64,000 nucleotides of DNA, taken from contig JAECRG010000001.1 of assembly GCA_015999875.1 (NCBI GenBank), positions 421,330 to 485,329 on the forward strand. Direction: 5' to 3'. Source of the DNA: Candidatus Saccharimonadota bacterium (GTDB lineage: Bacteria; Patescibacteriota; Saccharimonadia; Saccharimonadales; Saccharimonadaceae). The number at the start of each line of letters is the position of its first letter. Positions within the stretch are counted from its first letter, which is position 1. Shown piece after piece: positions 1-64,000 of the stretch. The position numbers and the translations under genes were made by a program. The notes under the pieces are model-generated. The model saw nothing but the letters and a program-made list of their open reading frames with translations, had not been told where the DNA came from and made no database searches.

Positions 1-251
1 TACGAAGTGAGTGGTTTACTTATGGAGCCTATCGGCATAATGTTATCAGCCTTCAAATTACCATATGACTTAGATGGCTTTAGTACACCATCTTGAATAA
101 CAGTCATCTCTATGCCAGGAATCTTAGATTGTTCAACCGCTTCATTGACATAGATATTAATTTTATCCTTGGTCGATGCATGTGCAAACGTGCCCCCTCC
201 TAAAACTGCCGACAGTGAGACGATCGCTATCAATAAATACTTAGTACGCAT
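1..251 (-). CDS. Beta-lactamase-family serine hydrolase, N-terminal part (runs off left window edge)
   Basis: Read directly: minus strand ATG at 251 gives MRTKYLLIAIVSLSAVLGGGTFAHASTKDKINIYVNEAVEQSKIPGIEMTVIQDGV...NIMPIGSISKPLTS; signal peptide plus SxxK-type motif (SISK). Absent from ORF track because it is truncated. Confidence 0.75.
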   Translation of the reverse strand, partial: MRTKYLLIAIVSLSAVLGGGTFAHASTKDKINIYVNEAVEQSKIPGIEMTVIQDGVLKPSKSYGNLKADNIMPIGSISKPLTS

Positions 252-378
252 TAAGCATAAGCATACCAGTTTACTTAAGGATGAGCCAACTCTAATACAG
301 ACTCTTTGCATGGCAAATTGATTTTCTTATTTCAGATATAACACCGTACCATAATACTTATGCTTAAATAGACTTTAC

Positions 379-897
379 TTGAAGTCTATTTATTTTGATA
401 TGATTGATAATATGACAAATACGACTACCTGTCTCGATATCGAAGGAAATAAATACGAAATTGCAACTTCAGAACTTCAATGGCGCCCAGCCACCTATGG
501 TATTGTCATAAAAAACAATAAGGTATTGATGTCAAAACAATTTGACGATAAATATACCCTACCTGGCGGAGGCGTGAATCTAGGTGAAGACTTAAAGACT
601 GCGGTTGTGCGTGAAGTAAAAGAAGAGACAGGCCTAGACGTCAACGACCCTAGGGTAGTAGGCGTTGAGAATAGCTTCTTTCATGCGGCTCATGGAAGCA
701 AAGAATCATATCACAGTGTGTTGATATATTACTCATGTATACTCCAGGGCGGCGAACTATCAACGGATGGATTTGACGAAGAAGAAAGGAGGCATGCGGA
801 AATTGCCGAGTGGATACCAATAAGCACAATCGACAACCTAAAGATAGCGAGCACTGTTGACTTTAGGCCCTACATTAGGCACGCAGCACAGTTCTAA
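379..897 (+). CDS. Nudix hydrolase
   Basis: Nudix box GGGVNLGEDLKTAVVREVKEETGL; track start is TTG, an in-frame ATG at 400 may be the true start. Confidence 0.85.
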   Translation: MKSIYFDMIDNMTNTTTCLDIEGNKYEIATSELQWRPATYGIVIKNNKVLMSKQFDDKYTLPGGGVNLGEDLKTAVVREVKEETGLDVNDPRVVGVENSFFHAAHGSKESYHSVLIYYSCILQGGELSTDGFDEEERRHAEIAEWIPISTIDNLKIASTVDFRPYIRHAAQF

Positions 898-956
898 TTT
901 CATATATAATACCGTACCATTTCTATGGCACATCGAAATTGCTATACTTATATTAT

Positions 957-1328
957 ATGAATGAAAAATACTACGTTGGCTCATATCGAGAGGACGGGCT
1001 AAACGAGCCTAATCGAGGCTGGATTGTTGGCAAATTCAAAGATACTCTTCCACGCAAAAACAATGACGTCGAAATCAAATACTGGGAGTATGACGTAGGT
1101 CTTACCGATCATCCCACAAAAGAATCAGATATTATCGAGTGTACGTTTATACTCACCGGAAAGACTCGTGCGACCATCGATGATGTAGATGTAATTCTCA
1201 GTGCTGGCGACTATGTAGTAATTCACCCAGGCACAAGAAACAATACAGTTGTTGAGATCCTTGAGCCAACAACCGGGCTGACGATCAAGGCACCTAGTGA
1301 CCCATCAGCAAAGAGAATTATCGCGTAA
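957..1328 (+). CDS. Small cupin-like protein
   Basis: Beta-rich cupin-like sequence (GKTRATIDDVDVILSAGDYVVIHPGTRN). ATG at 957 has TATACT at 943-948; track start 939 is probably too long. Confidence 0.6.
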   Translation: MNEKYYVGSYREDGLNEPNRGWIVGKFKDTLPRKNNDVEIKYWEYDVGLTDHPTKESDIIECTFILTGKTRATIDDVDVILSAGDYVVIHPGTRNNTVVEILEPTTGLTIKAPSDPSAKRIIA

Positions 1329-1382
1329 ACTAGTTCTAATTTCACATATAACGCCGCACCAAGCCGATATGTTCTGAATCTT

Positions 1383-1404
1383 AGCCTCCAGCTGGAGGCT
1401 TTTT
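1383..1404 (+). terminator. Rho-independent terminator
   Basis: AGCCTCCAGCTGGAGGCT palindrome followed by TTTT, directly upstream of the promoter of the 1419 gene. Confidence 0.6.
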
Positions 1405-1418
1405 GCTATCATAGAGAT

Positions 1419-2420
1419 ATGCCAGAACGAATAGACACAACTACTACGCACAAAGCGAACAACTTTATAGCCAAAAGATATGCTGGTAGTCATATCGTTA
1501 TTCATTCTGTTCAAGGCGGGTATTCTCGTAATCGTCGGGCAATCATTGATATTGATGGGAAATCGGTTTTTGCAAAAGAGGTAGATACAGAAGTACTGCC
1601 CGATGAAGGCGCGATCGAGCTTGGCTGGATTAAGAAGGATTACCAATTAGTCAATGAATTTATAAAGCACGGCATCACCATTACTCCTGAATGGGCAGAA
1701 CTTCACTTAAACGGCCATCTACTCCTATTGCCAAGCTATAAAAAAGAAGACGGCTGGGAATGGACTTTGCCAGATGATAAGATCACGAGAACGAAGTACA
1801 TTCAGGCTGTTATTGATGCCACAAAACAGTTAGAAACAACGGAATTACCAGAAGAATTAACAGAAAAACTATCCCTACAGCCATTCTTTCGTGATGAAAT
1901 TGCAAAGTATGAAGGCATAGCACCGCTTCTTGTTGATCCCGAATTAAGAACTCAATTAATAGATAGATACACGAGGTTTCAAGAAAAGAATGATGATCAT
2001 CTTCTACCTATGAATATTCAAATGGTAGAAACGCTACATGATGATGTAGCTCTGAAGCATCTAAAGAAGCAGACGGCTAGGCTCGCTGAGTTACCGAACG
2101 ACTGCCTGAATCACTGCGACGTGCGTAGCGATAATATTGCCTATAATAGACAAGCAGGCGAGGTAAAGTTTGTTGATTGGAACTGGGCTTCCTATGCACC
2201 GGCAAAGTTTGGTGCAACAGAGTTTCTCCTCGATATGGCCCGTAAAGGAGTAGACGTATCGCCCTGGTACGAAGATATGAGCGTAGAATTACTCGCTGCA
2301 ACAGTTGGATATTATATGATTCGTAGCCTAAAGCCACCACTTACTCCTGGAAGTACCTTACGAGAAATGCAGGCAGAGACAGCTGCGGTTGCAAATTATC
2401 TATACAGGCAATTGATGTAG
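1419..2420 (+). CDS. Aminoglycoside phosphotransferase / choline kinase-like family protein
   Basis: Kinase-like catalytic motifs HCDVRSDNIAYN and VKFVDWNWAS. Confidence 0.7.
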   Translation: MPERIDTTTTHKANNFIAKRYAGSHIVIHSVQGGYSRNRRAIIDIDGKSVFAKEVDTEVLPDEGAIELGWIKKDYQLVNEFIKHGITITPEWAELHLNGHLLLLPSYKKEDGWEWTLPDDKITRTKYIQAVIDATKQLETTELPEELTEKLSLQPFFRDEIAKYEGIAPLLVDPELRTQLIDRYTRFQEKNDDHLLPMNIQMVETLHDDVALKHLKKQTARLAELPNDCLNHCDVRSDNIAYNRQAGEVKFVDWNWASYAPAKFGATEFLLDMARKGVDVSPWYEDMSVELLAATVGYYMIRSLKPPLTPGSTLREMQAETAAVANYLYRQLM

Positions 2421-2535
2421 GTTGATCTCTCGATAGATTTTAACTACAACTTCACAGTATTTCGCCGTAAACCTGTCCGCTACTGGCTATTCTTTCTATG
2501 GCTCGTCGAAATTATTTTAGGCATAAATACCCAAC

Positions 2536-4161
2536 TTAACGGCGGAGTCTATAGTTGTGGGCGTAGACACTAATAGGCTTACGAAATAGGTAAAATGCCC
2601 CGACCAAGACAACCGCACCAAAGATCCATAGCCAGCCGCTACTACCCCTAGTAGCAGGTGACCAGCCAGTATTTGGTGCACCTATAGACTGACTCGAGCC
2701 ACCTGCAGATTCCGTATTTGCACCATTGCCGTTCGAAGTATTTCCATCTTCTGCACCAACAGCAGGAACAGTAAAGCTCACCGGTGCACCGGTTGTACTA
2801 TTACCAGCAGCATCGTAGGCAACTACACTATACGTATGTGAGCCTGGCGTGTACTGATCCAAATACACAACATGGCTTACTGTACTTGCGTCAACCGATC
2901 GCACAACTACACCGTCAACTAAGATGTCGATCCGGATCACACCAACGTTATCTGAGACATCAGGCTGTATTCGAAAACCATCCTTTACGGGAAGGGTGTG
3001 GTAGTTGCCAACCACTGGGGGTATCGTATCCTCTATTAACGCCTTTATAGACGTAAACGCTGGTTTACTACTTCCATCGGAGCGCTTTAGCCCGAAATAA
3101 TCTTCCCTGTCAGACGAAGCGCCATTTGGTTGAAAATCATACATAGTATAAAGGAACATTGGACCAACCCAGTCATACGTCTTATGAAGATTAATTGCCT
3201 CCTGGAACATATTCTGCTGCTGTGCTTCAGTGAAAGTGTCTCCGCTGCCACTTGTTGGCGCGCCGTACTCAGTTATCCATATCTTTTTTGAGACATCATT
3301 ATGTGAAGTCATAATCCCTCGAAGACTCGCTTGTGTGATGTTGCCATTATCAAATGAGGTTTCATTCATCTGCTGCCAGGCATTCCATTCATATGGCGCA
3401 GATGGCATCGCAGGAACGCTATAGGGATGAAAGCCTACGGCATCGAATGAGCTTTGGCCACCATTTGCATATATGGCCTCCAGAAACGTACGAGGTGCCA
3501 CAGAGTTTGGTGAATCCGCCGCTGGTGACATACCGCCCGATACGATATTGATTGAACTATTCTGTGCGCGCCCAGCAGACGCCGCAGCCTGTAAAAGTTG
3601 AGTATATCTCACAGGGTTTGGATTTGGGTTCGCAACACTATCTTTCCAGAAATTACTGATATTTGGCTCGTTCCATACCTCGTAATCGAGTACACCCTGA
3701 GGAGCATACCGTTCAACAAGTTTAGAAAAAAATGTCGCATAATCATTCACATTTGCCGGTGCATACTTATCCCCAGCGAAGCCTGTTGGGGCACCGGCAG
3801 GTCGTGCCCACTCTGGAGTTGTATGTGGTAGCAGCAAAATCTGCTTATTGTGCGCTTTTGCAGCTGCAACCGCCTGGTCTAAACTGCTCCAATCATACGA
3901 GGAGCTACTACTCGCCTGAATAGTCGACCAAAAAGCATTTAATCTAACCCAGCCCACACCAACATCATCTGCGTCGCTCATTGATGACTGCATTTGATTT
4001 GCTGTTGATCCAGTCCACGCACCGCCGAAGTCGATACCGTAGCCCCCATGGTTGCGAAATGAAGTATCGCCATCGATTGCGCCGACATGATTAAATGGAA
4101 CAATTCCTACGAGCATCGCACCTATTGCAATTACCGAAAAGAATCTGCCTACAGCCCTCAT
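2536..4161 (-). CDS. Secreted, surface-anchored glycoside hydrolase (clan A, GH39/GH5-like) with Ig-like domain
   Basis: Signal peptide; candidate acid/base and nucleophile motifs YEVWNEPN and WITEYGAP; C-terminal APNTG + TM + basic tail. Confidence 0.75.
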   Translation of the reverse strand: MRAVGRFFSVIAIGAMLVGIVPFNHVGAIDGDTSFRNHGGYGIDFGGAWTGSTANQMQSSMSDADDVGVGWVRLNAFWSTIQASSSSSYDWSSLDQAVAAAKAHNKQILLLPHTTPEWARPAGAPTGFAGDKYAPANVNDYATFFSKLVERYAPQGVLDYEVWNEPNISNFWKDSVANPNPNPVRYTQLLQAAASAGRAQNSSINIVSGGMSPAADSPNSVAPRTFLEAIYANGGQSSFDAVGFHPYSVPAMPSAPYEWNAWQQMNETSFDNGNITQASLRGIMTSHNDVSKKIWITEYGAPTSGSGDTFTEAQQQNMFQEAINLHKTYDWVGPMFLYTMYDFQPNGASSDREDYFGLKRSDGSSKPAFTSIKALIEDTIPPVVGNYHTLPVKDGFRIQPDVSDNVGVIRIDILVDGVVVRSVDASTVSHVVYLDQYTPGSHTYSVVAYDAAGNSTTGAPVSFTVPAVGAEDGNTSNGNGANTESAGGSSQSIGAPNTGWSPATRGSSGWLWIFGAVVLVGAFYLFRKPISVYAHNYRLRR

Positions 4162-4324
4162 ACCACTCTCCTTTTTTCACTTGTTTGTGTTCACCTGGAC
4201 ATTTTATTCATAACCATAATACACCCACTTCACTGCGCTTTGCAAGTAATTCTCTGTGCTAAGATTGACAATCATCCCACCCCTAGTAAGCAATAGCCTT
4301 ATGAAGTAGAATAAAAAGTAAACT

Positions 4325-4792
4325 ATGAAAAAACAAACAATCAAAGTTACAGAACTAGATCTTAGGATTATTGCATTTTTTAAGCGAACCTTTATACCGA
4401 TAGCACGATTCTCTATTTTTTTGATATTCTTCTGGTTTGGGCTTATTAAAGTTATCGGGCTCAGCCCCGCAAGCCCGCTCGCCGAAGCGCTCACGGCACG
4501 CACCGTTGGCATACAGTACTTTGATTTATTATTCTATGGCCTAGCGCTAATTGAGTGTGTTATCGGTATATTATTCCTATTTCCAAAATTGACCCGTATT
4601 GTTATCCCCTTGCTTCTTTTTCACATGGCGCTAGTATGTTCACCGATACTACTAGTACCCGACATGGTGTGGCAACAGTTCGCAGTGCCAACATTAGAAG
4701 GGCAATATATTATCAAAAATGCGGTCGTCATAGCGGTGGCAATTGGCATTGCCGCCTCCGCCGAACCACTCAAACACACCAGAGCTAGCTAA
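4325..4792 (+). CDS. DoxX-like integral membrane protein
   Basis: Four predicted hydrophobic helices, DoxX/DUF417-like pattern. Confidence 0.5.
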   Translation: MKKQTIKVTELDLRIIAFFKRTFIPIARFSIFLIFFWFGLIKVIGLSPASPLAEALTARTVGIQYFDLLFYGLALIECVIGILFLFPKLTRIVIPLLLFHMALVCSPILLVPDMVWQQFAVPTLEGQYIIKNAVVIAVAIGIAASAEPLKHTRAS

Positions 4793-4949
4793 CTAAGGTG
4801 ACTCTTATCTCAGGTATAATTCAGTGTCATAGCGCTTTCGCTTTATATATAGTATAGTTGCTGTACTATGAATAACAAAAAGGCCGGTAACAAGCTTCAT
4901 GTTGCACTGGTTATATTATCTGCCATCAAATTAGAAAGCTGATTAGAAC

Positions 4950-5543
4950 ATGACTTTAAAGTTAAGTAAAACATTTCGTATATCAGTATGTGTGATCGTA
5001 GTTGCGATTCTAGCCGTGGCAGTACTTTTCGCCACAGGAATAATATCTACTGTCAAGAATACACAAGAATCTGCCAATTCACCTGAATCCGCCAAAGTCG
5101 CCGAAAAGGAACTGTTCTCTTTTATTGACATAGAGGGATGGCGCAAAGGACCAAGCAACGCTACATCAATGGCAGTGTTTGGAAATGATGACCTAACCAA
5201 AGTGAGTCCGTGTTTCATTTCTGTAGAATATAAAAAAGGTACGGTAGACGAAAACAAGAAGCATCTAGATAATCTTGAGACACTGACAGAAACAGGTGAC
5301 TTTGATGTTGAGGAATTGCAAGCCGCTACCTTAGGCATGCAAACAACAAAAGGCAAGGCCACGTATAGCCTGCACCTGCTGCGCCTCAATAGCTCAGGCG
5401 GACAGGATATCATGAGCGGCAACGGGCTTGGATACCTCCAGCTATCAGATGGCTACATAAAAATCACTGCAAACTGCAATACCGCCGAAGAGCTTCCCTC
5501 TACGTTTCCTGCGCTTGAATCAATCAAAATAGACACCTTCTAG
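4950..5543 (+). CDS. Membrane-anchored hypothetical protein
   Basis: N-terminal TM (ISVCVIVVAILAVAVLFATGII) followed by an extracytoplasmic domain. Confidence 0.6.
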   Translation: MTLKLSKTFRISVCVIVVAILAVAVLFATGIISTVKNTQESANSPESAKVAEKELFSFIDIEGWRKGPSNATSMAVFGNDDLTKVSPCFISVEYKKGTVDENKKHLDNLETLTETGDFDVEELQAATLGMQTTKGKATYSLHLLRLNSSGGQDIMSGNGLGYLQLSDGYIKITANCNTAEELPSTFPALESIKIDTF

Positions 5544-5590
5544 CCTGCATCCGCACCGCATTGATCAAATAGCTAGAGTCTCACATAGAA

Positions 5591-6022
5591 ATGATTTACA
5601 AAGTCGTATATCATACTTGCATGTACCCCAATACTTTCTATCGCGTTTCAGTTAAAGCACTTATACAGGACGAAGAAGGGAGAGTTCTCGTCGTCAAAGA
5701 AGACCAAGACGCATGGAGCCTCCCAGGTGGTGGACTTGAACATGGAGAGGATCCGGTAGATGGCGTGCTACGGGAACTTAGTGAAGAGCTTGGAATAAGG
5801 CATGCAAACGTAAAGTCCATTGCGCGCACGAAGACATTTTATCTTGAAAGTATACAGACATGGTTAATGTGGGTAGTGTATGCCACCGAAATTGACAATG
5901 ATGACTTCACGTATGGCGATGGGGTCACGGCAGCAGCTTTCGTAGACATCACGACGCTTGCCAGCAGTAATAACATCTTTGAGAGAATGGTGTATGAAAC
6001 TGCCAGCAGTAGCACGGTATAA
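5591..6022 (+). CDS. Nudix hydrolase
   Basis: Nudix box GGGLEHGEDPVDGVLRELSEELGI. Confidence 0.85.
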   Translation: MIYKVVYHTCMYPNTFYRVSVKALIQDEEGRVLVVKEDQDAWSLPGGGLEHGEDPVDGVLRELSEELGIRHANVKSIARTKTFYLESIQTWLMWVVYATEIDNDDFTYGDGVTAAAFVDITTLASSNNIFERMVYETASSSTV

Positions 6023-6099
6023 TTCTAATTTAAATCATACCACTCTACCATGTCAGAATAATAATAAAAGCCGCTCTAAGTTAATCTTGCAATCTACAC

Positions 6100-8259
6100 C
6101 TATCTACGAGTTGCGGTATTGTGACGATGAGTGAACCGTCTCCGTACCACCATGCCACCAACACATAGAGCGACAAGGAGCACTGCGAGGAGCAGTAGCC
6201 CTTGGGATTGAGTTGCTAATGCTTGCATCGTTCGAGCAAGTCCTGTGTTTGGTGCGAGTGGCGTTGTGTTTGTCATGGGAGCGCTAGCACCATCAGAGTT
6301 AACTGTCACAATGTACGGACCAAGATCTTGCGTGCCGCCGCCAGGCAAAACAATATGGATGTTGACAGTGTGTTGACCTGATTCGAGGTCAGATGGCAAC
6401 TGACACGACCAGTTACCATTACTGTCAGCCAGTGCCGCACAGGAGATTGGGTCTGAGTGGACAGTCACGATCACAGTAGCACCCGGCTCCGCCGTGCCAC
6501 TAAAATGAGGACGTTTTGGAATCACTGGAACACCAGTCAAAGGTTTGTTTTCGACAATAGCGGTTGGCTCATCAACACCAGGAGTGGTTTGCTGATTAAA
6601 GGTGTAGACGGGAGACCCGTTTACCGAGATGGTGCCTTGAGCGGTGGTATCGAATCCAGAAGGGAGACGGACAAGGGCTTGAGTGAGGGTAATGTCGATC
6701 GCCACACCGTTTTTAGTTAATACATAACATGGCGCATCGTCTGTGACATTATCACCAATAGAGGGATACAGATTACCATAGTTTGCGGTCATCTGAGCAG
6801 CCGTCATACCACCAAATGCACAAAACTTCAGCGGCGATCCATTGAGAGAGACGAGTGAACGAGAAAAAGCCTCTACATACTCACCATTATTCACACCAAC
6901 AAGTCCAATCCCCATCACTTTAAGGACTTTATTATCCTCATCTGTCAAAAACTCCACACCATGGACTTGCTTTTGCGGTAGCGTGTCGTGGCATGACCTG
7001 TCTCCTGTAATCGTCCACTGCGATTCGTCGATGAGTTTTTGACGAGCAGTCTGGGAAGAACAGTACTCAAGATTAGCAGCCCCAAGTTCCAAGCCCGGAA
7101 CAACAGTCTGCGAGGCCCAGCCTGTCAAGGTGGCGTCGTAATTGCCCACCGAGAGACCGGCCCTAGATAGCATATTGCGTATGTATTGCACACTGCCGAT
7201 ATTCCAGTCGGCCAAGCTCCGGTCAAAAGATGCCGCATTACCAAACATATCCGCCATATTAGTCACATGACTTACATCCCACTGCGATATGTCACCGTTA
7301 AAAATGTTATTGTAATAAAACATACCTTGCATATTAGTCACATTACTTACATCCCACTGCGATATGTCACCGTTAAAAGAAGTAGGACCAGCGAACATAT
7401 AGGACATATTAGTCACATGACTTACATCCCACTGCGATATGTCACCGTTAAACACTGTTTCAGATCCTGTGAACATAGAACTCATATTAGTCACATTACT
7501 TACGTCCCACTGCGATATATCACTGTTAAACACACGAGCGTTACCAAACATATAGGACATGTCAGTCACATTACTTACGTCCCACTGCGACAAATCGCTA
7601 GTGAATACAGACGCCCCAGCGAACATGGAGCTCATATTAGTCACATTACTTACGTCCCACTGCGACAAATCACCCTCAAAAGCGCTCGCCCCCCTAAACA
7701 TAAGACTTACATCGGTAACATTGGAGAGATTTGGCTGGTCTGTTGCGTTACTCTTAATATTCTTTGCTCCGTAGAACGCCTGCTTCATGGAGCTCCACAG
7801 GCCAGTCCCCCATTGATCAATACTAATAACTTTTTCAGCATCTGACGCCTCATAATAGGTAAAGATGATGCGCGGAAAATCACCTCGTAGTCTTACCGTG
7901 TACGTTCCTGCCATGCCAAAATCATGAGTAGCATTACCCGTAATTCCTGTTTCTTCAAAAATACCATCGTTGTCCCAATCAACATCATAATTGTATGTCT
8001 CTCCAGAAGATGTCGGGATTGTAATGGATGTCGGGCTTGACCCATCTCCGTTATCTGTCTTCCATGTTGTCACGAAGTTACTTGGATCAGTACCAGGAGC
8101 GAGATTAGGGGCTGCATGGGCTGGGGCTAGAAATAGAAATATACTAGCAATAGATATGAAAAAAGCAAGAATACTCGATACTACAGCAGGAGCATGGGAT
8201 CGGTCTAATCCGATGAGACGCCTCATTCTATAATTAATCGGAGTAACAATGCTTAACAT
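6100..8259 (-). CDS. BspA-like (DUF285) repeat surface protein with C-terminal anchor
   Basis: Signal peptide, tandem 25-aa repeats (FNGDISQWDVSNVTNMSSMF), LAPNTG + TM + RRR tail. Confidence 0.85.
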   Translation of the reverse strand: MLSIVTPINYRMRRLIGLDRSHAPAVVSSILAFFISIASIFLFLAPAHAAPNLAPGTDPSNFVTTWKTDNGDGSSPTSITIPTSSGETYNYDVDWDNDGIFEETGITGNATHDFGMAGTYTVRLRGDFPRIIFTYYEASDAEKVISIDQWGTGLWSSMKQAFYGAKNIKSNATDQPNLSNVTDVSLMFRGASAFEGDLSQWDVSNVTNMSSMFAGASVFTSDLSQWDVSNVTDMSYMFGNARVFNSDISQWDVSNVTNMSSMFTGSETVFNGDISQWDVSHVTNMSYMFAGPTSFNGDISQWDVSNVTNMQGMFYYNNIFNGDISQWDVSHVTNMADMFGNAASFDRSLADWNIGSVQYIRNMLSRAGLSVGNYDATLTGWASQTVVPGLELGAANLEYCSSQTARQKLIDESQWTITGDRSCHDTLPQKQVHGVEFLTDEDNKVLKVMGIGLVGVNNGEYVEAFSRSLVSLNGSPLKFCAFGGMTAAQMTANYGNLYPSIGDNVTDDAPCYVLTKNGVAIDITLTQALVRLPSGFDTTAQGTISVNGSPVYTFNQQTTPGVDEPTAIVENKPLTGVPVIPKRPHFSGTAEPGATVIVTVHSDPISCAALADSNGNWSCQLPSDLESGQHTVNIHIVLPGGGTQDLGPYIVTVNSDGASAPMTNTTPLAPNTGLARTMQALATQSQGLLLLAVLLVALCVGGMVVRRRFTHRHNTATRR
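7240..7700 (-). repeat. 75-bp coding tandem repeat (DUF285 units)
   Basis: Recurring ttagtcacattacttacatcccactgcgatatgtcaccgttaaa every about 75 bp. Confidence 0.85.
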
Positions 8260-8481
8260 GCCCCTGTACCCATTCTTTTTGCCCTCTACACGCTAACGCT
8301 TTTATTAAAAATATATTATACCCACAGATATACCGAAGTCAAGATTATTATTTGATATCTGATACAATCCCTTGTAAGTTTAGTCTACGAATCGAGTTAG
8401 ATTTTAGCTTATACCAAGTTACAGATATTAGCGGTGTCATTTCTAAACTTGTTCTCGTAGCCTGGGGCTAAATGCAATCTA

Positions 8482-9684
8482 TTATTCGGAGTGTTTGATG
8501 AGACGACGGTAACATACATACACAGTAGTAACGATAGCCAACGCGAACAGCAAGATACCAGCTAAACCGCCGATCGAGGGCGCACCACCTACTCCGGTAT
8601 TCGGAGCCAATAACTCAGCAGTGGAGACAGGCGGAGAAATAGGGCCTGTGTTTGGATTAGTGGGCGTCACTATGGGTGCGTCCATAAAATTAGTAATTCT
8701 AACTATTTCATTTGTCGCGTAACCAGTAAACCAAAGGTTGCCGTCTGGACCAGTGATGATATCTACGGGTGAGGCTGGAGGATTCGGCACGCCGTATTCC
8801 GTCACAACGCCCTCGGTCGTCATCTTTCCAATCTTATCTCCAAATAACTCACCGAACCAAAGGTTGCCGTCTGGACCCAGCGTGATTCCAGTAATCAGTT
8901 CGCTGGGTGCTACGACAGCGTATTCTGTGACAACACCGGAAGGAGTAATCTTGCCAATTTTACCCGCAAATTGCTGAGTAAACCAAAGGTTGCCGTCTGG
9001 ACCAGTGATGATTAGAGTTGGCTTTGAACCAGAAGTCGGTACACCATATTCAGTAATAACACCTGAAGGGGTGATTTTACCAATTTTATTGCCATCCGTC
9101 TCCGCAAACCACATGTTCCCGTCTGGACCCAGCGTAATTCCGCCCGGATGACCACCAGGTGTTGGAACATTGTATTCTACAATAAGTCCATTTGTAGTAA
9201 TCTTTTTAATCTTGTCGCTAGTACTGTCAGTAAACCAAAGGTTGCCGTCTGAACCCACGGCAATACCACCCAGCACACTATTTTGAGTACCTAGGTCATA
9301 CTCCGTGATAACACCCGAGGGGGTAATCTTACCCACCTTATCACCAGATGGCTGACCTGCCGTAAACCAAACATTCCCATCCGGACCTAATGTGACAGAC
9401 TGTGGATTTCCCGCCGAATATTCGACCGTACTACCATCGGCCACAATAAACTTGCCGATGACATTCGCCTGCGGTATCGTATACCAAATATTATCATCCG
9501 AGCCCACGACGAGTCCATAAAGACCCGACCCACTTGTTGCTACGGTATGCTTCGTGAATACTGGTACGGGTGCGGCCGCAGCTACGTTCCCCATGCTTAA
9601 TGTTCCCAAAAATATTAAACAAAGCGCAGATATTATATAAGAATATGTCTGTACTCGTGCGTGTCTTACTCTATACATAATCAT
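8482..9684 (-). CDS. Vgb-like (virginiamycin B lyase/streptogramin lyase family) beta-propeller, secreted and anchored
   Basis: Repeated GPDGNLWFT...KIGKITPSGVITEY blades; signal peptide; C-terminal LLAPNTG + TM + YRR. Confidence 0.75.
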   Translation of the reverse strand: MIMYRVRHARVQTYSYIISALCLIFLGTLSMGNVAAAAPVPVFTKHTVATSGSGLYGLVVGSDDNIWYTIPQANVIGKFIVADGSTVEYSAGNPQSVTLGPDGNVWFTAGQPSGDKVGKITPSGVITEYDLGTQNSVLGGIAVGSDGNLWFTDSTSDKIKKITTNGLIVEYNVPTPGGHPGGITLGPDGNMWFAETDGNKIGKITPSGVITEYGVPTSGSKPTLIITGPDGNLWFTQQFAGKIGKITPSGVVTEYAVVAPSELITGITLGPDGNLWFGELFGDKIGKMTTEGVVTEYGVPNPPASPVDIITGPDGNLWFTGYATNEIVRITNFMDAPIVTPTNPNTGPISPPVSTAELLAPNTGVGGAPSIGGLAGILLFALAIVTTVYVCYRRLIKHSE

Positions 9685-9886
9685 AATACCCTCTACTACA
9701 CTTATAGTACTCCAATTATACTGCTATTGCTTTGCTAGCGCTAGAATATTTATCGTCATCGCAATTAACTCAATGGCAAACAAAATTCACATTTCAATCA
9801 GACGGAAACTTGACTGTTGCGCCGAATTATCGCATATGTCATAATCAGGAACGGCAAACACCTGCCCACAACACCTAGGAGAAGCA

Positions 9887-10732
9887 ATGAGAGGTAAGAA
9901 ATCACTCTTGGTAGTGATACTTGCGTCAGTTCTGGCTTTGTTCACGAGCATGATTTCATCCGTAGCACAAGCTCAGACGAGTACGATTGTCATCTCAAAC
10001 GGCATCAAGCTGGTCGCGCAGCCCGATGCGTCTGGTGCATACTGCACGATGGGTCCTGTCGGGACCGACAGCGCCGGCCGCAAGGTTGGCATCACTGCCG
10101 GACACTGCTGGGGGGCGAACGGAAGTTACCCGGGCACAACAACCAACAACGAAGTACCTGTGTACGCGGCATCAAATGTCGCGTTTGGACCGATCGGCTA
10201 CCTGCGATGGGCAACACCAGCTGCAGATCAGGCATACAAGGACTACATGGTGATCCAGTTCGTCGACAATGTGGTACTTTCATCACAAGGTCCGAAGCTC
10301 AAGATCACGGGTATTGTATCCCTCGGGGCCGACGTCGGTGGTACAGATCCCGACCCGCAGCTCAATCTGCTCGGGGCTGCGTTCTACAACAACAACGTAT
10401 TGAAGGTTGCAGGGGCTACCACGGTCAATACGACGACCGGCAGGATCACCAACAATTCAAACGGCCTATATCAATCATGGGCCGCACATAGCGCTGGTGA
10501 TTCGGGCGGTGCAGCGGTCTGGGGACCGCTAGATAAAAACCCAACTGCCGCCAATGGCTATACGGCCGACGGCAAATGGGCTGCGATCACTACAAGGATC
10601 GCGTTCGGTATTCCACCCTACGTCTACACCTCGTCCGCGAACATCCTACGGGATCTCAAACAGCGCGACGCTGCGAGCGGCTACAATGGCAGCGTTGTAG
10701 GTGCAGGTTTTGCCACGACGACGAACCCATAA
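9887..10732 (+). CDS. Secreted trypsin-like (S1 family) serine protease
   Basis: Signal peptide, His motif ITAGHCWG, Ser motif HSAGDSGGAAVW; SD-like GGAG upstream. Confidence 0.8.
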   Translation: MRGKKSLLVVILASVLALFTSMISSVAQAQTSTIVISNGIKLVAQPDASGAYCTMGPVGTDSAGRKVGITAGHCWGANGSYPGTTTNNEVPVYAASNVAFGPIGYLRWATPAADQAYKDYMVIQFVDNVVLSSQGPKLKITGIVSLGADVGGTDPDPQLNLLGAAFYNNNVLKVAGATTVNTTTGRITNNSNGLYQSWAAHSAGDSGGAAVWGPLDKNPTAANGYTADGKWAAITTRIAFGIPPYVYTSSANILRDLKQRDAASGYNGSVVGAGFATTTNP

Positions 10733-10746
10733 GGGCTAGTCGTTAA

Positions 10747-10780
10747 GACTGCTGCGCCTCTTAATTGAGGTGCAGCAGTC
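10747..10780 (+). terminator. Perfect-arm hairpin after the protease gene
   Basis: GACTGCTGCGCCTC-TTAATT-GAGGTGCAGCAGTC (14-bp stem with one G.U); U-tract weak. Confidence 0.55.
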
Positions 10781-10945
10781 TAACACATTGAATTCTTATT
10801 TATTACTATAGTGCGTGAAGATATATCGATTGCACTCAGAAAATCTAGCTCTCAGATATCATAAACGGCACAAAAGACTCGCGTACCCAAAGTCTCCAAG
10901 TGGAATCGCTTGGCAATTATATACTAAACTTATTCTTCCAATGAC

Positions 10946-11266
10946 CTACAGCACCCATGTTAACAAAAGTAATATTGCGGATATAAAAACAAGAGACAAT
11001 ATTGCACTTATGGCACTGTACATTTTATTTGGTTCAGTGTACACAACCGCCAGGTTAAATATAACGCCCAGAAGAAAGGCAAAGATCAAGAAAACTGCTA
11101 TTGCCCACACCAGCACAACCCAGACAAGCATACCCATATTGCCATCGCCGGACTCGACAACATGAATTGCATACTGAGAGAGCACTCCCCCGCACGCAGC
11201 AATCAATATAGTGACTGCCGAGAAGACAATAGTTGTTTTTGTAAAGGTCTTAAGCTTTTTAAACAT
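10946..11266 (-). CDS. Small integral membrane protein
   Basis: Three hydrophobic segments in 106 aa. Confidence 0.5.
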   Translation of the reverse strand: MFKKLKTFTKTTIVFSAVTILIAACGGVLSQYAIHVVESGDGNMGMLVWVVLVWAIAVFLIFAFLLGVIFNLAVVYTEPNKMYSAISAILSLVFISAILLLLTWVL

Positions 11267-11487
11267 ACTTGCCTAGCATTATATCATCAAAACATGCACG
11301 CCCGAACAGCTCAGAGAATCACAGCACGTACTGCCAGCTCACTCACACTTTCATATCTATCACCACTAGTTTGCACTTATTCGTATAAGTGAACAACGCA
11401 ATGCGATGCTAGCAGACATAGGCTGTGTAAAGGCCAATTTCGTTAGGGTGGCGCTCGCCGATTTCACCAAAAGTCTCATCGGCTAGT

Positions 11488-12129
11488 CTATTTTTTACGA
11501 AGCGCTACAAACAATGAGCCCAGACCGATCAGGAGTGCGGCGACCGAAGTATACAACGCCCAGTCACTCACCCTAGACGCATCATTATTTTTTCCTAATG
11601 ATTCATCGTGCAAATGATCGTTACTATCCACATCTGTGCCGACACTCGTCACGGAAAACGGACCAGAGACAGACGCTTCTCCATGCCCACCCTCAGACTC
11701 CGCTCTGTCCCATGCCATAACAGTGTCATCAGAGTATGTCTGGTACGCCTTCCACTCTATCTTGTCATCTTTTTCTGGAGTCTTTGCGCTAAAAGTAAAT
11801 TCATCGCGTAAACCATCACCAATTTCCCCACCAGACCAGATGATAGATGTCACTCGAGCGGCTTCGCCGTCTCCCTCTCTTTCTATAGATATTTCCCAAC
11901 CCGGCTTAACAGTCGGTGTTGCGCCAGTTATGCCCTCTGGTATATCTAATTTAATCTTGGTTGTGGCAATCGTCTTCTCATTTGGCACACTAACCGTAAA
12001 AGTCTGATAGCTTGCGGTTGGCACCTCTGCGGGTTTCACGGTGACGTGCGCATACGTGACTGTACTTAAACTTAAGCTCACGATGCCTACGAGAACCACT
12101 CCCGACAACAACTTCTTGATCAAATTCAT
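11488..12129 (-). CDS. YcnI-like (DUF1775) copper-associated secreted protein
   Basis: Signal peptide ending AHVTVKPAEVPTASYQTFTVSVPNEK, typical YcnI N-terminus; C-terminal TM. Confidence 0.75.
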   Translation of the reverse strand: MNLIKKLLSGVVLVGIVSLSLSTVTYAHVTVKPAEVPTASYQTFTVSVPNEKTIATTKIKLDIPEGITGATPTVKPGWEISIEREGDGEAARVTSIIWSGGEIGDGLRDEFTFSAKTPEKDDKIEWKAYQTYSDDTVMAWDRAESEGGHGEASVSGPFSVTSVGTDVDSNDHLHDESLGKNNDASRVSDWALYTSVAALLIGLGSLFVALRKK

Positions 12130-12174
12130 ACCCCCCTATTTTTACTTACGCGTACTTATGCTAAGTATATCAGG

Positions 12175-12774
12175 CTACTGACTCTGGTGGAAAATAGTCC
12201 GAATACGACTAAAAAAGAGCGTGGAGAGCACACCCAAGCAAGCCAGGGATGCGACAACTAATATTTCAGCCCAGCGGTGTCGCGTCTGCACACCTTGATT
12301 GCTCACCTCGTCAATAGTGCCTCGGGAGACACGCTGAGTTACAGTAAAATGCTCCTCCGCTCCTTGCTGCTGTATCGCGAGCTTCAAGACGTATACGCCC
12401 CTTGCCGGAAATACATATCGGGCGCTCACATAACTACCGTCTTTTTCAGTCTTTACCGTCTCCTCTCGGCCATCACTAGTAGATATGATCAACGTCGCAT
12501 TATACAAGCCATCAACAAGCTTCTTGTCCTGCACATCAAAAAATATATGTGAGCTCTCGCCCGCAATCGGATCGTCATCTGGAGTAATGTGTAGAACTGC
12601 GCCCATCGTATTGCCCGTATTTGTCACCAAGACATGCGCCGAAGCTTTTTGCGGTACTCCTGCAGATATCAACAGGCACATACAAACAATCGACCACGCG
12701 ATAATTTTATTCACCGTGTGCTCCTCCATGATGCTTAGAATGATAGTTATCAATCGAGCGAGGGATAGATACAA
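12175..12774 (-). CDS. Secreted FixH/CopC-like protein with C-terminal TM
   Basis: Signal peptide, SAHVLVTNTG, beta-rich domain; embedded between YcnI and ferric-reductase genes. Confidence 0.45.
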   Translation of the reverse strand: MYLSLARLITIILSIMEEHTVNKIIAWSIVCMCLLISAGVPQKASAHVLVTNTGNTMGAVLHITPDDDPIAGESSHIFFDVQDKKLVDGLYNATLIISTSDGREETVKTEKDGSYVSARYVFPARGVYVLKLAIQQQGAEEHFTVTQRVSRGTIDEVSNQGVQTRHRWAEILVVASLACLGVLSTLFFSRIRTIFHQSQ

Positions 12775-13474
12775 TCACTGCAAACCACATTGCGAGAAGG
12801 ACAGCCACGAGTAGCACCGCTCCACCTTTTCCTTCTATGAAATGCCACTTCTTGTCTAGATTCATCAGAAAACGATACGACTCTAAGCCCGCGAGCAACA
12901 GCAGCGCACTGAGTGCAATAATTTGCGCCAGTGAATACGTTACGTGCGTACCGATCATCCACATATGCAGCACCACTAGGATAAACGCAATGTAGGTGAG
13001 GCGATGCAGTAGCTTCCAGCGAGAATATGTCATACGTCGAACAACGGCATCAAAAGATGTTGCAGCCATAACAAGGAGCACTACAGTCGCGACAGCCCCT
13101 AGTAAAAGCGAAGTTTGGATAAGTTCAGGTAATCGAACTAGTTCGCTCGGCCCGCCAAGCTGACCCCATAGAGCTATGCAAAGATGCAATATCGCGAAAT
13201 AAGCAGCCGACACCCCGATAGCCCTGCGAGCATACACCAAGTGTCGCAACTTTTGTTTGCCAAAAATATATGTCAGAGGAGATATAATCAGCGCAACATA
13301 CCAAAACAGCAAGCTAAATAAACCCATAAGTTGCTGTAATCGTATATAGAAAAGTTGATCAGACTCAAATGTAATTCGAACCACACCCACAACGAATAAG
13401 CTCGAGAGAACACTCAGCATTAATATGTAGAACCTTGTATTGTGATGGAGGGCGACAGGTACGTGCTTTGACAT
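12707..13474 (-). CDS. Ferric reductase-like transmembrane protein
   Basis: Six-TM pattern with paired histidines (LHLCIALW, LHRLTYIAFILVVLHMW). Confidence 0.7.
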   Translation of the reverse strand: MSKHVPVALHHNTRFYILMLSVLSSLFVVGVVRITFESDQLFYIRLQQLMGLFSLLFWYVALIISPLTYIFGKQKLRHLVYARRAIGVSAAYFAILHLCIALWGQLGGPSELVRLPELIQTSLLLGAVATVVLLVMAATSFDAVVRRMTYSRWKLLHRLTYIAFILVVLHMWMIGTHVTYSLAQIIALSALLLLAGLESYRFLMNLDKKWHFIEGKGGAVLLVAVLLAMWFAVIVSIPRSIDNYHSKHHGGAHGE

Positions 13475-13498
13475 GCTTATGATTAATTTTAACAGAAA

Positions 13499-14023
13499 CT
13501 ATACAGCTACAGGCGAGAGCCCTAGTTGATCAATCTTTGTTTGCAACCGCTGCTTCAGACGCGACACTCTGTCTTCATTGGATATATTCTCTCGTAGCTG
13601 TGCTCTAGAAACCAAAGCAGCCTTCGACAATGTACGAACGTGCCTACTACACTCGAGATCGCCACAGCAGAGAAACCCTACTTTATGTTTCGTTTTTGCA
13701 TCCATGAACACGATTGATGCCGCATTTGAGCCGGGCTGCCAGGTATAACAAAAATCACAGATTATGGCACGTGCTCGACCTGTTTTATAATCTATGATTC
13801 TTCGAGAAATTTCGTATTGCACTAGAAAAAGTTCATTATCCGGCTCGAGCAAAAGTACCCCCTTATCACCCGTCCGATCAGTAATCGCCAGAAGCTCATA
13901 CTCCTCCCAGGCACCGCTCACATGCGCGGCACTTTTAAAGAACTTGAGCTCTCTTTTTAACCTAGGCTTCAAGCTGGAGTTGCTGAGCACTGATTCAAAC
14001 TCAGGCTGAGATAGTCTACGCAT
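13499..14023 (-). CDS. FBP (FusB/EF-G-binding C-terminal) domain protein
   Basis: Treble-clef-like Cys pattern CDFCYTWQPGSNAASIVF...GFLCCGDLECSRHV; ATG at 14023 preferred (TATACT 6 nt upstream). Confidence 0.6.
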   Translation of the reverse strand: MRRLSQPEFESVLSNSSLKPRLKRELKFFKSAAHVSGAWEEYELLAITDRTGDKGVLLLEPDNELFLVQYEISRRIIDYKTGRARAIICDFCYTWQPGSNAASIVFMDAKTKHKVGFLCCGDLECSRHVRTLSKAALVSRAQLRENISNEDRVSRLKQRLQTKIDQLGLSPVAV

Positions 14024-14065
14024 ACAACCAGTATAGCAGTGGCCGACGTGGTATATTAATATCAT

Positions 14066-14848
14066 ATGAAGAACATCCTGAATCTACTCAAGTCAAACGA
14101 TCGCTTCGGAAAACTAATCGAACGCCAAGACAAAAGAGACTTTCCCTTTTACAACAACAAGCCGGTGGGCTTATCCATATGGCAATGGCTTGTAGTGTGG
14201 CTGTCATCGGCTGTCGGTTTTGCATCGCTCATACTTATTCCTCAACATAACAATGTCGAGGCACTAATCCCAAGAATGCTATTTCTTGCTATCCCACTAG
14301 CGACACTTGCATATTTCACTAAAGATAAGTGGAGAGCATTGTTCCATAAGCCTACCCTTGCGGACTACCGGACAATGGTTGGCTTCTTCATCCTGAACCT
14401 TACGGTATCTGCTGTGGTTGCACTTACAGTCAAGGCGCTTTTTGGCGCAAATGCAAATCCTGCAACCGATGGACTTGCTCAGGCGGGTGCTCTCGAGATA
14501 CTCGCTTTCTACGTAGGCACGGCTGTTCAGCTCATGGGAGAAGAGGTATTCACCATACTACCGTTCTTAGCTCTCATGTACTTCTTCTACAAAAAGGGCA
14601 AGGTATCGCGTAAAGCGGCCGTCATCTGGGCATGGGTACTCACTGCAATCTGGTTTGGTGCTGCTCACTTGCCTACGTACAGCTGGAATGTCGCACAGGC
14701 GCTGTTAGTGATTGGCAGTGCGCGAATAGTGCTTACCTTGGCATATATACGCACCAAAAATTTATGGGTATCTTATGGCGCACACTTATTAAACGACTGG
14801 GTGATATTTACAGCTGTGCTCGTCGCAGGTATTGTTAGCTCGAGATAG
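14066..14848 (+). CDS. CPBP family intramembrane metalloprotease
   Basis: Multi-TM with GEEVF and later WFGAAHL and SYGAHLLND motifs. Confidence 0.75.
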   Translation: MKNILNLLKSNDRFGKLIERQDKRDFPFYNNKPVGLSIWQWLVVWLSSAVGFASLILIPQHNNVEALIPRMLFLAIPLATLAYFTKDKWRALFHKPTLADYRTMVGFFILNLTVSAVVALTVKALFGANANPATDGLAQAGALEILAFYVGTAVQLMGEEVFTILPFLALMYFFYKKGKVSRKAAVIWAWVLTAIWFGAAHLPTYSWNVAQALLVIGSARIVLTLAYIRTKNLWVSYGAHLLNDWVIFTAVLVAGIVSSR

Positions 14849-14861
14849 TTAGTCCCCACCA

Positions 14862-14902
14862 CATACCAAATGAGACTCCAGCAAGGAGTCTCATTTGGTA
14901 TG
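14862..14902. terminator. Bidirectional terminator between convergent genes
   Basis: CATACCAAATGAGACTCC-AGCAA-GGAGTCTCATTTGGTATG perfect 18-bp stem. Confidence 0.8.
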
Positions 14903-14909
14903 TAAAGTT

Positions 14910-15413
14910 TTACGCAAATAGCTTATCGAGTTTGTCTAATTGACTCGAGAAGCCTTCTATCATGCCCATCTTGATAAGCTCTTCAATCTGAGCAGGCTTG
15001 TCTGCCAAGCTTGTGCTGATAATGCGAGTCTTGCCATCTTCTTCTATAAACTCATTTGTAACTATAAGTGCAGGCATGTTCATATCCAATACGCCATCTT
15101 CGTCGGAGAAGAAATCTTGATACGTAAAGCTTTTACCCTCACTCACTTCTTTAATTTGCATCACGCCCCATGAGGATTTACCGTACCAATCTCCTTGACG
15201 CTCATCGATGCACTTCATACCATAGTGTACCTGCCCGCCTGGGGCAAAATTAAATTCTTTAGCAGTAGTCTCCCAGCCTTCAGGACCCCACCATTTTTCA
15301 AACCAATCTTTATCTGCATACGCTTTCCAAACTTTATCCTTTGGACCGTTGGCAGTATATTCGATGATCAGTTTACTATTTTCTAGATCTTTTGTAACTT
15401 TTACTTCTGACAT
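14910..15413 (-). CDS. SRPBCC / AHSA1-family protein
   Basis: AHSA1-like DKDWFEKWWGPEGWETTAKEFNFAPGG motif. Confidence 0.8.
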   Translation of the reverse strand: MSEVKVTKDLENSKLIIEYTANGPKDKVWKAYADKDWFEKWWGPEGWETTAKEFNFAPGGQVHYGMKCIDERQGDWYGKSSWGVMQIKEVSEGKSFTYQDFFSDEDGVLDMNMPALIVTNEFIEEDGKTRIISTSLADKPAQIEELIKMGMIEGFSSQLDKLDKLFA

Positions 15414-15422
15414 GCGTCCCCC

Positions 15423-15740
15423 TTATTGTAATAAGTCGTCTAGTTTAGAGTAGCGGCTTTGCCACATCTGACGATATTGCTCTAAGTACTCATCGGCACT
15501 CTGTAGTGCATCTGGCGCCAGTGATACCATTTGTTTTCTACCTTGCTTGCGCTTCACTACTAGTTTTGCCTTCTCCATTATCTTGAGATGTTTAGAGATG
15601 GCAGCAAAACTAATATCGTAGTTTTCTACGAGCTCACCTACAGACAGCTCAACTCTACTGACTCGAGCAAGAATATCGCGACGTGTCGGATCCGACAGCG
15701 AGGCGAAAATCAAATCGAGTTGTAATATATGTTCAACCAT
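15423..15740 (-). CDS. ArsR-family HTH transcriptional regulator
   Basis: FASLSDPTRRDILARV...ISFAAISKHLKIMEKAKLV; adjacent to SRPBCC gene, a common pairing. Confidence 0.85.
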   Translation of the reverse strand: MVEHILQLDLIFASLSDPTRRDILARVSRVELSVGELVENYDISFAAISKHLKIMEKAKLVVKRKQGRKQMVSLAPDALQSADEYLEQYRQMWQSRYSKLDDLLQ

Positions 15741-15876
15741 CCGGTTTAATAATATACCTTTATGACATGAGCGTCAAGACAGACTCAAGAGACTAGACAG
15801 CCAACAATAGTTCACTTCTCTCACAAGGACAAGTAAACTCGCACAAGAGACTATGCAGCTAGGTTCTGCGGCAGCA

Positions 15877-16620
15877 CTATTTCTGCAGCTGGTAACTAAA
15901 ATTATTTTTGCTCCAAAACCAAAGCGGAGAGTGCATATCTATCGGCGACATTCCCGTTCCATCCAATACATCTCGCCACCTTTCAGATATCTCATCGCGC
16001 GGCATCAAAGTAGCCTCATCTTCCGTCAGTATGCCGAGCAAAATTGAACACTTTATTACATGAGTATCGGGTGCAATCTGGATATACTCTCGATTTTTCA
16101 GCACCACGTCACAATATTCCCCCAAGATATAGCTCCAATAATGAAATATTTTCGGACCAGAGAGATACGGAAAACCTTTCTTGTGTGTTATTTGTACAGC
16201 CTCTTGGAGCTTTTGAAAGTCATAGTCAAGTTCATTCAACATCCCTTCGATGCTCCCCCATTCATCGGTAATTGTAGTTGAAATTCTTCTCCATGTGTCG
16301 ACATGCTTGTTTGGCTGCAAAGCAACTTTGTACATAGTGAGCAGTGATCGCAATTCGTCGGCATCCATTCCGGTAACATTCTGCACCTGAAACACAGCAT
16401 GCGTCTGCATATCTTCGTATGCCAACTTAGCAGCCTCCCATAGCGCATAACTATTGCGTTGATAATTGAGGCTCATCGGTAGTGTAAAATAGCTCAGCCG
16501 ACTTTCATTATTCAAAAAATCCGGATGTGTATCTTCGGGCATAACTTGATTACCGAGTAAACCTTCCTCGTATGCGCCCCGGAGCTCTAGGCACTGTTTT
16601 TGGATTTCATCGATCATCAT
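15877..16620 (-). CDS. Hypothetical cytoplasmic protein
   Basis: Long ORF with coherent composition; family not recognised. Confidence 0.55.
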   Translation of the reverse strand: MMIDEIQKQCLELRGAYEEGLLGNQVMPEDTHPDFLNNESRLSYFTLPMSLNYQRNSYALWEAAKLAYEDMQTHAVFQVQNVTGMDADELRSLLTMYKVALQPNKHVDTWRRISTTITDEWGSIEGMLNELDYDFQKLQEAVQITHKKGFPYLSGPKIFHYWSYILGEYCDVVLKNREYIQIAPDTHVIKCSILLGILTEDEATLMPRDEISERWRDVLDGTGMSPIDMHSPLWFWSKNNFSYQLQK

Positions 16621-16685
16621 TTCAGTCTACTGCAATTGATCGCTATCTCGTAAATAAAAAATAATTCACACTTACGCTACATGAA

Positions 16686-17018
16686 TTAAAATAATCTTCC
16701 ACCAACCGGAATAGCCTGGTCGGGTATGACTAGTATACAATCACCGTTACTGTCAGGCACACCTAGTGTCAGCACTTCTGATTTAGCGGGTCCTATTTGC
16801 CTGGATGGAAAATTCACTACACCCAATATTAGCTTACCTATAAGTTCATCTTTAGAATAATTTTGCGGTAGCTGGGCGCTTGATTTCTTGATACCAATCT
16901 CGTCACCGAAGTCAATAAGCAGCTTGTATGCCGGTTTTCTAGCTTCGGGGAAATCTTGAACTTCTACAATTTTCCCAACTCGTATGTCTAGTTTCTCAAA
17001 ATCATCATAAGTGGCCAT
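16686..17018 (-). CDS. csaA: CsaA-like tRNA-binding domain protein
   Basis: FEKLDIRVGKIVEVQDFPEARKPAYKLLIDFG...KSEVLTLG. Confidence 0.85.
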   Translation of the reverse strand: MATYDDFEKLDIRVGKIVEVQDFPEARKPAYKLLIDFGDEIGIKKSSAQLPQNYSKDELIGKLILGVVNFPSRQIGPAKSEVLTLGVPDSNGDCILVIPDQAIPVGGRLF

Positions 17019-17111
17019 ATACGACTAGTATAGCACCGTCCATACTGGTTAATATGCTCTCGCTGCATGTCACCCACAACTCAACCACACTTTTCGCGTT
17101 GCTTCCTCTCG

Positions 17112-18101
17112 CTATAGCTGCGCAAGCAATTCCGACACGGACTTTGTGAGGGTAAAGTGAGTCGTAGCTCGTTCCCTCTGTCCGCTTGTAGCGGCGCCTA
17201 GTTGTATCGCAGATTTGATGCCAGCAATAAGTGCCGCCGGATTGCGCTGTTCGACAAGTGTCAATAGACCGCAGTTTGTTTCTGGCAGGCCGCCAAGACT
17301 ACTCGCGATCACCCGACAGCCTGCGTGCTGAGCCTCGACAGACAACATGCCAAACGGCTCTTCAAATACCGATGGCATCAAAAGTATGTCCGTCTCGGCC
17401 AAAAGTACGGCCATGGAAGCAACGTCCCTTACTGGATCCACAAGGCGGGCGTATGGGTAGCTTTTAAGCATACTGGCGATGACCTTGCCTGTTTCAACAT
17501 GCTGGCCCGCCATGACGATCGTCATCTCCATATTCAGCCGCTTCACTTCTCGGTAATGCAACATTTCGAGTATAGTATAGATTCCTTTTTCTGGATGCAA
17601 GCGACCTGCATACAAAACCCGTGTCTTTTCGGTTGCGCCAGCTCGCTTCACGCTGCCAAATGCAGGATCGGCAAATGGCATTACCACTCGAATATCCCCA
17701 CTAGGCACGCCCAGATAGAGAGCCCATTGCTGTGCATTATAGATACTTGTTGCGAGTATGTTCTTACCTTGCACGTCTCGCATACGAGCTTTGCGGTCGA
17801 GTTTCGAGGGCACGACGCAATGAAGTAGTATAGTAGCCTTCGTCTTGGTCGGTACATCGTACGCTCGATTCACAAAGACAATATCCCCCTCTAGTTGGCT
17901 AATCTCGCGTTCGTCTGAAAACCCAAGGAACGGGATGTCAGGGAAATCACTGCGACTAGCGAATAAATTGCCGTTTGCAACGACAACCTGCGCGGCCAAT
18001 CCTTGGCGCAGAAGCTCCCTTACGTGTCCCGCGGTGAATGTTTCAGATCCACCAGCGCCGGATACCATAGCCTCTCCCGAGGGCCATATAAATGAAATCA
18101 T
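17112..18101 (-). CDS. Glycosyltransferase (GT4-like)
   Basis: GRLHPEKGIYTILEML, LMPSVFEEPFGMLSVEAQHAGCRVIAS motifs. Confidence 0.8.
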   Translation of the reverse strand: MISFIWPSGEAMVSGAGGSETFTAGHVRELLRQGLAAQVVVANGNLFASRSDFPDIPFLGFSDEREISQLEGDIVFVNRAYDVPTKTKATILLHCVVPSKLDRKARMRDVQGKNILATSIYNAQQWALYLGVPSGDIRVVMPFADPAFGSVKRAGATEKTRVLYAGRLHPEKGIYTILEMLHYREVKRLNMEMTIVMAGQHVETGKVIASMLKSYPYARLVDPVRDVASMAVLLAETDILLMPSVFEEPFGMLSVEAQHAGCRVIASSLGGLPETNCGLLTLVEQRNPAALIAGIKSAIQLGAATSGQRERATTHFTLTKSVSELLAQL

Positions 18102-18387
18102 GCTATACCTTTCGTAGTTTACGTCCTAAAGGATAAAGAAAAGCGGATTTGCCAAAGGCGGATTTCGAGTATAATCTAGTTGTGACTAATTATACAACAT
18201 ATTGGATATAAAAGATATGATGCACACCTTGCCATACAACCTACTTAGATAGTCACCACCCAGGGGATCTCTTGTCTAGTACAGAGTCAAGAGATACTAG
18301 CCCTCTTAAGTCATCATCTGCATATAAAGTTGACATATCTTTATAATAATTCTGTAAAATATCAAATAATATGCTACAATAGTCATC

Positions 18388-19986
18388 GTGAACCCACCAT
18401 CTCAAATGAGCCAGCTCGGCGACCTGCTCGTCGACTCACTCACCAGAATTGATGCCTACGAATCTGACGTCCTTGCCAAGCGCGAAAAGGAGACTATTCA
18501 TGTGCCTACTGTAGGCAGCAAGCTTTCGACTGCCTATGAACAACTCCGCAATGCTTCTGAGTATGCCGAAGACAATCTACTTCGACAAAGAGCTATCCGT
18601 CGCTATCTCAAGCGTGTGTTGTCGTTTCATGATCACATTGGTACCGCACCGTTTGCAGAAGAGCTAGTCACAGAACTAACGCAATCTGAGTATCTCCCCA
18701 ATGATTCGCTCACAAAAAGTGACATCAAGACAATTTCTAGCCACATTAAGAAGTACTATGGCGCATACTGGCAATACACGAAAATCGAGCCCCACAGTAA
18801 CAAGCGGCTCAAATTCCAAGAATGGGTACTTGATGTACTCAGTGTGCGTTGCGAACAAGTACTCCAGAGTAACATTCGCCAGCTGTCGTTTACGCATTTT
18901 GCTTTTACATACTTACAGCCTAAACTGACACTCCAAAAACTTGTGCGTGGCGGCGAGACGATTGACCCCAATGACTACTCGATAGTTCTCTATATTGCCA
19001 TCCAGCAAGCCATCCTAAAGTCAGACGCTGCATCAATCCGTGCAGCACTCCTCGATAGTTATCGACAAGATATTGGCCTTATTCATAACTTCGAAGCATT
19101 CAACGCAAAGTTTGACAGTTTATTTGACAGCAAAACCGTCGCGTACACAAGCCGCATAGTCAGTCGTAACGGTGCAACTCTTCGCATGCTATATAGTGGC
19201 TTTTATGCGCACAATGCGACGCTATCTACGCATGTATTTAAATCGGAGGATAGCCTAGATTACGCACTTCGTCAGCATGTAGAGCAAGAATACAACGCCC
19301 TCAACAAGCGCCTCGACAAGGGTATCTTACGCAGTATCGCGTTCCTACTCATTACCAAAAGTCTTATCGGACTTGGTATCGAGGTTCCTTACGATATATT
19401 TGTCGAGGGACATATACTTTGGCTGCCACTTATCCTAAACCTTTTCTTCCCATCTGTATTTATAGCCATATCACGACTCACCCTTTCCACTCCTACAGGG
19501 CGCAATACAGATGCCATCATCGCACAAGTTCGCGACATGCTATACGGAGATAGTGCATCGAAGTCGTATGCTGTCCGCATACCCAGAGCGACACCGTCTG
19601 CAGCATTCAATCTACTCTATGCGGTCATGTTTGTTGCAGTTTTTGCCGGTCTCTCCTACGTGCTTTACAAGCTACAGTTCAACATAGTACAGGGTGTTAT
19701 CTTCTTTGTTTTCCTCTCGACCGCAAGCTTCCTCGCGTTTCGTCTTTCGAACCAAATACGTGAAATTGAAGTTACGAGCTCGTCGCAAGGTTCACTTTCG
19801 CTTCTAAGAGACATCCTCTATATGCCGTTTATCTACGTAGGGCAGCAGATCTCATATCGCTACAGTAAAGTAAATATTGTTGCAACATTCCTAGATATAC
19901 TTATTGAACTACCCCTCAAGACAATTTTGCGTCTCGCGCGGCAGTGGACACAATTCCTCAACTCCAAAAAAGACGAATTAATCTAG
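18388..19986 (+). CDS. Large hypothetical membrane protein (GTG start)
   Basis: 532-aa ORF with helical N-terminal part and several TM helices; convergent with the 901-aa gene. Confidence 0.6.
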   Translation: MNPPSQMSQLGDLLVDSLTRIDAYESDVLAKREKETIHVPTVGSKLSTAYEQLRNASEYAEDNLLRQRAIRRYLKRVLSFHDHIGTAPFAEELVTELTQSEYLPNDSLTKSDIKTISSHIKKYYGAYWQYTKIEPHSNKRLKFQEWVLDVLSVRCEQVLQSNIRQLSFTHFAFTYLQPKLTLQKLVRGGETIDPNDYSIVLYIAIQQAILKSDAASIRAALLDSYRQDIGLIHNFEAFNAKFDSLFDSKTVAYTSRIVSRNGATLRMLYSGFYAHNATLSTHVFKSEDSLDYALRQHVEQEYNALNKRLDKGILRSIAFLLITKSLIGLGIEVPYDIFVEGHILWLPLILNLFFPSVFIAISRLTLSTPTGRNTDAIIAQVRDMLYGDSASKSYAVRIPRATPSAAFNLLYAVMFVAVFAGLSYVLYKLQFNIVQGVIFFVFLSTASFLAFRLSNQIREIEVTSSSQGSLSLLRDILYMPFIYVGQQISYRYSKVNIVATFLDILIELPLKTILRLARQWTQFLNSKKDELI

Positions 19987-19992
19987 CCTTGG

Positions 19993-22698
19993 CTAGCTTG
20001 ATGATTTAAATATAATGTTGTTACTCGTATAAAAGTCGTCATGGCTATTTGGCACAGTATCTTCGTGCCAGCACTGGCGCGAACCAGACATGCCAGCCAG
20101 TACACCACAGGCCATAGTATAGCCTCTAAAATATTTCATCATCTCACTATCCTCGGCACACTTTTTGCCCGTATACCAATCTTGATCGACAGCACCGCCC
20201 CAGCCTAGTGCATAATAACTATTCGGCTTGGCAGTTGTGCCCTCCTCTTCTCGCAATAAACTTTTACCATTCGATGTACGCCGACCTTCGGAATCTACCT
20301 CGTCTTCGATATACTGCTCATCCTGCTGCTCGACAGCCATCCCCACACCGCCCAGAGGATCTTGGCGATTGGCGCAGTACTCTAGAAACTTAGCGTATTC
20401 TGTGAATTTATTTGGTTTACCGGTCTTGTTGTCGATATATGCTGCATTTGCGCCCTCTTGAGCTTCTTGCTTCATCCGGCCACCCTGAGCTGAGTCTGCG
20501 CCGACATCACGCGACTGCACGTCCTGTAGCGACTCTTGCGCATTGTCTGGGTGGGGTTTTGTCATGTACTCCAAAATATCGGAGATACTCAGATTAAGTT
20601 CTTCCATCGACATCGAATAGCGAGTGTTACAAGCAAAATCTGGTGTTATATATGCGGTAAGTTCTGCGGGCAAACCGCAAGTGACAGTATTAGTAGGAAG
20701 CAAGCGGGCCGCCTGAAAATGAATTGGCTGCGTATAGAATGCGTTGGCGCTGGTTTGAAGTAGCGATGCAAACGATACAGGCACGGATGATAGCAAAGAA
20801 ACGGTACTTTGCTGCCATGACGACATGGGTAGTGCGCGTCCGACTGGCGCCAACTTGGCCACAACACCACCAAGAAATGAATGTGGGTTTGTTGCATCCC
20901 ACGGAGTTGTACTCGCCAGCTCCTTCTCTTGCTGCTCGATGTCTTCGCGCGCCATTTTCGCTGCAGCGTAATATTCTGTGAACTTGAGCGTGTTTGTAGG
21001 TCGCATACCAAGTGTTTGTGCTCGGTCACCCAATATCGCACCGGCGCCTGCAAAGATAATGTTTTGTGCCTCAACTCCTCGTGTATCTGAGGTGTAGTTA
21101 TTCGCATCAGATTTGGTCGCAGCCTGCAAGTACGCCATCGGCAAAGCGGTTGATGCCTCCGGCGTGGTAGCAGATTTCACCATAGCCACGACAGAGGGAT
21201 ATGCAACCGGACAAAGCACCTGCTCTATCGGATCTTTAGCTGCCCCAATAATCCCCCCTGCAACGGCGCCAATATAACTCGCAAGTGGCATCGAGGCCGG
21301 CGACCAACATAAGCCACCTCTCTCTTGACTCATTTGTGCACCCGACATCCCTGCCGCACATAGGCCAGATGGGGTCCGGCTGCTCGCAGACGTCTGCACT
21401 GTATTCATGGCGCCCTTAAGGTACAGTGATCCGGGAACAGAAGGAACCATCGGTGCACGAAGTATTGCCAACTGCATAAGTGGAGATAGCTGTTGTTGCA
21501 CAGAAAAAATATCCGACGATGCAGATTCGCCAAGCGCTGGCACCTTGTAGGTACTAGCATCCATGCCGTTTTTGCCACCCTGTTCAAGTGGCTGTATAAG
21601 ATTATTTGCCAGTACGTCGACTGCGATATGGTTATCAGTCCTGTCGGCTATCGACTTGATATCATCCGCCACAGCTAAATAGTTCATCGCAAATCGCGCA
21701 ATTGAAATCATTTTAGCGCGTCGCACAGAATTTTCGGCCAGGTTACCGTAGGTTGCGAATGCACAGGCGAGCGCCATATGCGTATTCGCTTTATCAATAA
21801 GGTTCGGATAAATGTTGGATGTCCACTTACTTGACATCGTACTCAAACTTCCAAGGCTATAGATCCCTCTACCATTCTCGTCTATGCTATCTTGAGGTTT
21901 TCTGCTGTTTTCTGCTGCGTCAGCGGGGTCCTCACCTGTGGCGACATACCGAGGATCTCCATTTTCCACCCGATTATCAAAACTTTCTTTAAAATCTTTT
22001 GCTGTAGTGCCTCCCAGAGTATTATCTTGCTCTATGCCAAACTGCGCCAAAAGGCGTTCGAAGAACTGACGATCTTGATACATCCCCGTCCGAGAGCTGT
22101 ATACCTTATCGATTAAAGTATTCATATCGACATCTGATTTACGTGCCGAACTTAAGGACGAGGCATTTGCTGCGGTAAAACCCTTGGCGGGATACGCAAG
22201 AACCGGTACTTTATAGCGATCATTTGCAGCTTCGGTTGCCCCCGGAAGCATGAAGCCATATCGCTCAAAACGTTCTTTTAGCATAGGGCTCATTGTCTTA
22301 AATTTACATTCTATCGTTTCATCATCACAACCCGACCCCAGTTGGCCACCCAGAATGCGATTTGAATATGTATAATACGCATACAGACTATCATTGAGAT
22401 CATTTGAAAGCTGCTCTTTGTTGTTGATTAGCAGTAGCATTGGAGACATGAACATAATGGCCGAAACAGCTAGTACGAATACGGTACAGATGAATAATAC
22501 TGAGCCTACATGGCCAGTATGTATCTGCTCTATGAACCGCTCTTCTGTGTCGATATGCTTTTGGGAGTCAGTTTCGGTATCGCGAGTTGCTTTAAGTTTA
22601 CCCCCCGGCTGGCTCTCTAGCTGCTTCAGTAAGTTTTGCGACTCTCCTAGATGAGCTTTTGATTTACCACCTTCATCAGACACATCTGGCTTCATCAC
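19993..22698 (-). CDS. Large single-pass membrane protein of the VirB6/Clp-like cluster
   Basis: One N-terminal TM (VLFICTVFVLAVSAIMFMSPMLLL) and large extracytoplasmic region; ATGA overlap with upstream gene. Confidence 0.65.
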   Translation of the reverse strand: MMKPDVSDEGGKSKAHLGESQNLLKQLESQPGGKLKATRDTETDSQKHIDTEERFIEQIHTGHVGSVLFICTVFVLAVSAIMFMSPMLLLINNKEQLSNDLNDSLYAYYTYSNRILGGQLGSGCDDETIECKFKTMSPMLKERFERYGFMLPGATEAANDRYKVPVLAYPAKGFTAANASSLSSARKSDVDMNTLIDKVYSSRTGMYQDRQFFERLLAQFGIEQDNTLGGTTAKDFKESFDNRVENGDPRYVATGEDPADAAENSRKPQDSIDENGRGIYSLGSLSTMSSKWTSNIYPNLIDKANTHMALACAFATYGNLAENSVRRAKMISIARFAMNYLAVADDIKSIADRTDNHIAVDVLANNLIQPLEQGGKNGMDASTYKVPALGESASSDIFSVQQQLSPLMQLAILRAPMVPSVPGSLYLKGAMNTVQTSASSRTPSGLCAAGMSGAQMSQERGGLCWSPASMPLASYIGAVAGGIIGAAKDPIEQVLCPVAYPSVVAMVKSATTPEASTALPMAYLQAATKSDANNYTSDTRGVEAQNIIFAGAGAILGDRAQTLGMRPTNTLKFTEYYAAAKMAREDIEQQEKELASTTPWDATNPHSFLGGVVAKLAPVGRALPMSSWQQSTVSLLSSVPVSFASLLQTSANAFYTQPIHFQAARLLPTNTVTCGLPAELTAYITPDFACNTRYSMSMEELNLSISDILEYMTKPHPDNAQESLQDVQSRDVGADSAQGGRMKQEAQEGANAAYIDNKTGKPNKFTEYAKFLEYCANRQDPLGGVGMAVEQQDEQYIEDEVDSEGRRTSNGKSLLREEEGTTAKPNSYYALGWGGAVDQDWYTGKKCAEDSEMMKYFRGYTMACGVLAGMSGSRQCWHEDTVPNSHDDFYTSNNIIFKSSS

Positions 22699-24665
22699 TT
22701 ACTACCGAGATCACTATTTTTGTCTACAGGATCGGTCTCTTGCACCAACAAATCCTGCGTTTCAGCAACGTACTTAGCTGCACGTGCTTTCGCAAGTAAC
22801 TCATTGTTATCTTGCGCCAGTCTACGCGGTGCATAACCCGTGCCGCTCGCAACACCACCCGACATTCCAGCCAAAGCCTCAGCAGCTCCGGGCGAAGTAA
22901 TTTGCTGCACAATAACTGGTGCACCGCCCTGAGGTGACGATATCGGTGCCGAGCCTTGTGGCGCTATGCCCGCGCCACCCGTGCTGGGTGGACGATACGC
23001 ATCTTGTGGAGCCTGGTCTCCGCCTCCACTTCCATTATTACCACTGCTACCACTACCGTTTTTGCCATCTCGGTTTAGTGAGCTAATACCCGCAGACTTC
23101 TTCTCGTCCTCTTGCTTCTCGTCTTTTTTACCATCATTTCCACCCGTAGCAACAACTGCGCCCACCGCACTACTACCCTTGCCGAGGCTTTCGAGCAAAT
23201 ATGCCTCTGACGCCTTCAGGTCAATTCCCTCGTAACTATTAATGTTAAGCCCACCGTCACTCGCGTCGCCCACTCTATCCTGGTAGCGCTGCAGGGCTTG
23301 CGAATACACCTCCTGCGGAGTGCTACTGGATGCACTTGCGCCAGAGCGGATTTCGCCCAGTCTTTGCTGCACCTGGTCATCGAAACGTGCTTGTTCAGGA
23401 CTTTTCGTGGCATGCTTACCACGTCCGCGGTGAGCTCCAGTAGCCCTGCTGAATATCGAGGTACTCTCTCCCTCCTTAGCCACGTTCAGCTGCTGCAGTC
23501 GGTTGATGCCACGCAGCATCATCGACTGCTTATTCATGTCCATAGTAGTCTGTTCACGCTGCTTAGCCTTTTCCTCACGTTCCTTAGAGGATCTGCGGAA
23601 ACCATCTCGCGAAACACGTGCGCCAGCAGCATCAATGCCGTTCGTGACAGCCTTGAAGGCATACCACGTGCCGACCAGGGGTAGCACCGCCGCGCCGGCA
23701 GCAACAAGATAAAGTGTCGCGCTTCCAGACTTCTTATTAACTATAATGTCGTCGTTTTCAACCTGATAATCACTCCCGCCCGCCTTAAGGATTGAGGCAC
23801 TTACAATTTGCCCTGTACCAATCAGTACCGATATTACCGGAAACAGCAAAAGTGTGTGCACAAAAAGTTTGAGCCACTTCGAGAAATAGTCAGACGTGTT
23901 GGGAAGCAAGTATGCGACAAAAGCCAGTGGGGCAATCAGCGCGAGAGCTACGACCAATACCTTTCGTATTATCAGAAGTACTATTAGTACTGAGCAAATA
24001 ATCGCCGCAGACATGACAATTGCCGCCAGCGGAGCTAGCAGTGGCCACGCTATATCACTTTTTGTCATTACTCCATTTGCAATACTCGACAACGGATTGA
24101 TATCTTCGCCCAGCTTGCTAGCAATCGGCATAGCCGAAGCACCGATGTTTTTAGCAACACCCTCCACAAGAGCCTGCTGTATCCACACTCCAACAATGTT
24201 TGAGATGTCTATCATAACTTGACATATATAAAACGAAGCCTGGACAAATATTACTGCGACTATAAACCTCGGTACCAGTCGTTTTAAGTTGTAGTTACCA
24301 ATACCCTGACCAGTCATAAGCGAGTAAACTATGAGTAAAAATGCTATCACAAACAGCACATTAGCAATAGTTCGTACAATTGCACCCGCTTGAGCTGCCC
24401 CGCTACCACTATTAAATAGGCCTATTTCTAGCTGCGTAAAAGACTGCACCATGAAGGTGAAAGCAAAGTCTCCAGCAGTAGCGGTGGCAGTGAGTACTGG
24501 ACACAGCACCCAGCCTAGGTTTTCGTAGGAACAGGTTGTGACACTTCCGTTACCAGATCCAGGCAGAATCTCATCTGCGGAAACAGCATTTGCCACCGAC
24601 GAATACGAAAAAGCAAGCAGCAAAGTCAGAATGCCAGTTGCAACTAAAAGCCCTAATCGTTTCAT
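22695..24665 (-). CDS. TrbL/VirB6-like polytopic membrane protein
   Basis: Signal peptide, multiple TM segments, long low-complexity cytoplasmic C-terminus; ATGA overlaps on both sides. Confidence 0.65.
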   Translation of the reverse strand: MKRLGLLVATGILTLLLAFSYSSVANAVSADEILPGSGNGSVTTCSYENLGWVLCPVLTATATAGDFAFTFMVQSFTQLEIGLFNSGSGAAQAGAIVRTIANVLFVIAFLLIVYSLMTGQGIGNYNLKRLVPRFIVAVIFVQASFYICQVMIDISNIVGVWIQQALVEGVAKNIGASAMPIASKLGEDINPLSSIANGVMTKSDIAWPLLAPLAAIVMSAAIICSVLIVLLIIRKVLVVALALIAPLAFVAYLLPNTSDYFSKWLKLFVHTLLLFPVISVLIGTGQIVSASILKAGGSDYQVENDDIIVNKKSGSATLYLVAAGAAVLPLVGTWYAFKAVTNGIDAAGARVSRDGFRRSSKEREEKAKQREQTTMDMNKQSMMLRGINRLQQLNVAKEGESTSIFSRATGAHRGRGKHATKSPEQARFDDQVQQRLGEIRSGASASSSTPQEVYSQALQRYQDRVGDASDGGLNINSYEGIDLKASEAYLLESLGKGSSAVGAVVATGGNDGKKDEKQEDEKKSAGISSLNRDGKNGSGSSGNNGSGGGDQAPQDAYRPPSTGGAGIAPQGSAPISSPQGGAPVIVQQITSPGAAEALAGMSGGVASGTGYAPRRLAQDNNELLAKARAAKYVAETQDLLVQETDPVDKNSDLGSK

Positions 24666-27121
24666 ATAGCACCCCTTGAGTCAGCCGGGGGAGTGTTTTC
24701 TTGCGCGATACTGTTGGCGGCCACCTCAGCACCAAGTATGCCCTGCACTTGCTCAAGTGAGATATGCATAGCTGTACCTGGTGTCACGTTGCCCCCCAAC
24801 ATTTCTTTTGCGACTGTGTTTTCGATCGCCCGCTGCACAACACGTCGCATTGGACGCGCGCCCAGCCGCGGATCATAGCCTTTATCTACTAAGTATAGTT
24901 TAGCATCCCCTGCTACGTCTACAGAAACTTTTTGGAGTGCCAATGTCTTATTGACGCCCGCTATCATGAGATCGATGACTTGCAGTAAATCAGCCTTACT
25001 GAGCGGAGTGAACGTCACTATCTCATCAAAACGGTTAAGGAATTCTGGTCGGAATTGGTTGCTACTGATCAGCTCATCTATATACTGCTGCTCGAACTGC
25101 TCTACCTGAATGCCTTTTTCGATATACTCCCGGATACGATCTGCCCCAGCATTACTGGTGGCGATCACAATTGCGTCGCGAAAACTCACTTCACGGTTTT
25201 TGATATCGCGCAGAATACCCTCGTCGAGCAGCTGGAGCAATGTAGTTAGCACGTTAGGGTGCGCTTTTTCTATCTCATCGAGCAAAATCACGCTAAACGG
25301 CTGCTTCATCACCTGCGCAGTGAGGCTATTGGGGTCATCAGCACCATCAGCGATGAGGCGGCTTACGTCGCCGAGCGTAACATACTCGTTCAGATCGAGT
25401 CGTATCATTCGACCTTCGCCACCAAAATACACGTCAGCCAAAGCCTTGGCCAACTCAGTCTTACCGACACCAGTCGGGCCAAGAAATAGAAATGTCCCGA
25501 TCGGACGATCTTGATTGCGCACACCAGCTCGTGCACGACGCAACGCATCACTTACCACCTGGACAGCCCTTTTTTGATTAATCATGCGCTCATGTATTTT
25601 GTCTTCTAGGTTTAGAAGTGTCTCACGTTCAGCACCCGCATCAGCTACGCCAACCTTCACGTTCATCGTTTGTTCAATGGCCTGTTGCACAGAATTTGCC
25701 GTCACAAGCTTGCCACCTTCTCCGTAGCTAGCCGCTGTCTCAAGTAGCTTCAAGGCTCGACCTGGCATTTCAAGATCATGAATATAACGCTCACTCAAAC
25801 GATATGCCTCTGCAAGTGACTGATACATATAACTCACCTTACGCTGGTACTCAGTCATAATAAGCTGGTCTTGCATGACCGCAATCGTCTCTTCGCGACT
25901 TGCTGGCCCAATGCTGATTCGGTTTAGTGCGTTCACAAGCCCTGGATTGCGCTGTCCAATCTGCAGCAGTCGATGCTCGTCCATCGTCAAGATTATACGT
26001 AGGTTACCAGCCTCAAGAATCGGCAATAGCACATTTGTCAGATCGACAGAACCGACACCCTCTTCAAAGAATAGTTGCGCGTTATCAAGACAAATAATTA
26101 TATTCTTTGCCCTATAGGCCTCAGTAAGCACACGCATCACAAGCCCCTCTAGCTCACCTCTTCCTGGAGCCGCAGATATCAATGCAGACGAATCAAGTAA
26201 GAATACCTGCCGAAATTTGAGACTCGATGGCACATGCGCCTCTGCATCGAGCAATCGCTCAGCAAATGCATGCAGCAAAGTTGTCTTACCCACGCCCTCT
26301 GGACCAACAATAGCTGCATTTTGTCGACCATTCGTACCGAGCGTGTCGACAAGCTGATCGAGAGCTCGCAGGTGGCTATCAAGCTCTACGGTAAACGAGC
26401 TGTTGCGGCCTTCGCTCAGATTAACACCGAAACGCTTGAGCAGTGGCACATAACCAAATGACCAATCGCGCGCAATACCACCCGTGCGTCTAGGAGCGGC
26501 GTGCTGGCCTATGAGATCCTGAATGTGATTGTACCAACGTACGCCACTGATAATATCTTCAAACTCGAGATGCATCTGGGCAAGTAGCATTTCGTGATCG
26601 GAAAATTGCTGTATCAATGCTGCTGCTACAACACCTCCGTGCATGAGTGAACTGTTTGTCTGGATTTGCAATTCACGCGCCCCTACCCATAAATCATCTG
26701 TAAGCTTCACGTCATCGCTTGCAATGTTCATTAAGAAATTTGCCGTCACTCCGAAGCGAACTGCCATAAATTGTCCTGCTTGCGATCTACCCACAAGCTC
26801 GGCCACTTGGTTTGGCGTAGCATGATCTGGCAAACCAGCCAAAATCGAGGACTCAAGCCATGAGTCGACTGATTCTCGACCCTTTTCCGGAGGTAGTGAT
26901 TTAAGTTCTCCGTTGTACCACTCGACAAACATCGCCGGCACAGCCGCAAAGCCAAACAAAAGCCACCCGATAGCCACACCAAACATCACAAGCACAACCC
27001 CAGCCACACCTAGCGTAACCACGGTAAGCGTCAGCAGCACAACCACCGGACGAGTCATAAGTTTCGCAACATGCGCCTTCGAGGTACGTTCACTCGAAAG
27101 ATTGAGTGTTAGAATTGCCAT
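24662..27121 (-). CDS. Membrane-anchored Clp-family double-AAA+ ATPase
   Basis: Two N-terminal TM segments; AAA1 AIVGPEGVGKTTLLHAF; AAA2 FLFLGPTGVGKTELAKALADVYFGG and ClpB-type C-terminus RLGARPMRRVVQRAIENTVAKEML. ATG at 27121 preferred over track start 27184. Confidence 0.8.
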   Translation of the reverse strand: MAILTLNLSSERTSKAHVAKLMTRPVVVLLTLTVVTLGVAGVVLVMFGVAIGWLLFGFAAVPAMFVEWYNGELKSLPPEKGRESVDSWLESSILAGLPDHATPNQVAELVGRSQAGQFMAVRFGVTANFLMNIASDDVKLTDDLWVGARELQIQTNSSLMHGGVVAAALIQQFSDHEMLLAQMHLEFEDIISGVRWYNHIQDLIGQHAAPRRTGGIARDWSFGYVPLLKRFGVNLSEGRNSSFTVELDSHLRALDQLVDTLGTNGRQNAAIVGPEGVGKTTLLHAFAERLLDAEAHVPSSLKFRQVFLLDSSALISAAPGRGELEGLVMRVLTEAYRAKNIIICLDNAQLFFEEGVGSVDLTNVLLPILEAGNLRIILTMDEHRLLQIGQRNPGLVNALNRISIGPASREETIAVMQDQLIMTEYQRKVSYMYQSLAEAYRLSERYIHDLEMPGRALKLLETAASYGEGGKLVTANSVQQAIEQTMNVKVGVADAGAERETLLNLEDKIHERMINQKRAVQVVSDALRRARAGVRNQDRPIGTFLFLGPTGVGKTELAKALADVYFGGEGRMIRLDLNEYVTLGDVSRLIADGADDPNSLTAQVMKQPFSVILLDEIEKAHPNVLTTLLQLLDEGILRDIKNREVSFRDAIVIATSNAGADRIREYIEKGIQVEQFEQQYIDELISSNQFRPEFLNRFDEIVTFTPLSKADLLQVIDLMIAGVNKTLALQKVSVDVAGDAKLYLVDKGYDPRLGARPMRRVVQRAIENTVAKEMLGGNVTPGTAMHISLEQVQGILGAEVAANSIAQENTPPADSRGAI

Positions 27122-27492
27122 GGTACCCATCCCGCTGTCATGAGCACAAACCCGATGATCGGTGCAGCGGGTATCGCCGCCCACAGCACGAGCACAAGCA
27201 CTCCTAACAAAGCCTGTAGTGCAATGGTAACAACACCCATGATTAACACGGTAAACCGTATCATTGCGCCGAGTACCCTTGAAATAAGCCGACCCACAAA
27301 AGCCTGTAGCTTCACTGATAGTGGGCCGTCAACCGACCCTGCGCCATCTTGACGAAAAAGTGAAAACATAGTGCGCAAGAGTAGTCCGATAGAAAAATAA
27401 TCCATCGTACCGTCTAGCCGATTCATCACCATACGTGCGCGCTGACTCCAGCCTATCGTATACCACCACCTGAGTAGGCCCACTATAAACAT
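27109..27492 (-). CDS. Small membrane protein, first gene of the cluster
   Basis: Hydrophobic C-terminal half; ATG at 27492 has TATAAT 6 nt upstream; track start 27588 likely too long. Confidence 0.55.
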   Translation of the reverse strand: MFIVGLLRWWYTIGWSQRARMVMNRLDGTMDYFSIGLLLRTMFSLFRQDGAGSVDGPLSVKLQAFVGRLISRVLGAMIRFTVLIMGVVTIALQALLGVLVLVLWAAIPAAPIIGFVLMTAGWVPWQF

Positions 27493-27586
27493 AACCTTAT
27501 TATAGCGTATTATCTCTATAAAACTACCGCAAAATGCCTCTATTTTGAGCTGTTTTTTCATACTCGCTACGGTATACTGGATATAC

Positions 27587-28858
27587 ATGGTCAGACCTCA
27601 TATCGCTACTATCGGAAAAGTTGTTCGTCACGTCACACGCCTACGTGGTGGCGGCTCGGCGTTTCCCGGATTAGTCGTAGAAAAGATTGACCCGCATTTC
27701 ACTCGCGACGTCCTCGCAGCCCTCCCCCACGGTGTCGTTATTATTAGTGGTACAAACGGCAAGACTACAACGACCAAGATGACAGTCGAACTACTTGAAA
27801 GTCAGGGTTTCAAGGTATTCACAAACCGCACCGGCAGCAACTTTGCACGAGGCGTAACTGCAGCAATCCTCGCGGATATCGACTATAGCGGCAGGCTAGA
27901 TGCAGACATCGCAGTACTAGAGCTCGATGAAGCACATGCAGTTAAATTCGTCGACGTCGTGTCGCCACGCTATAGTCTACTGCTCAATGTCATGCGTGAT
28001 CAGCTTGACCGTTTCGGTGAAATCGACACTACTGCACGGATGCTCGCACACATCGCTCAAGCCACTACGAAAACTGTCGTGCTCAATCGTGAGGATCCTC
28101 GCGTCGCCCCTATCGCAGAGACACTACCCGATTCTGTCGAATCGGAGTTTTTTGGACTCGACACCAAACTCCGCGCTAAATTCCCCTCCGACGACGACCT
28201 CCATAGCACCGCTAAAGACATCGAAGCACGCGATGCTGACGTAATACTCAAAAGCTTTGATGGCAATACTGCGGTCTTTCGCTTCGATAATAACGAGGTA
28301 GCAGTGCCCCTCAAGCTACGCGGTATCTACAACATTTACAACGCAGCTGCTGCACTCGCACTCACTCGCACCATAGCCCTAGAGCACTACAACAAAAAAG
28401 CCCTGCTCGAAGCGCTAGGTAATGTCGAGCCTGCGTTTGGTCGCGGCGAGACACTTCTGCTCGACGGGCAACCGATCGAACTTGTACTCGTCAAAAATCC
28501 GAGTGGCTTTCGTCTTGCTCTTGAGTCATTCCCTCCGATAGGTTACGCAACCATGATTGCCATCAATGACAATTACGCAGACGGACGCGACATGAGCTGG
28601 CTATGGGATGTTGAATTTGACTCGCTCCGCACTCCTGGCGTCGCTCAGGTGGGTGGCATTCGTGCGTATGACATGGCCCTGCGCCTTCAATACGACGAAG
28701 TGGAAACGATAGCTGTCGATACAGATATCTCAAACGCCCTTTCGCAGTTCATTTCCAGCAATCCGGATTCACCAAAACGCATCTATTGTACCTACACAGC
28801 CATGCTCAAGATCCGTGAACAACTTGGCAAAATTACAGAAGTAGAGAAAGTATTATGA
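27587..28858 (+). CDS. murT: Lipid II isoglutaminyl synthase, MurT subunit
   Basis: Mur ligase P-loop ISGTNGKTTTTKM, MurT-like C-terminal region; overlaps gatD by ATGA. Confidence 0.85.
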   Translation: MVRPHIATIGKVVRHVTRLRGGGSAFPGLVVEKIDPHFTRDVLAALPHGVVIISGTNGKTTTTKMTVELLESQGFKVFTNRTGSNFARGVTAAILADIDYSGRLDADIAVLELDEAHAVKFVDVVSPRYSLLLNVMRDQLDRFGEIDTTARMLAHIAQATTKTVVLNREDPRVAPIAETLPDSVESEFFGLDTKLRAKFPSDDDLHSTAKDIEARDADVILKSFDGNTAVFRFDNNEVAVPLKLRGIYNIYNAAAALALTRTIALEHYNKKALLEALGNVEPAFGRGETLLLDGQPIELVLVKNPSGFRLALESFPPIGYATMIAINDNYADGRDMSWLWDVEFDSLRTPGVAQVGGIRAYDMALRLQYDEVETIAVDTDISNALSQFISSNPDSPKRIYCTYTAMLKIREQLGKITEVEKVL

Positions 28859-29583
28859 CAGCAGAAAAACGCACTCTCACTATCGTACAGCTTTACCCGG
28901 ACGACATGAATATATATGGCGACTGGGGCAACGTACTAACCGTGCTCAAGCGTGCCAAATGGCACGGTCTTGAGCCTGAACTTATCAACTACAATGTAGG
29001 TGATAAATTTCCCACACATGTTGATATTTTGATCGGTGGCGGTGGTCAAGACAGCGGCCAGCTCAAAGTTCAAGATGATTTGCAAAAAATCGCTCCCCGG
29101 TTGCGTGAGCTTGCAGAAAACGGCACACCAATGCTTATGATCTGCGGCCTGTATCAGTTATTCGGACGCTTTTTCAAAACACAAAAAGGCAATATCATCG
29201 AAGGTATCGGCATCTTCCACGCAGAGACACATGCTGGGCCTGAACGCCTCATCGGAAACATCACCACTCATAGTGAACAGTTCGGTGATATCGTCGGCTA
29301 TGAAAACCACAGCGGCCAAACATTTATCGACAGCGACATGCAGCCACTTGGTAAATTAGTGCGTGGCGCTGGCAACAATGGTCAAGATGAGACTGAAGGC
29401 TGCCTACACCACAATGCTATCGGCACATATCTACATGGATCACTATTACCCAAAAACCCTGCTATTGCTGATTTCTTGATCGAAGAGGCGGCCAAGAAAA
29501 GATTCGGTGACTTCACGCCGACAGTTATTGAAGATCGCTTTGCAGCCAAGGCTCGTGAAATTGCCTTGAAACGACCCCGTTAA
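28855..29583 (+). CDS. gatD: Lipid II isoglutaminyl synthase, GatD subunit
   Basis: LYPDDMNIYGDWGNVLTVLKRAKWHG N-terminus, catalytic Cys in MLMICGLYQLFG. Confidence 0.9.
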   Translation: MTAEKRTLTIVQLYPDDMNIYGDWGNVLTVLKRAKWHGLEPELINYNVGDKFPTHVDILIGGGGQDSGQLKVQDDLQKIAPRLRELAENGTPMLMICGLYQLFGRFFKTQKGNIIEGIGIFHAETHAGPERLIGNITTHSEQFGDIVGYENHSGQTFIDSDMQPLGKLVRGAGNNGQDETEGCLHHNAIGTYLHGSLLPKNPAIADFLIEEAAKKRFGDFTPTVIEDRFAAKAREIALKRPR

Positions 29584-29624
29584 CAATCAGCCGACGAGTA
29601 AGCAATAATTTACTAGCGGAGTAG

Positions 29625-30086
29625 CTATTTAACTTGTAGCCTTTTGAGCTCAGTTACAACTTGCTCACCATGCCCCACAGGAGTGACGCGACCATATACC
29701 TTGAGCACTTGGCCCGTCGGGTCAATGATAAATGTTTTACGCAAAATTCCCTCTTTGCCAAACTGTTTTTTACCCCATGCTCCATAGGCATCAATCGCCA
29801 CGCCTTCAGGATCGCTAAGTAGCGTAAAATTTAGGTTGTATTTTGCCTTAAACTTTTCATGTGCACTCGCTTCATCTTTGCTCACGCCGACCACTTGCGC
29901 GCCAAGTGCCGTCAGGTCGTCTCGCGCATCGCGCAGGCTGCATGCCTCAGTGGTGCATCCGGGAGTATCGTCTTTTGGATAAAAGTACAATACGAGCCAT
30001 TCACCTTTAAAATCTGCGAGGCTGTATCTTTTGCCTGTTTCATCGGTCAATGCAAAATCTGGTGCGGGATACGGAGCTTGTTTCAT
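29625..30086 (-). CDS. bcp: Thiol peroxidase/peroxiredoxin (Bcp-like)
   Basis: FYPKDDTPGCTTEACSLRD. Confidence 0.9.
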   Translation of the reverse strand: MKQAPYPAPDFALTDETGKRYSLADFKGEWLVLYFYPKDDTPGCTTEACSLRDARDDLTALGAQVVGVSKDEASAHEKFKAKYNLNFTLLSDPEGVAIDAYGAWGKKQFGKEGILRKTFIIDPTGQVLKVYGRVTPVGHGEQVVTELKRLQVK

Positions 30087-30150
30087 ATCATTATTATAAC
30101 TCGTTCCACCCTTTAGGAAAAATCTCAGCTTCGCGCTATACTATTCAGTA

Positions 30151-31254
30151 GTGAAACCTGCAGAGAAACGTCGAATCTACGAGTTTGACCTATTACGAGG
30201 AATCTTCATCCTCATCATCATCGTAGACCATCTCCAGTTCTGGCCCAGTCCACTCAGTTATATCACTGGAGAGGGTCGCTTATGGGTATCTGCTGCCGAA
30301 GGATTCTTCCTAATTTCCGGCCTACTCATAGGGTACATCCGCGCCTACAAAGATCGCTTCAAGCCTCTCGGGGACATTACAAAAAAGTTGTTACAGCGTG
30401 CGTTCATGCTCTACGTATGGGGCATAGGCATCACCTTTGTTGTGACAGGATTCACCTTATTACTAGACGGCCCTGAGATGCTTCCTAAGCTACCGGACGC
30501 ATCTCAATTGGCTTCACCCCTCGCATTCATATGGAGCGTACTTTCTGGCACCTACTTCAATGATTGGATATATTTCCTACGACTCTATGCCATCATGCTG
30601 GCAGTCACACCAGTCTTCTTGTGGCTATTACGCAAAAAACAAGAGCGCGTCATCATTATACTGATGCTGCTTGGCTACATTGTCAGCTTTGCTTGGCCAG
30701 AAGGTGCGCTACAGTGGCAAGTACTTTTCTTTGGTGCGGCATTACTTGGCTACAAGCTTGAGGCCATCGGTACATGGCTCAATCATCACAAGACAACCAA
30801 ACTCATCAGCACCGTAGCGCTCGTTACCTCGACACTCATTACGATGATGCTTAGTTATTTCTTTGTTCTTAGCTGGGGCCTGGTAGAAAATCCTAATTGG
30901 CACTGGATGGATCGAAATCAATATATCGCAGTTCGTGCCGTGATCGACCCGTGGTTTAGCTCAAACCCATTAGCAATTGGTCGTGTATTGCTCGCATATC
31001 TGTGGATGGGAGGTCTCTTCATGTTCGTGCATACGTTTCGTCGTCCTATCATCCGCTGGCTTGGCTGGCTACTCATACCGTTCGGTAGTCGCTCTCTGTC
31101 GGTCTATTGCCTGCAAGCCCTACTCCTTCCGCTCATAGTCGTCACAATTCCAATCGGAACTCCTTTTATAAACACGATAGTCGCGCTTGGTACCGTGCTG
31201 CTATGTTGGGCGCTACTACGTATCCCTGTTGTCAAACGACTTCTCCCCGTCTAA
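30151..31254 (+). CDS. OpgC/acyltransferase-3-like membrane protein (GTG start)
   Basis: FDLLRGIFILIIIVDHLQ N-terminus and about ten TM helices. Confidence 0.65.
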   Translation: MKPAEKRRIYEFDLLRGIFILIIIVDHLQFWPSPLSYITGEGRLWVSAAEGFFLISGLLIGYIRAYKDRFKPLGDITKKLLQRAFMLYVWGIGITFVVTGFTLLLDGPEMLPKLPDASQLASPLAFIWSVLSGTYFNDWIYFLRLYAIMLAVTPVFLWLLRKKQERVIIILMLLGYIVSFAWPEGALQWQVLFFGAALLGYKLEAIGTWLNHHKTTKLISTVALVTSTLITMMLSYFFVLSWGLVENPNWHWMDRNQYIAVRAVIDPWFSSNPLAIGRVLLAYLWMGGLFMFVHTFRRPIIRWLGWLLIPFGSRSLSVYCLQALLLPLIVVTIPIGTPFINTIVALGTVLLCWALLRIPVVKRLLPV

Positions 31255-31302
31255 GTACTAGTCAAACCACAAAATATTTGATACAATTGTCCATGCATCT
31301 AT

Positions 31303-31378
31303 CGGGGTGTGGCGCAGTTGATAGCGCGCTCGGTTTGGGACCGAGAGGTCGAAGGTTTGAGTCCTTTCACCCCGACCA
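31303..31378 (+). tRNA. tRNA-Pro (anticodon UGG)
   Basis: CGGGGTG...CACCCCG acceptor pairing, anticodon stem CTCGG-TTTGGGA-CCGAG with TGG, encoded CCA; tacaat -10 about 15 nt upstream. Confidence 0.93.
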
Positions 31379-33178
31379 AGAGAAATTTTTGTCTAAATCC
31401 ACCATCATATCGTATGGTGGATTTAGCTTTATAACAGATACAGCGTTATCTCCAACTCGGAGGTTCAACACCACCTCCTGATACACTGCGTCTTCTTCAA
31501 TCAAATCTGTCGTATTTAACAGTGTTTCCAGATACGAATGCACAAGTTCAACAAATTGTTCACGGGTTGGCAGAGCATCGTTAAGACGAGCAAGCTCAGC
31601 CTTAAGGTTTTCTCGACTGGCAGTATGAACGTTAATTAGGTTTTGATACTCTTCAAGCTTGCCTTTGTGGTGTTGTTTGTATGCATCAGGATTAGATACT
31701 TGGAAGTTCTGGTACTTCGAGTACTCGTCACGGCTTCTGTTCAATTCAGTCTCTGCATCGCTTAACTTACGCTTTGCAATCTGTTTATCAACGGCAATCT
31801 TTTGCTCTAAGCGACCAACATAAACCTTATGAGCCTCTAGAACATTCTGCGTTAGGTTACGCAAAGTCCATTCAATATAAGAACTAATGTATTTCATTCT
31901 TACGCCCTTAGGCAGTTTCTTGCCATACTTCTCTATCGCCTTCGCATCGTCCTTACGAATACAATCTTCGTTGCGACAGTAAAAGCTTAGAAGCCAACTG
32001 CCAGCATTCTTACCCCTCACCACTTTAGTACGCTGAAATATCATTATCTTGTCGCAGTAATCACAGATAACTTTCTCTCGAAGCAAGCCAAAGTCCAGCC
32101 GTTTGCTAGCCGTCTTACGACCAACGAACTTTTCATTAAAGCTATAGGCAACATTCTGCGTTAGTGAGATAAACTCGTCAGCTGTAATGAGTGGTAAGAA
32201 ATCGTATATATCGTTTAGGTTCGCAACTCGTTCGCCGTACTTATAGACACCACAATAAAAGGGGTCTTTAAAGATAATACTCATAGCCTTTTTATCCATC
32301 TTGGCTACTGTTGGTTCGTCGTCCTTAAAGTTGCGGTAGCTAAAGTGAGCATCATTTAGGAAATCTGCAACTTCTTGGTTCGTTTTACCGTGCTGTAATC
32401 GCAGTACAACTGCTTGGCGTAGCAATTGCCAGTTGTGTCCATCTGGAATGAAATAGCCCGTCGTGGGGTCTGCATAGTATCCCTTCTTGGCAAGACCAAC
32501 GTACTTACCGTCTCTGATTGCTCCAGTAATACCCCTCGAAACATCGACACCAAGCTTGTCGGAATACTGTTTTGAGGTCGCAAACAATATACCCAAAAGC
32601 ATCTTTCCATTTGGCGTGTTGTCGAACTGATAGGTCTTAAAGTGCAAATCCTGTATCTGTTCAAGGTCAATCATTTCAATTATTTCGCCTGCTTCTTTCA
32701 TATTGCGAGACAAGCGGTCAGGCGACCAAGCTAGTAATCCGTGATACTTCTTGGTTTTAAATCCGTTTAATAAACCATCAAATATAGGTCGGTTACCTGA
32801 TGTTTTGGCAGAGGCACTTTCAATAAAAATATCTTCTTGTCTTACTACGATATTCAACTGTCTAGCCAGTAATAGGCATTCGGCTTTCTGGTCGTCTAAT
32901 GAGCGTACTTGGCGGTCTTCTGTATCGGTAGACTTACGAAGGTATATCGCATAACGTCGTCGCTCCTTCGGTAATATCCTTTGACTTCCTTCTGTTATCT
33001 TCAAGAAGTAATCGGTTAGCTCATTGGCATTGTGCTTACTCTCGGGTAAATCAAAGATGTCAGGATTGTCCTTTAGGCTATCTAAAACAACCTGCTCCGA
33101 CTTGAGTAGTTGTTCTTTAGTTAAAGGTGTCCGAACTGTTTTAGTACGAACTCGTGTTTTCTTTTCACTCCCTGCCAT
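31367..33178 (-). CDS. Large serine recombinase (integrase)
   Basis: Resolvase N-terminus RYAIYLRKSTDTEDRQVRSLDDQKAECL, zinc ribbon CDYCDKI...CRNEDC, coiled-coil; stop codon lies inside tRNA-Pro. Confidence 0.93.
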   Translation of the reverse strand: MAGSEKKTRVRTKTVRTPLTKEQLLKSEQVVLDSLKDNPDIFDLPESKHNANELTDYFLKITEGSQRILPKERRRYAIYLRKSTDTEDRQVRSLDDQKAECLLLARQLNIVVRQEDIFIESASAKTSGNRPIFDGLLNGFKTKKYHGLLAWSPDRLSRNMKEAGEIIEMIDLEQIQDLHFKTYQFDNTPNGKMLLGILFATSKQYSDKLGVDVSRGITGAIRDGKYVGLAKKGYYADPTTGYFIPDGHNWQLLRQAVVLRLQHGKTNQEVADFLNDAHFSYRNFKDDEPTVAKMDKKAMSIIFKDPFYCGVYKYGERVANLNDIYDFLPLITADEFISLTQNVAYSFNEKFVGRKTASKRLDFGLLREKVICDYCDKIMIFQRTKVVRGKNAGSWLLSFYCRNEDCIRKDDAKAIEKYGKKLPKGVRMKYISSYIEWTLRNLTQNVLEAHKVYVGRLEQKIAVDKQIAKRKLSDAETELNRSRDEYSKYQNFQVSNPDAYKQHHKGKLEEYQNLINVHTASRENLKAELARLNDALPTREQFVELVHSYLETLLNTTDLIEEDAVYQEVVLNLRVGDNAVSVIKLNPPYDMMVDLDKNFSWSG

Positions 33179-33266
33179 ATAGCTATTATATCCTTAAGGG
33201 TTGTAAAAGAGGTTCAACAGTTTTGTCGTATATCAAATATCCGCCAGTTTTTGTATAATAATTACT

Positions 33267-33405
33267 GTTCTAAGCTTTTAATCACAATAAGATAAACCCT
33301 CGGATTTAATCCGTGCGGTGTCCGCTTTAAAAATGGGCACCGTGTAAGCAGTAGGCGGAAGCTTATTGTGATAAAGGCTTAGAACACCTCACGGTGTCCT
33401 TTTTT
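33267..33405 (+). ncRNA. Candidate structured RNA with intrinsic terminator
   Basis: GTTCTAAGCTTTTAATCACAATAAG (33267-33291) pairs with CTTATTGTGATAAAGGCTTAGAAC (33362-33385): 24 bp, one bulge, one G.U. TATAAT at 33254-33259; ACACC-TCAC-GGTGT-CCTTTTTT after it. Confidence 0.7.
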
Positions 33406-33447
33406 ATTTGACACTCTTGAGACAACTAACCAAATAGGAGTGCCGAA

Positions 33448-33690
33448 ATGAAAAATCGTAAAACGTACAAAGTACTAACTATTATTGGGGCGTGCTTCCT
33501 ATTCGTAGGTATGCCAGTGAACCGCTTCTACCTAGGTCTTAGTGACGGCATCTTTGGACGGGTTATAACGCTCAACTTTTTCTTCATCGGTGCGTGGCTT
33601 GACCTGTTTTATATGGACAAGACCTTTGATGAAGCTATGGCAAAGCGGGGCTTTACGAATACAAATATTCGCAATCAACAAGGTCGATAG
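33448..33690 (+). CDS. TM2-domain-like small membrane protein
   Basis: NRFYLGLSDGIFGRVITLNFFFIGAWLDLFYM; upstream AGGAG. Confidence 0.6.
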   Translation: MKNRKTYKVLTIIGACFLFVGMPVNRFYLGLSDGIFGRVITLNFFFIGAWLDLFYMDKTFDEAMAKRGFTNTNIRNQQGR

Positions 33691-33692
33691 GG

Positions 33693-35597
33693 TTAACTAA
33701 CTGTTACGCCAAACTTTGCAAGAATTGCCTCAGCGAGACCGTTTAAGAGTGGGGCATCCTTTTTTAGCACCGCAGGTGTAGCCTTGTAGTTTTCGGCAAT
33801 CTTGTACTTAATTGTAGCGAGAATACCGTCTACTTTCTGCTTTTTACCTTTCGGGTCGATGATTTCATTCTTGAGATGAGCCTTTATTTGCTGGCAAAAA
33901 GGCAATGCAGTGTTTAGTGTAATGTTACCAAGACTGTTAGAAGAAAGGATACTGTTAGCCTGACTTTGAACGTAGGTAATTGGCAAGGTATCCTCGATTG
34001 AACCATCGCTAATCACACCCCCACTTAAATCACGAATGGTGAATACTTTTCCTGCAAAGTGGTTACTAATTTTCAAGATTTCAGGCTTTGCTTTTTGTCC
34101 AGCTTCATCGTCGTCAACGACAACCATTGGGCTGATATGGTGGAATGACAGAAGAGAGGCAGTAGCAACAATATTCGCACCCGTTCCATTAGTAATCAAT
34201 ACGTCGTGGTCTTTCTTGAGTAGTGAAAGTGCTTTTTGTAACAATATCTTATCCGTCTCACCCTCCACTAAGAGTTTATGCGGTGACAAGAAGTCTGAAA
34301 TGACATTAATTCCGAAAGCAGTCTGCAGAACCTCGTCATCATTAATATCTTCATCGGTCGTAATCTGATTAGCGGTCGTGAGATTGTTTTTGTCCTTAGT
34401 TAACAAATAGTGTCGCTCTTTAGTGTCACGGTCAAGCATAAAGTTCGAGTGCGTTGAGATAAACAAATAGTTGTGCTTACCAATCTCAAGTAGCTCCTCA
34501 AGCATAAACCTAACACCTGATGGGTGAAGATGAACTTCAGGCTCGTCAATTAAAATAAGGTGGTCTTTCGTATCACCAGAAGCACTGCTAATTGAAATGC
34601 TCAGAAGTAAAGATACGAATTGTTTGAAACCTTGACTGCGGTCTGCCATATCAAAATAATGGTCTTCGTCAGCGTTGTCTTGAACAGACACCGATGCGTT
34701 TAAGTCGCTTTCAACTTCAACATCAATACTGATTTTGTGCTCTTCCCATTTCGTATTTAAGTATGCAGTCGTCTTCTTGGATAGCATCTTCTTCAGATTT
34801 TTACGCTTATTGCTGTCTTTCTCGATTTCACCCACAACTTGCACGATTTTTTCTTTCGTCTCATATCCTGCAAGATAAAACATATTCTTGAGAGGTAAGT
34901 TACTTTCAGGTGCTTGAGCAAAGTCCTTTAGCTGAATTTTATCCTTAATCAGGTATTGCTCTTCGGACTTCCAAATGTCGACAGGAATGGAGATGTCTTC
35001 AACGAATTTCAAAAGTGCATCCCTAACGGTATCCTCAAAATTCTCCCTTGTTAGCGGTGCATACGCAGGCTTCTCTTCTTCGGTGATGTCGGCATTTGCC
35101 TTAATCACAATCTTTTCAACCGTTGAAGCGGCGACCGATAGACTTGCAGGGATGGTAACCGATGTCTTTACAAAACTATACTTCTTCAAGCCAGTTTTTT
35201 CATAATCATAAACGACGTCAACATCAAACGCTTCAGCAGTGCTACTGAGGTAAATCTCTTTTTCGATGTACTTAAGCTTGAAACCGTCAAGAAGCTCTTG
35301 TGGCATATCAACGTGACTGGCGATTACGTCCCGATAAGTATCGTTCTCATCTAACTCGAAGTGAAAATACACTTGCACGAACTGAGGTTCATTCTGCTGG
35401 TTCTTGATTTTAATAAAATCAACAGCACTCTTCGCCTCTTGAAGCTTTGGCGTCGCCATAGCATCAAGTACATTACTCTTACCGCTCTCGTTTTTGCCGA
35501 GCAGGATAGTAGTGTAACTATCACCATACTTCTTAATAGGAAAGCCAAGTTCGGCAATCGACTTGTAACCCTTTATTTTTATTTCGGTCAATTTCAT
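33693..35597 (-). CDS. OLD-family nuclease (SMC-like ATPase + TOPRIM)
   Basis: MKLTEIKIKGYKSI..LLGKNESGKSNVLDAM (Walker A), DRSQGFKQFVSLLLSIS signature, LILIDEPEVHLHPSG (Walker B), TOPRIM motifs LLVEGETDK and VVVDDDEAG. ATG at 35597 preferred (TATAAT 6 nt upstream); track start 35699 too long. Confidence 0.85.
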   Translation of the reverse strand: MKLTEIKIKGYKSIAELGFPIKKYGDSYTTILLGKNESGKSNVLDAMATPKLQEAKSAVDFIKIKNQQNEPQFVQVYFHFELDENDTYRDVIASHVDMPQELLDGFKLKYIEKEIYLSSTAEAFDVDVVYDYEKTGLKKYSFVKTSVTIPASLSVAASTVEKIVIKANADITEEEKPAYAPLTRENFEDTVRDALLKFVEDISIPVDIWKSEEQYLIKDKIQLKDFAQAPESNLPLKNMFYLAGYETKEKIVQVVGEIEKDSNKRKNLKKMLSKKTTAYLNTKWEEHKISIDVEVESDLNASVSVQDNADEDHYFDMADRSQGFKQFVSLLLSISISSASGDTKDHLILIDEPEVHLHPSGVRFMLEELLEIGKHNYLFISTHSNFMLDRDTKERHYLLTKDKNNLTTANQITTDEDINDDEVLQTAFGINVISDFLSPHKLLVEGETDKILLQKALSLLKKDHDVLITNGTGANIVATASLLSFHHISPMVVVDDDEAGQKAKPEILKISNHFAGKVFTIRDLSGGVISDGSIEDTLPITYVQSQANSILSSNSLGNITLNTALPFCQQIKAHLKNEIIDPKGKKQKVDGILATIKYKIAENYKATPAVLKKDAPLLNGLAEAILAKFGVTVS

Positions 35598-35859
35598 ACG
35601 CTGATTATAACACATAAAACAATTTATAAAATGCTTATGCCTATAAGTCAATCCTCGAAGACCCACGCCAGCTTGTTGGGCATTTCCCAACAAGGCCACC
35701 CCTGTTGGATAAATTTATTGTTGGGCTAAATCCAGACAAACATATTTTTCACCGTCCGCAATTATTTAAGTAGGTAGTGCGTTTACAGACTTTTTAAAAA
35801 ACAGTGCCCTACGGAGCAGGGGGGTACTCCATTGGGGCGTATTGACGTAAGATATAATT

Positions 35860-36714
35860 ATGGCAAAAAAAACAAAAGTTCTACACACGCCGACAGACCC
35901 ACAGGAGTTTCCTTTTAGGTTCTTGTTGCGACGTGGAGACGACTTCTATCGTTTCATAGACCTGCAAGTTGTGTCTGAGCCAAACGACAGACTATCCGTA
36001 TACCTCAAGCCTCCATTGGGCAATCTCTACCAGTCTAGGAAACCGACTAATAAACACTCGTTCGCTGGAGTATCTGGCTCTCAGTCCTTAACGCTTAATA
36101 ATGATGTTACGAAAGGGCAACCTATTTTCAACCCTTACGCAACTTGGCACGGCTCAGGTAAAGCTCACATAAATGGTTACGACACGAAAAGTCTAGAACA
36201 AGAACACGTATTAAATGACAGTGAAGCTATTTCGCTATCAAACATCGCCGTCCAGCCTCACATATTATTCACAGGGCTATTTCCGTTAAACACTCTTTCA
36301 TATATAAAAACTACCCCACCGCCGGATGATTATGACGGGAATTACGTCGAAGTATCCGATAAGCCTTACAGGAATAACGAACTTAGCAAGAAAGATACGA
36401 CAGCCCATTTCGTACTAGATATGTCTTCTCTTAGGGCTGGCTCGCTTGTTATGGACGTGATGGTTCATAATCGAGGCGTCGACTTTGACATCGAGAAGAA
36501 CCACCCGTACGTGGCAGATGGAGAAATGTACTTTGTTGCCCCTCCGTTTAAAATAATGCCCGATGACTCCCTATGCCCAGCAGTAACTGTCTTTTTCTAC
36601 CAGCCAGTTGGCGAAAGTGATGAAGGTCAACTAATTGAGAAACAGCCCTCAACAATATGGATAAGGTCTGTAGGCACTAAAGCGGAACAGTTCGTACAAT
36701 TCGAGCCATTATAG
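35860..36714 (+). CDS. Element-encoded hypothetical protein, 284 aa
   Basis: Soluble, beta-rich composition; no recognised family. Confidence 0.65.
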   Translation: MAKKTKVLHTPTDPQEFPFRFLLRRGDDFYRFIDLQVVSEPNDRLSVYLKPPLGNLYQSRKPTNKHSFAGVSGSQSLTLNNDVTKGQPIFNPYATWHGSGKAHINGYDTKSLEQEHVLNDSEAISLSNIAVQPHILFTGLFPLNTLSYIKTTPPPDDYDGNYVEVSDKPYRNNELSKKDTTAHFVLDMSSLRAGSLVMDVMVHNRGVDFDIEKNHPYVADGEMYFVAPPFKIMPDDSLCPAVTVFFYQPVGESDEGQLIEKQPSTIWIRSVGTKAEQFVQFEPL

Positions 36715-36876
36715 GCTAGTTTGCTCTTCATCTATAGTACGAATATACTTTTCGCCACTCGGGTCGCTTGAGACTTTATTATCCCAGTTTGAAGTATCGC
36801 TAGCGGATTGCTGGGCTGGCAACTCAACTGGCTCTTGGATAATCGCAACTTCTTTGTCTTGTTCTGTATCACTCAT
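36709..36876 (-). CDS. Element-encoded 55-aa acidic protein
   Basis: Read directly: MSDTEQDKEVAIIQEPVELPAQQSASDTSNWDNKVSSDPSGEKYIRTIDEEQTSL; TATAAT 8 nt before ATG. Below the ORF-track cutoff. Confidence 0.5.
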   Translation of the reverse strand: MSDTEQDKEVAIIQEPVELPAQQSASDTSNWDNKVSSDPSGEKYIRTIDEEQTSL

Positions 36877-36901
36877 TTGATTTAATTATATACGAATAGG
36901 T

Positions 36902-37534
36902 CTAAAACTTCGCAGACCTTGTTGTATAACTAGCTCCAGTTAATGTTTCGTACCCATCAATAAAATTGCCTTTTGAAATATCGTAGGATTTTAAGATTAC
37001 CTCACTACTGCTCTTATAGATTATTACCTTTTGTGTGTTTTCACCCTCGTTAGATACAGTACTGTAGATTACTTTACTCTCAGCGGAAACCTTACCCAGA
37101 TATAACGATATATTGTTCACGCTGTACACCAAAGAGACTAAAACAAATCCCCAAATACCTATCTTAAGTGTCCATTCAAGAAATTTAACCAGAACACCGA
37201 ATGGTCGTCTATGTCTTTTTACAAATTTAAATAACTTTTTAGACGGCTTCGTTTTCTCTGCCATCACAGAGCCGAGCCAGACGCTTAACCTTGTCAAAGC
37301 AACAACCACCAATACAACAACAGCAGACGCAATCAGTGTCAGAGGTAGCACATTCACATAATCATACACTTGTGGAATAAAGTTTATTTCAGGAAGAGTA
37401 ACACCGAAATGGCTGTAGTATCCTTCGGCAAATTTCGTAACGCTAAAATTTCCTATCACTACAAGACTAAAAATAAATAATGCCGTTAGCTCTAATGTAA
37501 ATAGTTTTTTGCTGTTCTCTTTGCTTCGTGCCAT
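36902..37534 (-). CDS. Element-encoded membrane protein, 210 aa
   Basis: Three TM helices plus C-terminal soluble region; no recognised family. Confidence 0.6.
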   Translation of the reverse strand: MARSKENSKKLFTLELTALFIFSLVVIGNFSVTKFAEGYYSHFGVTLPEINFIPQVYDYVNVLPLTLIASAVVVLVVVALTRLSVWLGSVMAEKTKPSKKLFKFVKRHRRPFGVLVKFLEWTLKIGIWGFVLVSLVYSVNNISLYLGKVSAESKVIYSTVSNEGENTQKVIIYKSSSEVILKSYDISKGNFIDGYETLTGASYTTRSAKF

Positions 37535-37753
37535 ATAGTATATCTTCTCGACAATCCCGTCTTAGTGCAAGCATATCCATATTCATTAAAAAAGGAATTC
37601 TATCTCAGAAATACTCTCTGGCTTTAGAATGTTCTCAACCGTCAGTTTCATTTTTCCAAGTCGGCTCTGAAATTGTTGATAATTTGCAAGCAGTCTATAT
37701 AGGCTCTCTAAGATTTCAGAGGTTCGATTACCGTTACCGCTCGTCGACCAAGA

Positions 37754-37790
37754 AAAAATCCGTCCATCTGGACGGTTTTTTTCTTGTTTA
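37754..37790. terminator. Bidirectional terminator at right end of the element
   Basis: AAAAAATCCGTCC-ATCT-GGACGGTTTTTTT. Confidence 0.85.
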
Positions 37791-37953
37791 GCTGCAAGCT
37801 AAAATAGCAGCTGATATATTTTAGCTTTGATCCGCAAAAATACATTGTATTGATACAAAATACCCACATGCTAGTCGGCACCTTATCCACTCTCGTTGTA
37901 TTAAATGCTACGGCTATTTGCCCCTGTAACATACATGTAGCGTCTATGTTTTA

Positions 37954-37982
37954 TTGACACACACTAGATTATCGCTTATGCT
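37954..37982 (+). promoter_or_regulatory. Consensus-like promoter for the LysM-CHAP gene
   Basis: TTGACA 37954-37959, 17-nt spacer, TATGCT 37977-37982. Confidence 0.7.
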
Positions 37983-37988
37983 AGTATT

Positions 37989-38076
37989 TGTGTTTTTTAC
38001 TAACTATATGTAAAAAATACATTCACGGTTGTGTCAACCTACACTATTTAGGCACAATCATTAAAGGAGAATATCA
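37989..38076 (+). promoter_or_regulatory. Structured 5' UTR of the LysM-CHAP gene
   Basis: 12-bp hairpin TGTGTTTTTTAC/GTAAAAAATACA (37989-38021), small hairpin GGTTG-TGT-CAACC (38027-38039), then AAAGGAGA SD. Confidence 0.5.
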
Positions 38077-38802
38077 ATGAAAATCAGATCAAGCCTCACG
38101 GCTATAGCCGTGGTATTTTCGGTAGCGCTCTTTTTTGCGCCCGCCGCAAATGCCGCCGAACAACCCAAGTCAAAAACGGATGAGAAACCAGCCGCTACCG
38201 CGCCCGTCAAAGTCGCAGTCCAAGCTGGCGACACCCTAGAGAAGATAGCAGCAGCACATGGCACCACCTACGTACAGCTCTACAACGCAAATCCCGAGAT
38301 TAGCAACCCAGATCTCATCGACGTCGGAAATGAAATTCGCATCCCAGCAAATGAAGAACAGCTGCCAGATCGCTACGGTGAATTCTCTGCTCAGCAAGCT
38401 GCTGCGGCCGCAGCAGCACCAGCAGCAGCGTATGTCGCAGAGTATCAGCCGGTGTACTCACAGACCTTCACCCCAGGTTCGCAACCTGTCTATGCGACAG
38501 ATAGCGCAGGCAACACCTACTTCAAAGGTTATTGCACATGGTATGCGAAGGATCGTCGTCCAGACCTACCAAATATGCTTGGTAACGGTGGTCAGTGGGT
38601 AGCAAATGCAGCAGCACAGGGCTACTCAACAGGCAACGCACCTCGTGTTGGCGCTATCGCTGAAACATCTGGGCATGTCGCGTATGTCGAAGCAGTTAAT
38701 GCCGATGGCACGATTACAATCTCAGAGATGAATGGCACCGCAGGTTTCGGAGCTATCGGTTCACGCAACGTACCTGCTGGTCAATATAACTACATCTACT
38801 AA
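38077..38802 (+). CDS. Secreted LysM + CHAP peptidoglycan hydrolase
   Basis: Signal peptide, LysM VQAGDTLEKIAAAHGTTYVQLYNANPEI, CHAP GYCTWYAKDRRPDLP...GHVAYVEAV. Confidence 0.85.
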   Translation: MKIRSSLTAIAVVFSVALFFAPAANAAEQPKSKTDEKPAATAPVKVAVQAGDTLEKIAAAHGTTYVQLYNANPEISNPDLIDVGNEIRIPANEEQLPDRYGEFSAQQAAAAAAAPAAAYVAEYQPVYSQTFTPGSQPVYATDSAGNTYFKGYCTWYAKDRRPDLPNMLGNGGQWVANAAAQGYSTGNAPRVGAIAETSGHVAYVEAVNADGTITISEMNGTAGFGAIGSRNVPAGQYNYIY

Positions 38803-39350
38803 GTAGCTTTTGGCTGAATCAACCTACCGCTTTTAGATAGGTATGGATCAGTACAGGCGGCCAAGTTAAAACAACATGGCCGCCTTTTTCCGTGGTTCAT
38901 CTTAGAAATACTCACTTCAACTCTTCGATCACGCGTCTCGGCTACACTCGTTGCATTCACCCATCGAATCCACTCCCATCTGGCCATCGGTGTAATATCA
39001 CGCCAAAGTTTCTGTACTTTTTCGGGAGCAGTTTGTAGCGCCTTTGCAAAATCATTCGGAACTTTTGGCTCAGGCCATACGTTCGTTTGAGTGATTTGAA
39101 CTTTTACGGTGTCACCTACAGTAGCTCCCGCAGCTACTTGCAATACTTCACTGACGCGCATCCAATGACTCCATCGCCCATCTGGCTCTAGCACAGTTTG
39201 AAATTTATGACCGTTGAGAGTACCCTTTACGCTCACTTGCCCACGCGATGACAGCTTTACACTCTCTTTTTCGGGCACAGGCAATAATACCCATTTTTCG
39301 AGCGCATAGAGAGTTGTAGTAAAACTAATTTTCACATCCGGTGTCTTCAT
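38799..39350 (-). CDS. DUF1905/YdeI-like protein
   Basis: DUF1905-type beta barrel followed by WRDITPMARWEWIRWVNATSVAETRDRRVE and GKRRPCCFN; ATG at 39350 preferred. Confidence 0.65.
   Translation of the reverse strand: MKTPDVKISFTTTLYALEKWVLLPVPEKESVKLSSRGQVSVKGTLNGHKFQTVLEPDGRWSHWMRVSEVLQVAAGATVGDTVKVQITQTNVWPEPKVPNDFAKALQTAPEKVQKLWRDITPMARWEWIRWVNATSVAETRDRRVEVSISKMNHGKRRPCCFNLAACTDPYLSKSGRLIQPKAT
38856..38889 (+). terminator. Terminator of LysM-CHAP gene
   Basis: GGCGGCCA-(13 nt)-TGGCCGCC then TTTTT; lies inside the convergent CDS. Confidence 0.75.
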
Positions 39351-39408
39351 ATAGTTAGTATAGAGGAGATATTTTACGGAGTCTATTAGGCTGGCGAAAT
39401 ATGACTTC

Positions 39409-39960
39409 CTACAGTGTGTGTATAAATTCGCGAATCTGCTCAAACGGCTTCATAATCGTAGCGTAGGTATGCTCATTTTCTTCTTGGGCCATCTCTGCGC
39501 GCGTGATGTCATAGCCGTCATTGATAAAGAACGTATCAAAACCAAATCCATTACTGCCCCTTGGCACCTCGGAAATTTTACCAGGGCTTTCACTATCGAA
39601 AAACTCCATCTTTGAGCCATCATAATATCCATAAGTGCAGCGTATCCTCGCACTGCGATCGTCAAATCCATCGAGCATCTTGCAGCATGCGGCCTCGCCG
39701 GCATATTCCACGAACCATTTAATATAAGGGCCTGGTAACTCACCGAGTGCGTTAAATACCAAACTTACATCCTCAACCAATACAGGAACTTGGCATAGTT
39801 CATATGCTTGTTTAAGCTTGTGCGCCACAACCAAGTGCAAATCAACAGACTGAATCTCGTCTAGCTCAATCTTCTGATGTGCAAGCTCGACGCCGAGCTG
39901 TCGAGATAAGTAATCTGCTTTACTTTGGTTGCCGGTAATAAATATTGGAAGAGTTGTCAT
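39409..39960 (-). CDS. RdgB/HAM1-type non-canonical purine NTP pyrophosphatase
   Basis: PIFITGNQSKADYLSRQLG, VPVLVEDVSLVFNALGELPGPYIKWF. Confidence 0.8.
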   Translation of the reverse strand: MTTLPIFITGNQSKADYLSRQLGVELAHQKIELDEIQSVDLHLVVAHKLKQAYELCQVPVLVEDVSLVFNALGELPGPYIKWFVEYAGEAACCKMLDGFDDRSARIRCTYGYYDGSKMEFFDSESPGKISEVPRGSNGFGFDTFFINDGYDITRAEMAQEENEHTYATIMKPFEQIREFIHTL

Positions 39961-39995
39961 GTGCCCATTAAAACAAACATCTGCAAGTAATCAAA

Positions 39996-40445
39996 CTATT
40001 CTACCCGCTGCGCAAAATGCTCCTGGGTTTCGCGCGTGAAGATTTCAGCTATCTTCGGGCCGACACCATAAAGTTTCTGCAATCGCTTGGAGAACTCATT
40101 TTCATCTATGCTACTTTCTAGCATCAATAGCAGCGAACCTTCATACTCACGTACCAACAGGTCCATGCATACTTTTAAGCCATGCGCCGTAACATACTGA
40201 TAGCGCGTATAGCCACCCTGGTGTAGCGCCGACACAAGCTCATACTCGGACGCGTTCACAATCGCCCAGGGCGTGTCTAGTCTCCTGTCAATAAATAGCC
40301 GCCACGTCCCTATGGCTGTTTCGGAGCGTATAGGCTTACCAAACAAGTAACACAACAGAAACCACCGAAATATATCAGTATCTCCGGATACTACATCCAG
40401 CTCAAACTCTGATGCTGTATGAGTTTTTCGTTCTTTGCGGGGCAT
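39996..40445 (-). CDS. HhH DNA glycosylase/endonuclease III-like small protein
   Basis: HhH motif LQKLYGVGPKIAEIFTRE; N-terminal DIFRWFLLCYLFGKPI. Confidence 0.5.
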   Translation of the reverse strand: MPRKERKTHTASEFELDVVSGDTDIFRWFLLCYLFGKPIRSETAIGTWRLFIDRRLDTPWAIVNASEYELVSALHQGGYTRYQYVTAHGLKVCMDLLVREYEGSLLLMLESSIDENEFSKRLQKLYGVGPKIAEIFTRETQEHFAQRVE

Positions 40446-40500
40446 TATTATCACAGTATATCGTGAACGGCTTAGAATTACCTTGCGAGAGTCTCAGAAA

Positions 40501-40896
40501 TTATTCTGAACTCAACACCTTGTACACCATATGCATATAAGTATCGTTGGCATTTTTGGCTTTGTCGAGAAACTCTTGCCTGGGCAACCATTCATACGAC
40601 GAATGTTCCCAGCTCATCACTATGCCCGGTCGTACATCTGCACGGTACACGTACAAAGCATTCACTGTACTGCGAGCTGATTTTCCAACATATAGTTCAT
40701 GTGTAGCAGTCGGATCTACGTTGATGCCGGCCTCTTCTTCAACTTCTCTAATCATAGCCTCTAGCGTAGACTCGCCCTCTTCGACGGTGCCTCCGGGTAA
40801 ATCTGGGTCATTTCCAAAAGTCGGGTGATTACTCCTATACATCAGTAGGTATTTCTCATCTTTATCGACGATCACTAGCTTTGCAACTTTTTTCAT
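40501..40896 (-). CDS. Nudix hydrolase
   Basis: GGTVEEGESTLEAMIREVEEEAGI. Confidence 0.88.
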   Translation of the reverse strand: MKKVAKLVIVDKDEKYLLMYRSNHPTFGNDPDLPGGTVEEGESTLEAMIREVEEEAGINVDPTATHELYVGKSARSTVNALYVYRADVRPGIVMSWEHSSYEWLPRQEFLDKAKNANDTYMHMVYKVLSSE

Positions 40897-40955
40897 ACTA
40901 TCTTAAGTATACCATTCGACAACAAAGGACGTAGAGAGATGCTACAATTTATAAC

Positions 40956-41318
40956 ATGTCAGGTCATCGCATCTACACTACCAGCTTCGCAAGTGTCTAT
41001 CCACACTATATTGCAAAAGCAGAGAGAAAAGGTCGTACTCAAGCAGAAGTCGACGAGATTATTCGCTGGCTCACTGGCTATAGTCAATCTGAATTAACGT
41101 CGCAACTTGAGAAGCAAACAGATTTCGAGACTTTCTTCGCCAAATCACCGTCGTTAAATCCGGCCCGAACGCTCATCACAGGCGTAATATGCGGTGTGCG
41201 CATAGAAGAAATCGACGAACCTATCATGCGAGAAATCCGCTACCTTGATAAGCTAGTAGACGAACTCGCAAGAGGACGACCGATACAAAAGATCTTGCGC
41301 GAAAGCATATCGAACTAA
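40956..41318 (+). CDS. DUF2200-family protein
   Basis: [41 protein letters not shown]. Confidence 0.8.
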
Positions 41319-41325
41319 AAAATAT

Positions 41326-41742
41326 CTATGCTGTGAAGGTATCCTTGTACGCTATCTCGACCAACTCCTCGAGAACTTTCATATCCACATCTGCAAGCTT
41401 ATTGATATAGATACACGCCTTTGAGGTTCTGTGCTTACCAAGACGTTCCAGAATACTGGAATATTTAGTTGCATCATTGATAATGTAGAGTACCAGCTTA
41501 CCTTTGCGTGGAGCAAATGCAATGCGGGGCATGTCACCCTCGCGGCCACTTTCATACCTGTAGTGATACTTATCGAAACCAATAATCGCCGGGCCCCACA
41601 TCATCGGTGGCTTTCCACTGACCCGATGCATCAGGTTAATTAGCACTTTGCTTTCGCTACGTTGCTGATCATTTTCCAATAGAGCGACGAAATCCACTAC
41701 ATCAACTGCCGTCGGGATGGTTTGAATTTTTGCATTACCCAT
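41326..41742 (-). CDS. DUF1801-family protein
   Basis: GFDKYHYRYESGREGDMPRIAFAPRKGKLVLYI. Confidence 0.75.
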   Translation of the reverse strand: MGNAKIQTIPTAVDVVDFVALLENDQQRSESKVLINLMHRVSGKPPMMWGPAIIGFDKYHYRYESGREGDMPRIAFAPRKGKLVLYIINDATKYSSILERLGKHRTSKACIYINKLADVDMKVLEELVEIAYKDTFTA

Positions 41743-41836
41743 ACTATAATCTCCTTGCTTGTCATACTGTTGAAGATTTAAACTATAGTGCTATTTTACG
41801 CTACTTTCGAGCGCCAAACAAAATACCCTGATTTTT

Positions 41837-42436
41837 CTATACGGTTTTTAGATCAACAGGATATTCTTCTTGTGTGCGCGGGAGACCAAAGTGTTTTCTT
41901 GCCGCAGCTTCTAGTGGACGTTGCAGATACTTTACTCGCGGGTCGTCACCATCCCCACGACGAGGCACCAGCACACTCGGCATGTCTGCTCGATTTGCAG
42001 ACAGTACGTCCTTAATCATCTGGTCGCCGACCATCAACACACTTCCGCCCGCATTGGCAGCAACGTCTTCGATCATCGCGGTATGTGGCTTGCGATATTT
42101 CTTGGGACTCTCTCCTGCTGGAGTGACATACTGCGGTGTAACAACTCTCGCCTTAACGCCGTTGTATTCAAACATATCTTTGAGTTCATCTACACGATCC
42201 CCGTAGGCATTGCTAATAATGTACAGTTTATAACTTGCCTCTGCGAGATCATTAAGTGCTCGATATACATCATGTTCAACATTTATCTCGTGATGCCCCA
42301 TTAATGTTCCGTCTACATCAAATGCTATAGCCTTAATGGCGCTCGTGCCTAGTCCATTGCGGTCAAGCGAAGATGGAGTAATCCCTTCTACGCCTTTTAC
42401 TATATGTGTCGGTCGGAGTTCATCTAAAGATTTCAT
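41837..42436 (-). CDS. HAD-superfamily hydrolase (YqeG/IIIA-like)
   Basis: AFDVDGTLMGHH, IISNAYG, VLMVGDQMIKDVLSANRA; ATG at 42436 preferred. Confidence 0.75.
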   Translation of the reverse strand: MKSLDELRPTHIVKGVEGITPSSLDRNGLGTSAIKAIAFDVDGTLMGHHEINVEHDVYRALNDLAEASYKLYIISNAYGDRVDELKDMFEYNGVKARVVTPQYVTPAGESPKKYRKPHTAMIEDVAANAGGSVLMVGDQMIKDVLSANRADMPSVLVPRRGDGDDPRVKYLQRPLEAAARKHFGLPRTQEEYPVDLKTV

Positions 42437-42556
42437 GACTATATTATGTGAGCTATGCAAGAGAGATGCAAGGATAAAGGTTTTGCAAAAAATGCCTTGC
42501 CGTCGCAGCAATGCACCTGCAGATATGGCGCCGAGGTGAAATGATATAATTGTTAT

Positions 42557-43180
42557 ATGCTTCCAACCGATGAACAAATTCGAAAACTTCACCAGAAATA
42601 CGCTCACAGCAAAGCCGACTTCGACCTTATCTATACTCACTGCAAAGTTATTGATGCAATCGCTACGCAATTAATTAATGTAAATCCATCAATTACGATC
42701 GACCGAGATCTCGTACATGTCGGCTGCATGCTCCATGATATAGGAGCATATGATGTGCTTGAAAATGGAAAGTTTGTACGCGGAGTACGTCACGGCATAC
42801 TAGGCGAAGAAATATTGCAAAACGAAGGCTATCCCGAGATTATCTCCAGAATCGCGTCACACCACACCGGTGTTGGTCTCACTAAAAAAGACGTGCAAGA
42901 TCAAAATCTACCTATGCCTGTGGCGGATTATACTGCTCAGACAGACGAAGAGCGATTGATTATGTATGCGGACAAGTTTCACTCAAAAAGCAACCCACCA
43001 ACTGAACCTCCTTACTTCTGTACTTTTGAGTGGTATCGAGATTCAATCTCAAAACTCGGATCAGACAAAGCCACCAAGTTCGATGCACTCGCAGAGCTTT
43101 TCTCTAAACCCGACTTGGTAGCGCTTAGCAACCAATTCAACTACAGTATCAAAGACTTTGAAGTTATCAGCGCAGCGTAA
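42557..43180 (+). CDS. HD-domain phosphohydrolase
   Basis: VGCMLHDIGAYDV, RIASHHTGVG. Confidence 0.8.
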   Translation: MLPTDEQIRKLHQKYAHSKADFDLIYTHCKVIDAIATQLINVNPSITIDRDLVHVGCMLHDIGAYDVLENGKFVRGVRHGILGEEILQNEGYPEIISRIASHHTGVGLTKKDVQDQNLPMPVADYTAQTDEERLIMYADKFHSKSNPPTEPPYFCTFEWYRDSISKLGSDKATKFDALAELFSKPDLVALSNQFNYSIKDFEVISAA

Positions 43181-44381
43181 TCATACTGGCAACTTGCCGT
43201 CCATGTTGCGGAGTCCACACGAACTTCTCGCCAGGTAACTGAGGCCATTGAAGATAGTGTGTGTTGCCATAGCTCATCACTTCGTCAGTTTCCTTTACCG
43301 CAAGCTTGGCCGTCTGACCAGGGTCAAGGAAACATCCGGTGGCGATTACTTCTTTGCCTCCGATCAAATCGACTGCTTGCTGCGGCGTTACACCTGGAAA
43401 GATAGGGCTGCCAGGCCTTCCATCAAAAAGACGTATGTGCGTATGACCATCATCAGTGTCGTAGACGACAGTACGAGCAAGTGGTACTTCTAAAAACGGA
43501 GGCCTACTTCCAAGAGATTTGTCATTATTTATCGAGTGAAGACTGAAATTCTTTTCATCCAACATCGGCCCTACGGAAATAGCACCTTGTACAGCACCGT
43601 CTAGTGCAATGCGTCCTACGGTATGAACACGCATGTCCGGAATCTCCCCGTGAATATATCGTTCATGGGCGCGCAAGACGACATCGTGCGTCAGGATATC
43701 AACTCCACCAGAAGCGCTCGTGGTTACCCCAACAAACACACCATCTTCACGACGAATGAGACCCACGTCCACATAATCATCGTCAATTTCGGGAGTATAG
43801 CGGGAGCTGTCGTCAAGTACTCGCATACTCCCTGTCTCATCATTTCGCACATGAGTGATGACACTACTACCATTGCTAAATACTCGCACGTCGGTGTCAT
43901 GCTCACTCAGTGCCCCTGACCAACTCAGCTCAACACCGTTGAGGCTTAGTGCGCCGAGCGCCTCTATACGCTCGTAAGACATTCGGCCTTTTTCTACAAA
44001 CACCGACTCCCTATCGGCTACCGGAAAACTATGCAGCTGTCCATCCTGAAGTGCAAGATTAAGCGCATATTGTCGCGGAACAGCATTGACCTGATCAACT
44101 AGAAAGAAAAAACCAGCACCCGTTACGACACGCAGAGAAGGGTCTTCACGTGCACGCTCAAACACCGAAGCGAGACCTTGTGAAATCTCTATATTCGGCT
44201 GACCACTTTCTGACAAAAAAGATATGTCATAAGAATTTGTAAACTTACCCCCACCTAAATCATAAGACGCCACCTCTAAGCGCATATCATTGCCAATTAG
44301 TTCGGACCTTGTGACGGCAGGTACGTCAACTCTGCTCCTCACGAATTCGCTAGCTACCTGATTAGATTCAAAGCTGTACAT
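43167..44381 (-). CDS. Hypothetical, possibly phosphodiester glycosidase-like
   Basis: Weak NAGPA-like pattern (GAGFFFLV.., IRLFDGRPGSPIFPGVTPQQAVDLI); tentative. Confidence 0.4.
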   Translation of the reverse strand: MYSFESNQVASEFVRSRVDVPAVTRSELIGNDMRLEVASYDLGGGKFTNSYDISFLSESGQPNIEISQGLASVFERAREDPSLRVVTGAGFFFLVDQVNAVPRQYALNLALQDGQLHSFPVADRESVFVEKGRMSYERIEALGALSLNGVELSWSGALSEHDTDVRVFSNGSSVITHVRNDETGSMRVLDDSSRYTPEIDDDYVDVGLIRREDGVFVGVTTSASGGVDILTHDVVLRAHERYIHGEIPDMRVHTVGRIALDGAVQGAISVGPMLDEKNFSLHSINNDKSLGSRPPFLEVPLARTVVYDTDDGHTHIRLFDGRPGSPIFPGVTPQQAVDLIGGKEVIATGCFLDPGQTAKLAVKETDEVMSYGNTHYLQWPQLPGEKFVWTPQHGRQVASMITLR

Positions 44382-44443
44382 TGATAATGTATATTATAGC
44401 ATAATATTATTGTAATATCAACTTAGTTCAGGATCTAGAAACT

Positions 44444-45067
44444 CTAAAAGTTTGAAACTTGTCCGGCACCATCCGACACTACTAAAGTCGCAAGCTCAAC
44501 CACCTCATCTTTGCTATTGCTTTGCGGGGCAGAACCAAGTCCATAGCTAAGAATTATCCAGTTACGACCGTCGAGTACATTGAGCTGGCCGTTCCGCTTA
44601 TTGAAATATGCACCGTCCCCCAAACCTCTGACAACTTCGATATCATTACCAGTTTTACCAGACGAGAATTCAGATTGATTCTGCAAGACACCCGCATCGT
44701 TCACGCCTGAGCGCACGATTACAGCCGCGACAATCATGTCGTTGACCTCAGCATTGCCGTCCGTATATCCGCACTTACTCACAGCCGTATCTTTAGTGAT
44801 GACCGGCTGCGAATTTGTACTTTCAACTGCACTTACCTTAAATACTTTATCTGCTTCAGCGCGAGTCAGGAGCTCACAAGCCTTAACAGGCTGATACACG
44901 ACATTTGGCGCACTACTGCGCGTGAATAGCGTGATGATTACAGTAATCAGAACAATACCAAGAGTAGCGAGGAGCGCTAAAAATATTTCGTTTTTATGAC
45001 CATGAAAAAACTGCTTGGATGTTTGGATGTGCTGATCTAGGGATTTTTCTTTGGTTTGCTTATTCAT
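44444..45067 (-). CDS. Membrane-anchored hypothetical protein
   Basis: N-terminal TM, ACELLTRAEADKVF DUF3558-like segment; ATG at 45067. Confidence 0.55.
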   Translation of the reverse strand: MNKQTKEKSLDQHIQTSKQFFHGHKNEIFLALLATLGIVLITVIITLFTRSSAPNVVYQPVKACELLTRAEADKVFKVSAVESTNSQPVITKDTAVSKCGYTDGNAEVNDMIVAAVIVRSGVNDAGVLQNQSEFSSGKTGNDIEVVRGLGDGAYFNKRNGQLNVLDGRNWIILSYGLGSAPQSNSKDEVVELATLVVSDGAGQVSNF

Positions 45068-45236
45068 ATGTCTACCAGTATACAGCACGACAGCCGTACG
45101 ATTTTCATACGAGAAGGCCCCTCCATACTGCCGATTCGGCGGCGAGAGACCTTGACTACACCGAAGCTCAAACACTCAGACAATGGTCAATAAACACCCG
45201 TCGCATCAGTAGTGCTTATGCTACAATGGAGTCAGT

Positions 45237-45794
45237 ATGCGTGTCGCGTCAACATCTCGTCATCACCCACTCCACCGCCGTAGACGGTCGCTCAGTGTGC
45301 CACTCGGTACCCAGAGATTCCTAGCCGCGTTCGAAGGCTTTGAAGGCGGATTTGCGATTGGTGCGAGCATAGTCATCGGGCTTAGCTTTGCGGGACTTGA
45401 TAGAAAGCTTCTTATCTCTACTGCGCTCATTAGTATTATCGTCAACGGCTTCAACTCAGCATCTGTAAAATACAGTAGTGAGCACTACCTCGATGAGATC
45501 GATGGTCGTGAAAAGCGCAGTCCTTTTCGTCATTACTTCATGCCCGCACTCATAGAATTTATCGCCTATTTTACGATTAGTTTCGTCTCAATTATACCGC
45601 TGATATTTATCGATAACACCACAATAGCTATCGGCTGGTCATGCGCAACTACACTTTTCATTCTATTTGCGGCTGGGTGGTGGCGAGCATTTATGTTGCA
45701 TATGCCTCGCTGGCGAGACGCATTAGAAACCACTATACTTGGCGGCGGTATAATTCTAGTTGGACTTGTGTCTGGCTACATACTTCACTTGTAG
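45237..45794 (+). CDS. VIT1/CCC1-family-like transporter
   Basis: GFAIGASIVIGLSFAGLDRK and four further TM segments; YSSEHYLDEIDGREKR resembles VIT linker. Confidence 0.55.
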   Translation: MRVASTSRHHPLHRRRRSLSVPLGTQRFLAAFEGFEGGFAIGASIVIGLSFAGLDRKLLISTALISIIVNGFNSASVKYSSEHYLDEIDGREKRSPFRHYFMPALIEFIAYFTISFVSIIPLIFIDNTTIAIGWSCATTLFILFAAGWWRAFMLHMPRWRDALETTILGGGIILVGLVSGYILHL

Positions 45795-45799
45795 CAAAA

Positions 45800-46279
45800 C
45801 TATGCAGCTGCTTCGAGAGGCTGCTCTGCGTAGCCTTCGCCTGTATCTCGTGCCCACACGAGCACAGCCCCGCCGTAGTTGACTGGGTCTGCAAGGATAG
45901 CTTCGCGACTTACAAAGCGATATTCGGCAATTTCATCGGCTTGCAGCACAATCGTTACCTGCGTCTCATCAATAATACGATTTCCACGAAACATAAACTG
46001 ATACGTATGCATAATATCGCTAATACGATCAACAACATAGGCAAACGTAATGTCTTCAGCACGAAGACTAATGCCGGTCTCTTCGACTAGCTCACGAAGC
46101 GCAGCCTGGGCTGGTGTTTGCTGGTCATCAACCCAGCCACCTGGAAACGACCAATATGGCTTGTAGTGTGCCTTGAGGAGCAACGCTTCATCTTGCTGAT
46201 TTACAAGTATCACACCTGCACTCGATGGCCGAGCAACGCGAGTTGCCAAGTACTTTTGGATATCTTCGCGCTCGTACAT
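45800..46279 (-). CDS. Nudix hydrolase
   Basis: GGWVDDQQTPAQAALRELVEETGI. Confidence 0.88.
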   Translation of the reverse strand: MYEREDIQKYLATRVARPSSAGVILVNQQDEALLLKAHYKPYWSFPGGWVDDQQTPAQAALRELVEETGISLRAEDITFAYVVDRISDIMHTYQFMFRGNRIIDETQVTIVLQADEIAEYRFVSREAILADPVNYGGAVLVWARDTGEGYAEQPLEAAA

Positions 46280-46282
46280 AGA

Positions 46283-47791
46283 CTACTTGGCGAACTCTAT
46301 CGCCCTAGTTTCCCTGATCACATTTACCTTAATCGTACCTGGATACTGCATCGTGCTTTCGATCTTAGTAGCGATATCGCGAGCGAGCTTGATAGCGCTC
46401 AAATCATCGACTGATTTTGGACTCACAATCACACGGACTTCTCGGCCTGCCGAAATAGCATAGGCTTTGTCGATCCCCTTAAACCCTTTTGCTACGTTTT
46501 CGAGCTCACGCATACGCTCGGAAAAATTCTCAGCCGAAATATTACGAGCACCCGGACGTGCTGCCGATGCCGCATCTACTACTCTCACTACAAGCGCCTC
46601 TGGCGTCGTTGCCTCCACGTCGTCGTGGTGCGCTTCGATAGCGTGAGCGATGTCTTCTTTCATGCCATATTTTCGAGCGAGCTCTGCACCGATATGGTGA
46701 TGCTTGCCCTCGACCTTATGAGTGACGGCTTTGCCGACATCATGCAGAAGTGTTGCGATCTTTACAGTTCGCACATCTGCACCTATTTCTTCGGCAATCA
46801 TGCCAGAGATGAGCGCCATTTCAGTACTGTGCTTGAGCACGTTTTGTCCATAGCTCGTACGGAATTTGAGTTCACCGAGGAGATGGAGCATTTCACGAGG
46901 AATGCCAACAACACCCACTTCGCGTGCTGCATCTTCACCAGCCTGCTTGATCTCTTTTTCGATCTGTTTCTGTGCTTTAGCCACAACTTCTTCGATACGA
47001 CCCGGGTGGATACGACCGTCTTTCATGAGCATCTCAAGCGTGACGCGAGCGACTTGTCGACGGATAGGATCAAAGCTCGAAAGTACTACCATACCCGGCG
47101 TATCATCAACGAGCACGTCTACACCAGTCTCGCGCTGAATAGCCTGAATATTACGACCTTCTTTGCCGATAATACGGCCTTTCATTTCGTCATCAGTTAG
47201 CTTGAGTGCTGTGACAGTTCGTTCGGCCGTGACTTCGCTACTCATACGCTCCATAGCGGTTAGCAAAATTGTCTGTGCGCGCTCTTCGGCATCTTCTGCC
47301 GCATCACTCTGCAGCTTGTTCACAAGCCCTACAAGATCATGACGAATATCACGCTCAGTCATCTCCATAAGTTTTTGGGCAGCTTCGTCTTTTTTGAGTT
47401 TCGCTATTTTTTCTAGCTTCTCCTGCTGTCTTGCTCGGATCTCACGAATCTCAGACTTAAGCTTTTCGAGCTCATCTTCTTGTGTGCGGAGTCGCTCAGC
47501 ACGGGTGTCTATTTCATCTAACTTGCGGTCGAGGTTTGTTTCTCGATCGAGTAGACGATCTTCTGTACGCTTAAGTTCTTTGCGTGCTACAGCTTCATCC
47601 TTCTTGGCCTCATCGGTAATTTCGATGGCCTTACCTTGTGCCTTGAGTACAATCTCATTTGCCTTTTTCTCGGCATCAGCTATGGTGTGTTCACCTTTTT
47701 TCTTCGCATTTGCACGCTGTGTGCGTTCATAGCCCACTGCGCCGCCTGCACCTAAAAGAACTCCTACGACTGCGGCGAGGATCTCTATCAT
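46283..47791 (-). CDS. rny: Ribonuclease Y
   Basis: N-terminal TM + coiled coil, KH GRIIGKEGRNIQAIQRETGVD, HD LLHDVGKAVTH. Confidence 0.95.
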   Translation of the reverse strand: MIEILAAVVGVLLGAGGAVGYERTQRANAKKKGEHTIADAEKKANEIVLKAQGKAIEITDEAKKDEAVARKELKRTEDRLLDRETNLDRKLDEIDTRAERLRTQEDELEKLKSEIREIRARQQEKLEKIAKLKKDEAAQKLMEMTERDIRHDLVGLVNKLQSDAAEDAEERAQTILLTAMERMSSEVTAERTVTALKLTDDEMKGRIIGKEGRNIQAIQRETGVDVLVDDTPGMVVLSSFDPIRRQVARVTLEMLMKDGRIHPGRIEEVVAKAQKQIEKEIKQAGEDAAREVGVVGIPREMLHLLGELKFRTSYGQNVLKHSTEMALISGMIAEEIGADVRTVKIATLLHDVGKAVTHKVEGKHHHIGAELARKYGMKEDIAHAIEAHHDDVEATTPEALVVRVVDAASAARPGARNISAENFSERMRELENVAKGFKGIDKAYAISAGREVRVIVSPKSVDDLSAIKLARDIATKIESTMQYPGTIKVNVIRETRAIEFAK

Positions 47792-47960
47792 ATTTCTTCC
47801 TTTCTCCTGCTGACCCCTGTTGGGCTGCTACGTGTCGGAGGTGTCTGTAGCCCTTTCATGGGCGTCGTAATGCAGAAATCAGTTATATCAGTAAATCAAA
47901 AGCTTCAAAAATAAAAAGCTACTCCTATTGTAGCCTTTTACTGACGCAATACGCAAGCAG

Positions 47961-48347
47961 CTATTTACGTGGTTTTGTGATACGCGCCTCACGCCCATAC
48001 TCGGGCAACACGATCGTATCGTCTTCACCGGCCAGTAGTCGACGAGCCGCTTCATCCTGCCAATTTTCACCAAGTACACCCACTATAGGAATTGCTTCAC
48101 TGTCGGCGATAGTATTTAGTGTCGTAATACCGATACGTAGGCCCGTGAAACTCCCCGGTCCGCGTAGCACACCAAGCCCGCCAAGTTGCCCCATCGCGAG
48201 ATCATGCCTAGCAAGACACTCGTCAATAAAACGCAGTAGCCCATGCGCAAGCTCCCTGTTGGCCTGCCATGTGTAGTTATGGTGCTCATCTCCCTCTATA
48301 AGAGTAAGCCGACATTCACTTGTCGAGGTGTCGAGAAGTAAGATCAC
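47961..48347 (-). CDS. tsaB: tRNA t6A biosynthesis protein TsaB
   Basis: LLLDTSTSECRLTLIEG, LGVLRGPGSFTGLRIGITTLNTIA; GTG at 48347 overlaps tsaE stop (GTGA). Confidence 0.85.
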   Translation of the reverse strand: MILLLDTSTSECRLTLIEGDEHHNYTWQANRELAHGLLRFIDECLARHDLAMGQLGGLGVLRGPGSFTGLRIGITTLNTIADSEAIPIVGVLGENWQDEAARRLLAGEDDTIVLPEYGREARITKPRK

Positions 48348-48799
48348 GCTACACCTTCTAACAGCCGCTGCGCCACCTGACTGCTCGCATTCCATGTGAG
48401 TTCTCGTGCTGTTTCGTCATCTGCAACGAGGCTAATTGTGAGCGTAAGCCGATCTGTCGGCAACACTTCCGACACTGTCTGCGCCCACTCAACAACTGTC
48501 ACATTTGTAGCCTCCGCTAGTGTTTCGGCTAATTCGTCAGCCATAATACCTGCGTCATCGAGTCTATAAAAATCATAGTGCACTAAATGTAGCGCGCCAG
48601 ATGTGGCATACTCTCGGCTAATCGTGAATGTCGGACTCTGTACAGCATCCTGCACGCCAAGCGCCTCTGCCAGTCCTTTGGTAAATGTCGTTTTACCAGC
48701 CCCGACATCTCCTATAAGTTCAATCACTTCGCCGCCACGAAGTCGTGACGCGATAGCGCGACCAAAAGCCAGCATTTCCTCGAGTGAATTCACCTTCAT
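48344..48799 (-). CDS. tsaE: tRNA t6A biosynthesis ATPase TsaE
   Basis: VIELIGDVGAGKTTFTKGLAEALG, VQSPTFTISREY; ATG at 48799 has TATACT 7 nt upstream. Confidence 0.9.
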   Translation of the reverse strand: MKVNSLEEMLAFGRAIASRLRGGEVIELIGDVGAGKTTFTKGLAEALGVQDAVQSPTFTISREYATSGALHLVHYDFYRLDDAGIMADELAETLAEATNVTVVEWAQTVSEVLPTDRLTLTISLVADDETARELTWNASSQVAQRLLEGVA

Positions 48800-48874
48800 C
48801 ACCCCTAGTATACACGACGCCATAATCTGCTAGTCAAATCCTAGCTGACTAAGGTATACTAGAGCGTAAGCAGT

Positions 48875-50653
48875 ATGCGTATTTCAGACAAAACATTTCT
48901 GGCGATGGTGGGCGCAAATAATACGCTTACCCAAGAACAACTTGACGCTCTCGCAAAAGAGAGTGAGAAAACGCACGCCCCGCTTCAAACACTCGCAGTG
49001 TCGAAAGAATTTCTTACAAGCGAAGCTATCACTAAACTTTTCTCCAACTACACGCAGATACCTTACACAGAGCTAGATCCTAAAAAAATTCCAGAATCAG
49101 CCCTAAAGAAGATTCCCGAACGAATCGCACGTCAGTACAATGCCATCATCTTCCAAATCGACGGCGATGGCTTATTACATCTTGCAATGGAAGATCCTGA
49201 TGACGTCGAGGCTATTAGTTTCTTACAGAAGCAAATCGGCACTAATACCAAAATCTATATAGCCCCACACGAGTCTATCCTCAACGCTCTAGATGCGTAT
49301 CGGGGCGATGTCGATAAAGAACTGGGTGAAGTTATAAGCATCCAGACAGACGAGAAGAAGAATGAGTCCCTCCGCGAAGAAGATGTCGCAGAAGATTCGC
49401 CGATTGCCAAAACCGTCAATCTCTTGCTTGAGTATGCCATCCGCTCCGGTGCGTCAGATATTCACATCGAGCCTCGAGAGGAATATATACAAGTTCGCTA
49501 TCGTGTCGACGGCGTCCTCAAGGAAGTCAACCGATTGCCGAGAAGCATCGCCAACGCACTCGTTAGTCGAATTAAGATTCTTTCAAATCTCAAAATCGAT
49601 GAACGTCGTGTTCCTCAAGATGGTCGTTTCAAAATTAAGCTTGGCGGACGCCAGTTCGCGTTTCGTGTCAGCACGCTACCGATTACCGACGGAGAGAAGG
49701 TGGTTATGCGTGTGCTCAATGAGTCAAACGAAGCACTGCCACTCGATAAGCTTGGCTATTGGGGCAAATCACTCGCCACGATCAACAGTGCGCTTGAAGA
49801 ACCAAACGGCATGATACTCGTAACCGGCCCTACCGGCTCCGGTAAATCAACCAGCCTTTTTAGCGTACTCTCGCGCATGAACACGCCAGATGTTAACATT
49901 TCCACAATCGAAGACCCAGTGGAGTACAAAATACCGGGTGTCAACCAAACTCAAACAAATGTCAAAGCAGGCATGACCTTTGCATCTGGCCTACGCGCAC
50001 TGCTACGCCAAGATCCAAACATCATCATGGTCGGAGAGATCCGTGACGGAGAAACCGCCAATCTTGGCGTACAGGCTGCGCTTACGGGTCACTTGGTATT
50101 TTCTACACTACACACCAACAACGCCGCAACATGCCTACCTCGTCTACTCGATATGGGCATCGAGCCGTTTTTGATAGCAAGTACTGTCAAGGCTGTTGTC
50201 GGTCAACGTCTTGTTCGCAAACTCCGTCATCAAACGCGTGAACAGTATGAACCGACCGAAGATGAGGCAAGGCACGTCATAAGTCTTTTCCATTTACGAG
50301 AAGGGGTGACGTTTGCACATATCCATGAGCTCGAGAAAGAAGCCGCTGCCATGGGCATCGGTGGCGATGCGCCGCTTGCAACCGATGAACACGGCATCAA
50401 ATTTCTTTGGCGCGCAAACAATGAAGACAATGACGACGGCGCCCACAATGGCTACAAAGGACGTGTCGGAATCTATGAGGTACTTGGCATTTCCCTGCCC
50501 GTGCAAAAGCTCATCACCGGTAACTCCACTAGTAATGACATCCAAGATGCTGCGATCGGCGAAGGCATGATAACCATGCAGACCGACGGACTCATCAAAG
50601 CGCTCCGTGGCGAGACGACCGTTGAAGAAGTACTAAGGGTAACTAAGGAATAA
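48875..50653 (+). CDS. pilB: Type IV pilus assembly ATPase PilB
   Basis: GPTGSGKSTSLFSVL, Asp and His boxes, GYKGRVGIYEVLGIS. Confidence 0.93.
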   Translation: MRISDKTFLAMVGANNTLTQEQLDALAKESEKTHAPLQTLAVSKEFLTSEAITKLFSNYTQIPYTELDPKKIPESALKKIPERIARQYNAIIFQIDGDGLLHLAMEDPDDVEAISFLQKQIGTNTKIYIAPHESILNALDAYRGDVDKELGEVISIQTDEKKNESLREEDVAEDSPIAKTVNLLLEYAIRSGASDIHIEPREEYIQVRYRVDGVLKEVNRLPRSIANALVSRIKILSNLKIDERRVPQDGRFKIKLGGRQFAFRVSTLPITDGEKVVMRVLNESNEALPLDKLGYWGKSLATINSALEEPNGMILVTGPTGSGKSTSLFSVLSRMNTPDVNISTIEDPVEYKIPGVNQTQTNVKAGMTFASGLRALLRQDPNIIMVGEIRDGETANLGVQAALTGHLVFSTLHTNNAATCLPRLLDMGIEPFLIASTVKAVVGQRLVRKLRHQTREQYEPTEDEARHVISLFHLREGVTFAHIHELEKEAAAMGIGGDAPLATDEHGIKFLWRANNEDNDDGAHNGYKGRVGIYEVLGISLPVQKLITGNSTSNDIQDAAIGEGMITMQTDGLIKALRGETTVEEVLRVTKE

Positions 50654-50657
50654 TATT

Positions 50658-51878
50658 ATGGCAAAATTTACGTACACGGCTACAGCGGCTACAAATCCCG
50701 CCAAAATAATTACTGGCGAGATAGAAGCCAATTCTCGTGAGGATGTCGTAAGTTCACTCGGTAAACAACATCTCAATCCTGTCAGCATCAAAGAAGGCAA
50801 AAAAGCAGGCGGCCTTAGTTTAGGTGGTGGCAAAGTTAAGTCAGATGAGCTTGTAATCTTTACTCGCCAGCTTAGCGCTATGATAGGCGCAGGTGTACCA
50901 CTACTACGTTCACTCAATTCGCTGGCAGAGCATGCCGAAAATCCTGCTTTCAAAAGAATTCTCAATAGTGTTCTTGCCGATATACAGGGTGGTGCAGGAT
51001 TTGGTGAAGCGCTCGAAAAGTACCCAAAAGTGTTTGGAGATGTCTACGTCAACATGGTCAAGGCGGGTGAGTCGGCGGGTATTCTAGACGAAATCCTCAA
51101 GCGTCTTGCCACACAGCAGGAAAAAAATGCCACAATACGTAAAAAAGTGAAGAGCGCAATGGCCTATCCGATAGTACTTGTAGTAATTACTATCGGTGCA
51201 TTCTTTGGACTTATGCTATTCGTAATCCCACAAATCGGCACCATTATCAAAGATCTGGGTGGCCCTGATGCAAAACTGCCCCTACTTACAGAAATCATGC
51301 TCGGTATCAGCGATGTAATCTTATCTTATTGGTATATTATCTTTCCTTTGCTAGGAGGCGCAGTGTATGGCGCATTATGGTATATCGGTACCCCTAACGG
51401 CAAGAACCAATGGCATCACCTTTTGCTCAAAATCCCGCCCATCAATGGCATTATTAAAAAAGTTTCTGTAGCACGTTTTGCACGAACCTACTCATCGCTC
51501 ATAGGAGCCGGAGTATCCGTAATCGAAGCTATCAATGTGACAGCACGAGCAATCGGCAACGAAGTGTACGTCGAAGCACTCGATAAAGCCGCAACTGATG
51601 TAAAAAACGGTGAACAGCTTTCGGCGATCATAGAAACATATCCGAACTTATTCCCGTCCATATTGTCGCAAATGCTCTCAGTCGGTGAAGAGACCGGGCA
51701 GACAGACACCGTACTTATAAAAGTTGCCGATTTCTACGAAGAAGAAGTCGACGTGGCAATCGACGGCATCGCTTCGATCATCGAGCCAGTCATGATCGTA
51801 ATGATGGGCTCAATGGTAGGATTAATCGCTGCCAGTGTGATGGGACCGATCGCCAGCATGTCACAGAATATTCAATGA
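50658..51878 (+). CDS. pilC: Type IV pilus inner-membrane platform PilC
   Basis: FTRQLSAMIGAGVPLLRSL; GspF domain duplication. Confidence 0.93.
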   Translation: MAKFTYTATAATNPAKIITGEIEANSREDVVSSLGKQHLNPVSIKEGKKAGGLSLGGGKVKSDELVIFTRQLSAMIGAGVPLLRSLNSLAEHAENPAFKRILNSVLADIQGGAGFGEALEKYPKVFGDVYVNMVKAGESAGILDEILKRLATQQEKNATIRKKVKSAMAYPIVLVVITIGAFFGLMLFVIPQIGTIIKDLGGPDAKLPLLTEIMLGISDVILSYWYIIFPLLGGAVYGALWYIGTPNGKNQWHHLLLKIPPINGIIKKVSVARFARTYSSLIGAGVSVIEAINVTARAIGNEVYVEALDKAATDVKNGEQLSAIIETYPNLFPSILSQMLSVGEETGQTDTVLIKVADFYEEEVDVAIDGIASIIEPVMIVMMGSMVGLIAASVMGPIASMSQNIQ

Positions 51879-51930
51879 TAGCTCTAGTCACAAGCGTAAG
51901 CTTCATGGTATAGTGGAGACAAACTAACGC

Positions 51931-52992
51931 GTGGGCGATATGGGAAAACTGTTTTACAAAAACAAAGCACTGATAGGACTAGATATCAACACGACAGAAG
52001 TCAAAGTGATGTCAATCGATCCAGAAAAACAACTCGTTCAAGGCTACGGGGCTATTGACGTTGATGCTACAAAAATGAGGAAGTCATTTGACCAAGGCGA
52101 CCCCTACCTTGAATCGCAGCTCAAATCGCTGTTAAGAGAAAAGGTTATCGGCAGCATTGCAAGCGATCAAGTTACCATAAGCCTTCCCACTTCACGCACA
52201 TACTCACGCGCATTCACAATACCGAAATCAGCCGAAAAGAATCTACGTGAGGCTGTTGAACTTGAGGTTGGTCAATACGTACCGATCCCAGTATCCCTAC
52301 TATACGTTGATTATGAGGTGATTGAGCGCACTAAAGATACCATTACAGCAATCATGTCAGCAGTACCTCAAGCACTGGTCAACAACGTAGTTGCCGCAGT
52401 TGAAGCTGCAGGTCTTACTCCACATGCAATTGAGCCAAGCATCAACTCAATCGCTCGCCTATTGCGCGAGACAGAAGAGGGTGATCTACCAACACTCATA
52501 GTTGATATCGGCCCTGCAAATACCGACATCGCAGTACTAGATGGGTCAATACGTGTCACGGGTGGCGCAACCGTTGGAGGCAACACCTTCACGCTTGACA
52601 TTGCCAAAAAGCTGGGCGTAGCTCTAGAGAACGCACATCAGCTCAAAGTACTCAACGGCCTTAACCCGGGGCCACGTCAAAAAAAGATATCTTCCGCTGT
52701 CGAGCCTAGCCTTCAGCGCATTACTTCCGAAATTCGACGTGTGATGCGCTACTACAACGAGCGTATCTCGAGTGACAAAAAGCTAGAACAGCTACTTATC
52801 GTTGGTGGCGGCAGCAACATGCCTGGCATTGGCGAATACTTCACTAACGACCTACTCATGCCGTCACGCGTAGCTAGCCCATGGCAAAAACTTGATTTTG
52901 GGACCTTAGCACCTCCGGCGAAGCAATTTCGCTCTCGCTACATTACCGTAGCAGGTCTTGCAAGTTTAACTTCAGATGAGGTCTGGAAATGA
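51931..52992 (+). CDS. pilM: PilM
   Basis: LIGLDINTTEVKVMSI, LIVDIGPANTDIAVLDGSI, IVGGGSNMPGIGEYF. Confidence 0.9.
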   Translation: MGDMGKLFYKNKALIGLDINTTEVKVMSIDPEKQLVQGYGAIDVDATKMRKSFDQGDPYLESQLKSLLREKVIGSIASDQVTISLPTSRTYSRAFTIPKSAEKNLREAVELEVGQYVPIPVSLLYVDYEVIERTKDTITAIMSAVPQALVNNVVAAVEAAGLTPHAIEPSINSIARLLRETEEGDLPTLIVDIGPANTDIAVLDGSIRVTGGATVGGNTFTLDIAKKLGVALENAHQLKVLNGLNPGPRQKKISSAVEPSLQRITSEIRRVMRYYNERISSDKKLEQLLIVGGGSNMPGIGEYFTNDLLMPSRVASPWQKLDFGTLAPPAKQFRSRYITVAGLASLTSDEVWK

Positions 52993-53591
52993 TTAATCTC
53001 CTGCCACCAGATTCAATCCATGAGTTGCGGGCAGCGCGCCACAACAATATTCTTCTATTGTTCATTGTCGGAGGAGGTGTGACGATCGGCCTCATTGTAC
53101 TCGTGTATGGTGCAACCTTTGCGTTGATGAAGGCAACCGAACTCTCAAACAGTGCTTCATCCGAAGAGAGCAAGCAGCGAATTCTGAAATTCAACCAAGT
53201 TGAAGCTCAAGCAAAAGAGTATGCGAATAACCTCAAGCTTGCGAAAACGATTTTTGAGAATGAACTTTCTTATACGACAGCCCTACGCAAAATCTCCTCC
53301 GCGCTACCGGCCGGTACTGTACTGCAGTCTTTAGACCTCAGTCCCACAACCACAAGTCAGCCTGTGACTGTATCAATTCTTGCGAAAACACCAGCAAGTG
53401 CACTGCAGGTCAAAGAAAGCTTTGAAAAAGCTGGTATTGCAAAAAATATCACGATTGTAAGTATCGCGTCTGGTGCAGACGCGGCCAGCGCGCAATCTGC
53501 AGGCGCAGCATCAAGTGACTATCCGGTAGCTCTCAATCTCAATCTGGCATTTGATCAATCTATTTTCGCAGAGGAGAAGAAAGATGAATAA
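52989..53591 (+). CDS. pilN: PilN-like
   Basis: INLLPPDSIHELRAARHNN + TM + coiled coil, between pilM and pilO-like gene. Confidence 0.85.
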   Translation: MINLLPPDSIHELRAARHNNILLLFIVGGGVTIGLIVLVYGATFALMKATELSNSASSEESKQRILKFNQVEAQAKEYANNLKLAKTIFENELSYTTALRKISSALPAGTVLQSLDLSPTTTSQPVTVSILAKTPASALQVKESFEKAGIAKNITIVSIASGADAASAQSAGAASSDYPVALNLNLAFDQSIFAEEKKDE

Positions 53592-54231
53592 GTCATTCGC
53601 AGGACCCCTTACAGCCCCAAAGCTTCGCATGCTGCTAGCTGTATCTGTTATACTCCTGCTACTCGCACAAGGCGGATTGATAGTTCTTGGCCAAAATGCG
53701 ATATCCGCGTACGGACAACAAGTATCATCGTCAGTCGCGCAATCCTCTTCAAACGAAAAAACACTTCGTGATCTGCAATCCGTCAGTGCTGCACTAAAAG
53801 CACAAGAGTCTACCGTAAACAAATCCAAACAACTTATCACTAGTAAAAACGATGAGACCTATACCTATCAAAATCAAATTATTCAAGATATTACTCGCTA
53901 CGCAGAAAGGTCAGGACTCTCTGCGACCGGTTTTTCATTTACAAGCACCGATACAACAACAGTCGGAGGGGCTGCGCCAGCACCAGCCCCAGTAGCAACC
54001 GGAGGGGCTGCAGTCACCGCCAAGATACCCCCTGGAGTTACCCCGGTAAATGTGACTGTAACATTTGCCTCCGCCGGTTCATATGAATCCTTTTATAAAT
54101 TCCTGCAGCTACTTGAGGGGAATCTACTCCGCATGAAGATTGACGGTCTAAACCTCTCGCGCCCAGCAGGAGATGCGGCAGACTCGACTGGCATTACATC
54201 ACTAACAATACAGGCATATACACAAAAATGA
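53584..54231 (+). CDS. pilO: PilO-like
   Basis: N-terminal TM, coiled coil, C-terminal ferredoxin-like region (VTFASAGSYESFYKFLQLLEG). Confidence 0.75.
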   Translation: MNKSFAGPLTAPKLRMLLAVSVILLLLAQGGLIVLGQNAISAYGQQVSSSVAQSSSNEKTLRDLQSVSAALKAQESTVNKSKQLITSKNDETYTYQNQIIQDITRYAERSGLSATGFSFTSTDTTTVGGAAPAPAPVATGGAAVTAKIPPGVTPVNVTVTFASAGSYESFYKFLQLLEGNLLRMKIDGLNLSRPAGDAADSTGITSLTIQAYTQK

Positions 54232-54503
54232 GTAAAAATACCAACCCCATTGAAAAGTTCGTGATTCGCTACAGCATCGTCATCCTTGTAGTAGCAGCTG
54301 CAATCGTACTGAGTGTAAGCGTATATCTATCCTATAATGCATATTTATCAGCCTCGACACCAAGCGACAACTCGGCGGCAAGCCAGATTCCAACAACCTT
54401 CGACAAAGAAACAAGCGACAGAATCGATCAATTACATACTAGTGACGACGAGAGTGTGTCGATCCCACAACCCACTGGTCGCATTAGTCCGTTTTCCGAG
54501 TAG
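54228..54503 (+). CDS. Small single-TM protein in pilus operon
   Basis: ATGA overlap with pilO-like gene; one TM. Confidence 0.6.
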   Translation: MSKNTNPIEKFVIRYSIVILVVAAAIVLSVSVYLSYNAYLSASTPSDNSAASQIPTTFDKETSDRIDQLHTSDDESVSIPQPTGRISPFSE

Positions 54504-54528
54504 GTTGCGGAAGGTATATACTGTAAAT

Positions 54529-55110
54529 ATGTTACTCGCCACCAATGATTTACTTAACACTCCTGTGATGAGCCTTCAGACGGGCGCGGAAATCGCAGTC
54601 GCAGGCTCACCAGTTATCGACCCTAGTAATTTTCATATTCTCGCATACGAACTATACGGTGATAAGCTTGACATAGAGCCAGCTTTTCTCAAAGTCGAAG
54701 ATATACGAGAATTAAGCGATATCGGTTTTATTGTTGATTCAAGTGATGAGGTGATAGCTCTCGATGATATAGTCGTAGGTAAGGAGTCGTACCTGCAGCC
54801 AATTCAGCTTGAAGGTATGCGCGTTATCGACGATCACCACAATAAAATCGGAAAAGTTGAACGTGTCATCATGACCACGGAAACCTTTGAAGTGGAGCAA
54901 CTGTACATACGCCAGCCGTTCCTAAAAAGCTTTTCGGACACCGAACTCATCATACATAGACGACAGATTATCGATGTCACCAAGGAAGCAATTGTCGTGC
55001 GCGCTCCTACTGTCAAAGAGGTAGAAAAAAATGCCAAACAGGCGTTTATAAATCCATTTCACCAGGCATCGCCGCAACAACCAGAATCAGTCAAATCCGA
55101 TCGTCACTGA
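54529..55110 (+). CDS. PRC-barrel domain protein
   Basis: Duplicated PRC-like LNTPVMSLQTGAEIA and GMRVIDDHHNKIGKVERVIM; ATG at 54529 with TATACT 6 nt upstream. Confidence 0.7.
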   Translation: MLLATNDLLNTPVMSLQTGAEIAVAGSPVIDPSNFHILAYELYGDKLDIEPAFLKVEDIRELSDIGFIVDSSDEVIALDDIVVGKESYLQPIQLEGMRVIDDHHNKIGKVERVIMTTETFEVEQLYIRQPFLKSFSDTELIIHRRQIIDVTKEAIVVRAPTVKEVEKNAKQAFINPFHQASPQQPESVKSDRH

Positions 55111-55750
55111 GCGCACGCTTAATATCTTCATACCCAAAACCCTGACGAGCAAGGTACTGCATAAGCTTCTGGTCGTCAGTATATCTACTCCGCTTCTTCG
55201 CGATGACTTTGCGGAGTTCGTCATCATCAGTGCGACCCGTCTCTTCAAGATGACGGGCGACAATCTCCTGAGACACGCCCTTTGCTCGCAACTCAGCTTC
55301 AAGTTTGCGACGACTCGTGCCTTTGGTGAGATTACGGTTTTCTATCCAGAACCGTGCAAAAGAATCGTCATCAATATACGATTTCTCAACCAATTTTTCA
55401 TACACGCGCTCGGTCAACTCAGTCGCCACTCCCTCGCGCTCTTTTATTTCTCCTGTGGTGCGCGTTTTATATTTCGTGGTGCGCGTTTTGCGCCACAAAT
55501 AATCTCGCACTTCTCGTGCGCTATGAGGGCGCATAAGACAATACTCTAGCGCACGACCATAAAGCTTACCGAACTGACTCTCCCCTTCAACTTCCGCCAA
55601 TTCACTCTCACTATATTCACGACCAATCTTTACTCCAAGATTAATAACCTGAGAAATATCCAGGCTAAATCGATACTTCCCGTCGATCATTATATTGACG
55701 CGGTTCGGATCTTTTTGTTGAGCAGTGATTCCAGTGATTTTCATGTGCAC
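55091..55750 (-). CDS. recX: Regulatory protein RecX
   Basis: RecX-like three-helix repeats; downstream of recA. Confidence 0.85.
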   Translation of the reverse strand: MHMKITGITAQQKDPNRVNIMIDGKYRFSLDISQVINLGVKIGREYSESELAEVEGESQFGKLYGRALEYCLMRPHSAREVRDYLWRKTRTTKYKTRTTGEIKEREGVATELTERVYEKLVEKSYIDDDSFARFWIENRNLTKGTSRRKLEAELRAKGVSQEIVARHLEETGRTDDDELRKVIAKKRSRYTDDQKLMQYLARQGFGYEDIKRALSDDRI

Positions 55751-55796
55751 GCAGTTTCAGAGAGTGCTTATCGTGCAAAACACCAGTCTGAAAGGT

Positions 55797-56834
55797 TTAT
55801 TTGTCTTCTTCGGCAACCTTGGCACGAACCTTCTTGTCAATCTCAGCAAGCAGCTCAGGATTTGATTTCAAAAACTCTTTTGTTTTGTCGCGGCCTTGGC
55901 CAATTTTCTCGTCCCCATAGTCAAACCATGCACCTGACTTGCCGACAATACCATGTAGCACGGCGAGGTCTAGGATGTCGCCCGTACGTGAAATACCTTC
56001 GTTGTACATGATGTCGAACTCTGCGATACGGAAAGGCGGAGCGATCTTATTTTTCACAACCTTCACCTTGGTACGGTTTCCTAAAATATCATCGCCCACT
56101 TTAATTTGACCGGTGCGACGAATATCAATGCGCACACTTGCGTAAAATTTGAGTGCATTACCACCAGTTGTTGTCTCAGGATTGCCAAACATGACACCAA
56201 TCTTCATGCGAATCTGGTTGATGAAGATGACCGTTGCTTTTGACTTGTTGATAATACCTGTCAGCTTGCGAAGTGCCTGACTCATGAGGCGCGCCTGGAG
56301 CCCCATGTGACTGTCGCCCATGTCACCATCAATCTCAGCTTGTGGCACTAGTGCCGCCACAGAGTCGATCACGATCAAATCTACTGCATTTGAACGTACA
56401 AGAGTCTCAGCGATTTCAAGTGCCTGCTCGCCGTTGTCTGGCTGGCTCACAAGCAGATTATCCGTATCGACACCAAGTTTACGTGCATAACTAGGGTCAA
56501 GTGCATGCTCCGCATCAATAAACGCAGCTGTGCCACCTTCTCGTTGTATTTCGGCAATCGCATGCAATGTCAGGGTCGTTTTACCACTTGACTCAGGACC
56601 ATAGATTTCGATAATTCGACCTTTTGGATATCCGCCACCAAGTGCGAGGTCGATACTAAGTGCGCCAGAAGATAGTAGCTCGACATCTGCTCGCTTTGCT
56701 TCGCCCAGCTTCATAATAGAACCATCACCAAACTGCTTGGTAATCTGATCCATCGCGAGACTTAGCGCCTTGTTCTTGCCTTCATCTTTTTTGCCAGTAT
56801 TCGGTGTGTCTGCCACTTCTGCCTTCTTCGCCAT
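55797..56834 (-). CDS. recA: Recombinase RecA
   Basis: [49 protein letters not shown] before ATG at 56834. Confidence 0.97.
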
Positions 56835-56909
56835 AGTACCCTCCAAAAAGTATTAGCTATATGCTCTTATTATACTCAAGGGGCCACAAATTTGCTATAA
56901 TATATCTAT

Positions 56910-57341
56910 ATGAGGAAATCTCCAGGCTTTACAATCATAGAGCTACTCGTCGTAGTAGTGCTTTTTTTGAGCATGTGCGGACTTTTTCTGTACCAGAAAA
57001 ACAATATCGAAGCAGCGGGCCGCGACGATCGTCGCAAAGCCGATATCAATACGCTATATCACAATCTTGAGAAAGTCTACTACGTGGAGCACAAGTCGTA
57101 TCCCGACGCACTAAACACAAAGACCCTGCCAGCCGTTCAGTCTGACACATTTAAAGACCCTGCAGGAATTGCCATCAACGAGCTTCAAATAGACGACCTA
57201 CTTGGTACCACAACGCGCTCTACCTACACCTACGAGCCCATAGACTGCAAAAATAGTCAGTGCAAAGGCTACACACTACGAGCCGATCTTGAAAAAGAAG
57301 CCGACTACATACGAAATTCCGTACAAGGATCAAAGAAGTAA
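56910..57341 (+). CDS. Type IV pilin-like prepilin
   Basis: MRKSPGFTIIELLVVVVLFL class III signal. Confidence 0.88.
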   Translation: MRKSPGFTIIELLVVVVLFLSMCGLFLYQKNNIEAAGRDDRRKADINTLYHNLEKVYYVEHKSYPDALNTKTLPAVQSDTFKDPAGIAINELQIDDLLGTTTRSTYTYEPIDCKNSQCKGYTLRADLEKEADYIRNSVQGSKK

Positions 57342-57344
57342 CAG

Positions 57345-58130
57345 TTACTCGCCAGTAACAGGGCGACCGTTTTTGAATGACTCAACAGCGTTATTGAGCA
57401 TTGCAACTTGATTCTTTGGACTCGCCACATAATGAAAACGATACGTCGTCTCTTCACCCTCAGTGCTGAGCCTGATCGTTCCATAGTTAAGCATTGTCTG
57501 CAAGATGCCCGTCTGTCGAAAGCTAACATCCTCGATACTTCCCAAGCTCACCGTTTGCTCGTGCTTCGAAAAAAGACTATGCTGTATCTCCTGAATGACA
57601 CTTTCGTTTGTAAGGTAAAACGTATTGCGCATGTAGACCCATACCGCGATATATCCAAAAATTCCCACAAGCAACAGAAGCGGAACAATTATCATACTAA
57701 TAGTCGCTGTCGTAGGCATATCCGAGCTCGAGCTCTCGGCCAATATTACCGGGTACATAATCCAAAATGCGACAAGAAGTGACATAAGAAATGCCGTTAT
57801 TGCCACAGGGGCAAACAATCCAATAGGGTGCCGATGTAGTTTCGTTAAGACATACTCACCCTTAGACAGATTGAGATCTGGATGACGTTTCTTTGCTTCC
57901 TCATGGCGAGCAAGCAACTCGTCGCTAATCTCCATAGCTTGCGGCTCGATAGGCCGAGTTGCATGCACCACACCCGGTTCGTTTGAGAGCTGTACTCGCA
58001 GCTGCGGATCATAGTTATGACCATCTGCAGCGTTTGGCGTCGAAGTGACATGCGAGTCTCTCTCGACTTGCTTAATAGGTTCTGGTGACAAAGTCGGCGA
58101 CTGGGTTGGCTCTGGAATCTGTGGATTCAT
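57345..58130 (-). CDS. bPH2/YdbT-like PH-domain membrane protein
   Basis: Two TM plus YLTNESVIQEIQHSLFSKHEQTVSLGSIEDV. Confidence 0.75.
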   Translation of the reverse strand: MNPQIPEPTQSPTLSPEPIKQVERDSHVTSTPNAADGHNYDPQLRVQLSNEPGVVHATRPIEPQAMEISDELLARHEEAKKRHPDLNLSKGEYVLTKLHRHPIGLFAPVAITAFLMSLLVAFWIMYPVILAESSSSDMPTTATISMIIVPLLLLVGIFGYIAVWVYMRNTFYLTNESVIQEIQHSLFSKHEQTVSLGSIEDVSFRQTGILQTMLNYGTIRLSTEGEETTYRFHYVASPKNQVAMLNNAVESFKNGRPVTGE

Positions 58131-58144
58131 ATATCTTTAGTATA

Positions 58145-59155
58145 TCACGCGACAGTTGTGTCTCCCAGGTGGCGACGGGCTTTTTGAGTAACCCTGCGCC
58201 CACGTGGCGTTCGTTCGATAAAACCAATTTGGAGCAAATATGGCTCATAGAAATCTTCGATCGTCGACGCCTCGTCGCCGGTAAGTGCAGCCAAAGTCGT
58301 AAGCCCAACTGGATTATCGCCGTAATTCTCGATCATGCTACGCAGGAGTTGTCGGTCAGCTGGGTCAAGGCCAAGTTCGTCTACCTCAAGTAGCGTCAGA
58401 GCTTTTTTAGTTGTAACAGCATCGATAATACCGTCTCCGTTTACATCCGCATAGTCGCGTACACGCTTAAGGAGTCGGTTTGCAATGCGTGGCGTCAGCC
58501 GAGCGCGAGTCGAAAGATCTTTCGCTGCCGGCTGATCAATCTTACTCTCGAGTATGCCAGCTGCACGAGTAATGACTTGTTCTATTTCGCTAGGAGTATA
58601 GAATTCTAGACGGTGAATTAACCCAAAGCGATCACGAAGTGGCGCCGCCAAACTACCCGTACGGGTAGTTGCACCGATAACAGTAAACTTTGGCAAATCG
58701 AGTCGCACACTACGAGCCGCGGGGCCTTTACCTATGACGATATCAAGCTTGTAGTCTTCCATCGCACTGTACAGCACCTCTTCAACAGCACGGCTGAGGC
58801 GGTGAATCTCGTCTATGAACAACACATCGCCATCCTGAAGGTTAGTAAGTATACTCGCGAGATCACCCGCTCGCTCAATAGCAGGCCCCGCTGTCACGCG
58901 AATGCTTGTATTCATCTCGTTAGCTATCACCGTTGCCATAGTTGTCTTACCTAGACCAGGAGGCCCATAGAGAAGTACATGATCGATCGGCTCGCCGCGT
59001 TTCTTCGCTGCATCTATTGCAAGTTTCAAATTCTTTTTCAGTCGCTCTTGACCAACATACTCATCAAATGTCTGCGGACGTAAAGTGACCTCAATCACTT
59101 GCTCGTCGGCGTCTTCGTCGTGCGGACTTGTATCTATGATTCTTTCTATTGCCAT
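58145..59155 (-). CDS. ruvB: Holliday junction helicase RuvB
   Basis: [21 protein letters not shown], winged-helix C-terminus. Confidence 0.97.
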
Positions 59156-59190
59156 GTGTTACTTATTATAGCCCACCGTCCACTTATCAG

Positions 59191-59769
59191 CTAACCCTTG
59201 AGGGCTTGCGTCACACGATCGGCTGTCGACAGATCCATAGAGATACCTTCGAGTGCTTTTGTCGCATCGTTGAGGCTATAGCCAAGTGCCATGAGAGCCT
59301 CAAGTGCTTCGTCTGTATGAGAAAGTACACTAGACTCACCAGTCGTAAGATTATTGTCGTAGCGAAGTGCGAGGCCTACTTTGTCGTGCAAATCTACCGC
59401 CACACGTTCAGCGGTTTTTTTACCGACCCCAGATGCCTTGGAAATAAATGTAATGTCGCTATTTGCAATCGCATTTCGCACCACTTCGCTCTCTGCCAAG
59501 CTTAAGATAGCGAGCGCAGCCTTAGGCCCAACACCCTGTACAGTAATAAGTAGCTCAAATAACTTTTTGGCTGCTAGACTAGAGAAACCGTAAAGATCCT
59601 GCGATTGTTCTCGGATATGGTGATAAGTATAAAACTTTACCTCCTCGCGCAGCAATGCTTTTTCGTAATCCCCAAGCGCGGTCTGAACTTCGTAGCCCAC
59701 CCCACGCACATCGATGATTACCGAGTTACTAAATTTTTCCGCGACGATACCAGAGACATGTGCAATCAT
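59191..59769 (-). CDS. ruvA: Holliday junction protein RuvA
   Basis: HhH VQGVGPKAALAIL and ASGVGKKTAERVAVDL. Confidence 0.95.
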   Translation of the reverse strand: MIAHVSGIVAEKFSNSVIIDVRGVGYEVQTALGDYEKALLREEVKFYTYHHIREQSQDLYGFSSLAAKKLFELLITVQGVGPKAALAILSLAESEVVRNAIANSDITFISKASGVGKKTAERVAVDLHDKVGLALRYDNNLTTGESSVLSHTDEALEALMALGYSLNDATKALEGISMDLSTADRVTQALKG

Positions 59770-59793
59770 GTTTCTAGTATAACACCTACGTCG

Positions 59794-62022
59794 CTAGTTC
59801 CGAGGTGTGGGTGCTGGAGTAGGCGTAGGATTCGGTGCGGGAGTTGGCGTAGGATCGACAGGTGTAGTTGGAGTCTCCTCTTCTTCATCTTCATCGTCAG
59901 CCGGTGGTGCTGTTGGCGTTGGGGTTGTCGGTTGAGTTGGGGTTGTCGGCGCTTGCACCTCTGGCTTATTTTCTGGTTCACGCAGTTGGGTTTGCACGTT
60001 ACAACCATATTCAGGTAATGCCGTCGCCAAGAAATACTCCTTGTAAGTGCCCCCACCTGCCGTATTTGCCAGCTTGCCCGTTCCGTAACAAGTATCTTTT
60101 TGCACCACGCCACTTGGTGCCGTAAACGGATCTCCGGTCTGTGTCACTAGCTCGTTCATTGTATTGCGCCAAATTGGACCAGCCAGTGAACCTCCGCCGC
60201 TCGACATCTCGGTATTATCGTTGTTGCCAACCCATACACCAATAGCAAGTGATGGTGTGTATCCGATCGTCCACGCGTCACGATTTTCGTCGGTTGTACC
60301 AGTTTTGACCGCAGCCTTTTTGTTGCCCGAGAGACTCAAAGATGAACCAAATATACCTGCACGCGCTTGATTATCCGACAAGATATTTGATATGAGGTAC
60401 GCACCCTCTTCACTAATCACCTGTTTGGATTTTTGTTCATTTTTGTATATTACCTGATCATACTTACTCTTAATTTCTTCTTCGAGCGCGACCTCTTTTT
60501 GGTTTCCACCATTTGCAAAACCAGCATACGCATGTGTCATGTCGATCAATCTCGCTTCCGCAGCACCGAGAGCAAGCGATAGGCCATAGTCCTTCTTCTT
60601 ATCAATTGTGTCGATGCCCATATCATTTGCAGCTTCGATTGACTTATCGATACCATAGCGCTGCATCACCTTCACTGCAGGGATGTTGAGCGACCAGTTG
60701 AGCGCCTTGCGCACCGTCACGTCACCATTATAATTACGCAGAGCATTCTTTGGCTGGTATCCATCTATATTGATAGGTTCGTCAGCTAGTATTGTCGCAG
60801 GCGTAATCACCCCGTCTGCCATAGCCGCCGCATAATAAATAGGCTTGAAGCTACTTCCTGGCTGGCGAGCAGATGTCGCCATATTAACCTTACCGTCTTT
60901 CTCGTCGTTCCAGTCGTAGCTACCGATAAGTGCACGAATCGAACCTGTCTTCGGGTCAATCGCAAGCGCTGCAGCGTTTGAACCACCACTGTAGCGGATA
61001 GAGTTCATATTTTTATTGATGTTTTCCTGCAGCTTGTTCTGCACATTCAGATCAAGTGTCGTTTTGACCTGGTAGCCAGAGCGAGCAACCTTTTCTTCAC
61101 CATACCGTTTGTTGAGATCGGCGAGTACCATTTCCGCAAAATGCGGAGCTGGGCTGTTGTCAGTAGACGACTCTGGCGCAGCAAACGCAAGCTCCTGTGC
61201 CAATGCTTGGTCTTTTTCAGCTTGCGTGATGAATCCATTTTTAACCATGCGCGTCAGCACGGTGCCTTGACGCTCTTTGGCATACTCCATACTGCCGTAT
61301 ATAGGCGAGTATGCGTTTGGAGCCGGTAGTACTCCGATAATCATGGCACTCTCAGCAAGTGTGAGATCTTTTGGCGCTTTGTTAAAGAAGCTTTTAGCCG
61401 CGTCCTCTATACCAAATGCGTTACCTCCAAAAAAGGTTGAGTTGAGGTACATTTCAAATATTTCATCTTTGGTATATGTCTGCTCTATCGCAATCGAGAC
61501 AGAAAGCTCTTGGAATTTGCGCAAATAGCTTTTTTGGTCTGTCAGCAAGGTATTTTTAGCAAGCTGCTGTGTGAGTGTACTGCCACCATAATTTGTGCCG
61601 CCAGTCACCAGATTGCCGTAGACTGCGCCGATCATACTGATAAACGAAAACCCGCCGTGATTGTAGAAATCCTTGTCTTCGCTTGCAAGCAAAGCTTTCT
61701 TTGTTGTTTCATTTATCTCGCTCAGTGGCACGATATCACGGTGCTTGGCTCGGCCACTCTGATAAATCGTCGTACCGTTTACGTCCATGAGCACAATACC
61801 GGTGTTGTTGCGGTTCATGAGACGCTCTTTGTCAGAGATATCCCGCGCGAAGTAAAAATATGTCATGAGTGGGATGAGTATCAGGATAGTCAAGATAGGA
61901 CCCACTATCACCGCAACTTTTTGCCATCGTTTTAGATTACGAAACCACAAAATATACGTGTTAAAAGTTAACCACGCCGCGCGCGTTTTGCGCTGTTTTG
62001 TGTATTTTCCGACTCTTCTCAT
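59794..62022 (-). CDS. Class A penicillin-binding protein (PBP1a-like)
   Basis: GT51 EDKDFYNHGG, TP SxxK ARQPGSSFKP, KTGTT; Pro/Thr-rich tail. ATG at 62022 (TATAAT 7 nt upstream). Confidence 0.93.
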   Translation of the reverse strand: MRRVGKYTKQRKTRAAWLTFNTYILWFRNLKRWQKVAVIVGPILTILILIPLMTYFYFARDISDKERLMNRNNTGIVLMDVNGTTIYQSGRAKHRDIVPLSEINETTKKALLASEDKDFYNHGGFSFISMIGAVYGNLVTGGTNYGGSTLTQQLAKNTLLTDQKSYLRKFQELSVSIAIEQTYTKDEIFEMYLNSTFFGGNAFGIEDAAKSFFNKAPKDLTLAESAMIIGVLPAPNAYSPIYGSMEYAKERQGTVLTRMVKNGFITQAEKDQALAQELAFAAPESSTDNSPAPHFAEMVLADLNKRYGEEKVARSGYQVKTTLDLNVQNKLQENINKNMNSIRYSGGSNAAALAIDPKTGSIRALIGSYDWNDEKDGKVNMATSARQPGSSFKPIYYAAAMADGVITPATILADEPINIDGYQPKNALRNYNGDVTVRKALNWSLNIPAVKVMQRYGIDKSIEAANDMGIDTIDKKKDYGLSLALGAAEARLIDMTHAYAGFANGGNQKEVALEEEIKSKYDQVIYKNEQKSKQVISEEGAYLISNILSDNQARAGIFGSSLSLSGNKKAAVKTGTTDENRDAWTIGYTPSLAIGVWVGNNDNTEMSSGGGSLAGPIWRNTMNELVTQTGDPFTAPSGVVQKDTCYGTGKLANTAGGGTYKEYFLATALPEYGCNVQTQLREPENKPEVQAPTTPTQPTTPTPTAPPADDEDEEEETPTTPVDPTPTPAPNPTPTPAPTPRN

Positions 62023-62146
62023 TAGTACTATTATACCACCTTGCAACTGAAAGAATAATTAAGATCAACTAGGGGCGCAGGAGAATCCGTACCACCTGGA
62101 CTCACTGTAGTTCTGCAATCCCATAAAGTAGCCGTGATACTTGTCT

Positions 62147-62629
62147 TTACACCAAACCTCTCGACATCATTGTATGCGTAATAGCCGCCGCCAGTGCGTC
62201 CGCGCAATCATCTGGCTTCGGCACATCTTTGAGGCCCAGGTGAATCCGCACCATTTCTTGTACTTGTTTCTTGTCGGCTTTGCCGTAGCCAGTGAGTGTT
62301 TGCTTGATCTGCTGTGGCGTATATTCGGCTATCGGTAGTTTCGCCTTGCGACCTGTCAGCATAGCGACACCACGAGCATGCGATACACTCATAGCCGTAG
62401 TCACGTTTTGCGCGAAAAATAGTTTTTCTATCGACATTATATCTGGTTTCGTCTCGGCGATAATATCCGTCAGGCCGTCAAAAATCTCCTCCAATCGCTC
62501 ATCGAGTGGAGTATGTGCAGGCGTAGTAATCACGCCAGCTGTCACCATTTTTACTTTGTTACCTTTCGCTACGTCTATGACGCCAAATCCGAGGATACCA
62601 GTACCTGGATCGATGCCGATAATTCTCAT
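62147..62629 (-). CDS. ruvC: Holliday junction resolvase RuvC
   Basis: RIIGIDPGTGILGFGVID. Confidence 0.95.
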   Translation of the reverse strand: MRIIGIDPGTGILGFGVIDVAKGNKVKMVTAGVITTPAHTPLDERLEEIFDGLTDIIAETKPDIMSIEKLFFAQNVTTAMSVSHARGVAMLTGRKAKLPIAEYTPQQIKQTLTGYGKADKKQVQEMVRIHLGLKDVPKPDDCADALAAAITHTMMSRGLV

Positions 62630-62632
62630 CTA

Positions 62633-63346
62633 CTATTCTACGATATTTGCATTAGTGTGTACGTTCACAACATCTGCCACATCATCAAGCGCATCCATCA
62701 CCTTTATGATTTTTGCGGCCGTGTCTTCGTCCGAGATATCGATTTCACTATTTGGCACGTATAAAAGCTCTGCGTCTTTTACTTCTAACCCAGCATCAAT
62801 AATCGCCTGACGGACCTTTGCTAAATCTTTTTGCTCCGTGTACACAACAAGTCCACCATCCTCTTCAAGCGCGTCTTCAGCGCCAGCATCCAATACTGTC
62901 AGTAAGGCATCTTCACCAGTTGCTGCAACGCGGATCACGCCTTTGCGAGTGAACTGGAATGTCACACTACCTGCGTCGGCGATACGACCACCGTTTTTGA
63001 CAAGTGCGTTTTTCACCTCGGGTAGGGTGCGGTTACGATTATCCGTAGCTGTCTCGATCACCAAACCGATACCGCCAGGGCCATAGCCTTCGTACGTGAT
63101 TTCTTCGAGCACAGCTGCGTTTTTGTCGTTTACACGATCGATTGCACGCTGGATATTGGCGTTTGGCATGTTTGCTGCTTTGGCCTTTTCTATAGCCAAA
63201 GCCAAAGCGGAGTTGATACTTGCATCAGTGCCTGCTCGCGCTGCGATGGCGATCTGATTACCTAGCTTAGTAAATACAGCTCCGCGCTTTGCGTCATTTG
63301 CACCTTTTTGGCGCTTGATAGTTTCCCATTTACTGTGTCCAGACAT
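62633..63346 (-). CDS. YebC/PmpR-family regulator
   Basis: MSGHSKWETIKRQKGANDAKRGAVFTKL. Confidence 0.96.
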   Translation of the reverse strand: MSGHSKWETIKRQKGANDAKRGAVFTKLGNQIAIAARAGTDASINSALALAIEKAKAANMPNANIQRAIDRVNDKNAAVLEEITYEGYGPGGIGLVIETATDNRNRTLPEVKNALVKNGGRIADAGSVTFQFTRKGVIRVAATGEDALLTVLDAGAEDALEEDGGLVVYTEQKDLAKVRQAIIDAGLEVKDAELLYVPNSEIDISDEDTAAKIIKVMDALDDVADVVNVHTNANIVE

Positions 63347-63554
63347 TGTTGTGCTCCGAATATAAGTTAGTAATACAATTACTACACATTATAACAGATT
63401 ACTCAACAAGAATATCTCTAAAGTAATTGTAAGAATCTCGAAAAAGCCTCGTCACAGAAACACCCGGACACAAGGAAAATGGCACTTTTGGCCAAGAATA
63501 CTAAAAGTTTATATAAGTATCAGCAATTCAGATTAGAATATTAAACCACTAAGG

Positions 63555-64000
63555 CTATTCGCATCCGATTCCATCATCATCTCTATCGAGATGGCTCGCA
63601 TATCCAGGTTGTCCCCGGTAGACCGGTGCCGCACCCGCCGCGCGAGCTGCAGTACAGTTCTTGTAATATACGCTCGAAGCAGCTTGCTGTTGTTGAGCTT
63701 GGGCGGCTTGTGCCTGCTGCGCAGCTTGTTGCTGACGTGCAGCCTCAGCTGCAGCGGCTTGCTGTTGTTGAGCGCGTGCTGCTGCGGCAGCCGCAGCTTG
63801 AGCGGCCGCTTCGTCATCCGCTTTCTTCTTTACTTGAATGGCCTGCACTGCTGCTTCTGGAGTTTGTTCTGTATTACTGTTGCAAGTATTTGCCGCCCAG
63901 AAACCAAGTGAACGTACTTTTGCGTCAGACTCTACAAGCTTATATTCGCCTGCGTATTTATACGGTTTACTATAGGTGTATTCGTGTGCATACCCTTCGC
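63555..64000 (-). CDS. TNase (staphylococcal nuclease-like) + Ala/Gln-rich linker + Excalibur domain (runs off right edge)
   Basis: Read past the track start to the window edge: YTYSKPYKYAGEYKLVESDAKVRSLGFWAANTC resembles a TNase C-terminus; then A/Q-rich linker and Excalibur DRDDDGIGCE. Confidence 0.75.
   Translation of the reverse strand, partial: EGYAHEYTYSKPYKYAGEYKLVESDAKVRSLGFWAANTCNSNTEQTPEAAVQAIQVKKKADDEAAAQAAAAAAARAQQQQAAAAEAARQQQAAQQAQAAQAQQQQAASSVYYKNCTAARAAGAAPVYRGQPGYASHLDRDDDGIGCE

Follow-up and report, generated by a model that had tools for sequence, protein, structure and literature searches.

A Patescibacteria serine recombinase that appears to exchange its C-terminal tail when its element integrates into a tRNA gene

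Introduction

The integrase of Myxococcus phage Mx8 is a tyrosine-type enzyme. Its attP, like that of the Mx9 integrase, lies within the coding sequence, so that the integrated gene has another 3' end and its product another C-terminus (Tojo et al. 1996; Magrini et al. 1999; both through PMC6070905). The activity of the swapped enzyme is described as modified, not lost, and its specificity as changed (PMC6070905). The suicidal (SSV-type) integrases, which also have an att site in their own gene, have been described as exclusive to archaea (PMC8371274). In mycobacteriophages with integration-dependent immunity (Broussard et al. 2013), attP lies inside the repressor gene, according to PMC9934374. 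Serine integrases recognize a zinc-domain motif whose position is shifted by 5 bp between attP and attB, lying nearer the centre in attB (PMC3783163), and, as of 2014, tRNA genes were not among their known targets (PMC4383910).

Here we analyse an element in a Candidatus Saccharimonadota genome whose serine recombinase gene runs into the tRNA gene that it occupies. Comparison with related genomes indicates that integration exchanges the end of the recombinase, and that the same exchange recurs across the phylum.

Results

The element and its recombinase

The window, by which we mean the whole 64,000-nucleotide stretch of DNA analysed, carries a 6.4-kb mobile element inserted in tRNA-Pro(TGG). 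Its parts, in window positions, are:

31303 to 31378, plus strand: tRNA-Pro(TGG), the attB target; its T arm provides the B' half-site, with the motif at +19 from the core TGG
31367 to 33178, minus strand: large serine recombinase, short (integrated) form, 603 aa
31373 to 31381, minus strand: core copy TCTTGGTCG on the recombinase side, at the int/tRNA junction
31394 to 31428, plus strand: hairpin CTAAATCCACCAT...ATGGTGGATTTAG, within the 3' end of int and immediately after the tRNA once the element is integrated
33448 to 33690, plus strand: cargo, small membrane protein, 80 aa
33696 to 35606, minus strand: cargo, OLD-like ATPase/TOPRIM protein, probably for anti-phage defence
35860 to 36714, plus strand: cargo, 284-aa protein without a family match
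36709 to 36876, minus strand: acidic protein, 55 aa, of the type MS..PPQQSA.DTSNWDNKVS.DP.GEKYI
36902 to 37534, minus strand: predicted membrane protein, 210 aa, the first gene past the tail
37586 to 37744, minus strand: 52-residue tail and stop codon, in the recombinase frame only in the circle or a tandem array
37745 to 37753, minus strand: core copy TCTTGGTCG at the far end
37754 to 37782, plus strand: original tRNA terminator, displaced, AAAAATCCGTCCATCTGGACGGTTTTTTT

The recombinase ends in ...NFSWSG and a stop, its final codons (TGG TCG GGG TGA) being tRNA-Pro(TGG) sequence. A sequence-only reading of the window had noticed this ending and a second copy of the core block at the right end, and re-reading confirmed the sequence, coordinates and frame that it gave. 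The block CGACCAAGA is indeed repeated at 37745-37753, and joining the two copies yields an open frame, ...NFS WS followed by TSGNGNRTSEILESLYRLLANYQQFQSRLGKMKLTVENILKPESISEIEFLF and a stop, for a protein of 654 aa in all with 52 new residues. While the repeat stands, the core length of 9 bp is slightly long, as relatives share 6-10 bp made up of the tRNA acceptor end and CCA. The predicted attP junction of the circle would be TCTTGGTCG joined to ACGAGCGGTAACGG.

The protein has the make-up of a large serine recombinase. A resolvase domain (PF00239, residues 77-226, E 8.5e-19) carries the catalytic motif YAIYLRKS, in which the serine is invariant in the alignment, and is followed by a Recombinase domain (PF07508, residues 251-338, above cut-off). 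Four zinc-ribbon cysteines (C372, C375, C401 and C406) are invariant in the alignment, long helices at 446-490 and 507-532, predicted with moderate confidence, would form the coiled coil, and the core is short with a 5-bp shift. Solved relatives in the Recombinase domain are a conjugative transposon recombinase and the TP901-1 integrase. The predicted structure of the short form was poor (mean pLDDT 58.9). The window's genome has one copy of the recombinase and one distant, fragment-level match.

The 55-aa acidic ORF is of a type that starts within about 25 bp of the tail stop codon in about ten related elements, and we regard its product as a candidate accessory or directionality factor (RDF). 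Family matches of the tail (flagellar) and of the small ORF (AfsS) were weak and far below cut-off, and Rfam matches near the right end (Leu_leader, RNAI) scored below the gathering threshold and overlap the terminator hairpin; all of these were set aside.

A conserved tail in the close family

An open join of 52 codons has by itself a chance of about 8%, (61/64)^52, so the observation rests on relatives. Among 295 genomes from the same family as the window's genome, nearly all of the closest recombinases terminate within the 3' end of a tRNA gene that lies on the other strand. When up to 20 kb on the other side of each element was searched, tail homologues were found 2.8-11.3 kb away, every one following a 6-10-bp copy of the tRNA end and most directly preceded by a terminator-like hairpin. 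The check proposed with the original observation, that homologous recombinases be examined for the tail, thus came out in its favour: their elements do carry similar tails at the far end.

We defined a close family at 41% identity or more, comprising 20 elements with that of the window, and a homologous far-end tail is present in the 19 others. The frame is kept in 18 of the 20 (17/19 besides the window's), and the two exceptions, L050 and L101, both have broken recombinase genes. There are two frame classes at the core, WS and GR/GA/GG/GW, and the frame of the tail shifts in step with them: in intact elements it always equals the recombinase frame at the core. The sequence after the core runs for 51-53 residues and then stops.

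In a profile search, body and tail appeared as separate matches on the same contig and strand, with the tail upstream of the recombinase, in at least 13 genomes; the profile was built from 10 of these elements, whose matches are therefore partly by construction. Because most profile-matched elements went into the profile, independent support comes from four close-family tails outside it that were reached by other routes (G282, G673, G613 and G534). For seven recombinases (L034, L040, L045, L052, L053, L092 and L097), some of which lie close to the end of a contig, the scan did not find a far end; the scan was anchored on TGG, which places tRNAs without an encoded CCA (L186, L189-L192) outside its scope.

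The tail evolves as a protein. With the codons of the attP arm set aside, its pooled pN/pS is 0.49 for the joined frame, as against 1.08 and 1.61 in the other two frames, and close-pair dN/dS in the tail is 0.07-0.49, with codon position 2 the least changed. As judged from these substitution patterns, the tail is under protein-level selection in the joined frame only. It is predicted to fold as a helical hairpin of two helices (block pLDDT 88-90), and conservation covers the whole helical segment, not just the final residues. The tails end in hydrophobic residues (FLF, FLV, FVM, IIY, YKL), and none of those read ends in AA, the ending of an ssrA-like tag. A search for a conserved start codon that could serve the tail alone in the integrated state, in or before the tail, found none, which rules out a free-standing gene.

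Tandem arrays and empty sites

A single tRNA-Pro in G709 holds two related elements in tandem. The outer recombinase ends in the tRNA, and the inner one is an intact 592-aa gene that runs from body through core into the tail of its neighbour. A second body-tail junction, in G013, is degraded. Such arrays are the expected outcome of a second element integrating at the int/tRNA junction, and they mean that the body-plus-tail junction sought since the sequence-only reading is physically present, once as an intact gene. The long form was absent from the viral contigs, phages and plasmids scanned.

The empty tRNA-Pro site, likewise looked for in relatives, is found in two sister genomes of the same genus (G079 and G100), where the tRNA is followed at once by its own terminator. 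A LysM/CHAP gene stands about 0.9 kb from the tRNA-Pro of the empty site as against 6.7 kb in the window, where that tRNA terminator sits beyond the right end of the element. These comparisons strongly support the earlier proposal that the circle would encode a recombinase of about 654 aa and the integrated element one of 603 aa. Taken across the genomes, they confirm that the in-frame join is real and extend it well beyond one element.

Attachment sites and choice of tRNA gene

The P' arm carries a (C/T)GAAC-type motif that starts at +24 from the core TGG, and its counterpart in the T arm of the tRNA begins at +19, a difference that matches the published 5-bp attP/attB rule of serine integrases. 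The first ~10 codons of the tail double as this P' arm (CGAACC at +24). Reading of the near-universal tRNA T arm would explain how one clade uses many tRNA genes, which here include those for Pro, Val, Leu, Gln, Gly, Lys, Met, Ser, Ala, Asp, Glu and Ile. The junction of L188 resembles the 3' end of a tmRNA gene, which is its probable target.

The hairpin at the 3' end of int, taken on the tRNA strand, is stabler than synonymous-codon controls in most relatives. We infer that this int-encoded hairpin replaces the displaced tRNA terminator and also forms part of the P arm.

Distribution across the phylum

The search was widened to 380 genomes across the phylum (Patescibacteria). Among the best recombinase matches with a readable C-terminus (L156-L176), 19 of 21 end inside a tRNA gene, the other two being the tandem copy and the tmRNA-like case, and tails were found for several of them. 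Distant relatives (~30% identity) swap tails in the same manner at tRNA-Gly, Leu, Gln, Met, Ser and others, with different tail sequences. Many of these distant-family tails came from a scoring scan in which an open frame was a condition of selection, and each is weaker than the close-family case. Seven tRNA-Gly elements share the tail motif GA..QNLLKLF...IY; this common tail, together with its separate profile matches, is the better support among the distant cases.

Discussion

The arrangement of the sites, the conserved frame, the selection on the tail as a protein, the empty site and the intact gene in an array are all established at the level of genome comparison. We consider it probable that they are together best explained by an attP within the 3' end of int, where the swap separates a long, integrating form of the enzyme from a short one. 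In the circle, the int gene would read through attP into the 52-residue helical tail and give the long form of 654 aa. A crossover at the tRNA's acceptor/CCA end would part body from tail; the integrated body would then end in the antisense strand of the tRNA, giving the short form of 603 aa and leaving the tail stranded past the displaced terminator. Excision, or the integration of a second element alongside, would rebuild body plus tail.

Only the long form can be produced by a newly entered circle, and it would therefore fall to that form to recombine attP x attB. An integrated single copy makes only the short form, which would for that reason be biased towards excision or be disabled, as a latch. 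We infer a division of labour in which the long form integrates and the short form is excision-biased or disabled; the short form might excise with the help of a factor, for which the product of the acidic ORF beside the tail is a candidate. The most likely point of action of the tail is the coiled-coil/zinc-domain region, which governs direction in serine integrases, although contact with the coiled coil is a guess. The enzyme would thereby sense its integration state through its own reading frame.

The same observations would be accommodated if the tail were needed for any activity at all, such that integration inactivates the enzyme and excision depends on the long form of a neighbour or of an incoming element. 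Conservation of the tail as a protein and the one intact long form kept in a tandem array are compatible with this, and archaeal suicidal integrases are described as being excised by exogenous related integrases (PMC8371274). Yet the swap takes off only ~52 C-terminal residues and keeps the catalytic, recombinase, zinc-ribbon and coiled-coil parts in the short form, and the swapped form of Mx8 stays active (PMC6070905), which makes complete inactivation the less likely reading. We favour a state-dependent switch over such a pure latch by odds of about two to one.

It is distinctly improbable that the tail is a degron that holds down recombinase levels in the circle and is removed when the element integrates. 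Similar logic is known for a mycobacteriophage repressor (PMC9934374), and the hydrophobic ends of the tails would suit it, but the ssrA-like AA is missing from every tail read and conservation is not concentrated at the last residues. More improbable again is that attP came to lie in the gene by accident and the tail is a harmless ending. The att sites of serine integrases are short and can sit anywhere, and the core motifs of the recombinase lie upstream of the core; a tail without a role, though, fits poorly with purifying selection in one frame only, a near-constant tail length with frame matching, conserved helices and the presence of a tail in very different recombinase clades. An accidental open join into non-coding sequence, which the odds for a single element would allow, is refuted by the homologous in-frame tails of 17 other close-family elements.

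Control of direction in serine integrases is usually credited to a separate factor. A natural module at the C-terminus that the enzyme acquires in the circle and loses when the element integrates would make a one-protein switch, with two forms that can be tested. In the direction-switch reading, the gene in the circle would yield an integrating enzyme and the gene in the chromosome an excising or silenced one, with att lying between body and tail. We put at about even the prospect that Patescibacteria as a phylum harbour a serine-integrase clade in which a direction switch is encoded in cis and reading of the T arm opens many tRNA targets. In engineered serine integrases, an RDF fused to the C-terminus alters directionality and favours attL x attR (PMC5737554). 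A partner at this end can therefore redirect such an enzyme, in keeping with the proposed switch; as the tail is present when integration is needed, it is unlikely to be a fused RDF.

There are also practical consequences. The tail at the far end can serve as a marker for bounding integrated Patescibacteria elements, useful because ordinary repeat searches are unsuited to att cores this short. The empty tRNA sites point to places for vectors.

To our knowledge, attP inside int has not been described in the A118/LI, phiC31 or Bxb1 phage systems. The present enzyme resembles these in its Resolvase and Recombinase domains, zinc ribbon, short core and 5-bp shift (PMC3783163, PMC5737554). The elements contradict the statement that serine integrases are not known at tRNA genes (PMC4383910). 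With integration-dependent immunity they share an attP in a regulatory gene, a changed C-terminus and tandem copies that recombine halves, but there the gene switched is a repressor and the piece lost carries an ssrA-like degradation tag (PMC9934374), whereas here attP lies in the recombinase and the tails read have other endings.

The comparison with SSV-type integrases, drawn in the sequence-only reading, is apt in principle: att lies in the integrase's own gene, the target is a tRNA gene and integration disrupts the gene. Those enzymes, however, are tyrosine recombinases whose gene is divided into two large pieces, int(N) and int(C), both inactive, and here the domains are those of a serine recombinase and only ~52 residues are separated. 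The closest precedent is instead phage Mx8, with its attP in the integrase gene and an integrated form with a new C-terminus, both of which are found here. The enzyme described here differs in being, by its Pfam domains, a serine rather than a tyrosine recombinase; Mx8 is a single phage system, whereas these are small islands that recur across a bacterial phylum and use many kinds of tRNA gene and probably a tmRNA gene. The principle was thus already known from the attP in int and C-terminal swap of Mx8 and from the gene-splitting integrases of archaea (PMC8371274). The restriction of own-gene-disrupting recombinases to archaea in that account is contradicted by our elements; Mx8 had already qualified it, for a partial swap. 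Relative to the literature searched, which included few subscription papers, what is new is the swap in a serine recombinase, its use of tRNA genes, its spread through a bacterial phylum and the conserved tail.

Genes carried by the element

Two protein-coding genes of the insert at tRNA-Pro, and the stretch beside its recombinase gene, are placed in the window as follows.
36709-36876, (-): conserved small acidic protein
33696-35606, (-): OLD-like ATPase/TOPRIM cargo gene
33230-33420: structured-looking stretch

The acidic protein is found at the equivalent position in about ten related elements, where it is 48-66 aa long with the conserved pattern MS..PPQQSA.DTSNWDNKVS.DP.GEKYI, and it is a candidate accessory or directionality factor. 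In most relatives its ORF starts at most ~25 bp from the stop codon of the tail, the conserved 52-residue segment at the element's far end; the window has a gene for a predicted 210-aa membrane protein between the two. The cargo gene matches the Old, AriA, PtuA and GajA models; the insert as a whole is possibly a small defence island. Between the recombinase and an 80-aa ORF lies the structured-looking stretch. It contains a terminator as well as inverted repeats, and has no match in Rfam.

Unusual ends and possibly stacked elements

At L098 (G121), no tRNA adjoins the recombinase, and its C-terminal ending, LGAPSLTYFKRQPLMLKKIID, is short and unlike the others, which may reflect either integration at another place or deletion. 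The recombinase at L188 (G533:C5) ends in GGAGCTGGCGGGAGTCGAACCCGCGTCC, which resembles a tmRNA gene's 3' end; ARAGORN was run in tRNA mode only. At L155 (G035:C1:869600-877200), a terminator comes after the tRNA-Pro and is itself succeeded by a degenerate tRNA-Pro-like end in inverted orientation, TGGTCGG...GGCTCAAATCTTCGAC; the site is occupied by a different insert, of ~6 kb.

At L095 (G051), three successive tail-like ends (oriented distances to the int core: 7853, 11703 and 12320 bp) precede a single recombinase. The arrangement looks like an accumulation of several elements at a single tRNA-Gly that have lost their recombinase bodies. Tail matches without a body match to the same profile (G065:C25, G117:C2, G085:C21, G026:C15, G071:C1:864588 and G035:C1:720987) are possibly element remnants, or elements with a different recombinase body.

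Follow-up and report, generated by a model that had tools for sequence, protein, structure and literature searches.

The DNA analysed here is a window of 64,000 nucleotides from a Candidatus Saccharimonadota bacterium, and the question raised by its positions 33254-33405 is whether the long, stable fold predicted there belongs to a free small RNA or to a regulatory leader of the gene that follows. The question is of some consequence, since Saccharibacteria have tiny genomes and live attached to host bacteria, and the regulation of their surface genes is poorly known. An earlier note on the sequence had favoured a novel small RNA with competing internal pairings. The best reading of the comparisons described below is that the element is a candidate cis-acting transcription attenuator, an orphan riboswitch-like leader, rather than a stand-alone small RNA. 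The features on which the argument draws are the following (window coordinates, strand in brackets).

31367-33178 (-): large serine recombinase (integrase), divergent from the leader and outside the RNA
33254-33259 (+): -10 promoter box TATAAT, 7 nt before the first stem base in the window
33267-33405 (+): leader RNA of 139 bases, from the inferred transcription start at G33267 to the end of the U-run
33267-33291 (+): 5' arm of the closing stem P1, with a bulged A33281
33301-33313 (+): P3, a small optional hairpin, CGGAT-TTA-ATCCG, missing or altered in many relatives
33315-33323 (+): strand A (GCGGTGTCC), partner of strand B
33321-33327 (+): 5' arm of P2, overlapping strand A; partner 33353-33359, a pairing read from the sequence
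33335-33344 (+): strand B (GGGCACCGTG), the conserved switching strand; partner A or D
33353-33359 (+): 3' arm of P2; partner 33321-33327
33362-33385 (+): 3' arm of P1; partner 33267-33291
33384-33388 (+): strand C (ACACC), 5' half of the local terminator hairpin
33390-33399 (+): strand D (CACGGTGTCC), 3' half of the terminator; partner C (through 33393-33397) or B (through 33390-33399)
33400-33405 (+): U-run of the intrinsic terminator
33436-33440 (+): ribosome-binding site AGGAG, read from the sequence
33448-33690 (+): 80-aa membrane protein, the putative controlled gene, without a Pfam family above cut-off

The local description given in the earlier note is confirmed. TATAAT and G33267 as the first base of the stem are both present, the computed fold contains the same P1 (24 bp, with one bulged A and one G.U pair), and the P3 hairpin, the alternative CCGC/GCGG pairings, the CGGTGTCC/GGGCACCG pairing and the terminator-like ACACC-TCAC-GGTGT-CC-TTTTTT were all found as described. 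The minimum free energy of 33267-33405 is -53.1 kcal/mol, against -30.0 +/- 3.7 kcal/mol for dinucleotide shuffles (z = -6.28; 0 of 200 shuffles), and this value, together with the retention of the -10 box and its spacing and of the stem by compensatory change among relatives, upholds the view that the RNA is structured beyond chance. The first two bases of strand C are also the last two bases of P1, strand A is almost a copy of strand D, and strand B can form a 10-bp pairing with strand D that lies flush with the U-run.

Signals for the start and the end of a transcript are widely kept in the family. Of 94 distinct copies, 92 have a hexamer that agrees with TATAAT at five or six of its six positions, 83 have exactly 6 nt between the -10 box and the first stem base, and 50 have a perfect extended -10 element (TGnTATAAT), compared with 1 of 1074 control stretches. 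Furthermore, 96 of the 97 aligned rows begin with G, and the U-run is conserved throughout the copies. Because the -10 match, the fixed spacing, the initial G and the U-run are all maintained, transcription almost certainly begins at the first P1 base and the RNA includes an intrinsic terminator, as far as sequence conservation can tell. Two tandem leaders, each with its own promoter and terminator, occur at L028:258-572 and again at L119:2042-2624.

The extent of the family became apparent from covariance models. A nucleotide search of 100 relatives returned partial matches in about a dozen genomes, covering the interior as well as the 3' arm and terminator; on reading, these genomes proved to hold complete elements of the same layout with different stem sequences. 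A first model (A1/R1), built from 20 of these elements, matched 108 of 295 genomes in the window's family and 90 of 391 genomes in its order, and a second model (R2) matched 83 of 295 genomes of the class and 22 of 382 genomes of the phylum, only six of the latter lying outside the class. The homologues that the earlier note had anticipated in Saccharibacteria elements were thus recovered. Some genomes have 5-11 matches, 11 being the maximum; the window's own genome has three real copies (the window, L110 and L127), a fourth match there being the antisense of the near-palindromic P1 at the same place as a true copy. Among named genomes, 41 copies score 69-100 bits, nearly all of them in records labelled Saccharibacteria, Nomurabacteria, Patescibacteria or unnamed bacteria. 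Exact matches to the terminator pattern in Psychrobacter, Clostridia and Bacteroidales reach at most 40 bits with the model, compared with 69-100 for true copies, and are therefore regarded as ordinary terminators. One high-scoring copy (L221:583-703, 86.7 bits) lies on a contig in a bin labelled Oscillospiraceae, and represents either a misbinned contig or a transfer to another phylum. A distant blastn search of phage records and a search of IMG/VR with three exact patterns gave no match, so the leader is not seen as phage-borne. The absence of a known family, also part of the earlier claim, agrees with Rfam: the window has no match at the gathering score, a loose threshold adds nothing but chance matches (E > 2), and 12 relatives have none at the gathering threshold of Rfam 15. 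A literature search, with subscription journals outside its coverage, returned no paper describing such a leader RNA in Saccharibacteria. Judged by these model matches, the leader is a large RNA family without a name, nearly confined to Saccharibacteria.

The pattern of substitutions in this family indicates which helices have been maintained. In alignment A3 (97 sequences), all nine outer P1 pairs have changed on both sides and 99% of cells are paired, a figure favoured by the fitting of the alignment to P1. The B:D pairing lay outside the covariance model used for alignment; it is formed in 95-99% of cells, compared with at most 54% in slid controls (same alignment, kinship uncorrected). Whole pairs are exchanged within it, G-C for C-G in 53 and 38 sequences, and also A-U for U-A and A-U for G-C. 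The longest B:D run measures 7-14 bp and reaches at least 9 bp in all except four copies. Beyond the core set, D and its partners change together, as in GGTTGTC with GGCAACT and GGCTGTC with GGGCAGTC. C and D likewise change in step (GACACC/GGTGTC, GACAACC/GGTTGTC, GACAGC/GCTGTC, GCACC/GGTGC), with the reservation that the C:D stems were located by maximal pairing, a procedure biased towards finding them. Duplex energies were better than those of permuted partners for A:B (-14.2, permuted -10.9 +/- 0.28), for P2 taken with inner P1 (-23.3, permuted -12.7 +/- 0.32) and for B:D (-18.3, permuted -15.4 +/- 0.18), all three tests leaving relatedness among the sequences in place. P1, B:D and C:D, as helices predicted from sequence, are shown by compensatory change, the covariation that the earlier note had named as a check; A:B and P2 are supported less firmly as putative pairings.

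Since B:D and C:D both change in step, strand D has two conserved and mutually exclusive partners, B and C, and B can pair also with A. Strands A, B, C and D, whose partners change together across relatives, would thus form a conserved, mutually exclusive switch. The competing pairings and switch-like exclusivity suggested in the earlier note are therefore well founded, although its list omitted B:D, the most tellingly covarying pairing of all. A nested fold and a fold combining P1 with B:D are nearly equal in energy (mean difference -1.1, sd 3.9 kcal/mol), which is what a switch would show. P1 with its 24 bp, P2 and B:D together would make a strained geometry, in which P2 probably must open. 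A natural deletion in L266 (1773-1821), which has lost the 5' half of the leader (promoter, P1 5' arm, A and B) and kept the terminator and the gene, might be informative.

Is the structure then a free RNA, or does it belong to the gene behind it? The downstream side was scored for an open reading frame of at least 50 codons with a ribosome-binding motif and a start no more than 110 nt from the U-run. Such a frame is present behind the U-run in 70 of 89 copies, compared with 8 of 91 on the divergent side, and the distance from the U-run to the start codon has a median of 44.5 nt (typically 45). Homologues of 33448-33690 number 16 in 295 genomes, and 14 of them, all intact, retain a full leader directly in front; of the other two, one has only the 3' half of the leader (L266) and one is a truncated gene fragment. 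It is this coupling to start codons and ribosome-binding sites, together with the linkage to one gene, that argues for a leader rather than a free RNA. A stand-alone small RNA of about 139 nt, acting in trans with its 3' end locked by the B:D pseudoknot and with the downstream genes incidental or reached by weak readthrough, would account for the own promoter, the own terminator and the stable fold in every copy, and for the tandem copies in L028 and L119. The strong positional coupling, the strict linkage to one gene family and the enrichment for particular gene classes do not fit it, and we consider it rather improbable. From the earlier proposal, the novel structured RNA thus survives and the mainly free small RNA is not supported, since the element behaves as a 5' leader. 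Both roles may be combined, as a terminated RNA of 139 nt would still be made. Between the U-run and the start codon in L021 (1522-1560) lies a second small hairpin, which bears a mini-copy of the core loop (GTTGCCAAATGACATCGCAGAAGCAAAATGGCAAC) and is possibly a translation-level element.

An attenuator would be expected to stand at a fixed place downstream of a promoter and upstream of a start codon, all on one strand, and to have an intrinsic terminator with a mutually exclusive alternative helix, and the copies have all of these, both helices being conserved. We consider it somewhat more probable than its negation that the leader of 33448-33690 is a transcription attenuator in which C:D terminates (OFF) and B:D gives readthrough (ON). 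Transcription would start at G33267 from the leader's own promoter, and P1 would close the leader domain. Strand B would either be held by strand A, the copy of D, or be released when P2 forms. With B held, C:D would fold before the U-run and transcription would end, leaving the gene off; with B free, it would take D, block C:D and allow readthrough into 33448-33690. A presumably cell-wide signal (a bound protein, an RNA, a metabolite or the speed of the polymerase) would set the balance for all leader-bearing genes. We infer the polarity, the signal and the co-regulation of all copies in a cell.

The opposite polarity must be taken seriously as a rival: lying against the U-run, B:D might act as a terminator. 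B:D would then be the real terminator helix and A:B an antiterminator keeping B off D, so that free B would turn the gene off. It is established that the upstream half of a terminator hairpin can be supplanted by a strand from elsewhere. In favour of this reading, B:D has 10-14 bp that run right up to the U-run, with an A-tract in front of B and compensatory changes that extend the helix into the U-run (UA/UA, CA/UG), whereas C:D has only 4-8 bp, about -6.5 kcal/mol and mostly a gap of 1-4 nt to the U-run. However, the compensatory conservation of C:D would be odd for a hairpin that prevents termination right at the U-run, and B:D would have to form across P1 as a pseudoknot. We regard this opposite polarity as unlikely, though less so than a stand-alone RNA.

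As for the signal presumed in the attenuator reading, invariant positions are almost confined to B, C, D, the P1 ends and the U-run; elsewhere only A33347 is more than 90% conserved, so that no obvious ligand-binding pocket can be recognised. The near absence of constant unpaired bases beyond the switching strands speaks for a protein, RNA or kinetic signal rather than a classical metabolite aptamer, and no known riboswitch class of Rfam 15 is matched. A leader peptide of the trp type was rejected, as most relatives do not keep the window's reading frame ATG-GGC-ACC-GTG-TAA (they have, for instance, AACGGC or AAGGGC; read by eye, with no program score).

In its working principle the leader resembles trp-type attenuators, PyrR leaders and purine riboswitches, all of which have a promoter, a structured leader with exclusive helices, and a short terminator hairpin with a U-run followed by a ribosome-binding site and a gene. 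In those systems, however, the shared strand is the 5' half of the terminator, whereas here it is the 3' half, for which both alternative helices unusually compete; furthermore, no leader peptide and no conserved ligand pocket are recognised here, and unrelated accessory genes are controlled instead of one pathway. The switching strand resembles by eye the antiterminator sequence of the T-box (RF00230; GGNACCGCG), which also ends in a terminator, but UGGN is not conserved here and Rfam gives no match. The likeness is superficial only; no aminoacyl-tRNA synthetase or amino-acid genes are among the 25 commonest downstream families. With 6S RNA (RF00013) the element shares a long closing stem and a transcript start at the first stem base, but it is a multicopy gene leader whose interior is not a large open bubble, and RF00013 has no match in the window's own genome. 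The long terminal stem around hairpins recalls retron msr-msd RNA; as the earlier note had remarked, no reverse transcriptase is visible here, and none occurs among the window neighbours scanned or among the 25 commonest downstream families. We take the element to be a new RNA family, unusual in its shared-strand design and in its distribution across gene classes in one bacterial lineage.

The integrase next to the leader raises the possibility that the repeat acts as DNA. Several relatives have the same divergent serine recombinase as the other neighbour of the 33448-33690 homologue, so that the recombinase and the membrane protein gene probably travel as a pair with integrative elements. A recombination or attachment site of this integrase, or a MITE with 24-bp inverted ends, would explain a long inverted repeat adjoining an integrase with the same neighbour in several relatives, and also the one truncated copy (L266). 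An attachment site, however, needs a constant integrase neighbour and a conserved sequence; only 12 of 96 loci have a similar recombinase nearby, and the arm sequences are wholly different between copies. In addition, G.U pairs are common in the covarying helices, and the promoter and U-run are conserved. The DNA-level explanation is largely refuted and very improbable. On the far side of the recombinase, a tRNA-Pro gene (31303-31378) abuts the 3' end of the opposite-strand recombinase gene, and for this reason the region 31303-33178 looks like one boundary of an integrative element. Beyond the membrane protein gene, an OLD-like protein at 33693-35699 (-) has AAA_15 and TOPRIM domains and matches the Old, AriA, PtuA and GajA defence models; it is a candidate anti-phage gene.

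The leader-bearing genes are accessory and mutually unrelated, yet alike in kind, being mostly genes for surface proteins and DNA-modifying enzymes. By a crude hydropathy rule, 57% of them encode a strongly hydrophobic N-terminal segment, compared with 21% of neighbouring genes (p = 1e-8). The families include FISUMP-domain proteins, DUF4352, OmpA, a surface lipoprotein and a type IV secretion pilin, as well as cytosine and adenine DNA methyltransferases, a Tsp45I-type restriction enzyme and a radical SAM enzyme. It is conceivable, at not quite even chances, that the leaders form an orphan class specific to Saccharibacteria which places unrelated accessory genes (for surface proteins, restriction-modification enzymes, conjugation pilins and integrase-linked membrane proteins) under one transcription-termination signal, horizontally gained genes joining an existing regulon by acquiring the leader. 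Several copies per cell would then define a candidate regulon, and the leader would serve as a promoter-switch part in genetic tools and indicate a testable signal. In one genome (G006), leader copies at L028, L029 and L031-L034 precede a paralogous large secreted protein, of FISUMP type in the member examined. In several genomes, many of the leader copies are found no more than a few hundred bases from the end of a contig, which suggests repeat families that break assemblies.
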